A DNA stretch of 64,000 nucleotides. Source: an uncultured Paracoccaceae bacterium (GTDB taxonomy: Bacteria; Pseudomonadota; Alphaproteobacteria; Rhodobacterales; Rhodobacteraceae). A program made the translations under genes and the position numbers. Under the pieces are notes generated by a model. It saw only the letters and a list, made by a program, of their open reading frames with translations. It had not been told where the DNA came from and searched no databases. The stretch is from contig CANNFE010000002.1 in NCBI GenBank assembly GCA_947503775.1, forward strand, positions 1-64,000, written 5' to 3'. Positions 1-64,000 of the stretch are shown here, piece by piece; the first letter of the stretch is position 1; every line of letters starts with the position of its first letter.

Positions 1-1
1 G

Positions 2-91
2 CCCTACGAATACATCTGCAAAATCTGGACATCAGAGCCGAGCAGATTCATCGTCAATCCGATCCACCAGATGCCGGGCCTGAACACCTAA
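2..91 (+). mobile_element. 3' end of IS481-type transposase/integrase (partial CDS at window edge)
   Basis: Frame 2 reads PYEYICKIWTSEPSRFIVNPIHQMPGLNT*, which resembles the conserved C-terminus of IS481-family transposases (PYE-ICK-W...P..FI-NP-H---GLNT). Confidence 0.75.
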
Positions 92-213
92 GTTTCATGC
101 CTCATCCTTTGTCAGGACGGATGACTAACACATCAGCGACCCGGAGGCAGGGGCAACGCCAAAAGGTCTGCCTAAGCAAGCCTCAACGACCGTGACATAC
201 CCTGAAGACCTAC

Positions 214-861
214 TCAGCCCTCCTGTGTACCGTAGATCTTGAGGAACTTATTAACGCCTCTAGTGACGCGGTGTTCGATATCCTCTTTGCTTAGGGTTAG
301 GTTCGGGAAGATCTGGAGCTCGATCGGCAGAAGTCCCTGGCAAAGTACCGACAGGTCTTCTGCGGCCTCTTTTGTATCCTCGACCTTTAGCTTGCCCTGA
401 TCCACCCACACTTGGATAAGGTCCTGAAGGGCTGCGCGCATCCGGCCTGGCCCCATCTCGAAGAACTTCCGCCCCAATTCCGGTTTGCGCTTTGCCTCCA
501 GAAGAAACAGGGGCTCGGGACCCATCAGCTCCCGGTTCGCGAGCGCGGTGACAAGCTGTCGACAGAGTTTCAGAAGCGTCTCCCGTGGGCAGGCCTCCAA
601 GTCGACCTGTCCGGGAAAATCAGCGACCGCATCTTCGCCCAACTGATCAAAGACTGCGGCGAACACATCCTCTTTGCGACCGAACTTGTAATAAATCGTG
701 GTCTTCGCGACCCCCGCGGCTTCCGCGATCTCTTCGATGGTGACGGCCTCAACACCGTGTTCAAAAAACAGCTTTCGCGCCGCGCGCAAGATATCCCTTG
801 TTTTGCGCTCCTTATAGGGCAGCGCGTCGGCGGTCATCTTGCTTTTTTTCGCCACAGCCAT
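214..861 (-). CDS. TetR/AcrR family transcriptional regulator
   Basis: N-terminal HTH ILRAARKLFFEHGVEAVTIEEIAEAAGVAKTTIYYKFGRKEDVFAAVF. The ORF track starts at 888; MAVAKKSK at 861 is a likelier start. Confidence 0.9.
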   Translation of the reverse strand: MAVAKKSKMTADALPYKERKTRDILRAARKLFFEHGVEAVTIEEIAEAAGVAKTTIYYKFGRKEDVFAAVFDQLGEDAVADFPGQVDLEACPRETLLKLCRQLVTALANRELMGPEPLFLLEAKRKPELGRKFFEMGPGRMRAALQDLIQVWVDQGKLKVEDTKEAAEDLSVLCQGLLPIELQIFPNLTLSKEDIEHRVTRGVNKFLKIYGTQEG

Positions 862-890
862 TGATCCACCTTTCATAATAATACGCAAGT

Positions 891-916
891 GTAGTATAAA
901 AACGGTACCGTAGTAT
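891..916. promoter_or_regulatory. Candidate TetR operator between the regulator and the RND operon
   Basis: Perfect palindrome ACGGTACCGT (902-911) and direct repeat GTAGTAT at 891-897 and 910-916 in the divergent intergenic region. Confidence 0.4.
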
Positions 917-953
917 CTGGGTCGCCTTCACTTGACAACCTGATAGAACAGTC

Positions 954-2192
954 ATGTCCAAAGTGGACCAAGACGCAAAGAAGGTAAAATCGGCAAAGTC
1001 TGATCCTAAACCGGATCAAGGCAGACGGAGCGATAGCAGGGTTCGCTTGCTCGGGCGGCGCGCCTTGCGAGCAACGGCCAGCCTGGCATTGACCGGTGGC
1101 ATCGTGGCCGCCGCGGCCTTTGACTATCAGCGTATTCACGCAGAGGCGGACATCTCCGCTCAGGACGCCGGGCGATTGCATGTGCCAGATCCCGTACCGG
1201 TGGTGGCTGAACCAGCTGCGGCCGAGGACGCATACGTCTTTCCGCGTCGCTATCTTGGAACTGTCGTTCCGAACCGGATGAACACGTTCGGATTTGAGAT
1301 CAACGGACGCGTGTCCAAGATCGCTGCGGATATCGGAGATAAGGTTGAGGCCGGTGATGTTCTGGCGACGCTGGATCAGCGCCGTCGCGAGGCTGCTTTG
1401 GAAAGCGCCGAGGCCGGACTTGCGCGGACCCGGGCCGTCCTCGACCTGCAGGAAGCCGAAGTTACGCGCGCGCAGACACTTCGCGGGTCAGGCACGATCA
1501 CGCAGCAGTCTTTGGATCAGGCGCTGTCCAACGTGCAGGCCGCACGGGCGGATGTGGAAGCTGCTGAAGCGCAACTGCGCAATCTCCAGATCGATCTATA
1601 AGACACGGTGCTGCGCGCACCCTTCGCAGGTGAGGTTCTCGCCATGGACTTCGACCTCGGAGACGTCGTGGCACCTGACCGGGCGATCCTGACGATGGCG
1701 GGCGATGGTCGATCCGAAGCCCAAGTCGGAGTTCCTGTTGTTTTGGCAACAGATTTTGAGGTCGGCGAAACCGCGCAGGCGCATTACCGGGGTGAGGTCA
1801 TCGAGGTCGAGGTTGTCAATGTGATCTCTCGTGTGAACGCTGCCTCGCAGACAATGACCCTTGTGGTCGCGCTTCCGCCGGACATCACCGCCATTGAAGG
1901 CGAACGCGTTGTTCTGCTTGCCGAACAAGTCGTAGAGCAGCGGGGCGTCTGGGTCCCGCTGGGCGCGCTGGTCTCTGATCTGAATGGACTATTCGCCGTT
2001 CAGATCGCGGCCGAAACGGTGGGGGATCAGTTGCAAATCGCGCGCGCCCCCGTCATCGTCCACTACAGCGACGGCATCCGCGCCTTTGTGTCCGGGGCGA
2101 TACGCAATGGCGATCGGATCGTCACCGAAGGCACCAATCGCGTCTCGCCCGGCCAGACCGTGACGCTCGCCTCTGTGGAAGCTGGCGGCTGA
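954..2192 (+). pseudogene. RND efflux periplasmic adaptor (HlyD/MFP family), interrupted by an in-frame TAA
   Basis: ORFs 954-1601 (..AQLRNLQIDL*) and 1608-2192 (DTVLRAPFAGEVLAMDFDLGDVV..) share one frame. The TAA at 1599-1601 splits the conserved hairpin/lipoyl junction. Confidence 0.8.
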
Positions 2193-5100
2193 TGCTGATC
2201 AAGCTGGTTTTCAATCCGCGCATCCTTGCGCTGTCCACCCTGTTCCTTTTGGCCATCGGGATCGGCGCAATTCAGACGGTGCCCCGCGCCGAAGACCCTA
2301 CGATCAAGGCAAGGATCGCCGGCATCACGACGATGTACCCTGGCGCCAGCGCCACGCGCGTTGAGGCGCTGGTCACACAGGTGATCGAGGACGAGTTGCG
2401 CACGCTGGCCGAGATCGAGGAACTGTCCAGCACATCGCGGGCGGGCGTGTCCATCGTACAGGTGACGCTCGTCGACCGGATCACCGAGGTCGAACCCATC
2501 TGGTCGCTGGTGCGTGACCGGCTTGCAGATGTTGCTCCACGTCTGCCTGCGGGCACGACCGCGCCGAACCTGAACGAGGACGGCGGCTATGCCTATACGG
2601 TCCTCTATTCAGTGAACGCGTCCGACGGGCGCGATATCGACCGGCTGATCCTGCAACGCTACGCCGAGGCGCTTGCGGACACCCCGCTCGCGGTGCCGGG
2701 GTCTGAATATGTGGCCCTCTACGGTACGAGCCCGGAAGTTGTTGAGGTCGTGATCGATCAAACCGCGCTTCAGGCCGCAGGTCTTGATGTTCGGGCGGTC
2801 GCTGCCGCTTTGGCATCAGCAGATGCGCGCAATTCGGCGGGCACCCTGTCAAACGAGGCTTCCGCCCTTACGGTGGAGCTCAACAACACGCTCGACAGCC
2901 TCAACCGGCTGCGCCAGATCCCAATCAGTCGCGACGGCGTGGGAACGCTCGTGCTTGGCGATGTTGCGACGATCCAGCGCGTGGTTGCCGGCCCGCCGGT
3001 CGCAAGCGCCTCACACAACGGGCAAGAGACCATTCTTGTCGGCGCACGGATGGAGCCGGGCCTGCGCGTCGACCTTTGGGTTCCGACTGCTCCTGACGCT
3101 ATCGAGGACTTTACCGACCGACGGGTCGAAGGCATCGATATCGACCTGGTCTTCGAACAACAGAGTTACACCGAAGACCGCCTGATTTCAGTCGTCAGCT
3201 CTATGTTTCGGGGGCTGTTGATCGTTGTGGCGGTGCTGTTTTTACAATGGGCATTCGGTCCGCCCTCGCGGTCGGCCTCGCCATTCCGATGACAGCGCTT
3301 TTGACGGCTGCCATCTTCCCGCTCGCCGGTATTTCTTTTCACCAGATGAGCATCATCGGCATCGTCGTGGCCTTGGGCCTCATGGTCGACAACGCGATCA
3401 TCATGACCAATGACATCCGCGAGGATCTCGCGCATGGGGCGGACCACGGGGTGGCCGTGTCGAGGGCGTATAAAAAGCTGTTCTTCCCGCTCATGGCCAG
3501 CACGGTCACGACGATGCTGGCATTCTCGCCCACCTCGCTTCTTCTTGGGCCTGCAGGCGAGTTTGTCGGGCCTTTGTCGGTCGCCGTGCTTTGCGCGCTT
3601 TTCAGCTCCTTCGTCATCTCCACGTACGTCATTCCGGCGATCTCACCGTTTTTGTTCAAATCGGGTACGGCCGGAAAGGGATTTCTGGCTAATGGCATCT
3701 CCTCCAGGCTGCTTTCGGTTCCATTCCGCGCATTTGTCGGTCTTTTTGTCCGCCGCCCTCTCGTTGGTCTGACTTTCTGCGCGGCACCGGCTGTCATCGG
3801 TGTGATGTTGCTCTCGACCGTGCCGACGAAGTTCTTCCCGCCATGGACCGCGACCAGTTCCGCATCGAGGTGATGATGCCGCAATCAACGGTCATTACCC
3901 GGACGCAGGAGGTGGCCGAGCAGATCGAGGCCGAGCTTTTGCGCACAAAGGGTATCACGCAAACGCTGGTCTCTATCGGTGCGGCGTCCCCGCAGCTTTA
4001 TTTCAACACCATCAGCTCGGAGAGCGCGAACCCGGCATTCGCAGATTTCATTGTGAACACTGACGGAACGACCGCACAGATGAGCTGATCCCGTATCTTC
4101 AGGATCGCCTGTCCAATATGTTTCCCGAGGCCCGGATTGTCGTCATCAGCTACGGATTTGGCCCGCCCGGCGCCACGCCGACCGAGTTGCAGATTTTCGG
4201 TCCGGAACTTGAGGTACTGGAGGAATATGGCCGCATCGCCGCGGGCATCCTCGCCAATGTGCCCGAAGTTTTTGGGGCCGATGTCTCGCTGCACCGCGAT
4301 GCCGTGCAAGTCGAGGTGACGGTGGACGATGAAACCGCAAATCTCGTCGGGCTCGACGCCAGTGCGATTGCCGCGCAACTGGATGCCACGCTTTCTGGCC
4401 AGGCCGGCGGGTTCGTGGTGGAGGGATCGGAACAACTCCCTATTTCGGTTCGCTTTGCGGAAGGGGCCCGGTCGAATGTCGGTGATCTGAGCGATTTCGC
4501 CTTCACCGCCCCGGGTGCCGAGACGCCTGCCGGTATCCCACTCGCGGGGCTTGCAGCTATCGACCTGGTCCCGGCCTGGGTCGATATCGACCGCCTGGAC
4601 GGCGAACGCATCCAGACGGTTTCAGCCAATGTCACCTACCAGACCATCGCAGCGCCCGTGCAGGCCGCGTTCGAACGCGCTTTGGAAGAGCAGGGTTTCG
4701 AGCTTCCGCCAGGCTATCGCTTTGCCGTGACAGGGGCGCAGGAGCAGCGCGCCGATGCCGTTGCACGGCTCATGGCGCAGGTCACGACACTGATATTGCT
4801 CGCTCTGACGATCCTTGTGCTGGCTTTCAACTCGTTTCGACGGATGGGCGTGGTTCTCATCACCGGGGTCCTGACCGCAGGTTTTGCATTTCTGGTTCTC
4901 AAGCTCAGCGGGTTTGCCTTTGGTTTCATTATCATCATCGGCGTGATGGGCCTCATCGGGGTCGGTTTGAACATGTCCATCGTGATGATCGCCGCTCTCG
5001 ACGAAGATGACGCGGTGAGGTCCAGCGATGTGGAACGGATTATCGATGTCGTCTGCGGTCCGACCGCGCGCCACATCTGGTCGACGACGATCACGACGGC

Positions 5101-5287
5101 CGGCGGGTTCATTCCGCTTATGCTGATCGGCGGAGACTTGTGGCCGCCCTTCGCGGTGGTCTTCGCCGGTGTTCTGCTGCTTTTGACCATCGTAGCCTAC
5201 GTCTACACGCCGTGCATGTATCGCTTGGTGCTGGTTCGGCGTGCACGAAATCGCCATGCGGTCGGTCCCACATTGGCCGAGGTCTAG
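2192..5287 (+). pseudogene. RND efflux permease (AcrB/MMPL-like), broken into four ORFs by apparent frameshifts
   Basis: Consecutive fragments 2192-3292, 3247-3873, 3843-4088 and 4118-5287 are collinear pieces of one RND transporter (MLIKLVFNPRIL..., MGIRSALAVGLAIPMTA..., MDRDQFRIEVMMP..., MFPEARIVVISYGFGPPG...). Confidence 0.85.
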
Positions 5288-5355
5288 CGCATGATTTATG
5301 GTCAGAAGCTGCCAACCGAACGAGCTGCGTCAAGGGCGTTGTAGCGGCCCTCGTG

Positions 5356-6300
5356 ATGTCGGGCCTCGCTGGATGCGCGGGCACTTCAAATGCGGAGCCC
5401 ATTGATATGACTGCACCATCCGCCGCTAGCAAGGACGTCTTTTTTGCAACCACACGGGTGCCATCCGACAATGGCCAATTGTTCAACGGGACCCACAGCG
5501 ATGACGCCTCTTTTGGGATCGTTCGCGTTGGCGTGCCTGCGGCCCATCAGCCAGGACAGCTTGAGCTGGCGAACGGGCAGCCTGACCCGGACCGCCATTG
5601 GCATACGCAAGCCGTTACCGAAATCGACACGGTCGACGCCTTCGCCAAAGCCAGCACCGAAGGGCAACCGGGAGCGATGATCTTCGTTCACGGCTACAAC
5701 AATACCTTCATCGAGAGCATCTATCGCTACGCGCAGATCGCGCATGACACGGCCTTGCCCGATGCTGCCATTCAGTTTTTCTGGGCCTCAGCCGGTAAGC
5801 CTTCGGCCTATCTCGCGGACCGGAATCGCGCGCTTATCTCACGCTATGCGCTTGCCGATCTGATCGGTTCTGTCGCAGCCGAGATGCCGGATCGCCTGGT
5901 TCTCGTCAGTCATTCCATGGGCTCTTTGTCTCTGATGGAGGCCCTGACGCTTTTGAACTCGGACGCGCAAAGGATGTTTGCGCGGCATGTCTCGGAAATC
6001 GTTCTGGTCGCGCCCGATCTCGATATTGACCTTTTCGAAGCTCAACTGGTCCGCAGCGGATTGCCCGCAGAGCTGTTCGCCGTGGCAATCAATCGGGATG
6101 ATCGGCTTCTTGGCTTGTCGTCAATCCTGTCCGGCGGCCGCGACCGGGTTGGAAACGAACCGGACGCAGCAGCGCTATCGGCCCTTGGCGTCCGTGTCCT
6201 GGATGTCAGCGGCTTTCAAGACGGCGACGGTCCAGAGCACTTCCTTCCAGCCACATCCTCAACCCTTCTCCAAGTTTTTCGAAGCAGAGCCCCTTCCTAA
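5356..6300 (+). CDS. Predicted lipoprotein, alpha/beta hydrolase (DUF900-like)
   Basis: Lipobox MSGLAGC, VFFATTRVPS..., IFVHGYNNTF, LVSHSMGSLSLMEAL nucleophile motif. Start chosen at the lipobox Met; the track ORF opens at 5140. Confidence 0.75.
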   Translation: MSGLAGCAGTSNAEPIDMTAPSAASKDVFFATTRVPSDNGQLFNGTHSDDASFGIVRVGVPAAHQPGQLELANGQPDPDRHWHTQAVTEIDTVDAFAKASTEGQPGAMIFVHGYNNTFIESIYRYAQIAHDTALPDAAIQFFWASAGKPSAYLADRNRALISRYALADLIGSVAAEMPDRLVLVSHSMGSLSLMEALTLLNSDAQRMFARHVSEIVLVAPDLDIDLFEAQLVRSGLPAELFAVAINRDDRLLGLSSILSGGRDRVGNEPDAAALSALGVRVLDVSGFQDGDGPEHFLPATSSTLLQVFRSRAPS

Positions 6301-6310
6301 GGAACAAACC

Positions 6311-6775
6311 ATGTCTCTCATCCTGCCCATGCGTGTTGGCCCCGCACCGGAAACCGGGCAGCAACCGCCGCAGCTTCAATACTCCGACACAAGCCCACCC
6401 GAAATTGTGGCGGCCCTTAAGGTTTGGGCCTTCGCAGCCTTTGAGCACGCCCGCAAAGAGCCGACAAGAATCTCGGTACCAACGTCAGAAGCGCTTTGGC
6501 TGAATGAGCGTATCGCAACGCCAAGCAATGCTTTCATGCCCCCGGCCGGCAGCCGCGAGTTCACGCATTTTTACCAGGATGGCTCGATGCATGTCGTCCT
6601 CTCGACGGAGGACGAACTGGTCGTCATGGAGGCAAAATGGGGCATTCCGCACGTCTATCATCACTTGGGCGTCAAGGAGATGCTGATCTTCGCACCCCGC
6701 AACCTCGAGGAAGTCGAGATCGTCAAACCGGTCGTTCAGGCGTCCTACGATCACGCGATGTCGCGACAGTCCTGA
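6311..6775 (+). CDS. Luciferase-domain (DUF5519-like) protein
   Basis: SREFTHFYQDGSMHVVLSTEDELVVMEAKWGIPHVYHHLGVKEMLIFAPRNLEEVEIV resembles the small luciferase-domain family. Confidence 0.5.
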   Translation: MSLILPMRVGPAPETGQQPPQLQYSDTSPPEIVAALKVWAFAAFEHARKEPTRISVPTSEALWLNERIATPSNAFMPPAGSREFTHFYQDGSMHVVLSTEDELVVMEAKWGIPHVYHHLGVKEMLIFAPRNLEEVEIVKPVVQASYDHAMSRQS

Positions 6776-6778
6776 TCC

Positions 6779-7024
6779 ATGACGCATGTGATCGGAGAAC
6801 CCTGCATAATCGTCAAGGATGCATCCTGCGCCTCGGTCTGCCCGGTCGCCTGCATTTCCGACGCAGGAGACCGGTACTGGATCGACCCGACGCTTTGCAT
6901 CGATTGCGGCGCCTGCGTGGTCGTTTGTCTGGTCAGCGCGATCTCGCCCGAAGGATTGCTGCCGACGGAGTGGCGAATGGATGCCGAATCGGAAGGACAC
7001 CGATGGGTCCGATTGAGATCGTGA
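6779..7024 (+). CDS. 7Fe/8Fe-type ferredoxin (FdxA-like)
   Basis: CASVCPVACISDAGDRYWIDPTLCIDCGACVVVCLVSAI; two Fe-S cluster motifs. Confidence 0.8.
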   Translation: MTHVIGEPCIIVKDASCASVCPVACISDAGDRYWIDPTLCIDCGACVVVCLVSAISPEGLLPTEWRMDAESEGHRWVRLRS

Positions 7025-9186
7025 TGCGCCTGGCGAGCCGTTTCGGCTTTGCCTTTGATGGTGTCGATGTCGAAGCCAGCACCGATCGGATGATCGCAAA
7101 GCTGGAGGATCATCGCGGCATCGGGTCCGACCCGGTGTCTGCCCATGAGACATCCATCGGTCGAACCCCCTTCACCAGCGATGTTCCGTTCCGCCAAAAG
7201 GCCATGTCCCATATCGGCTGGCGCGATTTTATGGAGTTGATGCCGCAGGGTCCGCGCTTCATTGCGCATACCAATCGCGGGCAGAAGTTTTGGAAAGAAA
7301 CCTTTCAGCCAAGGCGGCGCGAGATGACCGAGGCCGAGGGGGCCGATCTTGTCGCCTTCATGAAAGAAAGGGGTGCGCTCGATGTTGGATTTGTGCCCGA
7401 CATGGACCCGCGACTGATCTTTGCCGGGCAGGTTCTGCCGGAACGCCATGCCATCGTCTTCAGCGTCGAAATGGACAAGGAGGCGATGGAAACCTCGCCA
7501 TCCGCCAAATCCAGCACCGAGGTGATGCGCCGTTATGCCGATCTGGGTGCGATTGCCACGGCCACATGCGACTTGCTGCGCGAACGGGGTTTTGCCGCCT
7601 ATCCAGGGACCAACCTGGGCGGTCAATCCGATTATCCCGCAATCGCCGAGGCCGCCGGTCTGGGCGCGATCGGCTATCATGGACTGCTAATCTCGCCCAT
7701 TGCAGGCGCGCGGATGCGGCTTTGCCCGATCTATGTGGGGATCGACAACCTGCCAAAGGCCAGGAACTCTCATCTCTGGGTCCGCGATGTCTGTGCGAAC
7801 TGTCGGCGCTGTGTCCGCTCCTGCCCTCCCGGTGCGATTGAACCCGAACCCAAGCCAAAGTTAAACGGGTACCAGCGCACGATCCGGGCCACGGCCTGCC
7901 GCGACTACTTTGCCCGCAGTCTTGGCTGCGCGATCTGCCTGAAGGTCTGCCCCTTCAGCCATGTCGGATACGAAGAGGTACATCGGGCCCACAAAGCCGC
8001 GAAAGCCAAACCCGGCCCAATCTCGACGATCCGGACGCGATCCAGTGAGATGCACGGACCGCGCATTGGCGTTATCGAAGCTGGAGCAGCAGGATTCTAT
8101 CTCGCCAGGACGCTTCTCGATCGGGACCCGACGATCCGCGTTGATTTGATCGAAAGGCTACCCTTTCCACACGGCCTTGTCCGCTACGGTGTTGCACCTG
8201 ATCACCCGGAAGTCCGCAACAAGAGCTGGCTTTTCGACCGTATGCTGGAACATCCCCGTATCCGGCTGCTTGCGGGGATCGAACTTGGCAAGGACATTGC
8301 GTTTAATGTCGTTCGACAGGCCTATGATGCTGTAGCCCTTTGCTTCGGCGCTCGATCGAGCCGGAAGATGAACGTACCGGGCGAAGATCTTCCGGGCTCC
8401 TATTCCGCGGCAGACCTTGTGCGCTGGTACAACGCCCATCCCGATCTCGCCGCGCTCGACCCGCGCCTTGGACAGCGGGTCGCGATTATTGGCCACGGCA
8501 ATGTCGCGCTTGATACGGCGCGAATGCTGATGAGCGATCCAGAGATGCTCGTGACCACCGATATGATGCCGGAAGCCGCCGTGCGCTTTGCCTCCACCCG
8601 CGTGAGGGAAATCGATATCATCGGGCGAACCGGGCCGTCTCAAACCAGCTTTACCCCAAAGGAGATCGTCGAGCTGTCCGAAGTCCCCGGCGTGCAGATC
8701 GTGATCAATCCAGCGGAATTGAAGGCTGATCTGGCGCTATCGCTTCCGGACGAGCAGGTCGAGCGGCGGCGCCGCCGCAACCTGGATCTCTTTCATCAAT
8801 GGGCTTCGGTGCCGATTGATCCCTCGAAGCGTCCGGTGCGCATCCTGTTTTTCCGGGACCCGCAGGCCATTCATGGCGACACCCATGTCACGGGCGGCAC
8901 TTTCTGTCTGACCCGCATGATCGAGCACGAGGGCCGCGCCGTGCACGAAGGGCGCGAGCAAACCGAAGCGCTCGCCTTCGACGCCGTCTTACGTGCGATT
9001 GGGTTCTTGGGCGCCGAGATCCCCGGTCTCCCTTTTGATGCAGAACGCGGCCGTCTGCCCGTCGGACCGCATGGCCGCATCCTCGGGACTGACGGCTTGC
9101 CTATGCCTATGTCTATGCTTGCGGCTGGGCACGTCGGGGACCCGTTGGCGTTATCGGTGCCAACAAGATCGACGCACAGGACGTAG
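7003..9186 (+). CDS. Reductive-dehalogenase/QueG-like 4Fe-4S protein fused to an FprA-type (adrenodoxin reductase-like) NADPH-ferredoxin reductase; 3' end frameshifted
   Basis: CANCRRCVRSCPPGAI and CAICLKVCPFSHV double-cluster motifs follow an RDase/QueG-like region (YPGTNLGGQSDYPAIAEAAGLGAIGYHGLLISPIAGARMRLCPIYVGI). The C-terminal part is FprA-like (VDLIERLPFPHGLVRYGVAPDHPEVRNK...VAIIGHGNVALDTARML). Confidence 0.75.
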   Translation: MGPIEIVMRLASRFGFAFDGVDVEASTDRMIAKLEDHRGIGSDPVSAHETSIGRTPFTSDVPFRQKAMSHIGWRDFMELMPQGPRFIAHTNRGQKFWKETFQPRRREMTEAEGADLVAFMKERGALDVGFVPDMDPRLIFAGQVLPERHAIVFSVEMDKEAMETSPSAKSSTEVMRRYADLGAIATATCDLLRERGFAAYPGTNLGGQSDYPAIAEAAGLGAIGYHGLLISPIAGARMRLCPIYVGIDNLPKARNSHLWVRDVCANCRRCVRSCPPGAIEPEPKPKLNGYQRTIRATACRDYFARSLGCAICLKVCPFSHVGYEEVHRAHKAAKAKPGPISTIRTRSSEMHGPRIGVIEAGAAGFYLARTLLDRDPTIRVDLIERLPFPHGLVRYGVAPDHPEVRNKSWLFDRMLEHPRIRLLAGIELGKDIAFNVVRQAYDAVALCFGARSSRKMNVPGEDLPGSYSAADLVRWYNAHPDLAALDPRLGQRVAIIGHGNVALDTARMLMSDPEMLVTTDMMPEAAVRFASTRVREIDIIGRTGPSQTSFTPKEIVELSEVPGVQIVINPAELKADLALSLPDEQVERRRRRNLDLFHQWASVPIDPSKRPVRILFFRDPQAIHGDTHVTGGTFCLTRMIEHEGRAVHEGREQTEALAFDAVLRAIGFLGAEIPGLPFDAERGRLPVGPHGRILGTDGLPMPMSMLAAGHVGDPLALSVPTRSTHRT

Positions 9187-9833
9187 CCAACACAATCCTG
9201 AGCGATCTTGCAGACGATCCGAACCAGCGCGGAGCAGCTGGTCTTCCGGGCAGTGCTGCGCCGATCTCAGCGGCTGACTGGGCCGAGATCGCACGCGAGG
9301 AAAAACGGCGCGGTGCGGTACGCGGGCATGGGCCGTTGCGGTTCATCCACCCGCAAGACGCGATCGACTGGCTTGGCAGCTATGACCATCAACGGCTGAA
9401 CGATCCGACGCTTCCCATGAAAGACATCGAGTCCGGCCGGCCGGATTTTGCCCGTATCAACAAACGTTTCACAACAGAGATCGCCAGACGAACCGCTACC
9501 ATGCCACTCGACGATCCGGGCAAAGCAGAGGCGCTCCAGGGCCACATGAGCGCAGGCGCCGTTATCGGTGTTCTGCTGCTGATGCGCTTTCTGACCCGGC
9601 GCGCCACGACCCAACCGCCAGCCGCAGATAGTGGGACACCCGCGCTCAGGACCGCCGCGCGGGCCGGCCATATCGGGCTCTGTATCTTGATCGCCGCGAT
9701 GGTAGGGTCAGGCCTCGCAATGACCTACGGCTACGGCTTGATCGACATCGTCTTCACCGGCTCCGACGATCCGATCCCGGCTGATTTGAGGGCCTCTTTG
9801 CCCGATATCACGCATAAAATCATTGGTTTTTAG
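9099..9833 (+). pseudogene. Frameshifted FprA C-terminus running into a truncated cytochrome b561-like domain
   Basis: In frame 0 the DNA reads AYAYVYACGWARRGPVGVIGANKIDAQDVANTILSDL, the canonical FprA tail. It then runs into TMPLDDPGKAEALQGHMSAGAVIGVLLLMRFLTRR...RAGHIGLCILIAAMVGSGLAM, cytochrome b561-like, ending abruptly at DITHKIIGF*. Confidence 0.65.
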
Positions 9834-10113
9834 CCTCTCGGCTTTCTCGCTGTGAGAGTGATCAAGGGTGATGGGTCGAATGGTTTCTGCAATGACTCTT
9901 TCCGGAACTAAAGGTAAGTATTTCAATGGTTTATGCGAGGCAATGATCAACTATGGCGGGTCGTCATATCGATCTTGATTAAAACTGCAGGCAGTCCTCA
10001 CATCTCGCCGACGCAACCCAATCAAATATTTCCGCGCGGCAACTTTCAACAAAAGGCGTAAAGTTCTAGGCTGACCTTGTCCGAACCGAGGCATCAGAAA
10101 AGAACCGCGCATC

Positions 10114-11145
10114 ATGACCGAGCCAAAGATCAGGAACATGGAGGATTTTGCTGCGGTCAGCGGGCTATCGCGCCCCACGGTCTCGAAATATTTTCATGAC
10201 CCCGCAAGCGTCAGGGCTAGCACGCGTGCGCGGATCGAGGCGGCGCTCGAGCAGTATGATTACCGTCCCAACATCTTTGCGATGAACCAGAACCGAAAGC
10301 TGACGAAGAATGTCGGCATCGTCGTTCCCTACCTTGCCGACCCCTTCTTTGCGGAGATCGTTCGGGTGATCGAGCGTCGATGCGTGGAGGCGGGGCTGTC
10401 CCCCTTTCTTTTCAACTCGCATGGAGAGCGCGACTACGAGATCGACATCCTCAACACCCTGCGCTCCATGAAGCCCGCTGGCGTTCTTCTGGCTCCTCTG
10501 GGGCGTCAGTCGGACAAATCGGCGATCGAAGCTTTCTGCAAGGACGTGCGAACAGTTCTTTTCGACAGCAACCTCGATGATTTCGGGCAGGCCTTCGTCG
10601 GGTCGGACAATCGCAGCTTTGTCTCGCAAACGGTCGAATATCTGACCCGCACCGGGGAGGCTCCGTGTTTTTTTGAAATGGAGACACCGGCCAATCCGAA
10701 CGCCAACAAGAGGCGGCTGGCTTATATCGAGATGATGGAACGTCTGAACGTCGAGCCTAAGTTTGTCCGGATCAAAGGCAGCGGCTGGGCATTCGAGGAA
10801 ATCGGGCGGCAGGGCGCGCTCAAGGCGCTTGATGAGACGGCATTCGGCGCAGGTACGGTCCTCTGCAGCAATGACCGCCTTGCCATCGGTCTTTTGTCGG
10901 CCTGCTTTGAGCGCGGGGTCAGGGTCGGACGTGGGACGGATTGCGATCTGCGCGTGGCGTCCCACGATGATCATCCGTTCTCTCGATTTACATGTCCTGC
11001 TCTGACGACTTCGGCACATGACTACAGCGCCGTATCGGACGAGGTCGTGGCCACGCTTTTCAAGCTGATCGATGGTGGAGGCGGCCTGGAGCGGCGGACC
11101 GAAAAGCTGTTCCCGGCCAGACTGATCATGAGGGATTCGGCTTAA
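10114..11145 (+). CDS. LacI family transcriptional regulator
   Basis: MEDFAAVSGLSRPTVSKYFHDPASVRASTRARIEAALEQYDYRPN HTH plus a periplasmic-binding-like sensor domain. Confidence 0.92.
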   Translation: MTEPKIRNMEDFAAVSGLSRPTVSKYFHDPASVRASTRARIEAALEQYDYRPNIFAMNQNRKLTKNVGIVVPYLADPFFAEIVRVIERRCVEAGLSPFLFNSHGERDYEIDILNTLRSMKPAGVLLAPLGRQSDKSAIEAFCKDVRTVLFDSNLDDFGQAFVGSDNRSFVSQTVEYLTRTGEAPCFFEMETPANPNANKRRLAYIEMMERLNVEPKFVRIKGSGWAFEEIGRQGALKALDETAFGAGTVLCSNDRLAIGLLSACFERGVRVGRGTDCDLRVASHDDHPFSRFTCPALTTSAHDYSAVSDEVVATLFKLIDGGGGLERRTEKLFPARLIMRDSA

Positions 11146-11163
11146 CCTGCTGAACTGGCCTTT

Positions 11164-11183
11164 AATTTTACGCGCGTAAAATT
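11164..11183. promoter_or_regulatory. Candidate LacI-family operator upstream of smoE
   Basis: Perfect 20-nt palindrome AATTTTACGCGCGTAAAATT between the LacI gene and smoE, next to a TTGACG hexamer. Confidence 0.7.
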
Positions 11184-11254
11184 TTTATTTGACGCGGTCA
11201 CAAATCACGTCTTACGCTCATCTGACATAGCATCGAATGTCAGGGAGGATTCGG

Positions 11255-12556
11255 ATGTCTTTGAGGAACGCACTTCGTGCGGCCACTGCGGTTGTCACAT
11301 TGACTGCGACAGGCGCAATCGCCGAAACGATTACTATCGCAACTGTAAACAACGGCGACATGATCCGCATGCAGGGTCTGACCGACGACTTCACGGCCAA
11401 GACCGGCCACGAAGTCGAGTGGGTCACGCTTGAGGAAAATGTCCTGCGCCAGCGGGTCACGACGGATATCACGACCAATGGCGGTCAGTTCGATATCATG
11501 ACCATCGGCATGTACGAGACCCCGATCTGGGGCGCAAACGGCTGGCTCGTGCCGCTTGACGATCTGTCGGACAACTACGATGTCGATGACATTCTGCCCG
11601 CCATGGCAGGGGGTCTGAGCTATGATGGCACGCTCTATGCCGCGCCGTTTTACGGCGAAAGCTCGATGATCATGTACCGCACCGATCTGATGGAGCAGGC
11701 CGGTATGGAAATGCCCGAAGCGCCCACTTGGGAGTTTATCGGCGAAGCCGCCCGCGCCATGACGGATCGCGACAACGAGATCTATGGCATCTGCTTGCGC
11801 GGCAAGGCTGGCTGGGGCGAAAACATGGCCTTCCTGACCGCGATGTCGAACGCCTTCGGTGCCCGCTTCGTGGATGAAAACTGGGTGCCCCAGTATGACA
11901 GCCCCGAATGGAACGAAACGCTCACCTTCTATCTCGACCTGATGAACGATGCAGGCCCTCCGGGCGCGTCCAACAACGGCTTCAACGAGAACCTGTCGCT
12001 GTTCCAGCAGGGCAAATGCGGGATGTGGATCGACGCCACGGTCGCCGCGTCCTTTGTGACGAACCCCGACGACTCGACCGTTGCCGATAGCGTGGGCTTT
12101 GCTCTGGCGCCGAATACCGGGCTGGGCAAGAACTCCAACTGGCTCTGGGCCTGGGCCTTGGCGATCCCAGCCGGGACCGAGAAACAGGATGCCGCCAAGG
12201 CGTTCATCGAATGGGCGACCTCGAAAGACTATATCGAGCTTGTGGCAGAGAACGAGGGCTGGGCCAACGTGCCCCCGGGTGCCCGCCAGTCGCTCTATGA
12301 GAACGACAACTACAAGGATGTTCCGTTCGCGCAGATGACGCTGGAATCGATCCTTTCGGCCGATCCGAACAACCCGACCGTGGAGCCTGTGCCGTATATC
12401 GGCGTGCAGTTTGCCGCGATCCCCGAATGGGCAGGCCTGGCCGGTCAGGTCGGTCAGGAGATGTCGGCAGCGCTTGCCGGTCAGCAGACCGCGGAAGAGG
12501 CTCTTGAAAAGGCTCAGGCCATCGCGACCGAAGAGCTGGAAGCCGCAGGCTACTAA
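11255..12556 (+). CDS. smoE: Polyol (sorbitol/mannitol) ABC transporter substrate-binding protein
   Basis: Signal peptide, then ETITIATVNNGDMIRMQGLTDDFTAKTGHEVEWVTLEENVLRQRVTTDITTNGGQFDIMTIG; first gene of a canonical smo operon. ATG at 11255 follows AGGGAGGA. Confidence 0.9.
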   Translation: MSLRNALRAATAVVTLTATGAIAETITIATVNNGDMIRMQGLTDDFTAKTGHEVEWVTLEENVLRQRVTTDITTNGGQFDIMTIGMYETPIWGANGWLVPLDDLSDNYDVDDILPAMAGGLSYDGTLYAAPFYGESSMIMYRTDLMEQAGMEMPEAPTWEFIGEAARAMTDRDNEIYGICLRGKAGWGENMAFLTAMSNAFGARFVDENWVPQYDSPEWNETLTFYLDLMNDAGPPGASNNGFNENLSLFQQGKCGMWIDATVAASFVTNPDDSTVADSVGFALAPNTGLGKNSNWLWAWALAIPAGTEKQDAAKAFIEWATSKDYIELVAENEGWANVPPGARQSLYENDNYKDVPFAQMTLESILSADPNNPTVEPVPYIGVQFAAIPEWAGLAGQVGQEMSAALAGQQTAEEALEKAQAIATEELEAAGY

Positions 12557-12570
12557 GCCGCGCGACCAGC

Positions 12571-12598
12571 GAGGGCGGCAGCTTGCGCTGCCGCCCTC
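12571..12598 (+). terminator. Intra-operon hairpin between smoE and smoF
   Basis: Perfect 11-bp stem GAGGGCGGCAG-cttgcg-CTGCCGCCCTC, no clear U tract. Confidence 0.6.
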
Positions 12599-12671
12599 AC
12601 CCAGACCGAAGTTTTGCACGATTGCTCAACCACAGAACGCGAGAATGCGTTCATAGGAGAGGTGCACTTCC

Positions 12672-13538
12672 ATGGCGACCAAAGCCTCACGCTCCGCTGC
12701 TCGATTGATGATGGCCCCTGCCGTGATCCTGCTTTTGGGCTGGATGCTGGTGCCGCTGACGATGACCTTGTGGTTCTCCTTCCGGCGGTATTTGCCGCTG
12801 CGCGGCGGAGATCAGGGCTGGACCGGGTTCGACAACTACGTTCGCTTCGTCACCTCATCGGCCTTCTGGCCCGCTGTTCAGGCCACGCTTGTCATCGTCG
12901 GCGGCGTTCTAATCATCACTGTTTGCCTGGGCGTGCTTCTCGCCATTCTTCTTGATCAGCCGATGTGGGGTCAGGGGATCGTCCGTGTCCTCGTGATCGC
13001 CCCCTTCTTCGTGATGCCGACAGTCTCGGCGCTGGTCTGGAAGAACATGTTCATGGATCCCGTGAACGGTCTGTTCGCCCATGTCTGGAGGTTTTTCGGA
13101 GCCGAGCCGTTATCCTGGCTCAGCGAAGCCTCGATGCCGTCGATCATCCTCATCGTCTCGTGGCAGTGGCTTCCCTTCGCGACATTGATCCTGCTGACAG
13201 CAATCCAATCGCTCGATAGCGAACAGCTGGAGGCCGCCGAAATGGATGGCGCGCCGAAGCTCAAGCAGTTTTGGTTTATCATCCTGCCCCATCTGAGCCG
13301 GGCGATCACCATCGTGATCCTGATCCAGACGATCTTTCTGCTGTCGATCTTCGCCGAGATCTTCGTGACCACCGGCGGCGCCTTCGGGACCCGAACCCTC
13401 ACCTATCTGATTTTTCAGCGCGTGCTGGAAAGCCAGAATGTCGGGCTTGGCTCTGCAGGTGGGGTCTACGCCATCATCCTTGCCAATATCGTCGCGCTCT
13501 TCCTGATGCGCATCGTCGGCAAGAACCTGGACAACTGA
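12672..13538 (+). CDS. smoF: Polyol ABC transporter permease
   Basis: MalF-type permease with EAAxxDGA-like motif EAAEMDGAPKLKQFWFIILP; operon position. Confidence 0.88.
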   Translation: MATKASRSAARLMMAPAVILLLGWMLVPLTMTLWFSFRRYLPLRGGDQGWTGFDNYVRFVTSSAFWPAVQATLVIVGGVLIITVCLGVLLAILLDQPMWGQGIVRVLVIAPFFVMPTVSALVWKNMFMDPVNGLFAHVWRFFGAEPLSWLSEASMPSIILIVSWQWLPFATLILLTAIQSLDSEQLEAAEMDGAPKLKQFWFIILPHLSRAITIVILIQTIFLLSIFAEIFVTTGGAFGTRTLTYLIFQRVLESQNVGLGSAGGVYAIILANIVALFLMRIVGKNLDN

Positions 13539-13551
13539 AGGGGGATCGCAG

Positions 13552-14382
13552 ATGGCACGCACAGTCACAGCCCGGCGGAAAGCGATCAATACCGCCATTG
13601 CCTGGACGATCGGGCTCCTGATCTTCTTTCCGATCCTCTGGACGATCCTGACAAGCTTCAAGACCGAAGCCGAAGCGATCGCGAGCCCGCCGTCATTCCT
13701 TTTCTTCGACTGGACACTCGAAAACTACGCGGTGGTTCAGGAGCGGTCGAACTATATGCGGTTTCTCTGGAATTCGGTGATCATCGCGGTCGGCTCCACG
13801 ATCCTGGGCATCATCATCGCAGTGCCCGCCGCATGGTCCATGGCCTTCGTTCCGTCCAAGCGCACCAAGGATATCCTTCTTTGGATGCTCTCGACCAAGA
13901 TGCTGCCCGCTGTCGGGGTTCTCTATCCGATCTACCTGATCTTCATTCGGATGGGGATCCTGGACAGCCGAGCCGGTCTGGTGGTCGTGCTGATGCTGAT
14001 CAACCTGCCGATCATCGTCTGGATGCTTTACACCTACTTCAAGGAAATTCCCGGCGAGATCCTCGAGGCGGCCCGCATGGACGGCGCCACGCTCAAATCC
14101 GAGATCCTTTACGTGCTGACGCCCATGGCGATCCCGGGCATCGCCTCCACGGTGCTTCTCAACATCATCCTGGCCTGGAACGAGGCCTTCTGGACGCTCA
14201 ACCTGACGGCAGCCAACGCAGCCCCGCTCACAGCCTTTATCGCCAGCTATTCAAGCCCCGAAGGCCTTTTTTACGCCAAGCTCAGCGCCGCCTCGACCAT
14301 GGCGATTGCGCCGATCCTCATCCTTGGCTGGTTCAGCCAAAAGCAACTTGTCCGGGGTCTGACCTTCGGCGCCGTAAAATAG
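13552..14382 (+). CDS. smoG: Polyol ABC transporter permease
   Basis: MalG-type permease with EILEAARMDGATLKSEILYVLTPMAIPGI. Confidence 0.88.
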   Translation: MARTVTARRKAINTAIAWTIGLLIFFPILWTILTSFKTEAEAIASPPSFLFFDWTLENYAVVQERSNYMRFLWNSVIIAVGSTILGIIIAVPAAWSMAFVPSKRTKDILLWMLSTKMLPAVGVLYPIYLIFIRMGILDSRAGLVVVLMLINLPIIVWMLYTYFKEIPGEILEAARMDGATLKSEILYVLTPMAIPGIASTVLLNIILAWNEAFWTLNLTAANAAPLTAFIASYSSPEGLFYAKLSAASTMAIAPILILGWFSQKQLVRGLTFGAVK

Positions 14383-14391
14383 GACGCAGAC

Positions 14392-15396
14392 ATGGGACGT
14401 ATCACGCTTGATAAAGTGACCAAGAGCTTCGGCGACGTGGAGGTGATCCCCCCGCTGGACCTGACCATCGAGGATGGCGAGTTCACCGTTTTCGTCGGGC
14501 CATCCGGCTGCGGCAAGTCGACCTTGCTGCGCCTGATCGCGGGACTTGAGGACATCACCAGCGGCCAGATCCGCATCGACGGTAACGACGCGACGAGTGT
14601 GCCGCCCGCCAGACGGGGGCTGGCGATGGTGTTCCAGTCCTATGCGCTTTACCCGCATATGTCGGTCCGCAAGAACATCGCCTTTCCTCTTCGTATGGCC
14701 AAGCTGGATCAAGCCGAGATCGACCGCCGGGTCGAGGGCGCGGCGAGCGTTCTGAACCTCGCAGATTACATCGACCGCAAACCCGGGCAGCTTTCGGGTG
14801 GTCAGCGCCAGCGCGTCGCCATCGGACGCGCGATCGTAAGAGAGCCGGCCGCTTTCCTCTTTGACGAGCCGCTTTCGAACCTCGACGCGGCCCTCAGGGT
14901 GGGGATGCGGCTCGAGATTTCAGAGCTGCACAAGCGGCTCGAGACGACCATGATCTACGTGACCCACGATCAGGTCGAAGCCATGACGATGGCCGACAAG
15001 ATCGTGGTCCTGCGAGCCGGCCATATCGAGCAGGTGGGCTCTCCGCTCGAGCTTTATAGAACGCCGCGCAACCTTTTCGTTGCCGGGTTTATCGGCTCTC
15101 CGCGCATGAATCTGATCTCGGGTCCCGAGGCCGAGAAACATGGCTGTCATACGCTGGGCATTCGCCCCGAACATATCGAGGTGTCGGCGGAGGGCGGCCC
15201 CTGGAGCGGCGTGGTCGGCGTTTCGGAACATCTGGGATCGGATACCTTTTTCCATATCCATGACACCGGCCTTGATGAGACGATTACCGTCCGAGCCGAT
15301 GGCGAGGTCGGCTTTAGCCATGGCGACCGGGTGTCCCTGACGCCGCGCGAGGACGTGATGCACCGCTTCGGTGCAGACGGGCTACGCATGGCATGA
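14392..15396 (+). CDS. smoK: Polyol ABC transporter ATP-binding protein
   Basis: Walker [10 protein letters not shown], signature [15 protein letters not shown], MalK/UgpC-type C-terminus. Confidence 0.92.
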
Positions 15397-16166
15397 GGCG
15401 ACTGGACGGAAAAACCGCTCTGATCACCGGGGCCGCGCGCGGTATAGGTCTGGCTTTTGCAAAGGCCTACGTGGCCGAGGGCGCGCGCGTGGCTATCGCA
15501 GATATCGATATCGATCGCGCTCAAGCGGCCGCGTCCGAGACCGGAGAGGCCGCCATCGCTGTTCAGATGGACGTTACCGATCAGGCCAGCATAGACGCGG
15601 CTGTCGCCGCAACCGTCGACGCCTTCGGGCAGATCGACATCCTGATCAACAATGCAGCGGTTTTCTCTGCCGCGCCGATTGTCGAGATCGAGCGCGAGGA
15701 CTACCAAAACCTCTTTGATATCAATGTCGCAGGCACCCTCTTCACGCTGCAAGCGGTGGCCCGCCATATGATCGAGCGCGGCATCAAAGGCCGGATCATC
15801 AACATGGCCAGTCAGGCCGGACGTCGCGGAGAGCCGCTGGTCGCGGTCTATTGCGCAACCAAGGCCGCGGTGATCAGCCTGACGCAATCGGCGGGGCTGA
15901 ACCTGATCGAGCATGGCATCAATGTGAATGCCATCGCCCCCGGTGTGGTGGACGGAGAGCACTGGGACGGTGTCGACGCCTTCTTCGCCAAATACGAGAA
16001 CAAACCGCTTGGCCAGAAGAAAAAGGAGGTCTCCGCCGGAGTTCCATACGGCCGCATGGCGCGACCCGATGACCTGACCGGTATGGCCGTCTTCCTGGCC
16101 AGCGACGAGGCCGGGTACATCGTCGCCCAATGCTACAATGTGGATGGCGGGCAATGGATGAGCTGA
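15393..16166 (+). CDS. smoS: Sorbitol dehydrogenase, SDR family
   Basis: [35 protein letters not shown]; overlaps smoK by 4 nt. Confidence 0.88.
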
Positions 16167-17659
16167 CGACATCGGGGGGGAAACGCCCGAAACTCACGCC
16201 TTTGACGAACAAGGCGCTTCTGGACCTTCCCGAGGCGGTCAGTTACCCGAGCTATGACAGAGGGCGTCTCTCCCCCGGGATCGTTCATATCGGGGTCGGC
16301 AATTTCCACCGGGCCCATCAGGCGTGGTATCTGCATAGGCTGATGCAGGCCGGACAGGCGCATGACTGGGCAATCATCGGCGCAGGCGTGCGCCCTGCGG
16401 ATGCCGCCCAGCGCGACCGGCTTCTGGCGCAGGATTGTCTGACGACGCTGATCGAGCTGGACCCTTCAGGCAAATCGGCCGAGGTCACAGGCGCGATGAT
16501 CGATTTTCTGCCGGTCGAGGCGGACAATGCCGCGCTTATCCGGCAGATGGCCGATCCTGCAATCCGCATCGTCTCGCTGACCGTTACGGAAGGCGGATAT
16601 TACCTTGATCCAGCCTCTGGCGGTTTTGACGCGTCTCATGCCGACATGCAGCATGACGCGGCAAATCCGCGAAGGCCGCGAACGGCTTTCGGAGCAATGA
16701 TAGCCGCCCTTCGCCTGAGGCGGGATAGCGGCGACGGACCATTCACCGGTCTGAGCTGCGACAACCTGCAAGGCAATGGCGCAATCCTACGTCAGACGGT
16801 GGTCTCGCTTGCCCGACACTCTGACCCGGAGCTTGCGGATTGGATCGATGCCAATTGCAGCTTTCCGAACGGGATGGTCGACTGCATCGTTCCGGCGACG
16901 GGTCCGACCGAAATCGCGCTCGCCCACAGCTTCGGGATCAAGGATGCGGCGCCGGTGACGCACGAGAACTTTCGCCAATGGGTAATCGAAGACGCCTTTT
17001 GTGCAGGCCGCCCGCCCCTTGAAGGCGCCGGCGTCACGATAACCGACGAGGTGCATGTCTACGAGGCAATGAAGCTCAGGATCCTCAATGGCGGCCACCA
17101 GATCATCGCGGATCCCGCCGAGATCCTCGGCATCGCGACCATCGCCGCATCGATGGCCGATCCGCTGATCCGGGCCTTTTTGCACAAGGTCGTCACGGAA
17201 GAGATCGTACCACATGTGAAGCCCGTTCCGGGAATGACGCCGCAGAACTATCTGACCCTAATCGATCGCCGGTTCTCCAATCCGGACATCAAAGACACGA
17301 CCCGTCGCGTTGCGTTCGACGGATCAAGCCGGCATCCCGGCTTTCTCGTTCCGTCCATTCGCGACGGGCTTACGGCGGGCGCGCCCGTGACCGGCCTTGC
17401 GCTCGCCTCGGGGCTTTGGGCGCGGTACTGTCAAGGGGTTCGGGAAGATGGCACCATGATCGAGCCGAACGATCCCAACTGGGACGAGCTGAACAGGGTA
17501 GCGATGCAGGCCCGGGAGACGCCCGCGGTCTGGCTCGAGATGCAGAAGATCTATGGCGATCTTGCCGAGGCGAAGAGCTTTGCGGGGGCGTTCGCGAGGT
17601 GGCTGACCAAGATCAATACCGATGGTGTCGAAGAGGCTCTTCGGAGCTACCTCAGCTGA
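16154..17659 (+). CDS. mtlK: Mannitol 2-dehydrogenase
   Basis: GIVHIGVGNFHRAHQAWYLHRLM; LSCDNLQGNG; long-chain mannitol dehydrogenase family, terminal gene of the smo operon. Confidence 0.9.
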   Translation: MDELTTSGGKRPKLTPLTNKALLDLPEAVSYPSYDRGRLSPGIVHIGVGNFHRAHQAWYLHRLMQAGQAHDWAIIGAGVRPADAAQRDRLLAQDCLTTLIELDPSGKSAEVTGAMIDFLPVEADNAALIRQMADPAIRIVSLTVTEGGYYLDPASGGFDASHADMQHDAANPRRPRTAFGAMIAALRLRRDSGDGPFTGLSCDNLQGNGAILRQTVVSLARHSDPELADWIDANCSFPNGMVDCIVPATGPTEIALAHSFGIKDAAPVTHENFRQWVIEDAFCAGRPPLEGAGVTITDEVHVYEAMKLRILNGGHQIIADPAEILGIATIAASMADPLIRAFLHKVVTEEIVPHVKPVPGMTPQNYLTLIDRRFSNPDIKDTTRRVAFDGSSRHPGFLVPSIRDGLTAGAPVTGLALASGLWARYCQGVREDGTMIEPNDPNWDELNRVAMQARETPAVWLEMQKIYGDLAEAKSFAGAFARWLTKINTDGVEEALRSYLS

Positions 17660-17716
17660 TAGGCGTTGTGTCTCGATCGAGGACCGGATCCGGCAAGATC
17701 CTTGTGTTGACTGTCC

Positions 17717-17734
17717 GCCCGGCCGGTGCCGGGC
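17717..17734. repeat. GC-rich hairpin between convergent mtlK and gcvP
   Basis: GCCCGGC-CGGT-GCCGGGC perfect stem, followed by GAGACA; the same core recurs at 38897-38918. Confidence 0.55.
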
Positions 17735-17794
17735 GAGACAGCAGTCATAGTTAGGCACCGCGTCTCATCGAGTAAGCGGTTGAGCCGGTTCTGG

Positions 17795-20638
17795 TCACTC
17801 TGCAGCTTCGGCGTAGTCCTCCATCGGAGGGCAGGTGCAGGTCAGGTTGCGGTCACCCCAGACATTGTCGACGCGGTTCACCGGAGGCCAGTATTTGTCC
17901 ACCCGGAAGGCGCCCGGAGGAAAGCAGCCGGTCTCGCGGCTATAGGGGCGGTCCCACTCCTTCACGAGATCCTCCATCGTGTGAGGCGCATGTTTGAGCG
18001 GGTTGTCGGCCTGGTCCAGCTCGCCGTTCTCGATTGCGCGGATCTCGTCCCGGATCGAGAGCATGGCGTCGCAGAAGCGGTCCAGCTCAGCCTTGGTTTC
18101 GGATTCTGTCGGTTCGATCATGAGCGTTCCGGCGACAGGCCAGCTCATCGTGGGAGCGTGAAAACCATTATCGATCAAACGCTTGGCGATATCATCGACG
18201 GTCACGCCCGCGCTGTCATTAAAGGGCCGCGTGTCGATGATGCATTCATGTGCGATCCGGCCCGTCGGCCCTTTGTAAAGCACGTCGAACGCCCCTTCGA
18301 GCCGCTTGGCGATGTAGTTGGCATTCAGGATCGCAACGCGCGTCGCCTGGGTCAGACCCTCCCCGCCCATCATCAGGCAATAGGCCCAGGAGATCGGCAG
18401 GAGCGAGGGCGAACCGTATGGCGCGGCAGAGACGGCACCCTCGCCGGTATTGGGGTCCCCCGGTAGATGCGGGACGAGATGCGATTTGACCCCGATCGGG
18501 CCCATGCCGGGACCCCCGCCGCCATGGGGGATGCAGAACGTCTTGTGCAGGTTCAAGTGGCTGACATCGCCGCCCAGATCGCCCGGGCGCGACAGACCGA
18601 CCATCGCGTTCATATTGGCGCCGTCGATATAAACCTGCCCGCCGTGATCATGGGTGATCTTGCAGACCTCTGTCACCGTCTCCTCGAAGACGCCGTGGGT
18701 CGAAGGATAGGTGATCATGCATCCGGCGAGGTTCTCCGAATGATGTTCGGCCTTGGCGCGAAAATCCTCTACATCGATATCGCCGTTCTCGGCGGATTTC
18801 ACGGCGACGACCGTCCAGCCGACCATCTGCGCGGAAGCAGGATTCGTGCCGTGTGCGGACATGGGTATAAGGCAAACGTTACGATGACCCTGACTCAGCG
18901 CACGGTGGTAGCCCGCAATGCTCAGAAGGCCGGCATATTCTCCCTGCGCGCCGGAGTTGGGCTGCATCGAAATGGCGTCGTAGCCGGTCACGTCGCAAAG
19001 CTTGGCGGAGAGATCCTCGATCATCTGGGCATAGCCCTGCGCCTGATCGGCGGGGCAGTACGGGTGGAGGGACGAGAACTCGCGCCAGCTCACCGGCATC
19101 ATTTCGGCGGCGGAGTTGAGCTTCATCGTACAAGAGCCAAGCGGAATCATCGCACGGTCGAGGGCTAGATCACGGTCGGCGAGGCGGCGCATGTAGCGCA
19201 TCATCTCGGTCTCCGCCCGGTTCATGTGAAAGACCGGATGGGTCAGATAGGCAGAGCGTCGGACAAGGCCGTCCGGGATGCGATATTCAGCGGTCAGATC
19301 GGTATCGCGCCCTTCGATGCCGAAGGCGCGCCAGACCTTCTTGATCGTCTCTGGCCGGGTGCACTCATCAAGCGTGATGCCGACCTTGGTTTCGCCGACC
19401 GCGCGCAGGTTCACGCCTTCATCGACCGCCGATTTCATTACCGCAAGCTGGAGCGGGCCAACCTCGACAGTGATCGTATCGAAGTAAGATTTCGGCTCGA
19501 CGGTAAAGCCCGCCTCCTCGAGCCCGCGCGCCAAGCGCACGGTCTTGCGGTGGATGCGCTGGGCGATGGCCTTGAGCCCTTCGGGGCCGTGGAACACAGC
19601 GTAAAAGCCTGCCATCACGGCCAAAAGTGCCTGCGCGGTGCAGACGTTGGAGGTGGCTTTCTCGCGGCGGATATGTTGCTCGCGCGTTTGCAGAGAGAGC
19701 CGGTAGGCGCGGTTGCTGTGGCTATCGATGGAGACGCCGACGATCCGGCCGGGCATGTTGCGCGCATAGTTGGCCTTGGTCGCCATGTAGGCTGCATGCG
19801 GACCGCCATAGCCGAGCGGGACGCCGAACCTTTGGGTCGAGCCGACGGCGATATCGGCGCCCATTGCGCCCGGCTCCTTAAGAAGCGTTAGCGACAGAGG
19901 GTCGGCGGCGATGATCCCGATGGCCTTGTTTTCATGGAGCTTCGAGATTTCGCTCGTCACGTCGCGCAGGTGTCCATGGGTGCCCGGGAACTGAAAGATC
20001 GCCCCGAAGACTTGCGTCGGATCAAGCGTGTCGGGGTCTCCGATTGTGATTTCGATCCCTAGAGGGGCGGCGCGGGTTTTCATCACGGCGATGTTCTGCG
20101 GATGGCAGTTCTCGTCTATGAAAAAGCCCTTGAGCTTGGACTTGGACACCCTCTGCGCCATCGTCATCGCTTCCGCGCAGGCCGTGGCCTCGTCCAAGAG
20201 CGAGGCATTGGCGATATCGAGCCCGGTGAGGTCGGAGACCATCGTCTGATAATTCAACAGCGCCTCGAGGCGGCCTTGGGAGATCTCGGGCTGATAGGGC
20301 GTATAGGCCGTGTACCACGCTGGATTTTCGAAGATATTTCGCTGGATCGCAGGCGGCGTGACGGTGCCGTGATAGCCCTGCCCGATCAGCGAGACGAGGA
20401 CCTTGTTCTTGGCCGCCGTCAGCCGCATGTGGTGCAGAAGTTCACGCTCCGACATGGCCTTGCCGAAGTCGAGCGGCTCTTTCTGGCGGATGTTTCTCGG
20501 CAGAGTGTCATCGATGAGAGCGTCCAGATCCTTAGCTCCGACAACGGCCAGCATCTCGTCCATCTCGGCCGGAGACGGGCCGATATGGCGGCGGTTGGCA
20601 AAGTCGTAGGGCAGGTAGTCGGTGGGGGTGAAGGTCAT
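17795..20638 (-). CDS. gcvP: Glycine dehydrogenase (aminomethyl-transferring), P protein
   Basis: Full-length 947 aa; [11 protein letters not shown], lysine motif [22 protein letters not shown]. Confidence 0.97.
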
Positions 20639-20657
20639 CCGGGCGCTCCTCGTCGGA

Positions 20658-21017
20658 TCAGTCGATCATCGCTTTATAGGCGGCTTCGTCCATGTAGCCG
20701 TCCATGGGGCTGAGGTCGGCGGCCTTGATCTTGAAGAACCAGCCCTTGCCGGTCGGGTCCTCGTTGGCGAGAGCGGGATTATCCGCAAGTGCCTCGTTCA
20801 CCTCGACAATTTCACCGGTCAGCGGGGCTAAGATGTCAGAGGCCGCCTTGACGCTTTCGATCACGACCGCTTCGCCGTCTTTTTCAACCTCGGTTCCCGT
20901 GTCCGGAAGCTCGACAAAGACGATGTCGCCCAGTTGCGTGGCGGCGTGTTCGGTGATGCCGACGACGACGATATCGCCGTCGACGCGGAGCCATTCATGC
21001 TCTTCGGTGTATTTCAT
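20658..21017 (-). CDS. gcvH: Glycine cleavage system H protein
   Basis: [13 protein letters not shown]..., lipoyl-lysine motif [12 protein letters not shown]. Confidence 0.97.
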
Positions 21018-21027
21018 CAGGGTCTCC

Positions 21028-22152
21028 TCAGCGTTTGAAATTGGCGGGGGTGAAGGGCAGCTTCGTCACGGTGAGCGGCAGGCGTTTGCCGCGCAGATCG
21101 CCGTAGACGGTGGTGTCCGGGGCGGCGTGTTCGGAGGTGACATAGCCCATGGCGACGGGATGGCCGACCGTGGGGCCGAAGCCGCCGGATGTGATTGATC
21201 CGATTGGGCTTTCCGCCGTCTCCGAGGCATAGATCTCGACGCCTTCGCGCATGGGAGCGCGGCCTTCGGGTTTGAGACCGACGCGTTTGCGAGGGACGGA
21301 ATTGCCGATCTGGGGCAGGATGATATCTGCGCCGGGAAAGCCGCCTGCGCGGGCGCCTCCTTGGCGGCGGACCTTCTGGATCGCCCAGGTCAGGGCGGCC
21401 TCGACAGGCGTGGTTTTGGACGTAATATCATGACCATAAAGGCAAAGACCCGCCTCGAGCCGGAGGCTGTCCCGGGCGCCGAGGCCGATTGGTTCGACAT
21501 CAGGGTGATCGAGAAAGAGGCGGGCGATCTGGGTCGCGTTTTCTGCCGGAACCGAGATCTCGTAGCCGTCTTCTCCGGTATAGCCGGAGCGGGACACCCA
21601 GGCCTCAACCCCGTCCAACGTGAGGGTCGCGACGTCCATGAAGGACATGCCCCTGGCGCGGCTGTCGAGGGTTGAGAGCACCGTTTCGGAGGACGGACCT
21701 TGCAGCGCGAGGAGCGCCCGCTTCGGAAGGGGCGTGACAGTCAAGTCTTTGGTTAGGCTGGATTTTAGACGCCCGATATCCGCATCCTTGCAGGCCGCGT
21801 TGACGACGAGGAAGACGTGATCGCCTCGGTTGGCGAGCATCAGGTCATCCTCGATCCCGCCGGCCTCGTTTGTGAAAAAGCCGTAGCGCTGGCGGTTCTC
21901 GGGAAGGCCAAGGATATCCACCGGGATCAGCGCCTCAAGGCCCAGCGCGATGGTCTCGTAATCGGCGCCATCGATGCGGATCTGGCCCATATGGCTGACA
22001 TCGAAGAGGCCCGCTTTGGTGCGGGTCTGTTGGTGTTCCTTCATCACGCCGAGCGGGTATTGGACGGGCATCTCGTAGCCCGCGAAGGGGACCATCTTGG
22101 CGCCAAGCTCAAGGTGCAACGCATGCAGCGGCGTATGTTTCAGTTCGGACAT
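21028..22152 (-). CDS. gcvT: Glycine cleavage system T protein (aminomethyltransferase)
   Basis: TPLHALHLELGAKMVPFAGYEMPVQYPLGVMKEHQQTRTKAGLFDVSHMGQ. Confidence 0.96.
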   Translation of the reverse strand: MSELKHTPLHALHLELGAKMVPFAGYEMPVQYPLGVMKEHQQTRTKAGLFDVSHMGQIRIDGADYETIALGLEALIPVDILGLPENRQRYGFFTNEAGGIEDDLMLANRGDHVFLVVNAACKDADIGRLKSSLTKDLTVTPLPKRALLALQGPSSETVLSTLDSRARGMSFMDVATLTLDGVEAWVSRSGYTGEDGYEISVPAENATQIARLFLDHPDVEPIGLGARDSLRLEAGLCLYGHDITSKTTPVEAALTWAIQKVRRQGGARAGGFPGADIILPQIGNSVPRKRVGLKPEGRAPMREGVEIYASETAESPIGSITSGGFGPTVGHPVAMGYVTSEHAAPDTTVYGDLRGKRLPLTVTKLPFTPANFKR

Positions 22153-22230
22153 TCGGCCCTTTAACCCCCTGACCGCGCTGTATTTTACAGGCTTGCGGCA
22201 TCACGTGATAATCAGCGGATGACCGCTGGA

Positions 22231-22395
22231 GTGATGCCCCCTTCTGTCCTTTTGCCTGAGATCGTTATCCCTTCGGCGGACGCTTTTGCGCCTCTCTCCA
22301 GATCTGTCTTGCGATCGGCGGTCCATGGGGCCTGAGAGTTTCCGGGGGCGGTTGCTCCTTCGGCACCGGATAGTCCGGTTCTCCCGTCGATCTAG
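22231..22395 (-). ncRNA. Tandem glycine riboswitch upstream of gcvTHP
   Basis: Minus strand shows two aptamers: GGGAGA...GCCGAAGGAGCAA...GGAAACUCUCAGGC, then GGAGAG...CCGCCGAAGGGAUAAC...UCUCAGGCAAAAGGACAGAAGGGG, matching glycine aptamer conservation. Confidence 0.93.
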
Positions 22396-22652
22396 ACCGG
22401 AACCTAGGTCCGGTCGCAGCAGGAGGCAACCGTTTAGAGCGCCGGCTTGGCGGGGTGCCTGCGACTCAAAGGTAAATGCGGAAAAATCGGGCGAATTGAG
22501 CATGCGGCATCCGGGCGGCATCCAGTCGGCATATGGGAGGAGGCAAATCGCCCCGGTCCCCTGGTTAACGGACCGGGCGGTGCTCATACCGGGACGGTGG
22601 CCGGTTCGACTTTTGATTGTCGGGATTCTGAGAAGCAACGTGTCGCCAATCT

Positions 22653-22668
22653 ATAAGCGAGCGCTTAT
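22653..22668. promoter_or_regulatory. Operator-like palindrome upstream of the methyltransferase gene
   Basis: ATAAGCG-AG-CGCTTAT, perfect 7-bp arms with a 2-nt spacer. Confidence 0.4.
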
Positions 22669-22840
22669 GGATCCGGATACGAAGATCTCGGGGCTCGCCA
22701 CGAAAGCCGCCGATCGTTTGCCGGACCGGGTCGAGGCAGCGGGGATGAGGGGGCGACGGCTAGGCGGAAAAAGCGAGCCGTTGAGGACCAATCCTACACA
22801 CAATATACGATTTACGACACATGTCGATAGGGATAATTGA

Positions 22841-23611
22841 ATGAGACAGGACATCGGAACCTCGTTTCAAACGAAAGAAGTTGTCGACCTCTATCTCTAT
22901 CGCCCACCATACCCCCAGAGAATATATGATCTGATTATTGATCAATCCCCAAGCATGGATCGTATTCTGGACCTGGGGTGCGGGCACGGCAAAATTGCGA
23001 GACCTATGTCACAACATTTCAGCTCAGTGACGGCAGTAGACCCATCAGCAAACATGATCACGCTTGGAAAGTCTCTTGAATTTGGAACTGAACCGAACCT
23101 TGAATGGGTCAAAAGCTATGCAGAGACGGCACCACTGACAGGTCAGTATGATACCGTTGTTGCTGCTCTTAGCATCCATTGGATGAACCATGAGGTTCTC
23201 TTTGCAAAATTGGCTAAGCATCTGAAAACGAACCATCTATTTGCAGTTATCGAAGGTGACGGCGCTCATAAACCGCCTTGGGAGAGCGATTGGCAAGCTT
23301 TCTTAGCAAAGTGGATCCCAAAGCTTACTGGCAAGCCATTTCATACGAGTACAGATTGGCCGTTTTGGAACAAGTATCTCGATTACGTCGAGGTAAAACA
23401 GACTCATAAGGTCGTTTCTGAACCCTTTTATCAAAGTATCGAAGATTTTATTTTGTGCCAACATTCCCGGGATACTTTCGCAATTTCAAAGTTAGGAAAT
23501 GATCTTGGTAACTTTGACAAAGAACTTTGGGAGCTCTTGTCCCCCTTTGCCAACGCGAATGGTGAGTTAGAATTTCAGAGTTTGACTAAACTGACTACGG
23601 TCACTGTCTGA
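22841..23611 (+). CDS. Class I SAM-dependent methyltransferase
   Basis: ILDLGCGHGKIARPMSQHFSSVTAVDPSANMI motif I/II; noticeably AT-richer than flanking genes. Confidence 0.8.
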   Translation: MRQDIGTSFQTKEVVDLYLYRPPYPQRIYDLIIDQSPSMDRILDLGCGHGKIARPMSQHFSSVTAVDPSANMITLGKSLEFGTEPNLEWVKSYAETAPLTGQYDTVVAALSIHWMNHEVLFAKLAKHLKTNHLFAVIEGDGAHKPPWESDWQAFLAKWIPKLTGKPFHTSTDWPFWNKYLDYVEVKQTHKVVSEPFYQSIEDFILCQHSRDTFAISKLGNDLGNFDKELWELLSPFANANGELEFQSLTKLTTVTV

Positions 23612-23847
23612 ACGCGGCTGGCCAATTGATCACGATCGGGGTCTTCCCCGTCAGAAAACCGGTGTCGCTTTAGGCTAATTAGCGGCCACTGCTCACACAT
23701 CCCCGCAAACATCTTGAAAGAGGGAGCGCTCGAGTTTCTCCGTGACGGTGTCATTCTTCCTGCGGTCCGATCGGACGCTGAGCTGCCTTTACGGGTCCTC
23801 GTCCTGCACGTTTGCCACGGGCATGCAAAGACGGGGTGTCTGACGGT

Positions 23848-26800
23848 CTAGAAATCGAGGCTGACGCCCAGTTTGAGGCCATAGCCTTCGTAGTCGGCGG
23901 ACCCGCTCCAGTCGTAATAGGTGCTCATGTTGAACTGCCCATGTTCGCTGAACTGATAGTCGGTGCCCAGATTGATGCGGCCGCCTTCGGTTCTGTCGTC
24001 CGAGGGGAAGGGCTGATCCGCTCGTGATCCGCGGATGGCCGATCTGAGGAGTTCGAGCCCTCCGGTGACCTCGAGGCGCTTGGCGGGATCCGTCAGGGCG
24101 ATGTCATGGGCGAAGTTGAGACCGACCGAGAGCTGCTCGATCTCGAGCCGCTGTGCGCCGATCCGGTTTCCGAGGCTGTCGGTGTACGGCTTCTGGCGGT
24201 CCTGCACGTTGGAGTAGCTCAGGCTCGGAAAGAGCGTGGTGCTCCCGTAGACCGCTTCGCCCGACAGGCGCAGGCGGGCAAGCTGGCGTTCGGTGTCGAA
24301 GTCGTCGCGATAGGTCCCGAGCGGCGAAATCGTGTTGGAGCTGGCGCCTTGCAGGAACATCCCTTCGAGAAAGATCGGCTGGTCGAGAGGCTTCATCACG
24401 ACATAGGGCCCGGCGAGCCAGCCGTCGCCCTCGACCTCTGTTTCGTCCTCGGTCTGGCGGAATTGGTCGAGCTCGACCATCATCCCGACCAGAATGTCCT
24501 TTGATAGGCGGGTATGCGCGCCGACGGCCGCGAAAGTGTAGCGCCCGTCGGCCCCGTCCAGATCGGACCAGTTCGTGCTGAGCGTCATCCAGGCTGACCG
24601 ATCGGCCCCCATCGGGCTGGAGAAGGCGAGCGCCCCGTCTTCACCGCTTGCCTTAAGGCTGAAGGCGCCAGAGCCGCCTCCGGTCAACAGGCCCGACAGC
24701 GTGGGCTGATTGGCCAGGAGCTGGCGGGACCGGGCCTCCATCATTTTCGAGATCGCGGCCCGGGTCCGCGCTACGATCTGGTTGCCGATCACCAGCACAT
24801 CGGAGGCTGCGTTGCCGTTTCCGGCTGCGTCCGTTGCGACACTGGCGGCCAGGCTGATCGCGACATCGCCGCCGCCTGTGGCGCTGATCGTGGCTGTGTA
24901 ATCCGCCCCGGCGCCGGTCAGGTTTCCGGCGGTGCCGTTCGTGACGGTGACGTCGCTGACCTCGAACCCGGTGACGGCTTCGGAGAAGCGGATCGCGATC
25001 GGGAATGTGGTGCGGCCGGTGATATCGGAAGTCTGGCTTGTGATCTCGACGGTGGGCGCGGTGCCGTCGAAGCTGGCCGTGACCGTCCCGGACCCGGCAG
25101 CGTTGAAGACGCCTTCCGTGCTGGAGAATGCGCCGGCCGCCACAGACAGGGAGATTTCACCATCGGCAAGGGGCGTCAGCGTTGCGATATAGCGCGTGCC
25201 GCGGCCTGCGAGCGTTGCCGCCGCATTGGTCAGGGACAGATCCTCAACCGTGAAATCGGTGCTGGGCACGCTGAGGGTGATTGCGGAGGTGAACACCCCA
25301 CCGCTGGGCCCGGAGAGCGCCCCGACGGTGACGGTCGGCGCCAGACGGATATCCAAAACGAAGGGCGGCGGCGCGAGGGTGCCGTTTCCGGCGGTATCCT
25401 CTGCTATATCCTCGGCGACCCTGATCACGACGTCATTGCGGCCTGCGGGCAGAAGCACCGCCTCGTAGGTTGCGCCGGAGCCCGAGAAGCTTTCGATCGT
25501 CGCGTTTTCGACCAGGATATCGGTCTCTTCGAAGCCGGTGACAGGTTCGCTGAAGGTGAAGGTCACGGTGAAGGGGGTTAGACCGTCGTTTTGCACGTCT
25601 TCGCTTGCGATCGTGAGGGTGGGGCGGGTGCCGTCGAAGGTCGTCGAGACGGTGTTCGAGGGGTCGGCATTCGGATCGCCGTTCGCGTTTGAAAAGCGTC
25701 CTGCGGGTACGAAGACAGAGATCGCGCCATCGCTGATTGGCGTCAATGTCGCGGTATAGCTGCTGCCGCTGCCCGAAAGGGTCGCGGTGGCATTGGTCAG
25801 CGCCAGATCCTCGACGGTGAAGGTCACGCTTGGCGTGTTCAGCGTGATGACCGCCGTGTAGCGGCCATCCACCGGGCCGGTGAGCGCGCCGATCGTTGCC
25901 GTCGGAACGGGGCGCACGGGAACCCTTAGGGTCGATGAGGCCGCAGAGGCATTGCCCGAGCTGTCCTGCGCTGCTCCGGCGGGCAGGGCGACGGTGACAT
26001 CGTCGGATCCGGTGGGGGAGACGGTCGCGCGGAATTCGGTTCCGGCCGCGATCGTCTCAAGTGTGAGGGTGCCATTGCCCACGTCGAAATCATCAGCCGT
26101 CAGCCCGGTGACCGCTTCGTCGAACGTGACAGTGACATCGAAACGTCCGCCAGTTGCGACACTGCTGCTGGGAGTTCGGAGCTTCGGCGTGGGCGCCGTG
26201 AGATCAAAGATCCCCGTAGCGATATTCGATGCCTGCGCGTTCAGGACACCCACAGCATTGCGGAAGGTGTTTGCAGGCAGGGTTGCGCTGAAGGGGCCCT
26301 CGGCGATGGGAGTGATCGTCAGTGTGCCGGTCCGGCCTTGGATGCCGAAGCTTCGCCTGGACACGTTGCTGACGGTGAAGTCCACGAGGCTGAGTTCACC
26401 CGGCGCCGGAGCTTGTGAGAGGGTAACAGCCGCGCTGAAGGTGCCATCTGCATTGCGCGTGAACTCACCGATGGTCGCGGTCGGAGGCTCTGAGCGAGGA
26501 ATGAAGAGGCTTGCCGGCTCTGACGGAGCGCCGGCGCCGTTCGTGAATGCGCCTGCTGGAAATTCCAGAGTTGCGCCCGGCCCGGGCGGCAGTGTTCCTT
26601 CGAACCGCCATGTGGTGAAGTCCGATGTTGACGGCGAAACGCTGCCCGCGCTTGGTCTCAACGGACCCTCGAACGCGACCTGTTCGTTGAACTCTGCCAA
26701 AACGACGTAGTTCGGGCTGGTCAGGCTGGGCGCCTCTGCCAGTCGCAGAGTGAAGGCAGGGGGCGTAAGTGCAAATGTAGCCGAGACGGTGTTGGAGGGC

Positions 26801-27573
26801 AGGACATTTCGAATGAAGAACAAGTCTCTTGACGTCAGGGTCTGAGCAACGACTGCGCCTGGCTCGATAACCATCGACACGGGTCCTTCGGACAACGGGG
26901 TCAGCGTTGCGGTATAGCTGCGCTCGCTTCCGACCAATGTAGCCGTCGCGTTGGTCAGCGTCAGGCCGTCACGTTGCAACCTAGAAAACGGACCGTCCGA
27001 AACGATCGTGATCTGCGCGGTGTATTTTCCATCCACAGGGCCTTGAAGAGGCCCGATGGTGGCCGTCGGCGCGGTACCGGTGTCGCGCACATCGGCGGTC
27101 GCGGTGCTGTTGGTCACACCGCTTACCTCCAGGTCGAGGTTCAGCACACGGCCCGTCGATGGGACAATTGCGATGATTTCAACAAAGAAGTTGTCAAGAA
27201 AGCCGCCTGCCTCTTCAAAAGGTACCCTGTCTCCCCGACCCTGACTGGGAATACTGACAACAGTCAGGCCGCAGTTTTCGCTGACCCAGTTCGATCGGAT
27301 GGGGGGCAGGCTGTTTGCGCGAACGCCTCCCAGATAAGCCGACCCGAAGGGATAGACATACGATCCCGGTGTCACGCCGCTTTCCAACCGTATGAACGCG
27401 TTGCCGTCCGGTGTGCTGACAACCGCCTCTGCGGTGCAGGTCCCGAAAGCGGCGGTCTCGCGTATTCCGGGAGAATCGTAGGCCTGCGCCGCACCGGCTC
27501 CCCATGTCAGGATCACGAGCCCAAGGACCATGGACCGCAGAATCTGCGCCCAGGTTGCAGCAATTTTTTTCAT
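23848..27573 (-). CDS. Large secreted protein: N-terminal signal, repeated bacterial Ig-like modules, C-terminal autotransporter beta-barrel
   Basis: Repeats such as FTVTFTFSEPVTGFEETDILVENATIESFSGSGATYEAVLLPAG and PTATIGALTGPVDGRYTAVITLNTPSVTFTVEDLALTNATATLSG; barrel end ..YEGYGLKLGVSLDF with terminal Phe. Confidence 0.82.
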   Translation of the reverse strand: MKKIAATWAQILRSMVLGLVILTWGAGAAQAYDSPGIRETAAFGTCTAEAVVSTPDGNAFIRLESGVTPGSYVYPFGSAYLGGVRANSLPPIRSNWVSENCGLTVVSIPSQGRGDRVPFEEAGGFLDNFFVEIIAIVPSTGRVLNLDLEVSGVTNSTATADVRDTGTAPTATIGPLQGPVDGKYTAQITIVSDGPFSRLQRDGLTLTNATATLVGSERSYTATLTPLSEGPVSMVIEPGAVVAQTLTSRDLFFIRNVLPSNTVSATFALTPPAFTLRLAEAPSLTSPNYVVLAEFNEQVAFEGPLRPSAGSVSPSTSDFTTWRFEGTLPPGPGATLEFPAGAFTNGAGAPSEPASLFIPRSEPPTATIGEFTRNADGTFSAAVTLSQAPAPGELSLVDFTVSNVSRRSFGIQGRTGTLTITPIAEGPFSATLPANTFRNAVGVLNAQASNIATGIFDLTAPTPKLRTPSSSVATGGRFDVTVTFDEAVTGLTADDFDVGNGTLTLETIAAGTEFRATVSPTGSDDVTVALPAGAAQDSSGNASAASSTLRVPVRPVPTATIGALTGPVDGRYTAVITLNTPSVTFTVEDLALTNATATLSGSGSSYTATLTPISDGAISVFVPAGRFSNANGDPNADPSNTVSTTFDGTRPTLTIASEDVQNDGLTPFTVTFTFSEPVTGFEETDILVENATIESFSGSGATYEAVLLPAGRNDVVIRVAEDIAEDTAGNGTLAPPPFVLDIRLAPTVTVGALSGPSGGVFTSAITLSVPSTDFTVEDLSLTNAAATLAGRGTRYIATLTPLADGEISLSVAAGAFSSTEGVFNAAGSGTVTASFDGTAPTVEITSQTSDITGRTTFPIAIRFSEAVTGFEVSDVTVTNGTAGNLTGAGADYTATISATGGGDVAISLAASVATDAAGNGNAASDVLVIGNQIVARTRAAISKMMEARSRQLLANQPTLSGLLTGGGSGAFSLKASGEDGALAFSSPMGADRSAWMTLSTNWSDLDGADGRYTFAAVGAHTRLSKDILVGMMVELDQFRQTEDETEVEGDGWLAGPYVVMKPLDQPIFLEGMFLQGASSNTISPLGTYRDDFDTERQLARLRLSGEAVYGSTTLFPSLSYSNVQDRQKPYTDSLGNRIGAQRLEIEQLSVGLNFAHDIALTDPAKRLEVTGGLELLRSAIRGSRADQPFPSDDRTEGGRINLGTDYQFSEHGQFNMSTYYDWSGSADYEGYGLKLGVSLDF

Positions 27574-27835
27574 TCGTCCTGTCCGTCAAATTACCAATAC
27601 GAAACGCCCCTGAGAGCAGGCGTTAACGATTGGTTCAGGGTCTGAGTAGTTCCCAATTGGGGACCCCTGCGCGCGCCTGTCTGGGTTCTGTCGCGGACGT
27701 GCAACGGGTCCGGGACGGGGCTCTGCCAGGCCGGTCGGGGAGGTGCATGGACTGGTTTTTCGCTGTGACATCCGGTCGTTGCGCTCGCAACAATCGTGTC
27801 GACAGGCGCTGTCGCGCATGGGACACTGGCGGGCC

Positions 27836-29494
27836 ATGAACAAGATCGCAGACAGACGCCAGCCGCTTGGGTCCGATGATGAGAGTACCGCCTCGACCGA
27901 AGATCTCATTCATCTCATTTACGATACCGCGATCGACAATTCGCTTTGGCCGGAGATGGTTCTGAAGGTCTATGACGCCTTCGAGAAGGACAGCGACGAT
28001 CCGCACTCGGCCCCGGCCAAGCTGCGGGATCTGCAGGTTCACCTGGCCAAGGGGCTCCAGATCTCCGAACGGATGCTCGAATTGCAGGAGAGGACTGATC
28101 TGCAGGATCGTCTGTTGGAAAAGATCGCCTTGCGGGTGGAGTTGTTCGGGCATGACGGGGACCGTCTAAGCGTGCTTGGCGCCGCGCCGGGGGCAGGATT
28201 GGTCGATCAGGGCAGTGCCCACACCTTCGTTCTGGATGCGGAGCGCGTGAAGGAGCTTGGCCTGCCGCCGCGAGTGGCCTCTGCGCGGATCGGTTTGACC
28301 CATGCGCCCGAGGAGATCGCGGCGAGCATCGGCCGGGATCTGCCTCTGCGCCCGTCGCGTCAAAAGCTCCTTGGCGGGTTCCTGCGCCATGGCAATCTTC
28401 GCCGTGCGGCCGAAGATCAGGGGCTGAGCTACGAGACGGCGCGCACCTATTTCAAGGATATCTGCGAGGAGGTCGGCGTGAGCGGGCAGGTCGAGCTGCT
28501 TCGCCGCGTTCTGCTGAATCCCGCGCGCCTGCTGCGCGCGCAGGCGGATCAGGCGGGGCGCCCGGATGTGCGGCGCCTGATCGAGCATCCCGAGGGCGGG
28601 CAGATCGAGATTTTCCAGCTTGGCCGGGAAGATGCCTATCCGATCATACATTTCGATGCGCTTTCGGGCGGTGCCCTCGATCTGCTGGGGCATCCGGAGC
28701 GGTATCGGCCCGTTCTCGAGAGGTTGGGCGCGCGGATCATCCTGCCCTGCCGGCCCGGTCATTTCAGATCGAGCTATCGCCATCTCTGCGGGGCCAGCGG
28801 CTATGCGGCGGATCTGAAGATCATCTGCGAGGCGCTGGAGATCGACCGATTTTCCATCCTTGCCTATTCCTACGGATCCATCGCGGCACTGGGCGCGGCC
28901 TTCGAGCTGCAGGAGAGGGTCGATCGCGTCGTTCTTGCCTCGGTCTGCTATCCGGATTTCGTTGCCAGCGACTGGCGGGAGCGGGATTTCTTCTATCAGG
29001 TCACGCATATGATCGGGCGCCGGTGGCCCGGGTTGCACCGGCGGGTCATTCCGTTTCTGACGAAATCGGTTCTGCAGAATGTCGACGGATACGCCTATCG
29101 GGCGGCGGCGCAGGCGCGCTGCGCGCAGGAAAAGGCGATCTTGCTTGATCCCGTTGTCCGCACAAGGTCTCGCGAGATGCTCGAAGAGCGGATCGCCCAA
29201 GGCATGAACGGGCTGATCCAAGAATACCGGATCGCGGCGCAGATGCTCGATTTCGATGTGACAAGGCTGGATGTGCCGATCGCGCTGTTTCATGGCGCCT
29301 GCGATCAGATCAACCCGCTGGACGGCGCCCGAGCGCTGGCGGAGCGGCTGCCGAACGGTACCCTGACGGAGGTGCCGGACCGAGGTCACGCCTTCATCTA
29401 TGCCGACTGGGACTGGCTGTTGCGGGCTGCGGTCGGGGCGGGCTTTTCCATTCCGCCATCGAAGCGGGGGGAGATGCTTTTAGAGGCCGGGTAG
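27836..29494 (+). CDS. LuxR-like HTH fused to a C-terminal alpha/beta hydrolase
   Basis: HTH-like SRQKLLGGFLRHGNLRRAAEDQGLSYETARTYFKDICEEVGVSGQVELLRRVL; hydrolase ILAYSYGSIAALGAAF, FHGACDQINPLDGARAL, DRGHAFIYADW. The track ORF starts at 27743; Met at 27836 is likelier. Confidence 0.75.
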   Translation: MNKIADRRQPLGSDDESTASTEDLIHLIYDTAIDNSLWPEMVLKVYDAFEKDSDDPHSAPAKLRDLQVHLAKGLQISERMLELQERTDLQDRLLEKIALRVELFGHDGDRLSVLGAAPGAGLVDQGSAHTFVLDAERVKELGLPPRVASARIGLTHAPEEIAASIGRDLPLRPSRQKLLGGFLRHGNLRRAAEDQGLSYETARTYFKDICEEVGVSGQVELLRRVLLNPARLLRAQADQAGRPDVRRLIEHPEGGQIEIFQLGREDAYPIIHFDALSGGALDLLGHPERYRPVLERLGARIILPCRPGHFRSSYRHLCGASGYAADLKIICEALEIDRFSILAYSYGSIAALGAAFELQERVDRVVLASVCYPDFVASDWRERDFFYQVTHMIGRRWPGLHRRVIPFLTKSVLQNVDGYAYRAAAQARCAQEKAILLDPVVRTRSREMLEERIAQGMNGLIQEYRIAAQMLDFDVTRLDVPIALFHGACDQINPLDGARALAERLPNGTLTEVPDRGHAFIYADWDWLLRAAVGAGFSIPPSKRGEMLLEAG

Positions 29495-29580
29495 GGCCCG
29501 GAGGACAAGGCATCTGTCGGGAGTTTGCGGGTCAATCCGTTCCCCGCACGGCAGCGGCAATGTCAACGCATTGTCGTGGG

Positions 29581-30771
29581 CTAGTTCTTGAGTTGCTTGA
29601 GCAGATCCAGACGGTCGCTCGATTGCCAGGATTCCACGATGCGCCCGTCTTCGACGCGGTGAACGGCGATGGCCTTGAAGCTGATATCGCGGCCCGTGGC
29701 GATCTGGCCGAGGATCTCGCCCGTATGCGTCCCGCTGACGCGCCCGATCACCGTGACCACATCATCTGAGACATGCACGTCATCCACGTCAAAGCGGATA
29801 TTGCTCATGCCGGATCGGTATTCGTCCAGAACGCTGCGCAGGCCCTCGGCGTCGATCTCGGTCGTGCCGCCCGCAAGGCCGTAGCCGACCCAGTCTTCGG
29901 CCAGCATCTCCATCATGCCGCCGTCATCGGAGGTATTTATCGCCTCGTAGTAGCGGTCCACCATGTCGAGGGCCATGTCCCTGTCCAGAAGAGGCGAGGC
30001 CAAGGCATCCGCAAAATGGCCCACATCCGGCGCCGCGGAGCGCAAGCGGACATAGCCAAGGACGAGGTTGTCCCGGTCCGGGTCCAGAACGAGCGTTTCA
30101 CCCTCGAAGACGCGGAACTGCGTCAGCTCTTCGATATTGGTGTAGTGGCTGATGATGAGAAGCGGTCCGGAGCGTCCGGGATCGCCGTCCCAGCTTGAGA
30201 TCAGTGCTTCGAGCGGGGTCACATCGGTCGATCCCTGGAGCGAGAGCAGAAGGTTCAGGCCCGGTTCGGTTCGGACCGGCATGGCGGCGGCCAGATCGGG
30301 GTCGATGCGGGCGATGCCTTTGAGAAGGGCGCGGACCGTTTGCTGGTTGCGGCACCATTCGCTGACCACGATCCGGGCGGGCAGAACCTCGTTTTGGGCC
30401 AGAAGCGTACCCAGATCGCGCATTTGGGCGATCCCCTCTTCGATCATCACGCGCTGGTTCGCGCAATCGGTCGGGGCGACCTCCTTGCGGTCGAGATTAG
30501 ACCAGTCCGTGGGTCCATGCCGCATCAGCCAGACCACGTCATCGCGCAGGAACATCTCTTCGACCTGCTGGAACGGCTCGAATTGGAGGGCGTCGTCCAC
30601 CCTTGGGCCTGACTCAGATGCGGACAGATCGGAGGGCATCCCCATCTCGCCCATATGAGGAGAGACCTGCGTCATGCCCGAAAGGGGGGCGGTGTCCTGT
30701 GCCGGAAGAGGCAGCGGAGCCATGGCGATAGCGGCGGTGAGGCAGAAGGATCGGATCAAAGGGCACCTCAT
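29581..30771 (-). CDS. Secreted histidine-phosphatase-like domain fused to a SnoaL/NTF2-like domain
   Basis: Signal peptide; VVWLMRHGPTDWSN (RHG motif), ILPARIVVSEWCRNQQTVRALL, then DMALDMVDRYYEAINTSDDGGMMEMLAEDWVGYG...FKAIAVHRVEDGRIVESWQSSD. Confidence 0.72.
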   Translation of the reverse strand: MRCPLIRSFCLTAAIAMAPLPLPAQDTAPLSGMTQVSPHMGEMGMPSDLSASESGPRVDDALQFEPFQQVEEMFLRDDVVWLMRHGPTDWSNLDRKEVAPTDCANQRVMIEEGIAQMRDLGTLLAQNEVLPARIVVSEWCRNQQTVRALLKGIARIDPDLAAAMPVRTEPGLNLLLSLQGSTDVTPLEALISSWDGDPGRSGPLLIISHYTNIEELTQFRVFEGETLVLDPDRDNLVLGYVRLRSAAPDVGHFADALASPLLDRDMALDMVDRYYEAINTSDDGGMMEMLAEDWVGYGLAGGTTEIDAEGLRSVLDEYRSGMSNIRFDVDDVHVSDDVVTVIGRVSGTHTGEILGQIATGRDISFKAIAVHRVEDGRIVESWQSSDRLDLLKQLKN

Positions 30772-30779
30772 GGGTCGGT

Positions 30780-31196
30780 TTACGGATCGAGGGTCGCGAG
30801 GTAGGCGACCACATCCGCCACGTCCTGCGGATCGGTCAGAACGCCGGCCTTGCGCGTTCCGGGGAGCACCGCTCCGGGTTCGAGCAGGTAGGCGGAGAGG
30901 GTGGATCTGTCCCAGGTCAGATCGGACTGGGAGAGCGCATCCGAATAGCGAAAGCCTTCTGCCGCGCCAGCGGGTCGTCCGATCAGGCCGACAAGGTGCG
31001 GCCCGGCACCGTTGCGGTCTTCGGCGACCGCATGGCAGGCGGCGCAGCGCATGAAGATCGTCTCGCCGCGCGCGGGATCGCCGTCCGCCTCCTGCGGCCA
31101 TGCTTGCTGAGGGGAGAGCAACGGGAGGATGATGGCCAGGAGGCGGACGACGTTCGTGCGGCGCTTGCGCGGCCGGAGGGTGAGGGCCGCGCGCAT
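30780..31196 (-). CDS. c-type cytochrome, class I
   Basis: GETIFMRCAACHAVAEDRNGAGPHLVGLIGRPAG (CxxCH) and an N-terminal signal. Start overlaps the stop of the upstream gene (TGATG). Confidence 0.88.
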   Translation of the reverse strand: MRAALTLRPRKRRTNVVRLLAIILPLLSPQQAWPQEADGDPARGETIFMRCAACHAVAEDRNGAGPHLVGLIGRPAGAAEGFRYSDALSQSDLTWDRSTLSAYLLEPGAVLPGTRKAGVLTDPQDVADVVAYLATLDP

Positions 31197-33322
31197 CAGG
31201 CCAGCCCGTGGTCGGAGAGCGGCAGGGATCTGATGCGGCGGCCCGTGGCGGCAAAGACGGCGTTGCAGACCGCGCCCGCCAGCGGCGGAACGCCGGGTTC
31301 GCCCACACCGCCCAGGGGGGCGCCGGTCTCGACGATGGCGACGGCGACCTCGGGCGCCTCGTCGATGCGGATCAGCGGATAGTCGGTGTAGTTCGACTGC
31401 ACCGCCGCGCCGTCCTGCAAGGTGATCTTGGCCCGCAGGGTCGGGCCGAGCGCATCGATCACGGAGCCCTGGATCTGCGTCTCGACCTGACCGGGATGGA
31501 TCGCGCGCCCACAATCGATGGCGGCGAAGACGCGGGGGACCGTCACGCGATCCCCGGCCATCGTGACTTCGGCCACCTGGGCCACCATGCTGCCGTAGGA
31601 GCCGACGACGGAGATGCCGCGATGGACGCTATCGGGGGCCGGATCGTTCCAGTCGGCCATCTCGGCCGCACGCTCCAGAACGGGGCGGGCGCGGCTGTCG
31701 GAAGGCAGGTTCAGCAGACGGAAGGCCAGCGGGTCCATGCCGGCGGCCTCGGCCAGTTCGTCGATAAAACTTTCCATCCAGTAGCCGGTGAAACTGGTGG
31801 CTATCGCGCGCCAGGCCGACAGGGGCACGGGGATATCCACGACTGCGTGATCGACAGCATAGTTCGGCACGGCATAGGGCTGATCCACCAGACCCAGCAG
31901 GGAGAACGGATCCATGTTGTTCTCCTGCACAATGGCCGCGCCCATCTGCGGGCCCGCCACCCGAACCGTCATCGCGGTGATGCGGCCCTCCGCATCGACA
32001 GAGCCGCGAAACCGTGCCTGCATTGTCTGGCGGTACATCCCGAAGCGGGTGTCATCCTCGCGCGACCAGATGACCTTGACAGGGCGTCCGCCCAATGCGC
32101 GTGAGGCGAGGATGGCCTGAGCCGCATCGTGGTGCCAGGTCTTCCGACCGAAGCCGCCGCCCAGATAGGTCGTGTTGATGAAGAGCTCGTCCGATGGAAT
32201 ACCAAGCTCACGCTCGAGCATCATCCGCTTCCAGTCATGGCCCTGCGTTCCGGCCCAAAGCTCGGTGCGCCCCTCGGTGGCCTGCGCCGTGCAGGTGATC
32301 GGCTCCATGCAGGCATGGGCGAGCATCGGAACCTGATAATCGGCCTCGATCACTGTCTCGGCAGCGTCCAGCGTTCCCAGGGGATCGCCCCGCTGGAGTG
32401 TCATGGGCACGCCGGCCCGGTCCAGCCCCTCGGCGATGCGCGCGTTGAGCGTCGCCTCATCCAGCGCGTCATGTTCGGTCGCCGTGAAGGTGATATCGAG
32501 CGCGTCGGCCGCCTGTCTGGCCTGCCACCAGCTATCGGCCACCACGACGGCGCCGCGCGGCACGGGAACCACCGCCAGAACGCCGGGCATGTCTATGACA
32601 CTGGCCTCGTCCATCGCCTCGACCTCTGCGGAAAAGACAGGGGCCATGCGCGGGGCGGCATAGGCCATGTCGGGCAGGCTCACGTCGATGGCATATACCG
32701 CTTCGCCTCGCGTCTTGGCGGGCGTGTCGAGGCGGGGCACGTTCGTGCCGGTGAGGGTCCGCTCGGCCTCGGGGCGCAGCTTTGGCTCTGCGGGGACGGG
32801 CAGCAGGCGTGCGGCGGGCACGAGGTCGGCAAAAGGGATCGCCCGGTTCGTGTCGGCATGCATGATCATCCCGTCTCGCGCGACAAGATCATATTTGGGC
32901 ACACCCAACTGGGTCGCGGCGGCCTGGGTCAGCATCATCCGCATCTGCGCCGCCGACCGCCGCATCGGGTCATGAAAGAACCGGATCCCGTAGGAGCCCA
33001 CGGACCGCATCTGTCCAAATGGCAGGCGGTAGGGATCGGAGGGCTGCTGCGGCATGACGATCTGGATCGACTGCCAGTCGGCGCCAAGCTCTTCGGCGAG
33101 GATCATGGCCTGGCCGGTATGGGTGCCTTGCCCCATTTCGCAGGTCGGCAGGACGCAGGTGACACGGCCATCGGTGTCGATCTGCAAAAAGGCATCGGGC
33201 CAGCGTTCCAGTTCGGGGGCCTGCGGGGGCAACGTCTGCGAGACTGCCGGACGGGCCAGAGGTATGGTCAGCGCGGCGGCGGCTCCGGCCAGGAAGGTGC
33301 GGCGGGACGGTGTGACGGTCAT
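31196..33322 (-). CDS. Xanthine-dehydrogenase-family molybdopterin-binding subunit, periplasmic (IorB-like)
   Basis: Tat signal SRRTFLAGAAAALTIPLARPAVS; CEMGQGTHTGQAMILAEELGADW; TTYLGGGFGRKTWHHDAAQAI; GVGEPGVPPLAGAVCNAVFAATG. Start coordinate +/-1. Confidence 0.88.
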   Translation of the reverse strand: MTVTPSRRTFLAGAAAALTIPLARPAVSQTLPPQAPELERWPDAFLQIDTDGRVTCVLPTCEMGQGTHTGQAMILAEELGADWQSIQIVMPQQPSDPYRLPFGQMRSVGSYGIRFFHDPMRRSAAQMRMMLTQAAATQLGVPKYDLVARDGMIMHADTNRAIPFADLVPAARLLPVPAEPKLRPEAERTLTGTNVPRLDTPAKTRGEAVYAIDVSLPDMAYAAPRMAPVFSAEVEAMDEASVIDMPGVLAVVPVPRGAVVVADSWWQARQAADALDITFTATEHDALDEATLNARIAEGLDRAGVPMTLQRGDPLGTLDAAETVIEADYQVPMLAHACMEPITCTAQATEGRTELWAGTQGHDWKRMMLERELGIPSDELFINTTYLGGGFGRKTWHHDAAQAILASRALGGRPVKVIWSREDDTRFGMYRQTMQARFRGSVDAEGRITAMTVRVAGPQMGAAIVQENNMDPFSLLGLVDQPYAVPNYAVDHAVVDIPVPLSAWRAIATSFTGYWMESFIDELAEAAGMDPLAFRLLNLPSDSRARPVLERAAEMADWNDPAPDSVHRGISVVGSYGSMVAQVAEVTMAGDRVTVPRVFAAIDCGRAIHPGQVETQIQGSVIDALGPTLRAKITLQDGAAVQSNYTDYPLIRIDEAPEVAVAIVETGAPLGGVGEPGVPPLAGAVCNAVFAATGRRIRSLPLSDHGLA

Positions 33323-33333
33323 GGGCTCTGTCC

Positions 33334-33792
33334 TTAGCTGCGGGCGATTTCGGCGGCACGCTTGGCCGCGGCGCGGATGCGGTTGTAGACCCCGCAGCGG
33401 CACAGATTGCCGGAGAGATAGGCGTCGATATCGGCATCGGTTGGATCGGGCACCTCGCGGATCATCGCGGCGGTCGCCATGATCTGGCCCGACTGGCAGT
33501 AGCCGCATTGCGGCACGTCGACCTCGATCCAGGCCTGCTGGACGGGATGATTTCCATCCGGTGCCAGCCCCTCGATCGTCGTGATCTCGCCGTCGGCCGC
33601 GGCATCGAGCGGCAAGGCGCAGGACGGGACCGGCTGTCCATTGAGATGCACGGTGCAGGCCCCGCAGGCCCCCACGCCGCAGCCATACTTCGTGCCCGTC
33701 AGGCCAAAGCGTTCGCGGATCACCCATAACAGCGGGGTCGCGGGGTCGGCGTCGGATGTGACGGCCTCTCCATTCAAGGTAAAGTCGGTCAT
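33334..33792 (-). CDS. (2Fe-2S)-binding subunit of the molybdenum hydroxylase (IorA-like)
   Basis: GTKYGCGVGACGACTVHLNGQPVPSC and QCGYCQSGQIM...LSGNLCRCGVYNRI. Confidence 0.92.
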   Translation of the reverse strand: MTDFTLNGEAVTSDADPATPLLWVIRERFGLTGTKYGCGVGACGACTVHLNGQPVPSCALPLDAAADGEITTIEGLAPDGNHPVQQAWIEVDVPQCGYCQSGQIMATAAMIREVPDPTDADIDAYLSGNLCRCGVYNRIRAAAKRAAEIARS

Positions 33793-33898
33793 GTCATCTC
33801 TCCGGTTCGGTCTTGTCCCGAAGAGAATGGCGCCTGGGCGGCAGAGGTCTTGCACGCGATTCCGGAAGGCTGTCACCGGAGACCTGCGCGTAGGCTTT

Positions 33899-34747
33899 TT
33901 AACGCATCTCGCTTGGGCTCGCCCCGAAGCGGGCGCGGAAGAGGCGGGACATGTGGCTGTGGGAGGAGAAGCCGCACGCGAAAGCGATCTGGCTGAGCGA
34001 CAGGCGCGGGCCGGCCAGCAGGAGGCGCGCCCGCTCGAGCCGGCGGGCGCGGACATAGGCGAAGACGGGCTGGCCGGTGAAGGCACGGAAGGCCGACTGG
34101 AACCAGGATGGACTCATGCCCGCGACATTTGCGATCGCGGCGATGGAGAGATCCTCGGCCAGGTTCGCCTCGATATAGTCGATGGCGCGGTCGATGCGGG
34201 GGTCGGTATTGGCGAGCGATGGGGCTTGTCCGGCCAGTTGAGCGGTGGTGAGCGCGGTGGCGAAGATCGCGATGCTCATCCCTTCGACAAAGAGCCGATC
34301 GGGTATGCCGAAGCGCAGATGCGAAATCAATTGCCGTCCTAGACGCGCGGTTTGTGGCGCGGGTCGATAGTCGACGAAATCCGTCGGGATCCCGCCTGTC
34401 TCCAGCCGTTCGCTTGCCAGCGCCGTGACATGATCGGGATCGAATTCCATCACAAGACCCCAATCGATATTCGTCGTACGCAAGCGAAGTTCAGTGTCGG
34501 GAGGCCCCCAGCTCACACTGTCGGCCGGGACCGTTTGGGTCCTTATTCGATCAGAATTCACCGCCAGGTCATGTGAGACCGGGTTGAGATTCACATCAAT
34601 GATGAGGGGCTTCATGAAATAGGCCACCTCAGCCGGGCCAGGCGGGAGGGCGAGCACACGCAGGCCCGACCGGGCAAACTCGTGCTCGAACTGAGGCAGG
34701 TGTCTTACAGGCGTTCCGTGAAACGGGATGTGGATCGAATGGGTCAT
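33899..34747 (-). CDS. AraC family transcriptional regulator
   Basis: C-terminal double HTH: LSIAAIANVAGMSPSWFQSAFRAFTGQPVFAYVRARRLERARLLL...LSQIAFACGFSSHSHMSRLFRARFGASPSEMR. Confidence 0.92.
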   Translation of the reverse strand: MTHSIHIPFHGTPVRHLPQFEHEFARSGLRVLALPPGPAEVAYFMKPLIIDVNLNPVSHDLAVNSDRIRTQTVPADSVSWGPPDTELRLRTTNIDWGLVMEFDPDHVTALASERLETGGIPTDFVDYRPAPQTARLGRQLISHLRFGIPDRLFVEGMSIAIFATALTTAQLAGQAPSLANTDPRIDRAIDYIEANLAEDLSIAAIANVAGMSPSWFQSAFRAFTGQPVFAYVRARRLERARLLLAGPRLSLSQIAFACGFSSHSHMSRLFRARFGASPSEMR

Positions 34748-34786
34748 CGTCGTGATGCTCCTTCACCTGAAAAAAATCCGTCGTCT

Positions 34787-34820
34787 GCGAATCTCGTATC
34801 CAGTTGGATACAAGATTCGC
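34787..34820. promoter_or_regulatory. 34-nt near-perfect palindrome upstream of the AraC gene
   Basis: GCGAATCTCGTATCCA-GT-TGGATACAAGATTCGC, 16-bp arms with one mismatch. Confidence 0.6.
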
Positions 34821-35161
34821 CACTTACAAGGAATTGCGATGATACGCCGCAAAAATGCAGCTTAGGGTTCAACCCTGGGTGAGGCCTGGCCCGCTATGGG
34901 CGGTGCGCCGTCCGGCGGTTGGATCGAGAGGTGAGACCCAGTCCGTCTGCGGCGACACTCTCTTCAGTAGAGAGACCTGGGGGGCGAGCGGGCGGAGCCC
35001 GGAGGATCAATCGGTCGCGGATTGGGGAGGGAGAGGTCCCGGCTCGGGGGCCGGGACGGTATGGGACGGCTGGCGGTGCGCTTGGGAGGGCGGCCGGATG
35101 CCTGCCGCATTTGCGGCGCAAACGCTTACCGGCCTGCGCCACTGCGTTGCAGTGACGTGGA

Positions 35162-36034
35162 TCATGTGAATTTGCGGAAGAGTTTGGTCTGGTCGAACAT
35201 GTCCTCGAGGGTTTCCATCCGGGGGCGGGTGTCGTCCCAGTTGAGGGTCTGGACGGCGGAGATCATCGTTTCGATCAAAAGCAGGATCGTCACCGCGGAA
35301 TCCCAGGCGGAGGGGACAACGATGCGGCTGCTCAGGCAGATCTCGGAGAGTGTATGGACCGGGGAACGCCACTGGTCGGTGAAGAGGATGATCCGCGCGC
35401 CGCGCTCGCGAGCCATGCGGGCAAGCTTGAGCGTGTTCGCCTCGTAGCGGCGCACGTCGAAGATCGCGACGACATCGCCTTCGCGCAGGTCCAGAAGGTC
35501 GTGCGGCCATGTGTTGGAGGTCGAGCGGATATGCGTCACGTCGCGCCGGATGACCTGCATGTGCAGGAAGAGGTATTCGGCCATGGTGTGGGTGATGCGC
35601 CCGCCGACGATATGGAGCCGATGATCGGTATCCGCGAGAAGGGCGCAGGCGGCATCGAAATCGGCGGTGTCGATTTGGGCCAGCGAGTGGCGGATATTGT
35701 CGATCACGGCATCGGTGAACCGGTTGAGCACATGGGCGGAGGGGGCGCCTTCGGCCCAGGTGTCGTGTTTGGCGATGGGGGTCGTGCCCTTGGCCTTGAG
35801 CTCTTCGCGCAGGTCGGACTGGAAGTCGGGATAACCCTTGAAACCGAGCTTTTGCACCATGCGGGCAACAGTTGGCGCGGAGACGCCAGCGTCCCGGGCC
35901 AAAGCCGAAAGCGGCCCCAGACCCGAGGCCGGGTAGTTGTCGAGGATCGACTGGGCCAGCTGACGTTCGGCCCGGGTGAGCCGGTCGAGCTGACTTTGGA
36001 TGCGGTCGGCGATGGTCAGCGGGCTGTCGGACAA
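35162..36034 (-). CDS. MurR/RpiR family transcriptional regulator
   Basis: LTRAERQLAQSILDNYPASGLGPLSALARDAGVSAPTVARMVQKLGFKGYPDFQSDLREEL plus SIS domain. Confidence 0.92.
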   Translation of the reverse strand: MSDSPLTIADRIQSQLDRLTRAERQLAQSILDNYPASGLGPLSALARDAGVSAPTVARMVQKLGFKGYPDFQSDLREELKAKGTTPIAKHDTWAEGAPSAHVLNRFTDAVIDNIRHSLAQIDTADFDAACALLADTDHRLHIVGGRITHTMAEYLFLHMQVIRRDVTHIRSTSNTWPHDLLDLREGDVVAIFDVRRYEANTLKLARMARERGARIILFTDQWRSPVHTLSEICLSSRIVVPSAWDSAVTILLLIETMISAVQTLNWDDTRPRMETLEDMFDQTKLFRKFT

Positions 36035-36149
36035 GGGGATGCCTCTTTTTTGAAGAGTTTTGTTTCAGGCGCGGCCACTCTGAACGGAATCTTACACTAT
36101 TTTGTTGACAGCGGGGCGTCAGGCAAGACCTTTGTTCCTTAAGGGGATC

Positions 36150-36923
36150 ATGATGACGCCAGGGCACCGCGCAGATTACGAGCCTAGATCGGGGGCGGCG
36201 GTCTATCGATCGACGGTCGATGGACGCTCTTCGGTGCTGCTGGTCTGCGAGCATGCGAGCCGGTTTATCCCCGAAGATCTGAACGGGCTAGGACTGCCCG
36301 AGAACCTGCTCGAGGCGCATATCGCCTGGGACCGGGGCGCGTTCGGGGTTGCGGCGCGGCTGTCGGAGCGGCTGGACGCGCCGCTTTTGTCGGGCGGGAT
36401 TTCGCGGCTGGTCTATGACTGCAACCGGCCGCCGACGGCGGAAGATGCGATCCCGGTCGTCAGCGAGGTGCATGAGATCCCAGGGAATGCGGGGTTGCCC
36501 GCGGAGGCGATCCTGAAGCGGATCGAGGGGATTTACCGTCCGTTTCATGCCGCCGTCGAGGCCGCTTTGGAGGAGCCGGGGCGCCGGGTTCTGGTAACGG
36601 TTCACAGTTTCACTCCGGTTTATCGGGGTGTGCCGCGGGCGGTGGAGATCGGCGTGCTGCACGGCGCGGATGCGCGGCTGGCCGATGCGCTGCTGGATCT
36701 GGCGCCGGACGATCTGCGGATGGAGCGCAACGCGCCTTACGGGCCCGAGGACGGAGTCTTGCACACGCTGGAGGAGCATGCCGCGCCGCGCGGTCTGCTC
36801 AATGCGATGATCGAGATCCGGAGCGATCTGATCGAGACGGCGAGCCAGCAGGAGGAGATGGCCGGCCGGCTGGCGGATTGGCTCGAGGCGGCCCTAGCGC
36901 GCTGCGAGGCCCCCGCATGCTAG
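36150..36923 (+). CDS. N-formylglutamate amidohydrolase family protein
   Basis: VLLVCEHASRFIPEDLNGLGLPENLLEAHIAWDRGAFGVAARLSERLDAPLLSGGISRLVYDCNRPP; VLVTVHSFTPVYRGVPRAVEIGVLH. Confidence 0.88.
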   Translation: MMTPGHRADYEPRSGAAVYRSTVDGRSSVLLVCEHASRFIPEDLNGLGLPENLLEAHIAWDRGAFGVAARLSERLDAPLLSGGISRLVYDCNRPPTAEDAIPVVSEVHEIPGNAGLPAEAILKRIEGIYRPFHAAVEAALEEPGRRVLVTVHSFTPVYRGVPRAVEIGVLHGADARLADALLDLAPDDLRMERNAPYGPEDGVLHTLEEHAAPRGLLNAMIEIRSDLIETASQQEEMAGRLADWLEAALARCEAPAC

Positions 36924-37486
36924 GGGCGGTGCGAGGCTATGTGCGCGCGGTGGATGCGGTGAATTATCGGATCGGGCGGGTCGTGATGTACGGGATCTTC
37001 GTGCTGATGGGGATCCTGCTGTGGTCGTCGGTGTCGAAGACGTTCTTTGTGCCGTCGCTCTGGACGCTGGAGCTCGCCCAGTTCGCGATGGTCGCCTATT
37101 ATGTGCTGGGCGGGCCTTACGCGATCCAAATGGGATCGAATGTGCGGATGGATCTGCTCTATGGGGGCTGGTCGCTGCGGCGGAAGGCCTGGGCCGATCT
37201 GATCACGGTGCTGTTCCTGATCTTCTATCTGGGCGTAATGCTTTATGGGGCTCTTGGTTCGACCGCCTATTCGCTGGGCTATTGGGGGAGCGAGCCGCTG
37301 TCCTTCTTTGCCGGGTTGGTGACCGGCAGCGAAGAGGTCGGGCGGATGGAGCAAAGCCCGTCGGCCTGGCGTCCCTATCTCTGGCCGATCAAGGCGGTGA
37401 TGGCTTTGGGGCTGTTCCTGATGCTGCTGCAATGCCTGTCAGAGCTGGGCAAGGACGTGCTGCGCCTGAAGGGGGAAGCGGTCTGA
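36917..37486 (+). CDS. TRAP transporter small permease (DctQ type)
   Basis: Four-TM DctQ-like protein, WTLELAQFAMVAYYVLGGPYAIQMGSNVRMDLLY; directly precedes DctM. Confidence 0.88.
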   Translation: MLGAVRGYVRAVDAVNYRIGRVVMYGIFVLMGILLWSSVSKTFFVPSLWTLELAQFAMVAYYVLGGPYAIQMGSNVRMDLLYGGWSLRRKAWADLITVLFLIFYLGVMLYGALGSTAYSLGYWGSEPLSFFAGLVTGSEEVGRMEQSPSAWRPYLWPIKAVMALGLFLMLLQCLSELGKDVLRLKGEAV

Positions 37487-38811
37487 TGCCCTATGAGCTG
37501 ATCGCGACGCTGATGTTTGCCTCGATGATGTTGATGCTGATGACGGGGCAGCGCGTTTTCGGGGCCATCGGGTTTGTCGCCGTGGTGGCCGCGCTGCTGC
37601 TGTGGGGGGACCGGGGCGGGTACGATCTGGGCTTTGCGGCGGCGATGAAGCTGATGAAATGGTATCCGCTGCTGACGCTGCCGATGTTCATCTTCATGGG
37701 CTATGTGCTGTCCGAGAGCCGTATCGCGGACGATCTTTACCGCATGTTTCATGTCTGGATGGGCGGGCTGCGCGGCGGGCTCGCGATCGGGACGATCGGG
37801 CTGATGGTGCTGATTTCGGCGATGAACGGGCTGAGCGTCGCGGGGATGGCGATCGGGGCGACGATCGCGCTGCCGGAGCTGCTCAAGCGCGGATACGACA
37901 AGCGGATGGTGACGGGGGTCGTGCAGGCGGGATCGTCGCTGGGGATCCTTGTGCCGCCGTCTGTGGTGCTGGTCCTGTACGCGATGATCGCGCGGCAGCC
38001 GGTGGGGCAGCTGTGGCTCGCAGGCGTGATCCCGGGGCTGATGATGGCGGTGCTGTTCGTTGTCTATATCGTGGTGCGCTGCCGGGTGAACCCGGTGCTG
38101 GGACCCGTTCTGGACGAGGACGAGCGCAACCTGCCGCGCGGGGAAAAGCTGCGGCTGCTGCGCGCCGGGATCCTGCCGATTGTGATCTTCGCGACGATGA
38201 TGGTGCCCTTCGTCAACGGCTGGACGTCGCTGGTGGAAAGCTCGGCCATCGGGGCGCTGGCGGCGTTTCTGGCAGCGGTGCTGAAGGGGCGGATGACGCG
38301 GGAGGTGTTCGAGAATTCGGTGCGCAACACGCTGGGGATCACCTGCATGTTCATGTGGATCATCCTTGCGGCGTTGGCCTTTGGTGCCGTGTTTGACGGG
38401 CTGGGCGCGGTGAAGGCGATTGAGGCGCTCTTTACCGAGCAGCTGCATCTGGGGCCGTGGACGATCCTGATCCTCATGCAGTTGAGCTTTATCATCATGG
38501 GCACATTTCTGGATGACACGGCGATGCTGGTGATCGTCGCGCCGCTTTATGTGCCGCTGGTCGGGGAGCTGGGCTTCGATCTGATCTGGTACGGGATTCT
38601 TTACACGATCACGACGCAGATCGCGTATATGACGCCGCCCTTCGGCTATAACCTGTTCCTGATGCGCGCGATGGCCCCGCCCGAGATCGGGTTGCGGGAT
38701 ATCTATGCGTCGATCACGCCGTTTGTGCTCGTGATGGTTCTGGCGCTGGCGCTGGTGATGAGCTTTCCGGGGCTCGCGACATGGCTGCCGGGGTATGTCT
38801 ATGGGAATTGA
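37486..38811 (+). CDS. TRAP transporter large permease (DctM type)
   Basis: LTLPMFIFMGYVLSESRIADDLYRMFHVWMGGLRGGLAIGTIGLMVLISAMNGLSVAGMAIG; GTFLDDTAMLVIVAPLYVPL. Confidence 0.93.
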   Translation: MPYELIATLMFASMMLMLMTGQRVFGAIGFVAVVAALLLWGDRGGYDLGFAAAMKLMKWYPLLTLPMFIFMGYVLSESRIADDLYRMFHVWMGGLRGGLAIGTIGLMVLISAMNGLSVAGMAIGATIALPELLKRGYDKRMVTGVVQAGSSLGILVPPSVVLVLYAMIARQPVGQLWLAGVIPGLMMAVLFVVYIVVRCRVNPVLGPVLDEDERNLPRGEKLRLLRAGILPIVIFATMMVPFVNGWTSLVESSAIGALAAFLAAVLKGRMTREVFENSVRNTLGITCMFMWIILAALAFGAVFDGLGAVKAIEALFTEQLHLGPWTILILMQLSFIIMGTFLDDTAMLVIVAPLYVPLVGELGFDLIWYGILYTITTQIAYMTPPFGYNLFLMRAMAPPEIGLRDIYASITPFVLVMVLALALVMSFPGLATWLPGYVYGN

Positions 38812-38836
38812 GAATCTTGTCCGCGCGATGAACGAA

Positions 38837-38911
38837 GGGCAGCCCCCGGCCGCGGGTGGGGGTGAAGCCCCCGCCCATGGGGGCGGTCGGGGGCTGCCCG
38901 GCGGTGCCGGG
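38837..38911. repeat. Large GC-rich stem-loop region between dctM and dctP
   Basis: 12-bp arms GGGCAGCCCCCG (38837-38848) and CGGGGGCTGCCC (38888-38899), immediately followed by CCCGGC-GGT-GCCGGG. Confidence 0.65.
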
Positions 38912-39123
38912 CGAGACATTTGGCACGGGCTGCAAGCCCGGGCCGCGCCCGACCCTCCCCACGGGAGGGCGCTTTGGCGATGTCCCCCGCAGTATGGGCG
39001 ACTTCCGTGCTTTGACGCGCTTTCATCAAACATCTGGCACGAGCGCCCACCCAGGGTCGGGCGCGTCCCTTATCACCAAGATCCGCATCCAAGCGGGCAT
39101 CCTATTCAGCAAGGAGACACTCC

Positions 39124-40155
39124 ATGACGACAAGACGCAAGTTCCTGACCGCCGCGGCGGCGGTGCCAGCAGCGGGCCTCGCGGCGCCTGCCATTGCGCA
39201 GAACAAGATCACCTGGCGAATGCAGACCTATGCCGGGGCGGCTTTGGCGGCCGAGGTGATCGATCCGGCGATCCGGATGTTCAACACGATTGCGGGCGAC
39301 CGGATGGAGATCGAGCTGTTCTATGCCGATCAGCTTGTTCCGACTGGAGAGCTGTTTCAGGCGCTTCAGCGCGGCACCATTGATGCGGTGCAGTCGGACG
39401 ATGACAGCATGGCCTCGCCCACCGAAGTGACGGTCTTTGGCGGGTATTTCCCGTTCGCCAGCCGCTACAGCCTTGATGTGCCGGTGCTGTTCAACCGCTA
39501 CGGGCTGAACGAGATCTGGGACGAGGAATATTCCAAGGTCGGGGTCAAACATGTCTCGGCAGGCGCCTGGGATCCGTGCCACTTCGCGACCAAGGATCCG
39601 ATCCGCTCGCTTGCCGATCTGGAAGGCAAGCGGGTTTTTACCTTCCCGACGGCGGGCCGGTTCATGAGCCAGTTCGGCGTCGTGCCCGTGTCGATCCCGT
39701 GGGAGGACGTGGAGGTCGCGCTGCAGACCGGAGAGCTGGACGGCATCGCGTGGTCGGGGATCACCGAGGATTACACGGTCGGCTGGGCCGATGTGACCAA
39801 TTACTTCCTGACCAACAACATCTCGGGCGCGTGGATCGGGCATTTCTTTGCCAATATGGAGCGCTGGAACGAGTTGCCGGAGGATCTTCAGACGCTGTTC
39901 CGCGTGTGCTGCGAGCAGTCGCATTACTATCGCCAGCACTGGTATTGGGGCGGCGAGGCGGATCTGCGCGTGAACGGGCCCAAAATGGAGCTGACGTCGA
40001 TCCCCGACGAGGAATGGGCGACGGTCGAGGCGAAGGCGCGCGAGTTCTGGGACGAGATCGCGCAGGAGAGCGAGACCAAGGCGCGGGTCGTGCAGATCTT
40101 CAAGGACTACAACGCGCTGATGGAGTCTGCCGGGCGGCCTTATCGCTACGGCTGA
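39124..40155 (+). CDS. TRAP transporter substrate-binding protein (DctP family)
   Basis: Tat signal MTTRRKFLTAAAAVPAAGLAAPAIAQ; ITWRMQTYAGAALAAEVIDPAIRMFNTIAGDRMEIELFYADQLVPTGELFQALQRGTIDAV. Confidence 0.93.
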   Translation: MTTRRKFLTAAAAVPAAGLAAPAIAQNKITWRMQTYAGAALAAEVIDPAIRMFNTIAGDRMEIELFYADQLVPTGELFQALQRGTIDAVQSDDDSMASPTEVTVFGGYFPFASRYSLDVPVLFNRYGLNEIWDEEYSKVGVKHVSAGAWDPCHFATKDPIRSLADLEGKRVFTFPTAGRFMSQFGVVPVSIPWEDVEVALQTGELDGIAWSGITEDYTVGWADVTNYFLTNNISGAWIGHFFANMERWNELPEDLQTLFRVCCEQSHYYRQHWYWGGEADLRVNGPKMELTSIPDEEWATVEAKAREFWDEIAQESETKARVVQIFKDYNALMESAGRPYRYG

Positions 40156-40166
40156 GACGACGCTAT

Positions 40167-40190
40167 CCGGGGGCGGCGCGCTGCCCCCGG
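40167..40190 (+). terminator. Hairpin after the TRAP binding-protein gene
   Basis: CCGGGGGC-ggcgcgct-GCCCCCGG, 8-bp stem; weak or no U tract. Confidence 0.55.
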
Positions 40191-40215
40191 CCCCTAGACG
40201 AATTGGACTTGAGAC

Positions 40216-41580
40216 ATGCCCGGCACCCTCAGCTTTGACGATCTTTCGGCCCGCGTATCGGAGGGCAGCATCGATACGGTGCTGGTCTGCCTTGTGGACA
40301 TGCAAGGGCGGCTGATGGGCAAGCGCTTTCACGCGGCCAATTTCATCGAGTATTCCCATGCGGAGACGCATTGCTGCAATTACCTGCTGGCCACCGATCT
40401 GGAGATGGCAACACCAGATGGCTATGCGGCGACGAGCTGGCAGTCGGGCTATGGCGATTATGTGATGAAGCCCGATCTTTCGACGATCCGGCAGATGCCG
40501 TGGCTCGAGGGGACGGTGATGGTCCTGTGCGATGTGCTGGATCACCATACGCATGATGCCGTGCCGCATGATCCGCGCGCGGTGCTCAAAAAGCAGATCA
40601 CGCGGCTTGAGGGGCTGGGCTTTACCGCGATGATGGCGACGGAGCTGGAGTTTTTCCTGTTCGAGCGGTCCTTCGACGATCTGCGGCGGGACGGGTATCG
40701 CGATCTGGTGCCGATCTCGGGGTATAACGAGGATTACAACATCCTTCAGACGACGAAGGAAGAGGCGATCATGCGCCCCTTGCGCAACCATCTTTATGCG
40801 GCGGGGATCCCCGTCGAGAACACCAAGGGCGAGGCCGAGGCGGGGCAGGAGGAGCTGAATATCCGCTATGCCGAGGCTCTCGCCTGTGCCGATCATCACA
40901 CGATTGCCAAGCACGCGGTCAAGGAGATCGCCTGGCAGCAGGGGCACGCGGCGACGTTTCTGCCGAAATGGGATCCGGCGCGGGTCGGCAGTTCGAGCCA
41001 TGTGCATCAGTCGCTCTGGAAGGGCGATGCGCCTGCCTTCTACGACGAAGGCGCGGATCATGGCATGTCGGATCTGATGACGCGCTATATGGCGGGGCTA
41101 ATTGCCTATGCGCCTGATTATACGGTGTTTTTGGCGCCTTACGTGAACAGTTATAAGCGGTTCCTGAAGGGGACCTTTGCGCCGACCAAAACGGTGTGGT
41201 CGGTGGACAACCGGACGGCGGGGTTCCGGCTTTGCGGTGAGGGGACCAAGGGGGTCAGGGTCGAGTGCCGGATCGGCGGGTCTGATATGAACCCCTATCT
41301 GGCACAGGCCGCGATGCTGGCGGCCGGGATCAAGGGGATCGAGGACGGGCTGGAGCTGGCTGCTCCGACGCGCGGGGATGTCTATGACGAGGCGGCCGCG
41401 ACAGAGATCCCGAGGACTTTGCGCGCGGCGAAAGAGACGTTGCGGGGATCGAAGATGCTGCGCGACGCGATGGGGGATGATGTGATCGATCATTATACAC
41501 GGGCGGCGGAATGGGAGCAGGAAGAGTTCGACAAGGCGGTGACCGATTGGGAAATCACCCGCGGTTTCGAGAGGGCTTGA
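40216..41580 (+). CDS. Glutamine-synthetase family protein (gamma-glutamyl-amine ligase-like)
   Basis: MATELEFFLFERSFDDL; GEAEAGQEELNIRYAEALACADHHTIAKHAVKEIA; VGSSSHVHQSLW; NSYKRFLKGTFAPTKTVWSVDNRTAGFR; ECRIGGSDMNPYLAQAAMLAAG. Confidence 0.9.
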   Translation: MPGTLSFDDLSARVSEGSIDTVLVCLVDMQGRLMGKRFHAANFIEYSHAETHCCNYLLATDLEMATPDGYAATSWQSGYGDYVMKPDLSTIRQMPWLEGTVMVLCDVLDHHTHDAVPHDPRAVLKKQITRLEGLGFTAMMATELEFFLFERSFDDLRRDGYRDLVPISGYNEDYNILQTTKEEAIMRPLRNHLYAAGIPVENTKGEAEAGQEELNIRYAEALACADHHTIAKHAVKEIAWQQGHAATFLPKWDPARVGSSSHVHQSLWKGDAPAFYDEGADHGMSDLMTRYMAGLIAYAPDYTVFLAPYVNSYKRFLKGTFAPTKTVWSVDNRTAGFRLCGEGTKGVRVECRIGGSDMNPYLAQAAMLAAGIKGIEDGLELAAPTRGDVYDEAAATEIPRTLRAAKETLRGSKMLRDAMGDDVIDHYTRAAEWEQEEFDKAVTDWEITRGFERA

Positions 41581-41581
41581 G

Positions 41582-42952
41582 ATGATCCGGTGTGTGTCTC
41601 CGATCGATGGCTCGGTTTATGCCGAACGTCCGGTTCTGTCTGCCGCGGCGGGTTTCGAGGCTGTCGCGCGGGCGCGGGCGGCGCAGGCGGATTGGGCGGC
41701 GCGGCCTTTGGCGGAGCGGGTGGATCTGGTTCTGGCCGGGGTCGCCCGGGTGGGCGAGATGAACGACGAGATCGTGCCCGAGCTGGCCTGGCAGATGGGG
41801 CGGCCCGTCCGCTATGGCGGCGAGTTCGGCGGGTTTACCGAGCGGGCGAGCTATATGGCCGAGATCGCCGGGGAGGCGCTGGCCCCGATCGAGGTGGAGG
41901 AGAGCGGGGCGTTCCGGCGTCGGGTCAAGCGAGTGCCGCATGGGGTCGTTCTGGTGATCGCGCCTTGGAATTATCCTTACATGACGGCGATCAATACCGT
42001 GGCTCCGGCTTTGATCGCGGGCAATGCGGTGATGCTGAAACATGCCTCGCAGACGCCTCTGGTGGGCGAGCGAATGGCGCGGGCGTTCCACGAGGCGGGG
42101 GTGCCACGAGAGGTTTTTCAGAACGTCTTTCTGGATCATCAGACCACGAGTGAGCTGATCGGCGCGCGCAGTTTCGGGTTCGTCAACTTCACCGGGTCGG
42201 TCGCGGGCGGGCAGGCCATCGAGCGGGCGGCGGCAGGCACGTTCACGGGACTGGGGCTTGAGCTGGGCGGGAAGGATCCCGGCTATGTGATGGAGGATGC
42301 CGACCTCGAGGCGGCGGCGGAGACGCTGATCGACGGGGCGATGTTCAATTCGGGCCAGTGCTGCTGCGGGATCGAGCGGATTTACGTGGCTGAGCCGCTG
42401 TTTGACGCGTTCGTGGAGAAGGCGGTGGCGATTGTGGAGGGCTACACGCTGGGCAATCCGCTGGATCCCGAGACGACGCTGGGGCCGATGGCTCAGGCGC
42501 GGTTCGCGGAGGAGGTGCGCGCGCAGACCGCCGAGGCGGTGGCAGCGGGCGCGACGGCTCTGATCGATCCGGGGCGCTTCCCGCGCGACGGCGGGGCCTA
42601 TCTGATGCCGCAGATCCTGACGGGCGTGGATCATTCGATGCGGGTGATGCGCGAGGAGAGCTTTGGGCCCGTTGTCGGGATCATGCCGGTGAAGGACGAT
42701 GACGAGGCTGTGCGGCTGATGAATGACAGCGATTACGGGCTGACGGCGTCGCTTTGGACGGCGGAGACGGACCGGGCCGAGGCGATTGGCGACCGGATCG
42801 AAACCGGGACCGTGTTTCAGAACCGCGCCGATTACCTTGATCCCGCGCTTTGCTGGACGGGGTGCAAATCGACCGGGCGGGGTGGCGGTCTGTCGGTGAT
42901 CGGCTATCACAACCTGACCCGTCCCAAATCCTATCATCTCAAGAAAGCCTGA
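41582..42952 (+). CDS. Aldehyde dehydrogenase family protein
   Basis: VVLVIAPWNYPYMTAINTVAPALIAGNAVMLKHA; GLELGGKDPGYVMEDADLEAA; NSGQCCCGIERIYV. Confidence 0.93.
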   Translation: MIRCVSPIDGSVYAERPVLSAAAGFEAVARARAAQADWAARPLAERVDLVLAGVARVGEMNDEIVPELAWQMGRPVRYGGEFGGFTERASYMAEIAGEALAPIEVEESGAFRRRVKRVPHGVVLVIAPWNYPYMTAINTVAPALIAGNAVMLKHASQTPLVGERMARAFHEAGVPREVFQNVFLDHQTTSELIGARSFGFVNFTGSVAGGQAIERAAAGTFTGLGLELGGKDPGYVMEDADLEAAAETLIDGAMFNSGQCCCGIERIYVAEPLFDAFVEKAVAIVEGYTLGNPLDPETTLGPMAQARFAEEVRAQTAEAVAAGATALIDPGRFPRDGGAYLMPQILTGVDHSMRVMREESFGPVVGIMPVKDDDEAVRLMNDSDYGLTASLWTAETDRAEAIGDRIETGTVFQNRADYLDPALCWTGCKSTGRGGGLSVIGYHNLTRPKSYHLKKA

Positions 42953-42956
42953 GCCG

Positions 42957-44102
42957 ATGTTCCTGACTGCCAACTGGTCCTATCCCACTGCCATCCGGTT
43001 CGGGGCGGGCCGTATCTCTGAGATTGCGGAGGCCTGTGCAGCGGCGGGGATCAGTAAGCCGCTGCTGGTGACGGATCGGGGGCTCGCGAGCCTGCCGATC
43101 ACGATCGGGACGCTCGATCTGCTAGAGGCAGCGGGTCTTGGGCGGGCTTTGTTTGCGGAGGTTGATCAGAACCCGACCGAGATCAACGCCGAAGCCGGGA
43201 TCCGCGCGTTTCGCGAGGGCGGGCATGACGGGGTGATCGCCTTTGGCGGCGGTTCTGGGCTGGATCTGGGGAAGGTCGTGGCCTTTATGGCCGGGCAGAC
43301 GCGTCCGATCTGGGAGTTCGAGGATGTGGGCGATTGGTGGACCCGCGCCGATGCGGAGGCGATTGCTCCCATCGTGGCTGTGCCGACGACCGCCGGGACA
43401 GGCTCGGAGGTCGGGCGGGCCAGCGTCATCACCAACAGCGAGACGCATGAAAAGAAGATCATCTTTCACCCGAAGATCCTGCCGACGGTGGTGATCTGCG
43501 ATCCGGAGCTGACGGTGGGGATGCCGCCTGCGATCACGGCGGGGACGGGGATGGATGCCTTTGCCCATTGCCTCGAGGCGTTCTGTTCGCCGCATTATCA
43601 CCCGATGAGCCACGGGATCGCCCTGGAGGGGATGCGGCTGGTCAAGGAGAACCTACTGAAGGCGTTCAAGGACGGCAGCGATATCGAGGCCCGGGCGCAT
43701 ATGATGTCGGCGGCGGCGATGGGGGCGACGGCGTTCCAGAAGGGACTGGGCGCGATCCATGCGCTGTCCCATCCGATCGGGGCGGTGCATCACACCCATC
43801 ACGGGACGACCAATGCGGTGGTGATGCAGCCGGTGCTGATGTTCAACAAGTCCAAGGTGCGGCGGTCCTTGGCGCGAGCGGCGAACTACCTGAGCATCGC
43901 GGGCGGGTTCGACGGGTTCTATGCCTATGTGGGCGAGCTGAATACCGCTTTGGGGATCCCCAAGACACTGACCGAGCTGGGCGTGGCCGATCCGGATCTG
44001 GATGCGCTGGTGACGTCGGCCCTGGCCGATCCCAGCTGCGGGGGCAATCCGGTGAAGATGACCGCGAAGAACACGCGCGAGCTGCTGGAGAGCTGTTTCT
44101 AG
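42957..44102 (+). CDS. Iron-containing alcohol dehydrogenase
   Basis: FGAGRISEIAEACAAAGISKPLLVTDRGL; VIAFGGGSGLDLGKVVAFMAGQ; AVPTTAGTGSEVGRASVITN; HALSHPIGAVHHTHHGTTNAVVMQP. Confidence 0.93.
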   Translation: MFLTANWSYPTAIRFGAGRISEIAEACAAAGISKPLLVTDRGLASLPITIGTLDLLEAAGLGRALFAEVDQNPTEINAEAGIRAFREGGHDGVIAFGGGSGLDLGKVVAFMAGQTRPIWEFEDVGDWWTRADAEAIAPIVAVPTTAGTGSEVGRASVITNSETHEKKIIFHPKILPTVVICDPELTVGMPPAITAGTGMDAFAHCLEAFCSPHYHPMSHGIALEGMRLVKENLLKAFKDGSDIEARAHMMSAAAMGATAFQKGLGAIHALSHPIGAVHHTHHGTTNAVVMQPVLMFNKSKVRRSLARAANYLSIAGGFDGFYAYVGELNTALGIPKTLTELGVADPDLDALVTSALADPSCGGNPVKMTAKNTRELLESCF

Positions 44103-44194
44103 GGCGCTCCCTTTTTGCATCACCGGTCCGAGGAAGCGTTTGGGACGCTCGACGGGCGCGCGGCGGGGCGGCTAGAACGCGTCAGGGCAGGACG

Positions 44195-44866
44195 GTGAGG
44201 ATTGGTGTGTTCGGAGAAGGAACGGCAGCGCGCGGCGCCGCGGCATCGATTGCGGGCCGGTTTCTGGCGGGGTTTGCCAAATTCGTGACGGCTCCGCGGA
44301 TTGAGTGGCGCGGCGTAGCGCCGACGGCGCGGCAGCGGATCTATTTCGCGAACCATTCCAGCAATGGCGATGCGGTTCTAATCTGGGCGGCGCTGCCCGG
44401 TGCGGCGCGGCGGCGGGCGCGGCCGGTGGCGGCGGGGGATTACTGGCTGACCAGCAAGCTGCGCACCTTCATCGGGCGGGACGTCTTTCGGGCGATCCTG
44501 ATCGAGCGTCGGCCGGATGAGCGGACGGATGATCCGCTGGAGCTGATCGGGGAGGCTTTGACGAACGGGGATTCGCTGATCCTGTTTCCGGAGGGGCGGC
44601 GCAACGATACCGAAGCGCGATTGCTGCCGTTCAAGTCGGGGATCTATCATCTGGGGCAGGCGCATCCAGGCGTGGAGCTGGTACCGGTCTGGGTCGCCAA
44701 CCTCAACCACGTGATGCCGCGCGGGGAGGTCGTTCCGATCCCGCTGATCTGCACGGTCGTCTTCGGCGCGCCGATTGAGGCGCGGGAGGGCGAGGAAAAG
44801 GACGCGTTTCTGGAGCGGGCGCGGGAGGCGTTGCTGGCGCTGGCGCCGGAGCGGGAGGGATCATGA
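44195..44866 (+). CDS. 1-acyl-sn-glycerol-3-phosphate acyltransferase-like (PlsC family)
   Basis: RIYFANHSSNGDAVLIWAAL (NHxxxxD-like), LILFPEGRRND; GTG start at 44195. Confidence 0.8.
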   Translation: MRIGVFGEGTAARGAAASIAGRFLAGFAKFVTAPRIEWRGVAPTARQRIYFANHSSNGDAVLIWAALPGAARRRARPVAAGDYWLTSKLRTFIGRDVFRAILIERRPDERTDDPLELIGEALTNGDSLILFPEGRRNDTEARLLPFKSGIYHLGQAHPGVELVPVWVANLNHVMPRGEVVPIPLICTVVFGAPIEAREGEEKDAFLERAREALLALAPEREGS

Positions 44867-45801
44867 CGACGCCGCCCGAGCTATTCACGCTGCTGCTGTG
44901 GCTTTTCGGGTTCCTGGCGGTGGCCACGCTGATCGGAGAGGGTCTGGCGCGGCGGATCTCGCCCGACGGCACGCATCCGACGATCGAGAACCTCAATGCG
45001 CGGATCCGTTCCTGGTGGAATATGGTGATCCTGATCGGGCTGGCCTTGCTCGCCGGGCGGACGGGGATCGTGATCCTCGCGGCGATCTGTTCCTTTGCGG
45101 CGCTCCGCGAATTCCTGACGTTGACGACGAAGAACCGGGGCGATCACTGGGCGTTGGTCGTTGCGTTCTTTGTCGTGTTGCCGGTGCAATACGTGCTGAT
45201 CTGGCTGGAATGGTACGGGCTTTATTCGATTTTCATCCCGGTTTACGGCTTCCTGTTCCTGCCGATCATCGCGGCGTTTCGCGGGCATTCGGAGAATTTC
45301 CTGCACCGGATTTCAGAGACGCAATGGGCGCTGATGGTCTGCGTCTTTTGCCTGAGCCACCTGCCTGCGCTGATCTCGCTTGAGATCGAGGGCTATGAGG
45401 GGCGGCAGATCATGCTAGTCGCGTTCCTGATCGTGGTCGTGCAGATGAGCGACGTTCTGCAATATGTCTGGGGCAAGCTGCTGGGGCGGCACAAGATTGC
45501 GCCGAGCCTGTCCCCGTCCAAGACGTGGGAGGGGTTTGTCGGCGGGATCCTGAGCTCGAGCCTGATCGGGGCGAGCCTGGCCTGGATGACGCCGTTTTCG
45601 GCCTTCGAGGCGGCGGCATTGTCGCTGGTCATCACGATGATGGGGTTCTGCGGGGGGCTGGTCATGTCGGCGATCAAGCGGGACCGGGGCGTGAAGGATT
45701 GGGGGCATCTGATCGAAGGGCATGGCGGGTTCCTCGACCGGCTGGATTCGGTGATCTTTGCGGCGCCGATTTTCTATCACCTCGTGCGGTTCTTTTATTG
45801 A
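44863..45801 (+). CDS. Phosphatidate cytidylyltransferase (CdsA family)
   Basis: LGRHKIAPSLSPSKTWEGFVGGILSSSLIGASLAW...SAIKRDRGVKDWGHLIEGHGGFLDRLDSVIFAAPIFYHLVRFF (CTP_transf_1 signature). Confidence 0.92.
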   Translation: MTTPPELFTLLLWLFGFLAVATLIGEGLARRISPDGTHPTIENLNARIRSWWNMVILIGLALLAGRTGIVILAAICSFAALREFLTLTTKNRGDHWALVVAFFVVLPVQYVLIWLEWYGLYSIFIPVYGFLFLPIIAAFRGHSENFLHRISETQWALMVCVFCLSHLPALISLEIEGYEGRQIMLVAFLIVVVQMSDVLQYVWGKLLGRHKIAPSLSPSKTWEGFVGGILSSSLIGASLAWMTPFSAFEAAALSLVITMMGFCGGLVMSAIKRDRGVKDWGHLIEGHGGFLDRLDSVIFAAPIFYHLVRFFY

Positions 45802-45805
45802 GCCG

Positions 45806-46438
45806 ATGACCGATCCCGCGCGCAGACCGATCAAGACAAGAGATGCCGGATGGGTCCGGCGGATTGCGCGGCGGCTGTCGGCGTCGGACGTGACGCCGAA
45901 CCAGATCTCGAAGGCGAGTATCGGGTTCGCCGCTGTGGCCGGTGTGGCCTTTGCTTTGGCAGGATGGTTCGGGGCCGGGTGGCCTCTGCTGGTGGCGGCG
46001 GTCGGGATCCAGATGCGGCTGCTGTGCAACCTTTTCGACGGGTTGGTCGCGGTCGAGGGTGGCAAGGCAGAGCCGGACGGGCCGCTCTGGAACGAGATGC
46101 CGGACCGGATCGCGGATCTGCTGATCCTTGTCGGCGCGGGCGTGGCGGCTGGCGTCTTCTGGCTGGGCTGGGCGGCTGCGGCGGGGGCTTTGCTGACAGC
46201 GTATATCCGGGCGATGGGGGTTGCTTTGAGCGCGCCGGAGAATTTCGGCGGGCCGATGGCCAAGCCGCAGCGGATGGCGGTGATGACGGGCGCGGCTGTG
46301 CTGGGCTTTGGAGAGTGGCTCTGGACCGGGAGCGGTTACGTGCTGCTGGCGGGGCTGGGGATCGTGGCGCTGGGGTCGGGTGCGACGTTCTGGCTGAGGA
46401 CGGCGCGGTTGCTGCGGCATTTGCGAGACACCGGTTAG
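45806..46438 (+). CDS. CDP-alcohol phosphatidyltransferase family protein
   Basis: LLCNLFDGLVAVEGGKAEPDGPLWNEMPDRIADLLILVG (DGxxAxxxx...G...D..D variant). Confidence 0.82.
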   Translation: MTDPARRPIKTRDAGWVRRIARRLSASDVTPNQISKASIGFAAVAGVAFALAGWFGAGWPLLVAAVGIQMRLLCNLFDGLVAVEGGKAEPDGPLWNEMPDRIADLLILVGAGVAAGVFWLGWAAAAGALLTAYIRAMGVALSAPENFGGPMAKPQRMAVMTGAAVLGFGEWLWTGSGYVLLAGLGIVALGSGATFWLRTARLLRHLRDTG

Positions 46439-46534
46439 ATCAAACGGGCGCGCCACGGAATTGCCAATCTGTCGAACCGTGACAGCCTTAGTCGAGCGGA
46501 TATAAGGGGCGCATTGGGACAAGAGACTTGAGAT

Positions 46535-46936
46535 ATGACGACCATTCCTGCGCCATCCGATTTTCCCGCTCCGCCTGTTCCGCTGGGGCGGCATTTGATC
46601 GTCGAGTTTCATGACGCCGCCAATCTGGAGGACCCCATCGCCATCGGCGCGGGTCTGGAGGAGGCCGCGCGTGAGGCGGGCGCGGTGATCCTTCAGACCA
46701 AGCTGCATAATTTCGGCGAAGGGATGGGGGTGACCGGCGTCGTGCTGCTGGCCGAGAGCCATATCAGCATCCACACCTGGCCCGAACATAACTATGCCGC
46801 CATCGATGTGTTCATGTGCGGCGATGCGCGTCCGGATCTGAGCGTCGAGCATCTCAAGACGGTGTTCCGGCCCGGACGGGCGGAGGTGATGGAGATTGCC
46901 CGGGGGGCCGCGATCTCTGCCGTGTCGCCTGCCTGA
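46535..46936 (+). CDS. speD: S-adenosylmethionine decarboxylase proenzyme
   Basis: LGRHLIVEFHDAANLEDP...ESHISIHTWPEHNYAAIDVFMCGDARPDLSVEHLKTVFRPGRAEVMEIARG. Confidence 0.9.
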   Translation: MTTIPAPSDFPAPPVPLGRHLIVEFHDAANLEDPIAIGAGLEEAAREAGAVILQTKLHNFGEGMGVTGVVLLAESHISIHTWPEHNYAAIDVFMCGDARPDLSVEHLKTVFRPGRAEVMEIARGAAISAVSPA

Positions 46937-46939
46937 CGG

Positions 46940-48244
46940 GTGCCTGCCCGCGCGGAGGTTCAGCTATCCGACTATCTGATTACAGGTGTGCTGCTGGTGA
47001 CCGCCTGCGCGCTGTTCTCGGGCCTTGGGCCGGGGAAATTTCCGGTGCCGGACGAGGGTCCGGCGCGGCTGGGCTGGGCCTTGGCGAATATTCTGCGGCA
47101 CGGCGATGCCGGGCATCTGTTCGGCAATGTGGCGCTGGTCGGGATCGCCGGGTATCTGATCGAGCCGGTGATCTCTCGCGGGCGATTTGTCGCGCTGGTG
47201 GCGCTGTCGGGCGTCGTCGGCACCACGCTAGAGATGGCGCTGGTCGATGCGCGGTTTCTGGGGCTGTCGGGGGTCGCCTACGGCATGGTGGCCTTTGCCG
47301 CGCTGGGACCGGCGCGGGCGCGGATTGGGCTGGTGGGGACGCTTGTTCTGATCGTCTTTGCGGTGGCGGAGACCGCTTATCTTTGGCCTGATGTCGCGCT
47401 TTACGCGCATTTGGGCGGTGCAGTGACAGGAGGAAGTCTGGCCATGCTTGGCGGATTATTCGGACCCAAGACCCCGCAATTGCGGCCTATGGAATTCAAG
47501 CACCTGAAGCGGGTGATCGAGATCATCAACGAGACCGATGAGGACGACGCCGAAGAGGCCGAGGAGGACCTACTGGAGAGCAAGTTCGAGGACATGTTCG
47601 TTCTGGTGAAGGGCAATCAGGTGCTGGGTGTCACCGGGGCGAGCCTGGCGGAGGATTCGGACGATATCATGTGGCTCTCGTGGACCTACCTAGCCGAAGA
47701 CGCGCAGGGGGACGGGCTGGGGCGGCAGATGATCGAGGATCTGCTGCACATGCTGAACGACCGGCAAGTGCGCAAGATCTTCATCGCGACAAGCGATTAC
47801 CGCGAGGGCGGCAAGCGGATCTACAACGATGCGCACAAGCTTTATAAGAAGCTGGGTGCTCAGGTGGAGCTGGAAGTTCCTGCCTATCATTCGCCTTTCG
47901 AGGGCAAGATCGTCTACGGCTTCGACAACCCGAATGTGACGCCCGATCCCGTGACGCTTGGCAAGGCGACCGGGCTGCGGTTCACCGGCACGACGCGGGC
48001 GCCCGAATCCGAAGGCGGGGCAGCGCTGCTCTGGACCGAGAACGGCCTGGATGTGAGCGGTCTGGACGACGTGCTGAACGAGGCGAGAGCCAAGAAGGCG
48101 CGGGCGGTCTTTACGTCGCTTCCGGCGGATCTGTCTGCGAGGGCCGAGGAGGCTCTGACGGCGGCGGATCTGAAGAAGATCGGAACGCTCAAGGACTATT
48201 ACGCGGTCGGGGTCGATCAGGTGTGGTGGGCCCGTCACATGTAG
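46940..48244 (+). CDS. N-terminal rhomboid-like intramembrane protease domain fused to a cytosolic GNAT-like acetyltransferase
   Basis: Rhomboid-like GHLFGN, GLSGVAYGM and AHLGGAVTG motifs in a multi-TM region; GNAT-like SWTYLAEDAQGDGLGRQMIEDLLHMLNDRQVRKIFIATSDYREGGKRIYNDAHKLYKKLGAQVE. Confidence 0.75.
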   Translation: MPARAEVQLSDYLITGVLLVTACALFSGLGPGKFPVPDEGPARLGWALANILRHGDAGHLFGNVALVGIAGYLIEPVISRGRFVALVALSGVVGTTLEMALVDARFLGLSGVAYGMVAFAALGPARARIGLVGTLVLIVFAVAETAYLWPDVALYAHLGGAVTGGSLAMLGGLFGPKTPQLRPMEFKHLKRVIEIINETDEDDAEEAEEDLLESKFEDMFVLVKGNQVLGVTGASLAEDSDDIMWLSWTYLAEDAQGDGLGRQMIEDLLHMLNDRQVRKIFIATSDYREGGKRIYNDAHKLYKKLGAQVELEVPAYHSPFEGKIVYGFDNPNVTPDPVTLGKATGLRFTGTTRAPESEGGAALLWTENGLDVSGLDDVLNEARAKKARAVFTSLPADLSARAEEALTAADLKKIGTLKDYYAVGVDQVWWARHM

Positions 48245-48332
48245 GGCACGTAACTGCCTCAATGTAGTTGCATTGCCTTCGTAGCCAAGGCACGACGAGA
48301 CCACTGATACGGTAAATTTTTGGGACGGACCT

Positions 48333-48929
48333 ATGGGTAACCTTAAGACGCTTATTTTCCTCGGTGTAGCTGGCTACATCGGATATACATTTTTGATGGA
48401 CGGCACCGGGACACAGTCCGCGGATCTGGGCCAAGTGCTGGATCGCACCGAATATGCCATCAACGAATACCAGACCGCCCTGGCCGACAATGGCATCGAA
48501 GAGGTCAGCCAGGACAATATCGACGAGTTCACCGGTCTCATGACGATCATGATGAACATCGAGCCGCGGTTCTACGACGAGACACTGGGTGTCGATCTGA
48601 TGCAGGATGCCACGTTCCTCGGCTATGCCGACACGAACGCCAATGGCGTGCAGGATTCGGGTGAAGACAAAGTCTTTACCGTCGAGATCGACGAAGAGAA
48701 CCAGCGCCTGATCGCAACGGATGTGGCCGGTAACTCCTCGGGTCTGCGTTTTTCGGCGACCGGGTTCCTGGCCGGTGCGCTGATCGGCAACCTGATCAAC
48801 CGTCAGCGGGCCGCAGGCGTCAGCAAGGCGTCGTTCAACAACCGCAACGTCACACCGCGGTCGAGCTATCGTCCCCCGTCGAGTGCGCGTACCCGCGCCC
48901 GGTCCGGCGGTGTCGGCGTCGGCAAGTAA
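48333..48929 (+). CDS. Single-TM protein with a dockerin/EF-hand-like Ca2+ loop, function unknown
   Basis: N-terminal TM GNLKTLIFLGVAGYIGYTFLM; loop DTNANGVQDSGED; basic Ser/Arg/Gly-rich C-terminus. Confidence 0.7.
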   Translation: MGNLKTLIFLGVAGYIGYTFLMDGTGTQSADLGQVLDRTEYAINEYQTALADNGIEEVSQDNIDEFTGLMTIMMNIEPRFYDETLGVDLMQDATFLGYADTNANGVQDSGEDKVFTVEIDEENQRLIATDVAGNSSGLRFSATGFLAGALIGNLINRQRAAGVSKASFNNRNVTPRSSYRPPSSARTRARSGGVGVGK

Positions 48930-48955
48930 GCCCGACCAACCGACGTTTCAGTCAG

Positions 48956-48987
48956 CCCCGGAGCGCCCGCGCGCTTCGGGGATTTTT
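48956..48987 (+). terminator. Hairpin with T-tract immediately upstream of speE (terminator/attenuator or SD-masking)
   Basis: CCCCGGAGCGC-CCGC-GCGCTTCGGGG followed by ATTTTT; one G-T wobble. Confidence 0.7.
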
Positions 48988-50544
48988 GTGAGCTTCCCCA
49001 TGCAAACCTCCGTTACCACCGACACCTACAAAGACCTTCCGGCGGCCAAGGCGACGATTCTGCTGCTGTCGATCATGGTCGTGGCCTCCTGCGGGATTGT
49101 CTACGAGCTGATTATCGGGACCGTGTCGAGCTATCTGCTGGGCAATTCGGTCTACCAGTTCTCGCTGACCATCGGCTTTTTCATGTTCGCGATGGGCATC
49201 GGATCGCATCTGTCGCGCTACGTCGAAAGCCGCCTGATCGAGGCGTTCATCTATGTGGAGCTGGTGCTCGCCCTGATCGGCGGCCTGTGTTCGATCGCGC
49301 TGTTTTTGATGTTTCCCTTTGCGCCCTGGATGTATCAGGTCGCGAAGTTCGGGTTCATTCTGTCGATTGGCGTTCTGGTCGGGCTCGAGATCCCGATCCT
49401 GACGCGGATCCTGGCCGAGCGGGGCGGAACGCGGACCTCGATCGCCAATGTCATGTCGCTGGATTATATCGGGGCGCTGGTCGGATCGGTGGCCTTTCCG
49501 CTGCTGCTGCTGCCGTCGCTGGGGCTGATCACGGCGTCTTTCGCCATCGGGCTGATCAACATCTCGGTCGCGGCGCTGAATGTGATCTGGCTGAAGGACT
49601 ACATCCGCAATCTTCGGATGGCGCAGATCGCGGTGGGCACGATCTTTGTCTTGCTTCTGGTGCTGACGGCCACGGCGACGCGGATCACGGCCTATGCGCA
49701 GCAGCATCTGTATTTCGATCAGATCGTCTGGCAGCAGCAGACGCCCTATCAGTCGCTGGTCGTGACCAATAGCTGGCCCCGGTCGGACTTTCGGCTTTTC
49801 ATCGACGGGCATCTGCAGTTTTCGGAGTTCGACGAGCATCGTTATCACGAGGCGCTGGTGCATCCGGTGATGGGCTGGACCGGTGAGGCAAGGAACGTGC
49901 TGGTACTGGGCGGCGGCGACGGTCTAGCGGTGCGCGAGATCCTCAAGCATCCGGGCGTGGAGCGGATCGATCTGGTCGATATCGACCCCGCGATGACCGA
50001 TCTGGGCGCGACCTTTCCGCATCTGGTGCGGATGAACGGCGGTAGTCTTGCCTCGGAGAAGGTGGAGATTTTCAACGCGGATGCCTTCGTTTTCATCAAG
50101 GAGACGGACCAGATCTATGACAAGGTCATCATCGATTTCCCCGACCCGCATAACGAGGCGATTGCGAAGCTCTATTCGGTCGAGTTCTACGCGATGCTGT
50201 CGCGCAAGATGAGCGACGGCGCGACGCTGGTGTCGCAAAGCAGCTCTCCGTTCTTTGCGACGAACACCTATTGGACGATCGCGGCGACGATGGAGGAGAT
50301 CTTTCCGGCGACGACGTCCTACACGCTGGATATCCCGTCCTTCGGGGTTTGGGGCTTTCATATGGCGCATAAGGCGCCGGGCGGGATGATGACGGGCGTG
50401 CCGGAGGATCTGCGGTTCCTCTCGGACGAGGTGTTCCAGGCGATGCTGACCTTTCCGCGGGATATCGCGCGACCCGAGGAGCTGGAGCCGAATTCGATCT
50501 TCGAGCCGTCGCTTTACGAGGTTTATCTGAAGGATCTGGGATAA
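48988..50544 (+). CDS. speE: Membrane-embedded polyamine aminopropyltransferase (spermidine-synthase-like with N-terminal TM domain)
   Basis: Multi-TM N-terminus (SCGIVYELIIGTVSSYLLGNSVYQFSLTIGFFMFAMGIGSHLSRYVE) plus SpeE catalytic core (YQSLVVTNS...LFIDGHLQFSEFDEHRYHEALVHP...VLVLGGGDGLAVREILKH). Start is GTG 48988 or ATG 49000. Confidence 0.9.
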   Translation: MSFPMQTSVTTDTYKDLPAAKATILLLSIMVVASCGIVYELIIGTVSSYLLGNSVYQFSLTIGFFMFAMGIGSHLSRYVESRLIEAFIYVELVLALIGGLCSIALFLMFPFAPWMYQVAKFGFILSIGVLVGLEIPILTRILAERGGTRTSIANVMSLDYIGALVGSVAFPLLLLPSLGLITASFAIGLINISVAALNVIWLKDYIRNLRMAQIAVGTIFVLLLVLTATATRITAYAQQHLYFDQIVWQQQTPYQSLVVTNSWPRSDFRLFIDGHLQFSEFDEHRYHEALVHPVMGWTGEARNVLVLGGGDGLAVREILKHPGVERIDLVDIDPAMTDLGATFPHLVRMNGGSLASEKVEIFNADAFVFIKETDQIYDKVIIDFPDPHNEAIAKLYSVEFYAMLSRKMSDGATLVSQSSSPFFATNTYWTIAATMEEIFPATTSYTLDIPSFGVWGFHMAHKAPGGMMTGVPEDLRFLSDEVFQAMLTFPRDIARPEELEPNSIFEPSLYEVYLKDLG

Positions 50545-50652
50545 GCGGCCTTTACGGCGGTTTAATGCGATGCGGCTAGTCTGCCGGTCTGTGGCGCTGT
50601 TGTTCCCTGCCGCATTCGGGGATACATCGCGCGAGATCCCGGTGGAGAGTTC

Positions 50653-51264
50653 ATGACCAATCATGTGTATAAGCGCGATCTGCCCGAGGGGCTGGATCTG
50701 GGGGCCGTGGTGGCCATCGATTGCGAGACGATGGGGCTGAACCCGCATCGCGACAGGCTGTGCGTGGTGCAGCTGTCGGGCGGGGATGGCGATGCACATC
50801 TGGTGCAGGTCGAGCAGGGGCAAACCGAGGCGACGAACCTGGCGGCGCTGCTGGCAAATCCCGATGTGCTGAAGCTGTTTCATTTCGGGCGGTTCGACAT
50901 CGCGGCGATGCTGAATGCGTTCGGCGTGCTGACGACGCCGGTTTACTGCACGAAGATCGCTTCGAAGCTGATCCGGACCTATACGGATCGGCATGGGCTG
51001 AAATATCTTCTGTCGGAGCTTTTAGGCGTCGATATCTCGAAGCAGCAGCAAAGCTCTGACTGGGGGGCGGCGACGCTGAGCGAGGCGCAGGTCGCCTATG
51101 CAGCATCCGATGTGCTTTATCTGCATGATCTGAAGACCGAGCTGGACAAGAGGCTCGAGCGGGAAGGCCGGATGGAGATGGCGCAGCGGTGTTTCGAGTT
51201 TCTGCCGGTTCGGGCACGGCTCGATCTGGAGGGCTGGCCCGACATCGATATCTTCGCGCATTAG
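50653..51264 (+). CDS. rnd: Ribonuclease D family exonuclease
   Basis: VVAIDCETMGLNPHRDRLCVVQLS; KLFHFGRFDIAAML; SDWGAATLSEAQVAYAASDVLYLHDL. Confidence 0.9.
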   Translation: MTNHVYKRDLPEGLDLGAVVAIDCETMGLNPHRDRLCVVQLSGGDGDAHLVQVEQGQTEATNLAALLANPDVLKLFHFGRFDIAAMLNAFGVLTTPVYCTKIASKLIRTYTDRHGLKYLLSELLGVDISKQQQSSDWGAATLSEAQVAYAASDVLYLHDLKTELDKRLEREGRMEMAQRCFEFLPVRARLDLEGWPDIDIFAH

Positions 51265-51881
51265 TGGCCCGTCAGCGCGACAATCCCTATTCACGGTTCG
51301 TCAACTGGGCGAAGGTCGTTCTGCCACTGGCCGCATTGGCGCTTTTGTCGACGCTGTTCTTGATCGCGCGGGGTCCCGATACGAGCGCGGAAATCCCCTA
51401 TGCCGATCTTGATGTCGAGGATCTGGCACGCGATCCCCGGATCTCGGACGCCTATTATTCGGGGCTGGCTGCGGATGGCACGCGGATCGCGATCTCTGCT
51501 GGCACGGCCCGGCCGGAAGGGGATGGCTTCGAGGTTCAGGGCCTGAGTGCGCGGCTGGAGCGGGATCTTGGGCTGGTTCTGGATCTGGAGGCGGAGACCG
51601 GGCAGCTTGACCGAGACAGCGAGACGGCGCGGCTGGCAGGACCGGTCCGGATCGTGACGTCAGACGGCTACCGGATGGTCACGTCGGCCCTGACCGCGGA
51701 TCTGGCGACCGGAGCGGTTCTGTCGGACAGCAACATAGAGGCCGAAGCCCCGTTCGGCACGATCACGGCGGGGCAGCTGGAGATTGAAGCCGCGCCGCCG
51801 GTGGGATCGGGCCGGATCGTCTTCAAAGATGGCGTGAAGCTGATATACCAGCCTCCGACACCTGAGGAGTCCCGCCCGTGA
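51264..51881 (+). CDS. lptC: LPS export system protein LptC
   Basis: Single N-terminal TM plus OstA-like repeats; GTG start overlapping the rnd stop; precedes lptA and lptB. Confidence 0.85.
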   Translation: MARQRDNPYSRFVNWAKVVLPLAALALLSTLFLIARGPDTSAEIPYADLDVEDLARDPRISDAYYSGLAADGTRIAISAGTARPEGDGFEVQGLSARLERDLGLVLDLEAETGQLDRDSETARLAGPVRIVTSDGYRMVTSALTADLATGAVLSDSNIEAEAPFGTITAGQLEIEAAPPVGSGRIVFKDGVKLIYQPPTPEESRP

Positions 51882-52357
51882 TACGCCTTGTCCTTTCCGC
51901 TATTCTGTCGGTCCTTGCGGCTGCGGCCTTGGCCCAAGGCACCAATATCGCGCTTGGCGGGATCGATGCGGATCCGGAGGCTCCGGTCGAGATCAGCGCG
52001 GAGAACCTGGCGGTCGATCAGGAGAGCGGGGCGGCGGTCTTTAGCGGGAATGTGGTGATCGGTCAGGGCGAATTGCGGATTTCGGCCGGTCAGGTGGAGG
52101 TCGTCTATGGAGAGACAGGAAGCGATATCGATCGGCTGACGGCGACGGGCGGGGTAACCTTCGTGACGCCCGAGACGGCAGCCGAAGCGCAGCGCGCGGA
52201 TTACAATCTGGCGGATCAGCAGCTTGTCCTGACGGGGGGCGTTCTGCTGACGCAAGGCCAGAGCGCCATCGCCGCAGAGCGGATGACCGTCGATCTGGAA
52301 AACGGCAATGCCGTCATGGAAGGGCGGGTGCGGACCGTCCTGCAACAGGATCCGTGA
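51878..52357 (+). CDS. lptA: LPS transport periplasmic protein LptA
   Basis: PVEISAENLAVDQESGAAVFSGNVVIGQGELRISAGQVEVVY; OstA/LptA domain. Confidence 0.88.
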   Translation: MIRLVLSAILSVLAAAALAQGTNIALGGIDADPEAPVEISAENLAVDQESGAAVFSGNVVIGQGELRISAGQVEVVYGETGSDIDRLTATGGVTFVTPETAAEAQRADYNLADQQLVLTGGVLLTQGQSAIAAERMTVDLENGNAVMEGRVRTVLQQDP

Positions 52358-53115
52358 TGGCGCGCCCGGATCTGACCGTTGCGGGCAGCGCGCCCGGTCT
52401 TGAGGTCACGAACCTGCGCAAGAGCTATCGCCGCCGTCCGGTGATCCGCGATGTCAGCCTGACGCTGAACCGCGGGGAGGTCGTAGCTTTGCTGGGGCCG
52501 AATGGGTCGGGCAAGACGACATGTTTCTATTCGATTGCCGGTCTGGTGACGCCCGAAGGTGGGACGGTCAGCATTGATGGGACGAACGCGACGAACCTGC
52601 CGATGTATCGGCGGGCCAAGCTGGGGATCGGCTATCTGCCGCAGGAGATGTCGATCTTTCGCGGGATGACGGTGGAGGACAATATCCTCGCCATTCTCGA
52701 GATCGCGGTGCCGGACCGTAAGTCGCGGCAGGTTCGGCTTGAGACGCTGTTGTCGGAATTTTCCATCGAGCATCTGCGGCGGGCCCCTGCCCTTGCCCTG
52801 TCCGGCGGAGAACGGCGGCGGGCGGAGATTGCGCGCTGTCTCGCGGCGGGGCCGAAATATCTACTTCTGGATGAACCCTTTGCCGGGGTGGATCCGATTG
52901 CGGTGGGCGAGATCCGGACGCTGGTGTCCGACCTGAAAGAGCGCGGGATCGGGGTGCTGATCACCGATCACAACGTGCGCGAGACGCTCGAGATTGTGGA
53001 CCGCGCCTATATCCTGCACGATGGCACAGTGCTGATGAGCGGGACCACCGATGAGGTCGTGCAGGACGAGAATGTGCGGCGGGTCTATCTGGGGCAGAGC
53101 TTTCGGATCAGCTAG
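52354..53115 (+). CDS. lptB: LPS export ABC transporter ATP-binding protein LptB
   Basis: LGPNGSGKTTCFYSIAGLVTPEGGTVSIDG; GYLPQEMSIFRGMTVEDNILAILE; LSGGERRRAEIARCLA. Confidence 0.95.
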   Translation: MMARPDLTVAGSAPGLEVTNLRKSYRRRPVIRDVSLTLNRGEVVALLGPNGSGKTTCFYSIAGLVTPEGGTVSIDGTNATNLPMYRRAKLGIGYLPQEMSIFRGMTVEDNILAILEIAVPDRKSRQVRLETLLSEFSIEHLRRAPALALSGGERRRAEIARCLAAGPKYLLLDEPFAGVDPIAVGEIRTLVSDLKERGIGVLITDHNVRETLEIVDRAYILHDGTVLMSGTTDEVVQDENVRRVYLGQSFRIS

Positions 53116-53333
53116 GCTGAGGGTCTGGCGCCGGGCGGGATGACATTGACAGCGCCCCCCGATTCAGCGCCAAATACACGGGATGGATGCAGAACCGACC
53201 AGTGTCTTGAGATCTGCCGACCTTTGGCGCGGTCTCGTCCCGGTCTTGCCTCAGTTCCCCTAAACAGTGCGCGGACCGGCCGACGGGGCCGGGTGCCGAT
53301 GGGAATCGCACATTCGGTAGAGAAGGAGACCCG

Positions 53334-53912
53334 ATGCAGTATCAGATCAGCGGAAAACAGATCGATATCGGTGAAGCGCTTCAGACGCATGTCCAGACAG
53401 AGCTGGATGATATCGTCGCCAAATATGCGGGCCGGCCGACCGTTGCGTCCGTCACCTTTTCCAAGAGCGGGCACGAGCATGTCTGCGAGACGACGGTGCA
53501 TCTGTCGACGGGGCTGACCTGTCAGGCCAAGGGCCAAGCGACTGAAATCTATGCAGCTTTCGATGCCTGTGCTGAAAAAATGGAGAAACAGCTGCGCCGG
53601 TACAAGCGCAGGTTGAAAGATCACCACAGGGAGCGTCCGCAGCCTGTTGAACTTTCCGATGCAGGGTCATATATCCTCGCCACACCGGATGACTTGAATG
53701 GTTCAGAACCGGAAAACCTCAACTCCATGATCGTTGCCGAGATGGAGACGAAGATACCGTCTTTGTCTGTGGGCGAAGCGGTTATGCAGATGGAGCTGGC
53801 GGATCGCCCGCTTTTGGTTTTCCGCAATGAGCGCCATAGCGGAGTAAACGTCGTGTACCGCCGTGAGGACGGCAATATCGGGTGGGTGGACCCCCGCAAC
53901 ACGAGTAGCTAG
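53334..53912 (+). CDS. hpf: Ribosome hibernation promoting factor (long form)
   Basis: MQYQISGKQIDIGEALQTHVQTELDDIVAKYAGRPTVASVTFSKSG; C-terminal domain DRPLLVFRNERHSGVNVVYRREDGNIGWVDP. Confidence 0.93.
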   Translation: MQYQISGKQIDIGEALQTHVQTELDDIVAKYAGRPTVASVTFSKSGHEHVCETTVHLSTGLTCQAKGQATEIYAAFDACAEKMEKQLRRYKRRLKDHHRERPQPVELSDAGSYILATPDDLNGSEPENLNSMIVAEMETKIPSLSVGEAVMQMELADRPLLVFRNERHSGVNVVYRREDGNIGWVDPRNTSS

Positions 53913-53949
53913 CCCGCGATACAAGCGGACAGATCGATCAGGAGCCGTC

Positions 53950-54414
53950 ATGCGTCTATCGGAGATTCTTGCGCCCCAGGGCGTCCGATACATCACTCAG
54001 GTGACCAGCAAGAAACGGCTGTTCCATGATCTTGGCGCGCTGGCCGAGGATGCGCTTGGGATCCGCGCGAATGTGGGCATCGAAGCGTTGATGGAGCGTG
54101 AGGCGCTGGGGCCGACAGGTGTCGGCCATGGCGTCGCCCTGCCCCATGCGCGGCTTGACTGTATCGACCGGGTTTGCGGGCTGTTCGTGCGGCTGGAAAA
54201 GGCGATCGATTTCGATGCGGTCGACCGGCAGCCGGTGGATCTGCTTTTTGCGCTCTTCGCGCCATCCGATACCGGAGTGGAGCATCTCAAGGCGCTGGCG
54301 CTGGTGTCGAGAACGATGCGCGATCCCGGCGTCTGCTCGAAGCTGCGGGCCAATACCGACACGTCGTCGCTGCATGCGATCCTGACCGAAGGTCCGGCCA
54401 GCCAGGCGGCCTAG
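53950..54414 (+). CDS. ptsN: PTS IIA-like nitrogen regulatory protein PtsN
   Basis: MRLSEILAPQGVRY...ALMEREALGPTGVGHGVALPHARLDCIDRVCGLFVRLEKAIDFDAVDRQPVDLLFALFAP. Confidence 0.93.
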   Translation: MRLSEILAPQGVRYITQVTSKKRLFHDLGALAEDALGIRANVGIEALMEREALGPTGVGHGVALPHARLDCIDRVCGLFVRLEKAIDFDAVDRQPVDLLFALFAPSDTGVEHLKALALVSRTMRDPGVCSKLRANTDTSSLHAILTEGPASQAA

Positions 54415-55829
54415 TCCGGCTGCCAGTCGCCGAAACCGAATTCCAGATAATCCTGATCGTAAGCCGCGCGCGTCGCGGCCTCGATCTGGTCGTCGTAGAT
54501 CTCGGCGAGGCGGGCGGCATGTCCATCGGTGGCCAGTTCTGGGATGGGGGCATCCGGCCGGCCGATCTGACTGGCGAGATGCGCCAGATCGGTGGCCAAC
54601 GTGCTTTCCCGCGCAAGGTAGTGCGGCACCTGCGCCTTACCGGCGCCGCGTAGGATCTGCCGTTGCGAGGCCCAGTTGCCATCGATGCGGATGCTGGTCT
54701 GGCCCGCGAGATTGGCCTTGAGAAACTCCAGGAAAGCCAGAAAGGCGGTGCTGTGCGCGGCGATGTCGTAGCCCTCCATCGCGTCAAGTTCGGGGATCGG
54801 CAGGCGGTAGCGGTTGATGAGCCGCTTGCGCAGGCTGGGGAATTTATTCGTCAGGATGAAGTCGCAGAACGCGGCATGGGCACGGGCGACCGGATGGCGC
54901 AGGACCGAGAAGGCGCGGTATCCGGGGTGGCTGGTTCTCCAGTCACGCAGGCCGGATTGTGAGAACTTGCCGATAAGCTCGTCTCGCCCGACCTCGTCGA
55001 GGGCCGACATCCATTTGAGGACGGCTCCGCTTGGTGCCGACTGGATCGGGATGAAGATCAGGGGGGCTGTCGGGCAGGCCCTGAATGTGTTGATCGCGGG
55101 AGCGCGGTCCGCTTCAAGTTGGCGGGGCAGATCGAGGCCGTAAATGTCCAGGTTTGACAGGGCTTCGCGCATCTCGTCGTAATTCGTGATCTGATCGCGC
55201 AGGGTGCGCCTGTTCTGCTTTTTGAGCTTGCCGTCGAGCGCCTCGATCCGGGTCTCCATGCCGAGCCAGTCCAGAAGACCGTTCAGGACATCGACATCGC
55301 GCAGATCGTTATAGTCGATCCGGAAGGCGCTTTGGCCGGTGATCTTGAGCACCCGTTCGATGTGGTTGCGGGCGGCCAGCGCCTCGGACAGGTAGGTCTG
55401 GAAATCCTCGGAATCGAAGGTGATTTCGACATCCTTGTGGTGGCTTGCATTGGTCAGCATCCACTGCCCCGTCGCCTCGGCGATCTTGAGGGAGACATAG
55501 CTGTCGAGCATGTTGCGGGTCAGGATGATCTTGGCGCAGCCGGGATCGGCGAGGACCTCATCACGGATGCGGGGATCGTGATCGCCGAAGAAGCGAAAGC
55601 CGTTGAAGCCGTCAGCAGCTTTGACATCCTCGAGCAGACGGGTGGGGGTTTCTTCGCGTTCGGCCAGATCGATCTCGAAAGCGGTTTCGTTGTTTGGATG
55701 GCCCACGAAATAAGGATTGAACAGCTCTCCGTGGCACGCCATGCCGCCAACCGCGTTGAGGTTCGCCTCGAGGAAGTTGGATCCGGTTCGCATATCGGCG
55801 AGGATCGTGAAGTAGCGATACTTTGTCAT
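54411..55829 (-). CDS. Two-domain sulfotransferase-like protein
   Basis: N-terminal FTILADMRTGSNFLEANLNAVGGMACHGELFNP and ILTRNMLDSYVSLKIAEATGQW (Stf0-like); C-terminal second module YRAFSVLRHPVARAHAAFCDFILTNKFPSLRKRL. Confidence 0.72.
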   Translation of the reverse strand: MTKYRYFTILADMRTGSNFLEANLNAVGGMACHGELFNPYFVGHPNNETAFEIDLAEREETPTRLLEDVKAADGFNGFRFFGDHDPRIRDEVLADPGCAKIILTRNMLDSYVSLKIAEATGQWMLTNASHHKDVEITFDSEDFQTYLSEALAARNHIERVLKITGQSAFRIDYNDLRDVDVLNGLLDWLGMETRIEALDGKLKKQNRRTLRDQITNYDEMREALSNLDIYGLDLPRQLEADRAPAINTFRACPTAPLIFIPIQSAPSGAVLKWMSALDEVGRDELIGKFSQSGLRDWRTSHPGYRAFSVLRHPVARAHAAFCDFILTNKFPSLRKRLINRYRLPIPELDAMEGYDIAAHSTAFLAFLEFLKANLAGQTSIRIDGNWASQRQILRGAGKAQVPHYLARESTLATDLAHLASQIGRPDAPIPELATDGHAARLAEIYDDQIEAATRAAYDQDYLEFGFGDWQPD

Positions 55830-57526
55830 GATGCTTGCCCAATTTTCGAGCGTTGCGGCGCGGGGGCCATTGGCAGGGTCTGATCGGGGGGGAAGTCTCC
55901 GGTCAGGTGAGGATGCATTCCGGCATTCCTGAGATCCTGAAGAAAATCGCTGAAGCCCGTCAGATCGACCATATCGGGAAATTCATAGGACTTGGCGTTG
56001 GTGCGCGGGGCGATCTCGTCGATGACGGGTTTGAATTGCGAGAAGGGGTTGTTCAGGAAATCGGCCAAGGTCCAGATCCGGATCCTGGCTCTTGCGTAGT
56101 AGGAATTCAGGATCGAGATATGGTCCTGTTCGGCGGTCTGCATCTTGGAGGCGGAGGTGCGGATTTTCTCGATCGGCTCGCCCGACTGAAAGAGCGGGAT
56201 CGCCCATGCGCCGGAGATGACCGAGATTTGTGCATTGGCATCCTTGGCCAGTGTCCAGCTGATCCGGGGGTCGTCGGTGGGGCCGTATTGGAAGCATTGA
56301 CGCTCTCCGCGCAGGTTCCAGATGAGGTTGCGCAGGAATTGTTCGGGATCGTAGTCGCGGATGGCGGCAGAGGCGGGCATGGCGCCGGCATAGGTCGCCT
56401 CGTCCAGTTCGAAGGGAACGTGATCCTTCGCAAAAAGGCGTCCGTGCACCTTGAACCCGGTCAGCTTGGACAACCACGGCTCGAAATCGACGAATAGCTC
56501 GGAGAAGCCTTCGAAGACGGAATAGGGCGCGGCGGTGAGGCCGTTTTCCCAGCCATCTCGGGGATGTCTGCTTTGCATCACGAGGCCGGGGCGGCCGCGG
56601 GTTCGGCGGAGGACGGCGTTTTCCAAAGAGCGGATCAGGCGGCTTGGGCGCGGCTCCTCGATGCCGGACGGGACGCTTTGGGGGGCGAGGAAGGTATCGT
56701 AGAGCAGATCTGCGCGGTGCCAGATCTTGCGGGCGACGAAGCAGCGCGATTCTTGCAAGGCCTTGAGGTGATCGTTGTAGAAAACGTTGGGTTTGCCTTG
56801 AAAGTCGAATTTGGAGAGGGTCAGAGACCGACTTTCGATGGTCTTTGCGTGTCGCCTTGCCAGGGTCTGGAAATAGCTTTCATCCGGGATCCAGACGGTC
56901 CTGAAATAGCGGTCGTAGCGGTCGAGATCAGGGTCCGACAGGATCGCCTCGAGCGTTTCGCGAGTCAGGCACCACCATTGGGAGCCCAGATGGGGTCTAA
57001 TGCCTTCTGGGAGGCTGCGTTCGTATTTGAACCGGCGTTGCAGCCTGACATAGGCATCGAAGAGGCGACGCTGCTTGCGCCAGGAAAACGGGAACCGCAG
57101 CGTGAAGCGTTCGGCATCGAGCCCGCCGACAGCCCATCGCACATCTGCGGAGGTCGCGCTTTCGATGAAGTCGGTGCCGGGATGCGCGTCGAGATAGGCC
57201 TCGAGATCCTTGATTGGGCGGAGCGGCAGGCAGGATCCCGAGCAGAGATAGACGCGGTCGGCCTTGGGAAACTCCTCAAGAAGCTGGGCGGTGGCGGCTT
57301 TGGTCGCCTGAACGATGCCCCAGGTGCCCCATTCGCAGCGGAACCGTTTGGAAAAGCGGATATCCTTCAGATCCGAGAGGGATGTGACGAGCTGCTGATA
57401 GGCAGTCTGAGGGACATTTTCATCGATATGCAGGACAACGGGGCATCCGGCGGCGGACCAGTGTCGGACGAGCTGTTCGACGCGGTCGAAGGCGGTGTGA
57501 GCCAACATGACGACGCCGAGGGTCAT
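55826..57526 (-). CDS. Core-2/I-branching (beta-1,6-GlcNAc/xylosyltransferase-like) glycosyltransferase with C-terminal uncharacterised domain (DUF5928-like)
   Basis: GVVMLAHTAFDRVEQLVRHWSAAGCPVVLHIDENV...YLCSGSCLPLRPIKDLEAYLDAHPGTDFIES...GSQWWCLTRETLEAIL. Confidence 0.75.
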   Translation of the reverse strand: MTLGVVMLAHTAFDRVEQLVRHWSAAGCPVVLHIDENVPQTAYQQLVTSLSDLKDIRFSKRFRCEWGTWGIVQATKAATAQLLEEFPKADRVYLCSGSCLPLRPIKDLEAYLDAHPGTDFIESATSADVRWAVGGLDAERFTLRFPFSWRKQRRLFDAYVRLQRRFKYERSLPEGIRPHLGSQWWCLTRETLEAILSDPDLDRYDRYFRTVWIPDESYFQTLARRHAKTIESRSLTLSKFDFQGKPNVFYNDHLKALQESRCFVARKIWHRADLLYDTFLAPQSVPSGIEEPRPSRLIRSLENAVLRRTRGRPGLVMQSRHPRDGWENGLTAAPYSVFEGFSELFVDFEPWLSKLTGFKVHGRLFAKDHVPFELDEATYAGAMPASAAIRDYDPEQFLRNLIWNLRGERQCFQYGPTDDPRISWTLAKDANAQISVISGAWAIPLFQSGEPIEKIRTSASKMQTAEQDHISILNSYYARARIRIWTLADFLNNPFSQFKPVIDEIAPRTNAKSYEFPDMVDLTGFSDFLQDLRNAGMHPHLTGDFPPDQTLPMAPAPQRSKIGQAS

Positions 57527-58533
57527 ACCCAGTTCCCCTTGGACATCAGGCCGAGCACTTCGAGCTGCCGCCAGTCGCGGTATCTGTCGGACCAGGGGCA
57601 CCAGAGGTCGAGATCCTCGCCCAATCCTTCGGCATAGGCGCGGTATTCGTGGCTGCCGGCATAGTGCTGCTTGCGCTCGAGCTCTTCGGTGGCCTTGTCG
57701 CCAAACGTGTCGAGGAACTTGGTGTGGAGCAGGACGCCGGAGGCTTTCTCTCCGCCCCATTCATCATAGGTGAGGTTCAGGCCGCGCGGCAAAAGCGTGT
57801 GGGTGGAACTGATATAGACATAGGCCCTGTTCCATTTGACGAGCGGGATCTTATTGAGCGCGGGCGCGCGTTCGGGCAGATCGGTGAAGAATTTACGCAT
57901 GCGGGGGCCGCCCTGGATCCAGAGATTGCCGTAGCGCTTGTTCTTCTTGATCGTGTAATTGCCCGCATCGAACCAGTTGGCGAGCTCGATCGGGTTTTGT
58001 CCGCGCCGGTAGGGATGCGCATCGATAGGGCCTTTGGGATAGAGGTCCAGAAGCATCGCGCTGAAGGAGCGGATGGAGGAGGCATCGAGCCAGTCGGTCA
58101 GAGCGCGCATCGGCCTGGTATCGCAGAACGGATAGACGAAAAGCTCGTCGGGATCGACGGTCAGGCACCAATGGCCGTGGGCGTGCCGGATCTGGAGCCA
58201 GGTGAGCCAGTCCACCCCGAAGCGGGCGCGTTTGTAACTGGCAGTCGTCGTCCAAAGCGACACGTCGGGCTGATCGGCGAGGTATTCCCGCCCGCCATCG
58301 GTGCTGTCGTTATCCACCATCAGGAAGTGCTGGACGCCTAGATCACGGTAGTAATCGAGGAAATGCGGAAGACGCACATTCTCGTTCCGGAAGGTGCTTA
58401 AGACGAGGATGTCGTCCTTAGCGATCTGCGCGGTTTTGTCAGAGACAGGTTTGATGTCGCGCCCCTTGCGATAGGCGCGGATGCGCCATCGCTTGCGCTG
58501 AAGTCGTAGCTTATAGGATTGGATCACGCCCAA
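57523..58533 (-). CDS. Glycosyltransferase family 2 (DUF23/GT92-like)
   Basis: ILVLSTFRNENVRLPHFLDYYRDLGVQHFLMVDNDSTDGGREYL...WCLTVDPDELFVYPFC. Confidence 0.8.
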   Translation of the reverse strand: MGVIQSYKLRLQRKRWRIRAYRKGRDIKPVSDKTAQIAKDDILVLSTFRNENVRLPHFLDYYRDLGVQHFLMVDNDSTDGGREYLADQPDVSLWTTTASYKRARFGVDWLTWLQIRHAHGHWCLTVDPDELFVYPFCDTRPMRALTDWLDASSIRSFSAMLLDLYPKGPIDAHPYRRGQNPIELANWFDAGNYTIKKNKRYGNLWIQGGPRMRKFFTDLPERAPALNKIPLVKWNRAYVYISSTHTLLPRGLNLTYDEWGGEKASGVLLHTKFLDTFGDKATEELERKQHYAGSHEYRAYAEGLGEDLDLWCPWSDRYRDWRQLEVLGLMSKGNWV

Positions 58534-58547
58534 CCTGTTACCTCGCC

Positions 58548-59531
58548 TTACACCTGATCGCTTGTTTGTGAGCCGCCTGCCTCCTGCAAGACAAGCGCGA
58601 AATGGCTGTCCCAGTCAGGCGGCGTGATGGGATCGGGGCGATCTGCCTCTTTCATCCGCGCAAGGCGGCGGATTTCGGCCCGCCATGCGTCCGGATCGGA
58701 CAGGTCGGCGTAGATCGCAGCATCGCCCAGAAGCTCTTGTGTCACGGCAAGCGGCGCGCAGAGGACCGGCGTGCCGCGCGCGGCGGCTTCGAGCGGGGGC
58801 AGGCCGTAGCCTTCGGCGCGGCTGGGCCAGAGAAAAGCGGTTGCCCGTTCAAGGAGCGCGGCGACGGCGCCGTCCGAGAGGCCGGGGCATTCGAAGACGG
58901 TTCGGTTCATCATCGGGGAGGTGTCGAGGCGGGCAAAGACATCCTCGTTCCGCCAGCCGCGGTGGCCACAGATGAGGAGCGTGGGACCATCGTCGCCCAG
59001 CGCTTCCCACAAATCGAGGAGAAAGGCGTGGTTCTTGCGGGGCTCGATCGTGCCGAGGGTCACGAAGACGGGGCCATCGAGGGGCAGATGAGACGGAATC
59101 TCGTCCGGGGCGGGATCGGCGAGTTCAACGCCGATGGGGGCAACGAGGCCAGGCGGGACGGGATCCGCCGCATGGCGGGCGACATCGGTGCGGGTCTGCT
59201 CGGAGATGTAGATCAGGCGGTCTGCGTGTTTTACGGCGGCGCTGAGTTTGGCCTCGAAGATCTCGGGCGTGCCCTCTTTCTGAAGATCAGGCAGATCGAG
59301 GGGGATCGTGTCGTGGAGCAGGATCGTGATCGTGCAGTCCTTGAGGGCCGTGAGGTGCCGGTCGGTCAGATTGGTGTGACCTACATTGAAGTAGCGGCAG
59401 CCTTGCGGCATTGCGCGCCGGATCGTCCAGGCAAGGGCAAAGCGTGGAGCTCGCGCCTTGGCGAGACGGCGTAGGGCGCTGGTGTCGAGAGGTGCAACGG
59501 GGTCGGTGAAGGCCTGAAGGACATCGCGCAT
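58548..59531 (-). CDS. Glycosyltransferase family 1/4; true N-terminus probably upstream
   Basis: FVTLGTIEPRKNHAFLLDLWEAL...FLWPSRAEGYGLPPLEAAARGTPVLCAPLAVTQELLGDAA. Confidence 0.82.
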   Translation of the reverse strand: MRDVLQAFTDPVAPLDTSALRRLAKARAPRFALAWTIRRAMPQGCRYFNVGHTNLTDRHLTALKDCTITILLHDTIPLDLPDLQKEGTPEIFEAKLSAAVKHADRLIYISEQTRTDVARHAADPVPPGLVAPIGVELADPAPDEIPSHLPLDGPVFVTLGTIEPRKNHAFLLDLWEALGDDGPTLLICGHRGWRNEDVFARLDTSPMMNRTVFECPGLSDGAVAALLERATAFLWPSRAEGYGLPPLEAAARGTPVLCAPLAVTQELLGDAAIYADLSDPDAWRAEIRRLARMKEADRPDPITPPDWDSHFALVLQEAGGSQTSDQV

Positions 59532-59700
59532 CCCGGCGCGGTCCAGCAGGAGATATCCCAGCCGCGTCCGGACCAGACCGAAGACACTTTCGGGGTGATT
59601 ACAGAAGGCGCGCAGGTAGGCGCGTTCGACCCGGTCGATCCCGGTCAGTACCTTGCCCCACCGCGAGACAAGCCGCGTCAGGTCGAGGCACAGAGCCGGA

Positions 59701-60684
59701 TCAGCGATCGTATCCTCCGTTCTGGTGCCAGCGCCATGCGTCCTTGATCATCTGGGACATCACCGAGCGGTCCGGCTCCCAACCGAGGAGGGATTTGGCC
59801 TTTTCGCTGCCCGAGACCAGCTTGACGCAGTCACCCGGCCTGCGGTCACCTTCGGTTACGGGGACGGCGCGGTTGGTGACTTCGGCGGAGCGGTCGATGA
59901 CCTCGCGGACCGAGAATCCCGTGCCCGTGCCAAGGTTGAAGACCTCGCTGTCCTTGCCGTCCTCAAGCCATTTGAGGCCGAGGACATGCGCCTCGACCAG
60001 GTCCATGACGTGGACGTAATCGCGGATGCAGGTGCCATCGGGCGTCTCGTAATCGGTGCCGTAGACCGTGAGCGCGTCGCGCTTGCCGTCGATTGCATCG
60101 AGCATTAGCGGGATGAGATGGGTTTCGGGCTGGTGGAATTCGCCCACCTCGCCGTCGGGATCGGCGCCTGCCACGTTGAAATAGCGGAAGATCACCGATT
60201 TGAGCCCGTAGGCCGTGCCGAAATCGGTCAGCATGTCCTCGATCGCGCGTTTGGAGCCGCCATAGGCGTTGATCGGGCGTTGCGCGCTATCCTCGTCGAG
60301 GACGACGCCATCCTGATCGCCATAGGTCGCGCAGGTCGAGGAGAAGACGAAGTTCTTGCAGTTCGCGGCGACGGCCGCCTCGATCAGGTTGAGGCTGCCG
60401 AGGACGTTGTGACGCCAGTAGAGGCCGGGATCGGCCATGCTTTCGCCGACCTGGCTGAGGGCGGCGAAGTGCAGGACGGCTGCGGGCTTGTGCTTGGCGA
60501 AGACCTCGCCCAGGCGAGCGCGGTCGGCGAGATCGCCTTCTTCGAAGGGACCGAACTTGACCGCGTCACGCCAGCCCGTGAGCAGGTTGTCGAAGGTAAT
60601 CGGCTCATAGCCCGCCTGGGCAAGTGCCTTGCAGGCATGCGAGCCGATATAGCCGGCTCCTCCTGTCACAAGAACCGGGGTCAT
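59701..60684 (-). CDS. galE: UDP-glucose 4-epimerase
   Basis: VLVTGGAGYIGSHACKALAQAGYEPITFDNLLTGWRDAVKFG; YGGSKRAIEDML. Confidence 0.95.
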   Translation of the reverse strand: MTPVLVTGGAGYIGSHACKALAQAGYEPITFDNLLTGWRDAVKFGPFEEGDLADRARLGEVFAKHKPAAVLHFAALSQVGESMADPGLYWRHNVLGSLNLIEAAVAANCKNFVFSSTCATYGDQDGVVLDEDSAQRPINAYGGSKRAIEDMLTDFGTAYGLKSVIFRYFNVAGADPDGEVGEFHQPETHLIPLMLDAIDGKRDALTVYGTDYETPDGTCIRDYVHVMDLVEAHVLGLKWLEDGKDSEVFNLGTGTGFSVREVIDRSAEVTNRAVPVTEGDRRPGDCVKLVSGSEKAKSLLGWEPDRSVMSQMIKDAWRWHQNGGYDR

Positions 60685-60689
60685 GGGCT

Positions 60690-61583
60690 TTATTCGGCCG
60701 CCTGCCGCGGCGCAACCATGCCTTCGAGATACTGCATCAGCTCGTCGCGCAATTCATCCCGGGCGAGGCCGAAGGCGACGGTGGCTTGAAGATATCCGGC
60801 CTTGTTGCCGCAGTCGAAGCGCTGGCCTTGAAAGCGGAAGCCGTGAACGCCCTCTTCGCCGCCGATTTCGGCCGCGATAGCGTCGGTGAGCTGGATCTCG
60901 CCGCCCGCGCCGGGTTTGAGCGAGCCGAGATTTTGCATGATCGACGGGGTCAGGATGTAGCGGCCGATCACGGCGAGGTTCGACGGCGCCTCGCCTGCGG
61001 GGGGTTTTTCGACCATCTCGCTGACCTCGAAGATCTGGCCGTTCTCTTTCTTGATGCCAAGCACCCCGTAGGCGGATGTCCGTTCAGGGGCGACTTCCAT
61101 TGCGGCGACAACACTGCCACCGGTTTCGGCATGGGCTTCGACCATTTGCTGGAGGCAGGGCTTTTCGGCGGCGATCACGTCGTCGGTCAGGATGACGGCA
61201 AACGGCTCGTCCCCGACCAGACGGCGGGCGCACCAGACGGCGTGCCCGAGGCCCAGCGCTTTGTGCTGGCGGATATAGGCGATCGCGCCGTCATCCATGT
61301 TGGTCGCCTTGAGTGTTTCGAGCAGCTTGGTTTTGTTGGCTTCGGCGAGTGCCGTCTGAAGCTGCGGGGCGTGGTCGAAATAATCCTCGAGCGCGCCTTT
61401 GCCCCGGGACGTTACGAAGATAAACTCTTCGATCCCGGCGGCGCGCGCTTCGTCGATGGCATATTGAATCAGGGGCCTGTCGACGAGCGTCATGATCTCT
61501 TTGGGGATCGATTTGGTCGCCGGGAGGAATCGTGTCCCGAGGCCTGCAACCGGGAATATTGCTTTGGTTACCTTGCGCGTCAT
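60690..61583 (-). CDS. galU: UTP-glucose-1-phosphate uridylyltransferase
   Basis: KAIFPVAGLGTRFLPATKSIPKEIMTLVDRPLIQYAIDEARAAGIEEFIFVTSRGKGALEDYFD. Confidence 0.96.
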   Translation of the reverse strand: MTRKVTKAIFPVAGLGTRFLPATKSIPKEIMTLVDRPLIQYAIDEARAAGIEEFIFVTSRGKGALEDYFDHAPQLQTALAEANKTKLLETLKATNMDDGAIAYIRQHKALGLGHAVWCARRLVGDEPFAVILTDDVIAAEKPCLQQMVEAHAETGGSVVAAMEVAPERTSAYGVLGIKKENGQIFEVSEMVEKPPAGEAPSNLAVIGRYILTPSIMQNLGSLKPGAGGEIQLTDAIAAEIGGEEGVHGFRFQGQRFDCGNKAGYLQATVAFGLARDELRDELMQYLEGMVAPRQAAE

Positions 61584-61684
61584 AAGAAAACCTCTCTCAA
61601 AAATATGCCGGTCAGCTTGCGGATGTCATACCCACTTTCTGCACATGCGAAAAGATGCCGCGACCGGTAGGAACGGATTTCAGC

Positions 61685-62929
61685 CTAGACCAAGCGAAGC
61701 TCTGCCGCACCCCTGACCTGTGCGACGCGGGCGACTTCCCTTTTTGCGCGTTTCTTGCGCGATTGCAGAATGAGCCGTGGGCCGCTGCGTTTGGCACGTC
61801 CGAAGATCCCTCCTGTCTGAAGCCAGTAACCCTCTGTTGTGAAACGAAGCTTATGGGGTCTCATCGTCGGTTTCATGGCGTAGACGGTCACGATGTGGCC
61901 TTCTTTGACAGCCGTTTTAGCCTTTGGGCGCAGTCTGCGGTGGCTTCTGCCGGCCAGAGCGATGGAGGCGCCGGTGCTGCTCTGACGCTTGAGCGGCAGA
62001 AAGTCGGGAGCGTCGAGCGGAATCGGCTCGAGCGGCAGGACCGGGCGGTTTTGCCCGGCGGTCCAGCCTGCATCAAAGGAGCGCATGAGGCGCCTGAGAT
62101 CGCGAGGCTCGAGCGCACCGCTGACGAGGGCGCGGTCCGCGCGGGCCTTTTGTTCAGCGCGGAACAGGGCCCGTCGGGGGGCGGTGTCGATGCCCGGTTG
62201 ATGTTTTCTGAGGAAAACCGCCTGGCTGGCCGCGATTTCAAAGAGATCGAGCGGCGTGCGGTCTCGGCGCCTGCGGCTGCTTTCGCGGTATCCGTGGTGC
62301 ACTTCGGCCATGGGCACGATCGCGGTACGGGCATTGAGGGCGCCCAGTCGCAGATTGAGATCGCTTTCGTCCAGAAAAAAGTGAAACGCCGGATCGAAAC
62401 CGCCCAGATCCGAAAGCATCACGCGCAGATACGCCATGTTGCAGCCTTCGGTCTTGATGCCATGACCGGGGCTCGGCTCGAGGATGACGGGGTCGGATCC
62501 GGCCACCACGATGGGCGATGAGGTGCCGTCGGGGGCAATGTCGCGTGCGCGCCATTGATAGCTGATCCCGTTGCGCCCGCGCACGAAGCCCCCCGCGGCC
62601 GAAATGGTCGGGCTGTCGAACGGTTCGGTCAGATGGGCGAGCCAGTAGGGTTCGGGGACGGCGTCGTCGTCGAGAAAGGCCAGGATCTCTCCGGCGGAGG
62701 CGGCGATGCCCAGATTTCGGGCAGCCGCGATATTGGCCTCGTCGAAGGGGACGAGTTTGATGCGGCCTGTCCAGCCCATCGCCTCGACCGCAGCGATTCC
62801 GGTGGGATCGGCCACGACGACGACTTCGAACGCATCGTAGATCACCTGCTCGAGGCCCGTCAGGCAGAGGCGCAAGGCCTCCGGGCGTTCGCGCGAGACG
62901 ACGATGACGCTGACCGGCCGGGAGGTCAT
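61685..62929 (-). CDS. Glycosyltransferase family 2
   Basis: VSVIVVSRERPEALRLCLTGLEQVIYDAFEVVVVADPTG...ARNLGIAASAGEILAFLDDDAVPEPYWLAHL. Confidence 0.9.
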   Translation of the reverse strand: MTSRPVSVIVVSRERPEALRLCLTGLEQVIYDAFEVVVVADPTGIAAVEAMGWTGRIKLVPFDEANIAAARNLGIAASAGEILAFLDDDAVPEPYWLAHLTEPFDSPTISAAGGFVRGRNGISYQWRARDIAPDGTSSPIVVAGSDPVILEPSPGHGIKTEGCNMAYLRVMLSDLGGFDPAFHFFLDESDLNLRLGALNARTAIVPMAEVHHGYRESSRRRRDRTPLDLFEIAASQAVFLRKHQPGIDTAPRRALFRAEQKARADRALVSGALEPRDLRRLMRSFDAGWTAGQNRPVLPLEPIPLDAPDFLPLKRQSSTGASIALAGRSHRRLRPKAKTAVKEGHIVTVYAMKPTMRPHKLRFTTEGYWLQTGGIFGRAKRSGPRLILQSRKKRAKREVARVAQVRGAAELRLV

Positions 62930-63726
62930 TCCATTCCCATCTCGGCCATCATCGCCTCGATCCGGGGGATATCTTCGGGGTTGTTCAGCTCCCAGAAGAG
63001 GCGGCCCTTGGCTTTAACCTCCACGCAGGCGATGCGGCGGCCGTTTTCGAGAAAGCGGAGCTGTTCGAGCCCTTCGAGATCTTCGAGCGGGCCGGTCTGC
63101 CAGCCGGGGTAGCCTGCGAGGACATCGGCGCGGTAGGCATAGACGCCGACGTGATGGAAGACGGGCGTGGGATCGGCGGGAGCGTAGGTTTCCGAGACGA
63201 AAGGGATGACCTCTTTGGAAAAGTAGAGCGCGTGTCCGCCGGTTCCGAAGACCGCCGTCGTGCCGCCCACGCGCCCTGCCCTGCGGTCGGCCAGCAGATC
63301 CGACAGCGTCTTGCCATCGCAGCGCAAAACCGGAGTGGCCAGTTGTGCCTCGGGATCGACCTTGAGGGCCGCGACCAGATCTTCGATGAACCAGCTTGGG
63401 GTGAGCGGCGCATCGCCTTGGAGGTTGACGATGATCTCGTGATCACCGCCGAGGGCCTGATGCGCCTCGGCGCAGCGTTCGGTGCCGTTCCGGCAGGTTT
63501 CGGACGTCATGACGACCTCGGCGCCGAAGCCCTCTGCCGCGGCCTTGATCCGGTCGTCATCGGTCGCGACGACGACCTTGTCGATGCCTGCCACCGCGCG
63601 CGCGGCCAGCCAGGATCGTTCGATCAGGCTGCGCGATGTGCCGGAGGCGCCGCGCAGGGCGGCGAGCGGTTTTCCGGGATAGCGCGAGGAGGCGTAGCGG
63701 GCCGGAATGACGATGAGGACGGACAT
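62926..63726 (-). CDS. kdsB: 3-deoxy-manno-octulosonate cytidylyltransferase
   Basis: MSVLIVIPARYASSRYPGKPLAALRG...VVVATDDDRIKAAAEGFGAEVVMTSETCRNGTERCAEA...IIVNLQGDAPL. Confidence 0.95.
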   Translation of the reverse strand: MSVLIVIPARYASSRYPGKPLAALRGASGTSRSLIERSWLAARAVAGIDKVVVATDDDRIKAAAEGFGAEVVMTSETCRNGTERCAEAHQALGGDHEIIVNLQGDAPLTPSWFIEDLVAALKVDPEAQLATPVLRCDGKTLSDLLADRRAGRVGGTTAVFGTGGHALYFSKEVIPFVSETYAPADPTPVFHHVGVYAYRADVLAGYPGWQTGPLEDLEGLEQLRFLENGRRIACVEVKAKGRLFWELNNPEDIPRIEAMMAEMGME

Positions 63727-64000
63727 CAGCCGGGCCTTTTCAGCTCGACCCCCGGCGCGTGGGCGATGAAGAACGGGTTGGCGAAATCGGCCTTGCCGTA
63801 GCGCAGCGGCGTATGGTCGTCGAAACGAATGACCGTGCCGCCTGCCCCGGCCAGAACGGCATGACCGGCGGCGGTGTCCCATTCCATGGTGCGGCCGATG
63901 CGGGGATAGAGGTCTGCTTCTCCAGTGGCGACGAGACAGAATTTTAGCGAGGAGCCGGCGCTTTTCGTCTCGTCGCTTTTGTAGTGCGCGAGATAGTCGT
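63726..64000 (-). CDS. cysQ: 3'(2'),5'-bisphosphate nucleotidase CysQ, C-terminal part (truncated by window end)
   Basis: Reverse strand reads HYKSDETKSAGSSLKFCLVATGEADLYPRIGRTMEWDTAAGHAVLAGAGGTVIRFDD...YGKADFANPFFIAHA*. Confidence 0.85.
   Translation of the reverse strand, partial: DYLAHYKSDETKSAGSSLKFCLVATGEADLYPRIGRTMEWDTAAGHAVLAGAGGTVIRFDDHTPLRYGKADFANPFFIAHAPGVELKRPG

Follow-up and report, generated by a model that had tools for sequence, protein, structure and literature searches.

GlpG is an N-in membrane protein with six transmembrane (TM) helices. The six-TM core of the Escherichia coli protein (PDB 2xow, 4qnz; PF01694), with its HxxxN motif, GxSG serine, and TM6 histidine, is shared by the protein described here, which differs in lacking the N-terminal cytosolic domain of GlpG and in carrying a GNAT acetyltransferase attached C-terminally after TM6. 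The functions of bacterial rhomboids are mostly unknown, and no intramembrane protease joined to an acyltransferase emerged from the literature searched. Among bacterial genes, infB and clpB have in-frame internal starts that give long and short forms; the gene described here resembles them in combining one open reading frame (ORF), an internal Shine-Dalgarno sequence and start, and a shared C-terminus, but its predicted internal start would set a soluble enzyme apart from the membrane protease encoded before it. Such a start, being conserved, would supply one enzyme from one gene in two forms, membrane-bound and free. In GNATs, the alpha1-alpha2 region helps shape the acceptor site. The nearest solved structure to the GNAT half, a putative D-alanine N-acetyltransferase of Desulfovibrio (2r7h), has in common with it the fold, the motif A glycines, and the alpha4 tyrosine; the two are about 20% identical, and the GNAT studied here is set apart by its acidic, invariant alpha1-alpha2 region, its C-terminal degenerate half-GNAT, and its membrane fusion.

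The target of membrane-fused aminopropyltransferases was reportedly posed as an open question by Li et al. in 2019. The question is echoed in PMC11237479, where membrane aminopropyltransferases of the PRK03612 type are placed in operons with PspA, DUF350, and DUF4178, and where they are suggested to sense polyamines or to aminopropylate other substrates. Such operons (PMC11237479; Novosphingobium plasmid locus L051) share just SpeD and the membrane aminopropyltransferase with the gene cassette reported here, which has no adjacent DUF350, DUF4178, SPFH, or PspA gene and has in their place the rhomboid-GNAT fusion and a small protein that we call the tail protein; the cassette is a compact handle on what these enzymes act on. 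Its likeness to YgiB/YgiC (a DUF1190 protein and a peptide-spermidine ligase) is superficial, consisting of a small envelope protein beside a polyamine-related enzyme: YgiB and the tail protein each combine a short hydrophobic segment with a Ser/Gly/Arg tail, homology between them is not detectable, and the cassette, unlike YgiB/YgiC, has no ATP-grasp gene. Literature searches for a rhomboid combined with a GNAT or with a spermidine synthase found nothing relevant; the parts are known, their combination did not appear in the literature searched, and the conserved internal start would make a nested gene of the fusion.

The window (the whole stretch of 64,000 nucleotides that was analysed) comes from a marine-type bacterium and holds the fusion as one continuous ORF with a GTG start (Table 1). 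Both of its halves score above the Pfam gathering cut-offs, Rhomboid (PF01694) over residues 51–170 (E = 6e-10; 39.9 bits against 22.6) and Acetyltransf_1 (PF00583) over residues 197–291 (E = 4e-8; 34 bits against 20.7). An AlphaFold model built on a 29-sequence alignment (mean pLDDT 88.5, pTM 0.66) runs from six TM helices to a GNAT fold and then a further alpha/beta stretch, the GNAT following directly from the rhomboid with no separate linker between the domains. A contig scan with the single fusion protein as query found nothing outside its own genome; with an alignment as query, 30 loci were returned, 25 of them full fusions. In each of these 25 the same fusion lies in an open frame with zero internal stops, and the remaining two frames contain 2–35 stops. 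The relatives are alphaproteobacterial, 39–51% identical, and distributed over at least 12 named genera, including Ruegeria, Litoreibacter, Jannaschia, Halocynthiibacter, Loktanella, Yoonia, Actibacterium, Sulfitobacter (S. algicola), and Pseudaestuariivita; two Hyphomonadaceae metagenome-assembled genomes (MAGs) also have the fusion. With the window's own copy they make up the 26 fused proteins counted below; the 29-protein alignment also takes in standalone GNATs. The joining of a rhomboid and a GNAT in one membrane protein, as put forward in the preliminary description of this DNA, is thereby borne out, and we are highly confident that the fusion and its cassette exist.

Table 1. Features of the rhomboid-GNAT cassette, with positions in the window
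Feature	Position	Strand	Basis
speD, AdoMet decarboxylase, cassette gene 1	46535..46936	+	Pfam AdoMet_dc, E 1e-32; NCBIfam SAM_DCase_Bsu above cut-off
Rhomboid-GNAT fusion, long form, 434 aa	46940..48244	+	Pfam, relatives' alignment, AlphaFold model
Rhomboid domain, six TM helices, residues ~9–174	46964..47461	+	Pfam, AlphaFold helices, GlpG profile match
HxxxN motif, H59 and N63	47114..47128	+	Kept in 26/26
Putative catalytic Ser110 (GxSG)	47267..47269	+	26/26; aligned to GlpG GLSG serine
Putative catalytic His157, TM6	47408..47410	+	26/26; aligned to GlpG TM6 histidine
Internal Shine-Dalgarno AGGAGG, in GGA GGA codons of Gly164-Gly165	47428..47433	+	Shine-Dalgarno counts, codon-choice scan
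Short form: predicted soluble GNAT, 266 aa, internal ATG (Met169)	47444..48244	+	Start codon in 26/26; standalone GNAT starts
GNAT domain, residues ~179–332, including acidic alpha1-alpha2 ETDEDDA	47474..47935	+	Pfam, alignment, AlphaFold, fold match
Degenerate partial GNAT copy, residues ~340–434	47957..48241	+	AlphaFold secondary structure; hhalign to first GNAT, E 2e-5
Tail protein, ~198 aa	48333..48929	+	Alignment of 28 homologues; model pLDDT 79
Membrane polyamine aminopropyltransferase, SpeE-like	49000..50544	+	NCBIfam PRK03612; Pfam Spermine_synth

The rhomboid part matches the GlpG profile (E = 5e-14) and, in Foldseek, the GlpG structure 2xow (E = 3.4e-6). The motifs HLFGN, GLSG, and AHLGG singled out in the preliminary description are indeed present, the family profile aligning the HxxxN, GLSG serine, and TM6 histidine of GlpG with H59/N63, S110, and H157. 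Loss of the catalytic residues in homologues had been named as a possible objection; H59, N63, G108, S110, Y114, and H157 are present in every one of the 26 fused proteins, and with its Ser-His dyad intact the rhomboid is probably an active protease. The fusion falls below the equivalog cut-offs for rhombosortase (TIGR03902; 29.5 against 84 bits) and for GlpG (TIGR04239; 25.9 against 250 bits). By homology to GlpG, the protease site would open toward the periplasm, and the GNAT, following TM6, would lie in the cytoplasm alongside acetyl-CoA.

In Foldseek the GNAT part is matched to 2r7h (E = 5.5e-9); Ard1 and NatC are also among its fold matches, and PaiA is one of many. No polyamine acetyltransferase model (SpeG, PaiA, or SSAT) appears among its NCBIfam matches. 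The acetyl-CoA motif (Q/R)xxGx(G/A) is represented by G257 and G261 in 26 of 26 proteins and by G259 in 24 (Ala in the rest), with Thr instead of Gln/Arg at position 256 in half of the proteins, and the alpha4 tyrosine (Y302) is kept in the fused proteins. The stretch ETDEDDAEEAEEDLLESKFED, taken in the preliminary description for an acidic linker, belongs instead to the GNAT fold: in the AlphaFold model it forms helices alpha1 and alpha2 (residues 186–199 and 201–214), and its acidic residues are invariant. T199, D200, D202, D203, A204, and A207 are unchanged in all 29 sequences, standalone GNATs included. Because this acidic patch is fixed at the acceptor site, it suggests a basic or amine-rich acceptor. 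The C-terminal extension described earlier repeats the second half of the GNAT fold in degenerate form.

Wherever a fused locus can be read, the gene order is speD, rhomboid-GNAT, tail protein, and membrane aminopropyltransferase (the last position is masked in one locus, L027), and speD adjoins the fusion in all fused loci. The window's aminopropyltransferase, whose ORF opens at 48883 with a likely ATG start at 49000, exceeds the PRK03612 equivalog cut-off over its membrane and synthase parts (607.6 against 472 bits). SpeD and Spermine_synth are each encoded once in the window genome, in both cases within the cassette, and a search of that genome for carboxynorspermidine decarboxylase, as the mark of an alternative spermidine route, gave no match above cut-off. 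With speD and a membrane aminopropyltransferase as neighbors, the fusion seems to belong to amine or polyamine chemistry. Four loci (one in Cohaesibacteraceae, two in Neomegalonema, and one in Roseibium) have the GNAT, the tail protein, and the aminopropyltransferase without the rhomboid and without an adjacent speD; of these, L046 is 5'-incomplete and L041 is close to the end of its contig. Each of these genomes has one speD, located elsewhere, and in Roseibium and one Neomegalonema the sequences place this distant speD beside a canonical soluble speE (L063 578–2082; L066 1204–2767), so that the membrane enzyme is unlikely to be just the spermidine synthase of these organisms. Directly upstream of the cassette in the window (43568–46438) are lipid genes, namely a PlsC-type acyltransferase-like ORF (43568–44866), a CTP_transf_1 gene (44863–45801), and a CDP-alcohol phosphatidyltransferase-like gene (45758–46438); in the first six relatives, no homologues of these genes were found beside the cassette.

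The tail protein comprises an N-terminal hydrophobic TM helix, a folded domain, a short Gly-zipper helix (residues 145–160), and a basic tail that is almost devoid of acidic residues and ends in R[STA]GGxxxGK (RSGGVGVGK in the window); R190, G192, G193, G197, and the C-terminal K198 are invariant in 28 sequences. At 49–71% identity among relatives it is more conserved than the fusion. A PDB search with its fold gave no match, and no family scored above cut-off. Residues 98–137 give a weak SdrD_B-like match. Membership of YgiB/DUF1190 was considered and rejected (hhalign probability 0.2%; no DUF1190 Pfam match in 28 members). Since the protein is alike with and without the rhomboid, nothing marks it as a rhomboid substrate; co-conserved and with an invariant basic C-terminus, it is a concrete candidate for the target of a membrane aminopropyltransferase. 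A second tail protein gene is found in the cassettes of a Ruegeria (L025, 10022–10648) and of one Hyphomonadaceae MAG (L039, 1740–2345).

At the end of TM6 the fusion gene carries what appears to be a second translation start. The codon of Met169 is an in-frame ATG in 22 and GTG in four of the 26 fused genes, and the standalone GNATs of the rhomboid-less loci start exactly at its equivalent. A strict Shine-Dalgarno sequence lies 4–12 nucleotides upstream of this codon in 24 of 26 genes, compared with 13 (1.8%) of 727 other in-frame ATG, GTG, and TTG codons of the same genes, the fused species being related, so that such counts are not independent and formal p-values overstate the case. The two remaining genes have only AGGA or GGAG-like remnants, the signal is kept but shifted one codon later in some species, and the spacing from GGAGG to ATG is 7–10 nucleotides, on the long side in many. 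Codon choice follows the same pattern: GGA is used at the two TM6 glycine positions in 19 of 25 and 23 of 24 cases, as against 11% of glycine codons elsewhere, and Gly-Gly pairs carry a Shine-Dalgarno signal in 25 of 28 cases at the site and in 2 of 64 elsewhere in these genes. An unbiased codon-choice scan over 416 alignment columns, from which near-copies had been removed beforehand, put residue 165 first (z = 5.4), residue 164 third (z = 3.7), and residue 166 fourth (z = 3.1); at 40–50% protein identity, synonymous sites are expected to be largely saturated. These data are good evidence for selection on initiation at Met169, and the gene most likely yields two proteins, a membrane rhomboid-GNAT and a soluble GNAT.

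The reading that we favor, and consider on balance probable, is that of a conserved gene encoding two nested products within a polyamine-type cassette, with a GNAT that would act on an amine made at the membrane. Translation from the start next to the speD stop would give a six-TM, probably active rhomboid carrying a cytosolic GNAT; initiation from the second ribosome-binding site, in the TM6 Gly-Gly codons, at the in-frame ATG or GTG would give the soluble GNAT alone. Using acetyl-CoA, the GNAT would most likely acetylate an amine-rich substrate bound at the acidic, invariant alpha1-alpha2 patch, this substrate being made or modified at the membrane, where SpeD would supply decarboxylated AdoMet and the membrane aminopropyltransferase would act. 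The rhomboid may hold part of the GNAT at this site and cleave a membrane protein, leaving two GNAT pools, one membrane-held and one free. The sequences themselves establish the fusion with its catalytic residues, the cassette, and the selected internal start signal, from which we infer that both products are made and both enzymes are active; confidence in the substrates is low.

Several other explanations can be set beside it. Possible, though doubtful, is an ordinary pathway for spermidine or another free polyamine, with the GNAT as a polyamine N-acetyltransferase by which the product is detoxified or trimmed. The presence in the cassette of speD and of the window genome's only SpeE agrees with it, as does the acidic acceptor side of the GNAT, but Roseibium and Neomegalonema have both the cassette with the membrane SpeE and, apart from it, a speD paired with a soluble speE, the GNAT matches none of the polyamine acetyltransferase models, and both the tail protein and the rhomboid would be left unexplained. 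An unlikely but more far-reaching idea is a membrane protein-modification system, in which the aminopropyltransferase with SpeD would aminopropylate, and the GNAT acetylate, the tail protein, the internal start setting the ratio of bound to free GNAT; the target would most likely be the basic C-terminal tail with its invariant Gly-Lys, bound by the acidic alpha1-alpha2 region, and the rhomboid would cleave the tail protein or another partner. If true, a membrane aminopropyltransferase would thereby gain a known protein acceptor. We also think it improbable that the full-length fusion is the sole product, with the GGAGG at the TM6 end serving as a ribosome pause for membrane insertion before the GNAT folds and the methionine being structural. 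Such a pause would give the same codon bias, and the signal does sit at the boundary between membrane and soluble domains; a pause site requires no start codon, however, yet ATG or GTG stands at initiation distance in all 26 genes, and Met169 is also where standalone GNATs begin.

The preliminary description had further suggested that the GNAT could acetylate the N-terminus freed by rhomboid cleavage, coupling the two reactions. In both domains the catalytic features look intact, and the N-terminal acetyltransferases among the fold matches (Ard1, NatC) would fit, but a GlpG-type topology puts the two sites on opposite faces of the membrane, which makes N-terminal acetylation of a cleavage product unlikely; a few lineages also have the GNAT but no rhomboid, which makes acetylation independent of the protease, and a separate start for a soluble GNAT is conserved. 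We regard this coupling as very improbable, in favor of the nested two-product gene. The chance that two genes were joined by a sequencing error or a recent stop loss in the window genome is negligible: a standalone GNAT gene does occur elsewhere and its old start signal persists, but the same open fusion recurs at 25 loci elsewhere, spread over at least 12 genera, which rules out an assembly or frameshift artefact. The frameshift or missed start at the junction against which the preliminary description had warned was checked through these relatives, and the single gene stands.

The cassette is rare and patchy. A search of 397 genomes of the family with the GNAT half gave the window and six strong matches, all open frames of 429–469 amino acids, plus one weak match to a short GNAT; 385 genomes sampled from the class contained no fusion apart from the window's own. 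Viral and plasmid origins were considered and rejected, viral contigs holding zero relatives of the fusion or the tail protein and a search of plasmids with the fusion giving just one weak rhomboid. On whether the fusion was gained or the rhomboid lost, a SpeE tree with an unresolved base nests the rhomboid-less Roseibium among fused lineages with moderate support (94/89) and places the other three rhomboid-less loci near the base. An insertion of 12 residues between TM6 and the GNAT occurs only in the two Hyphomonadaceae fusions (L039, L042), in which the GGAGG and a GTG start are kept.
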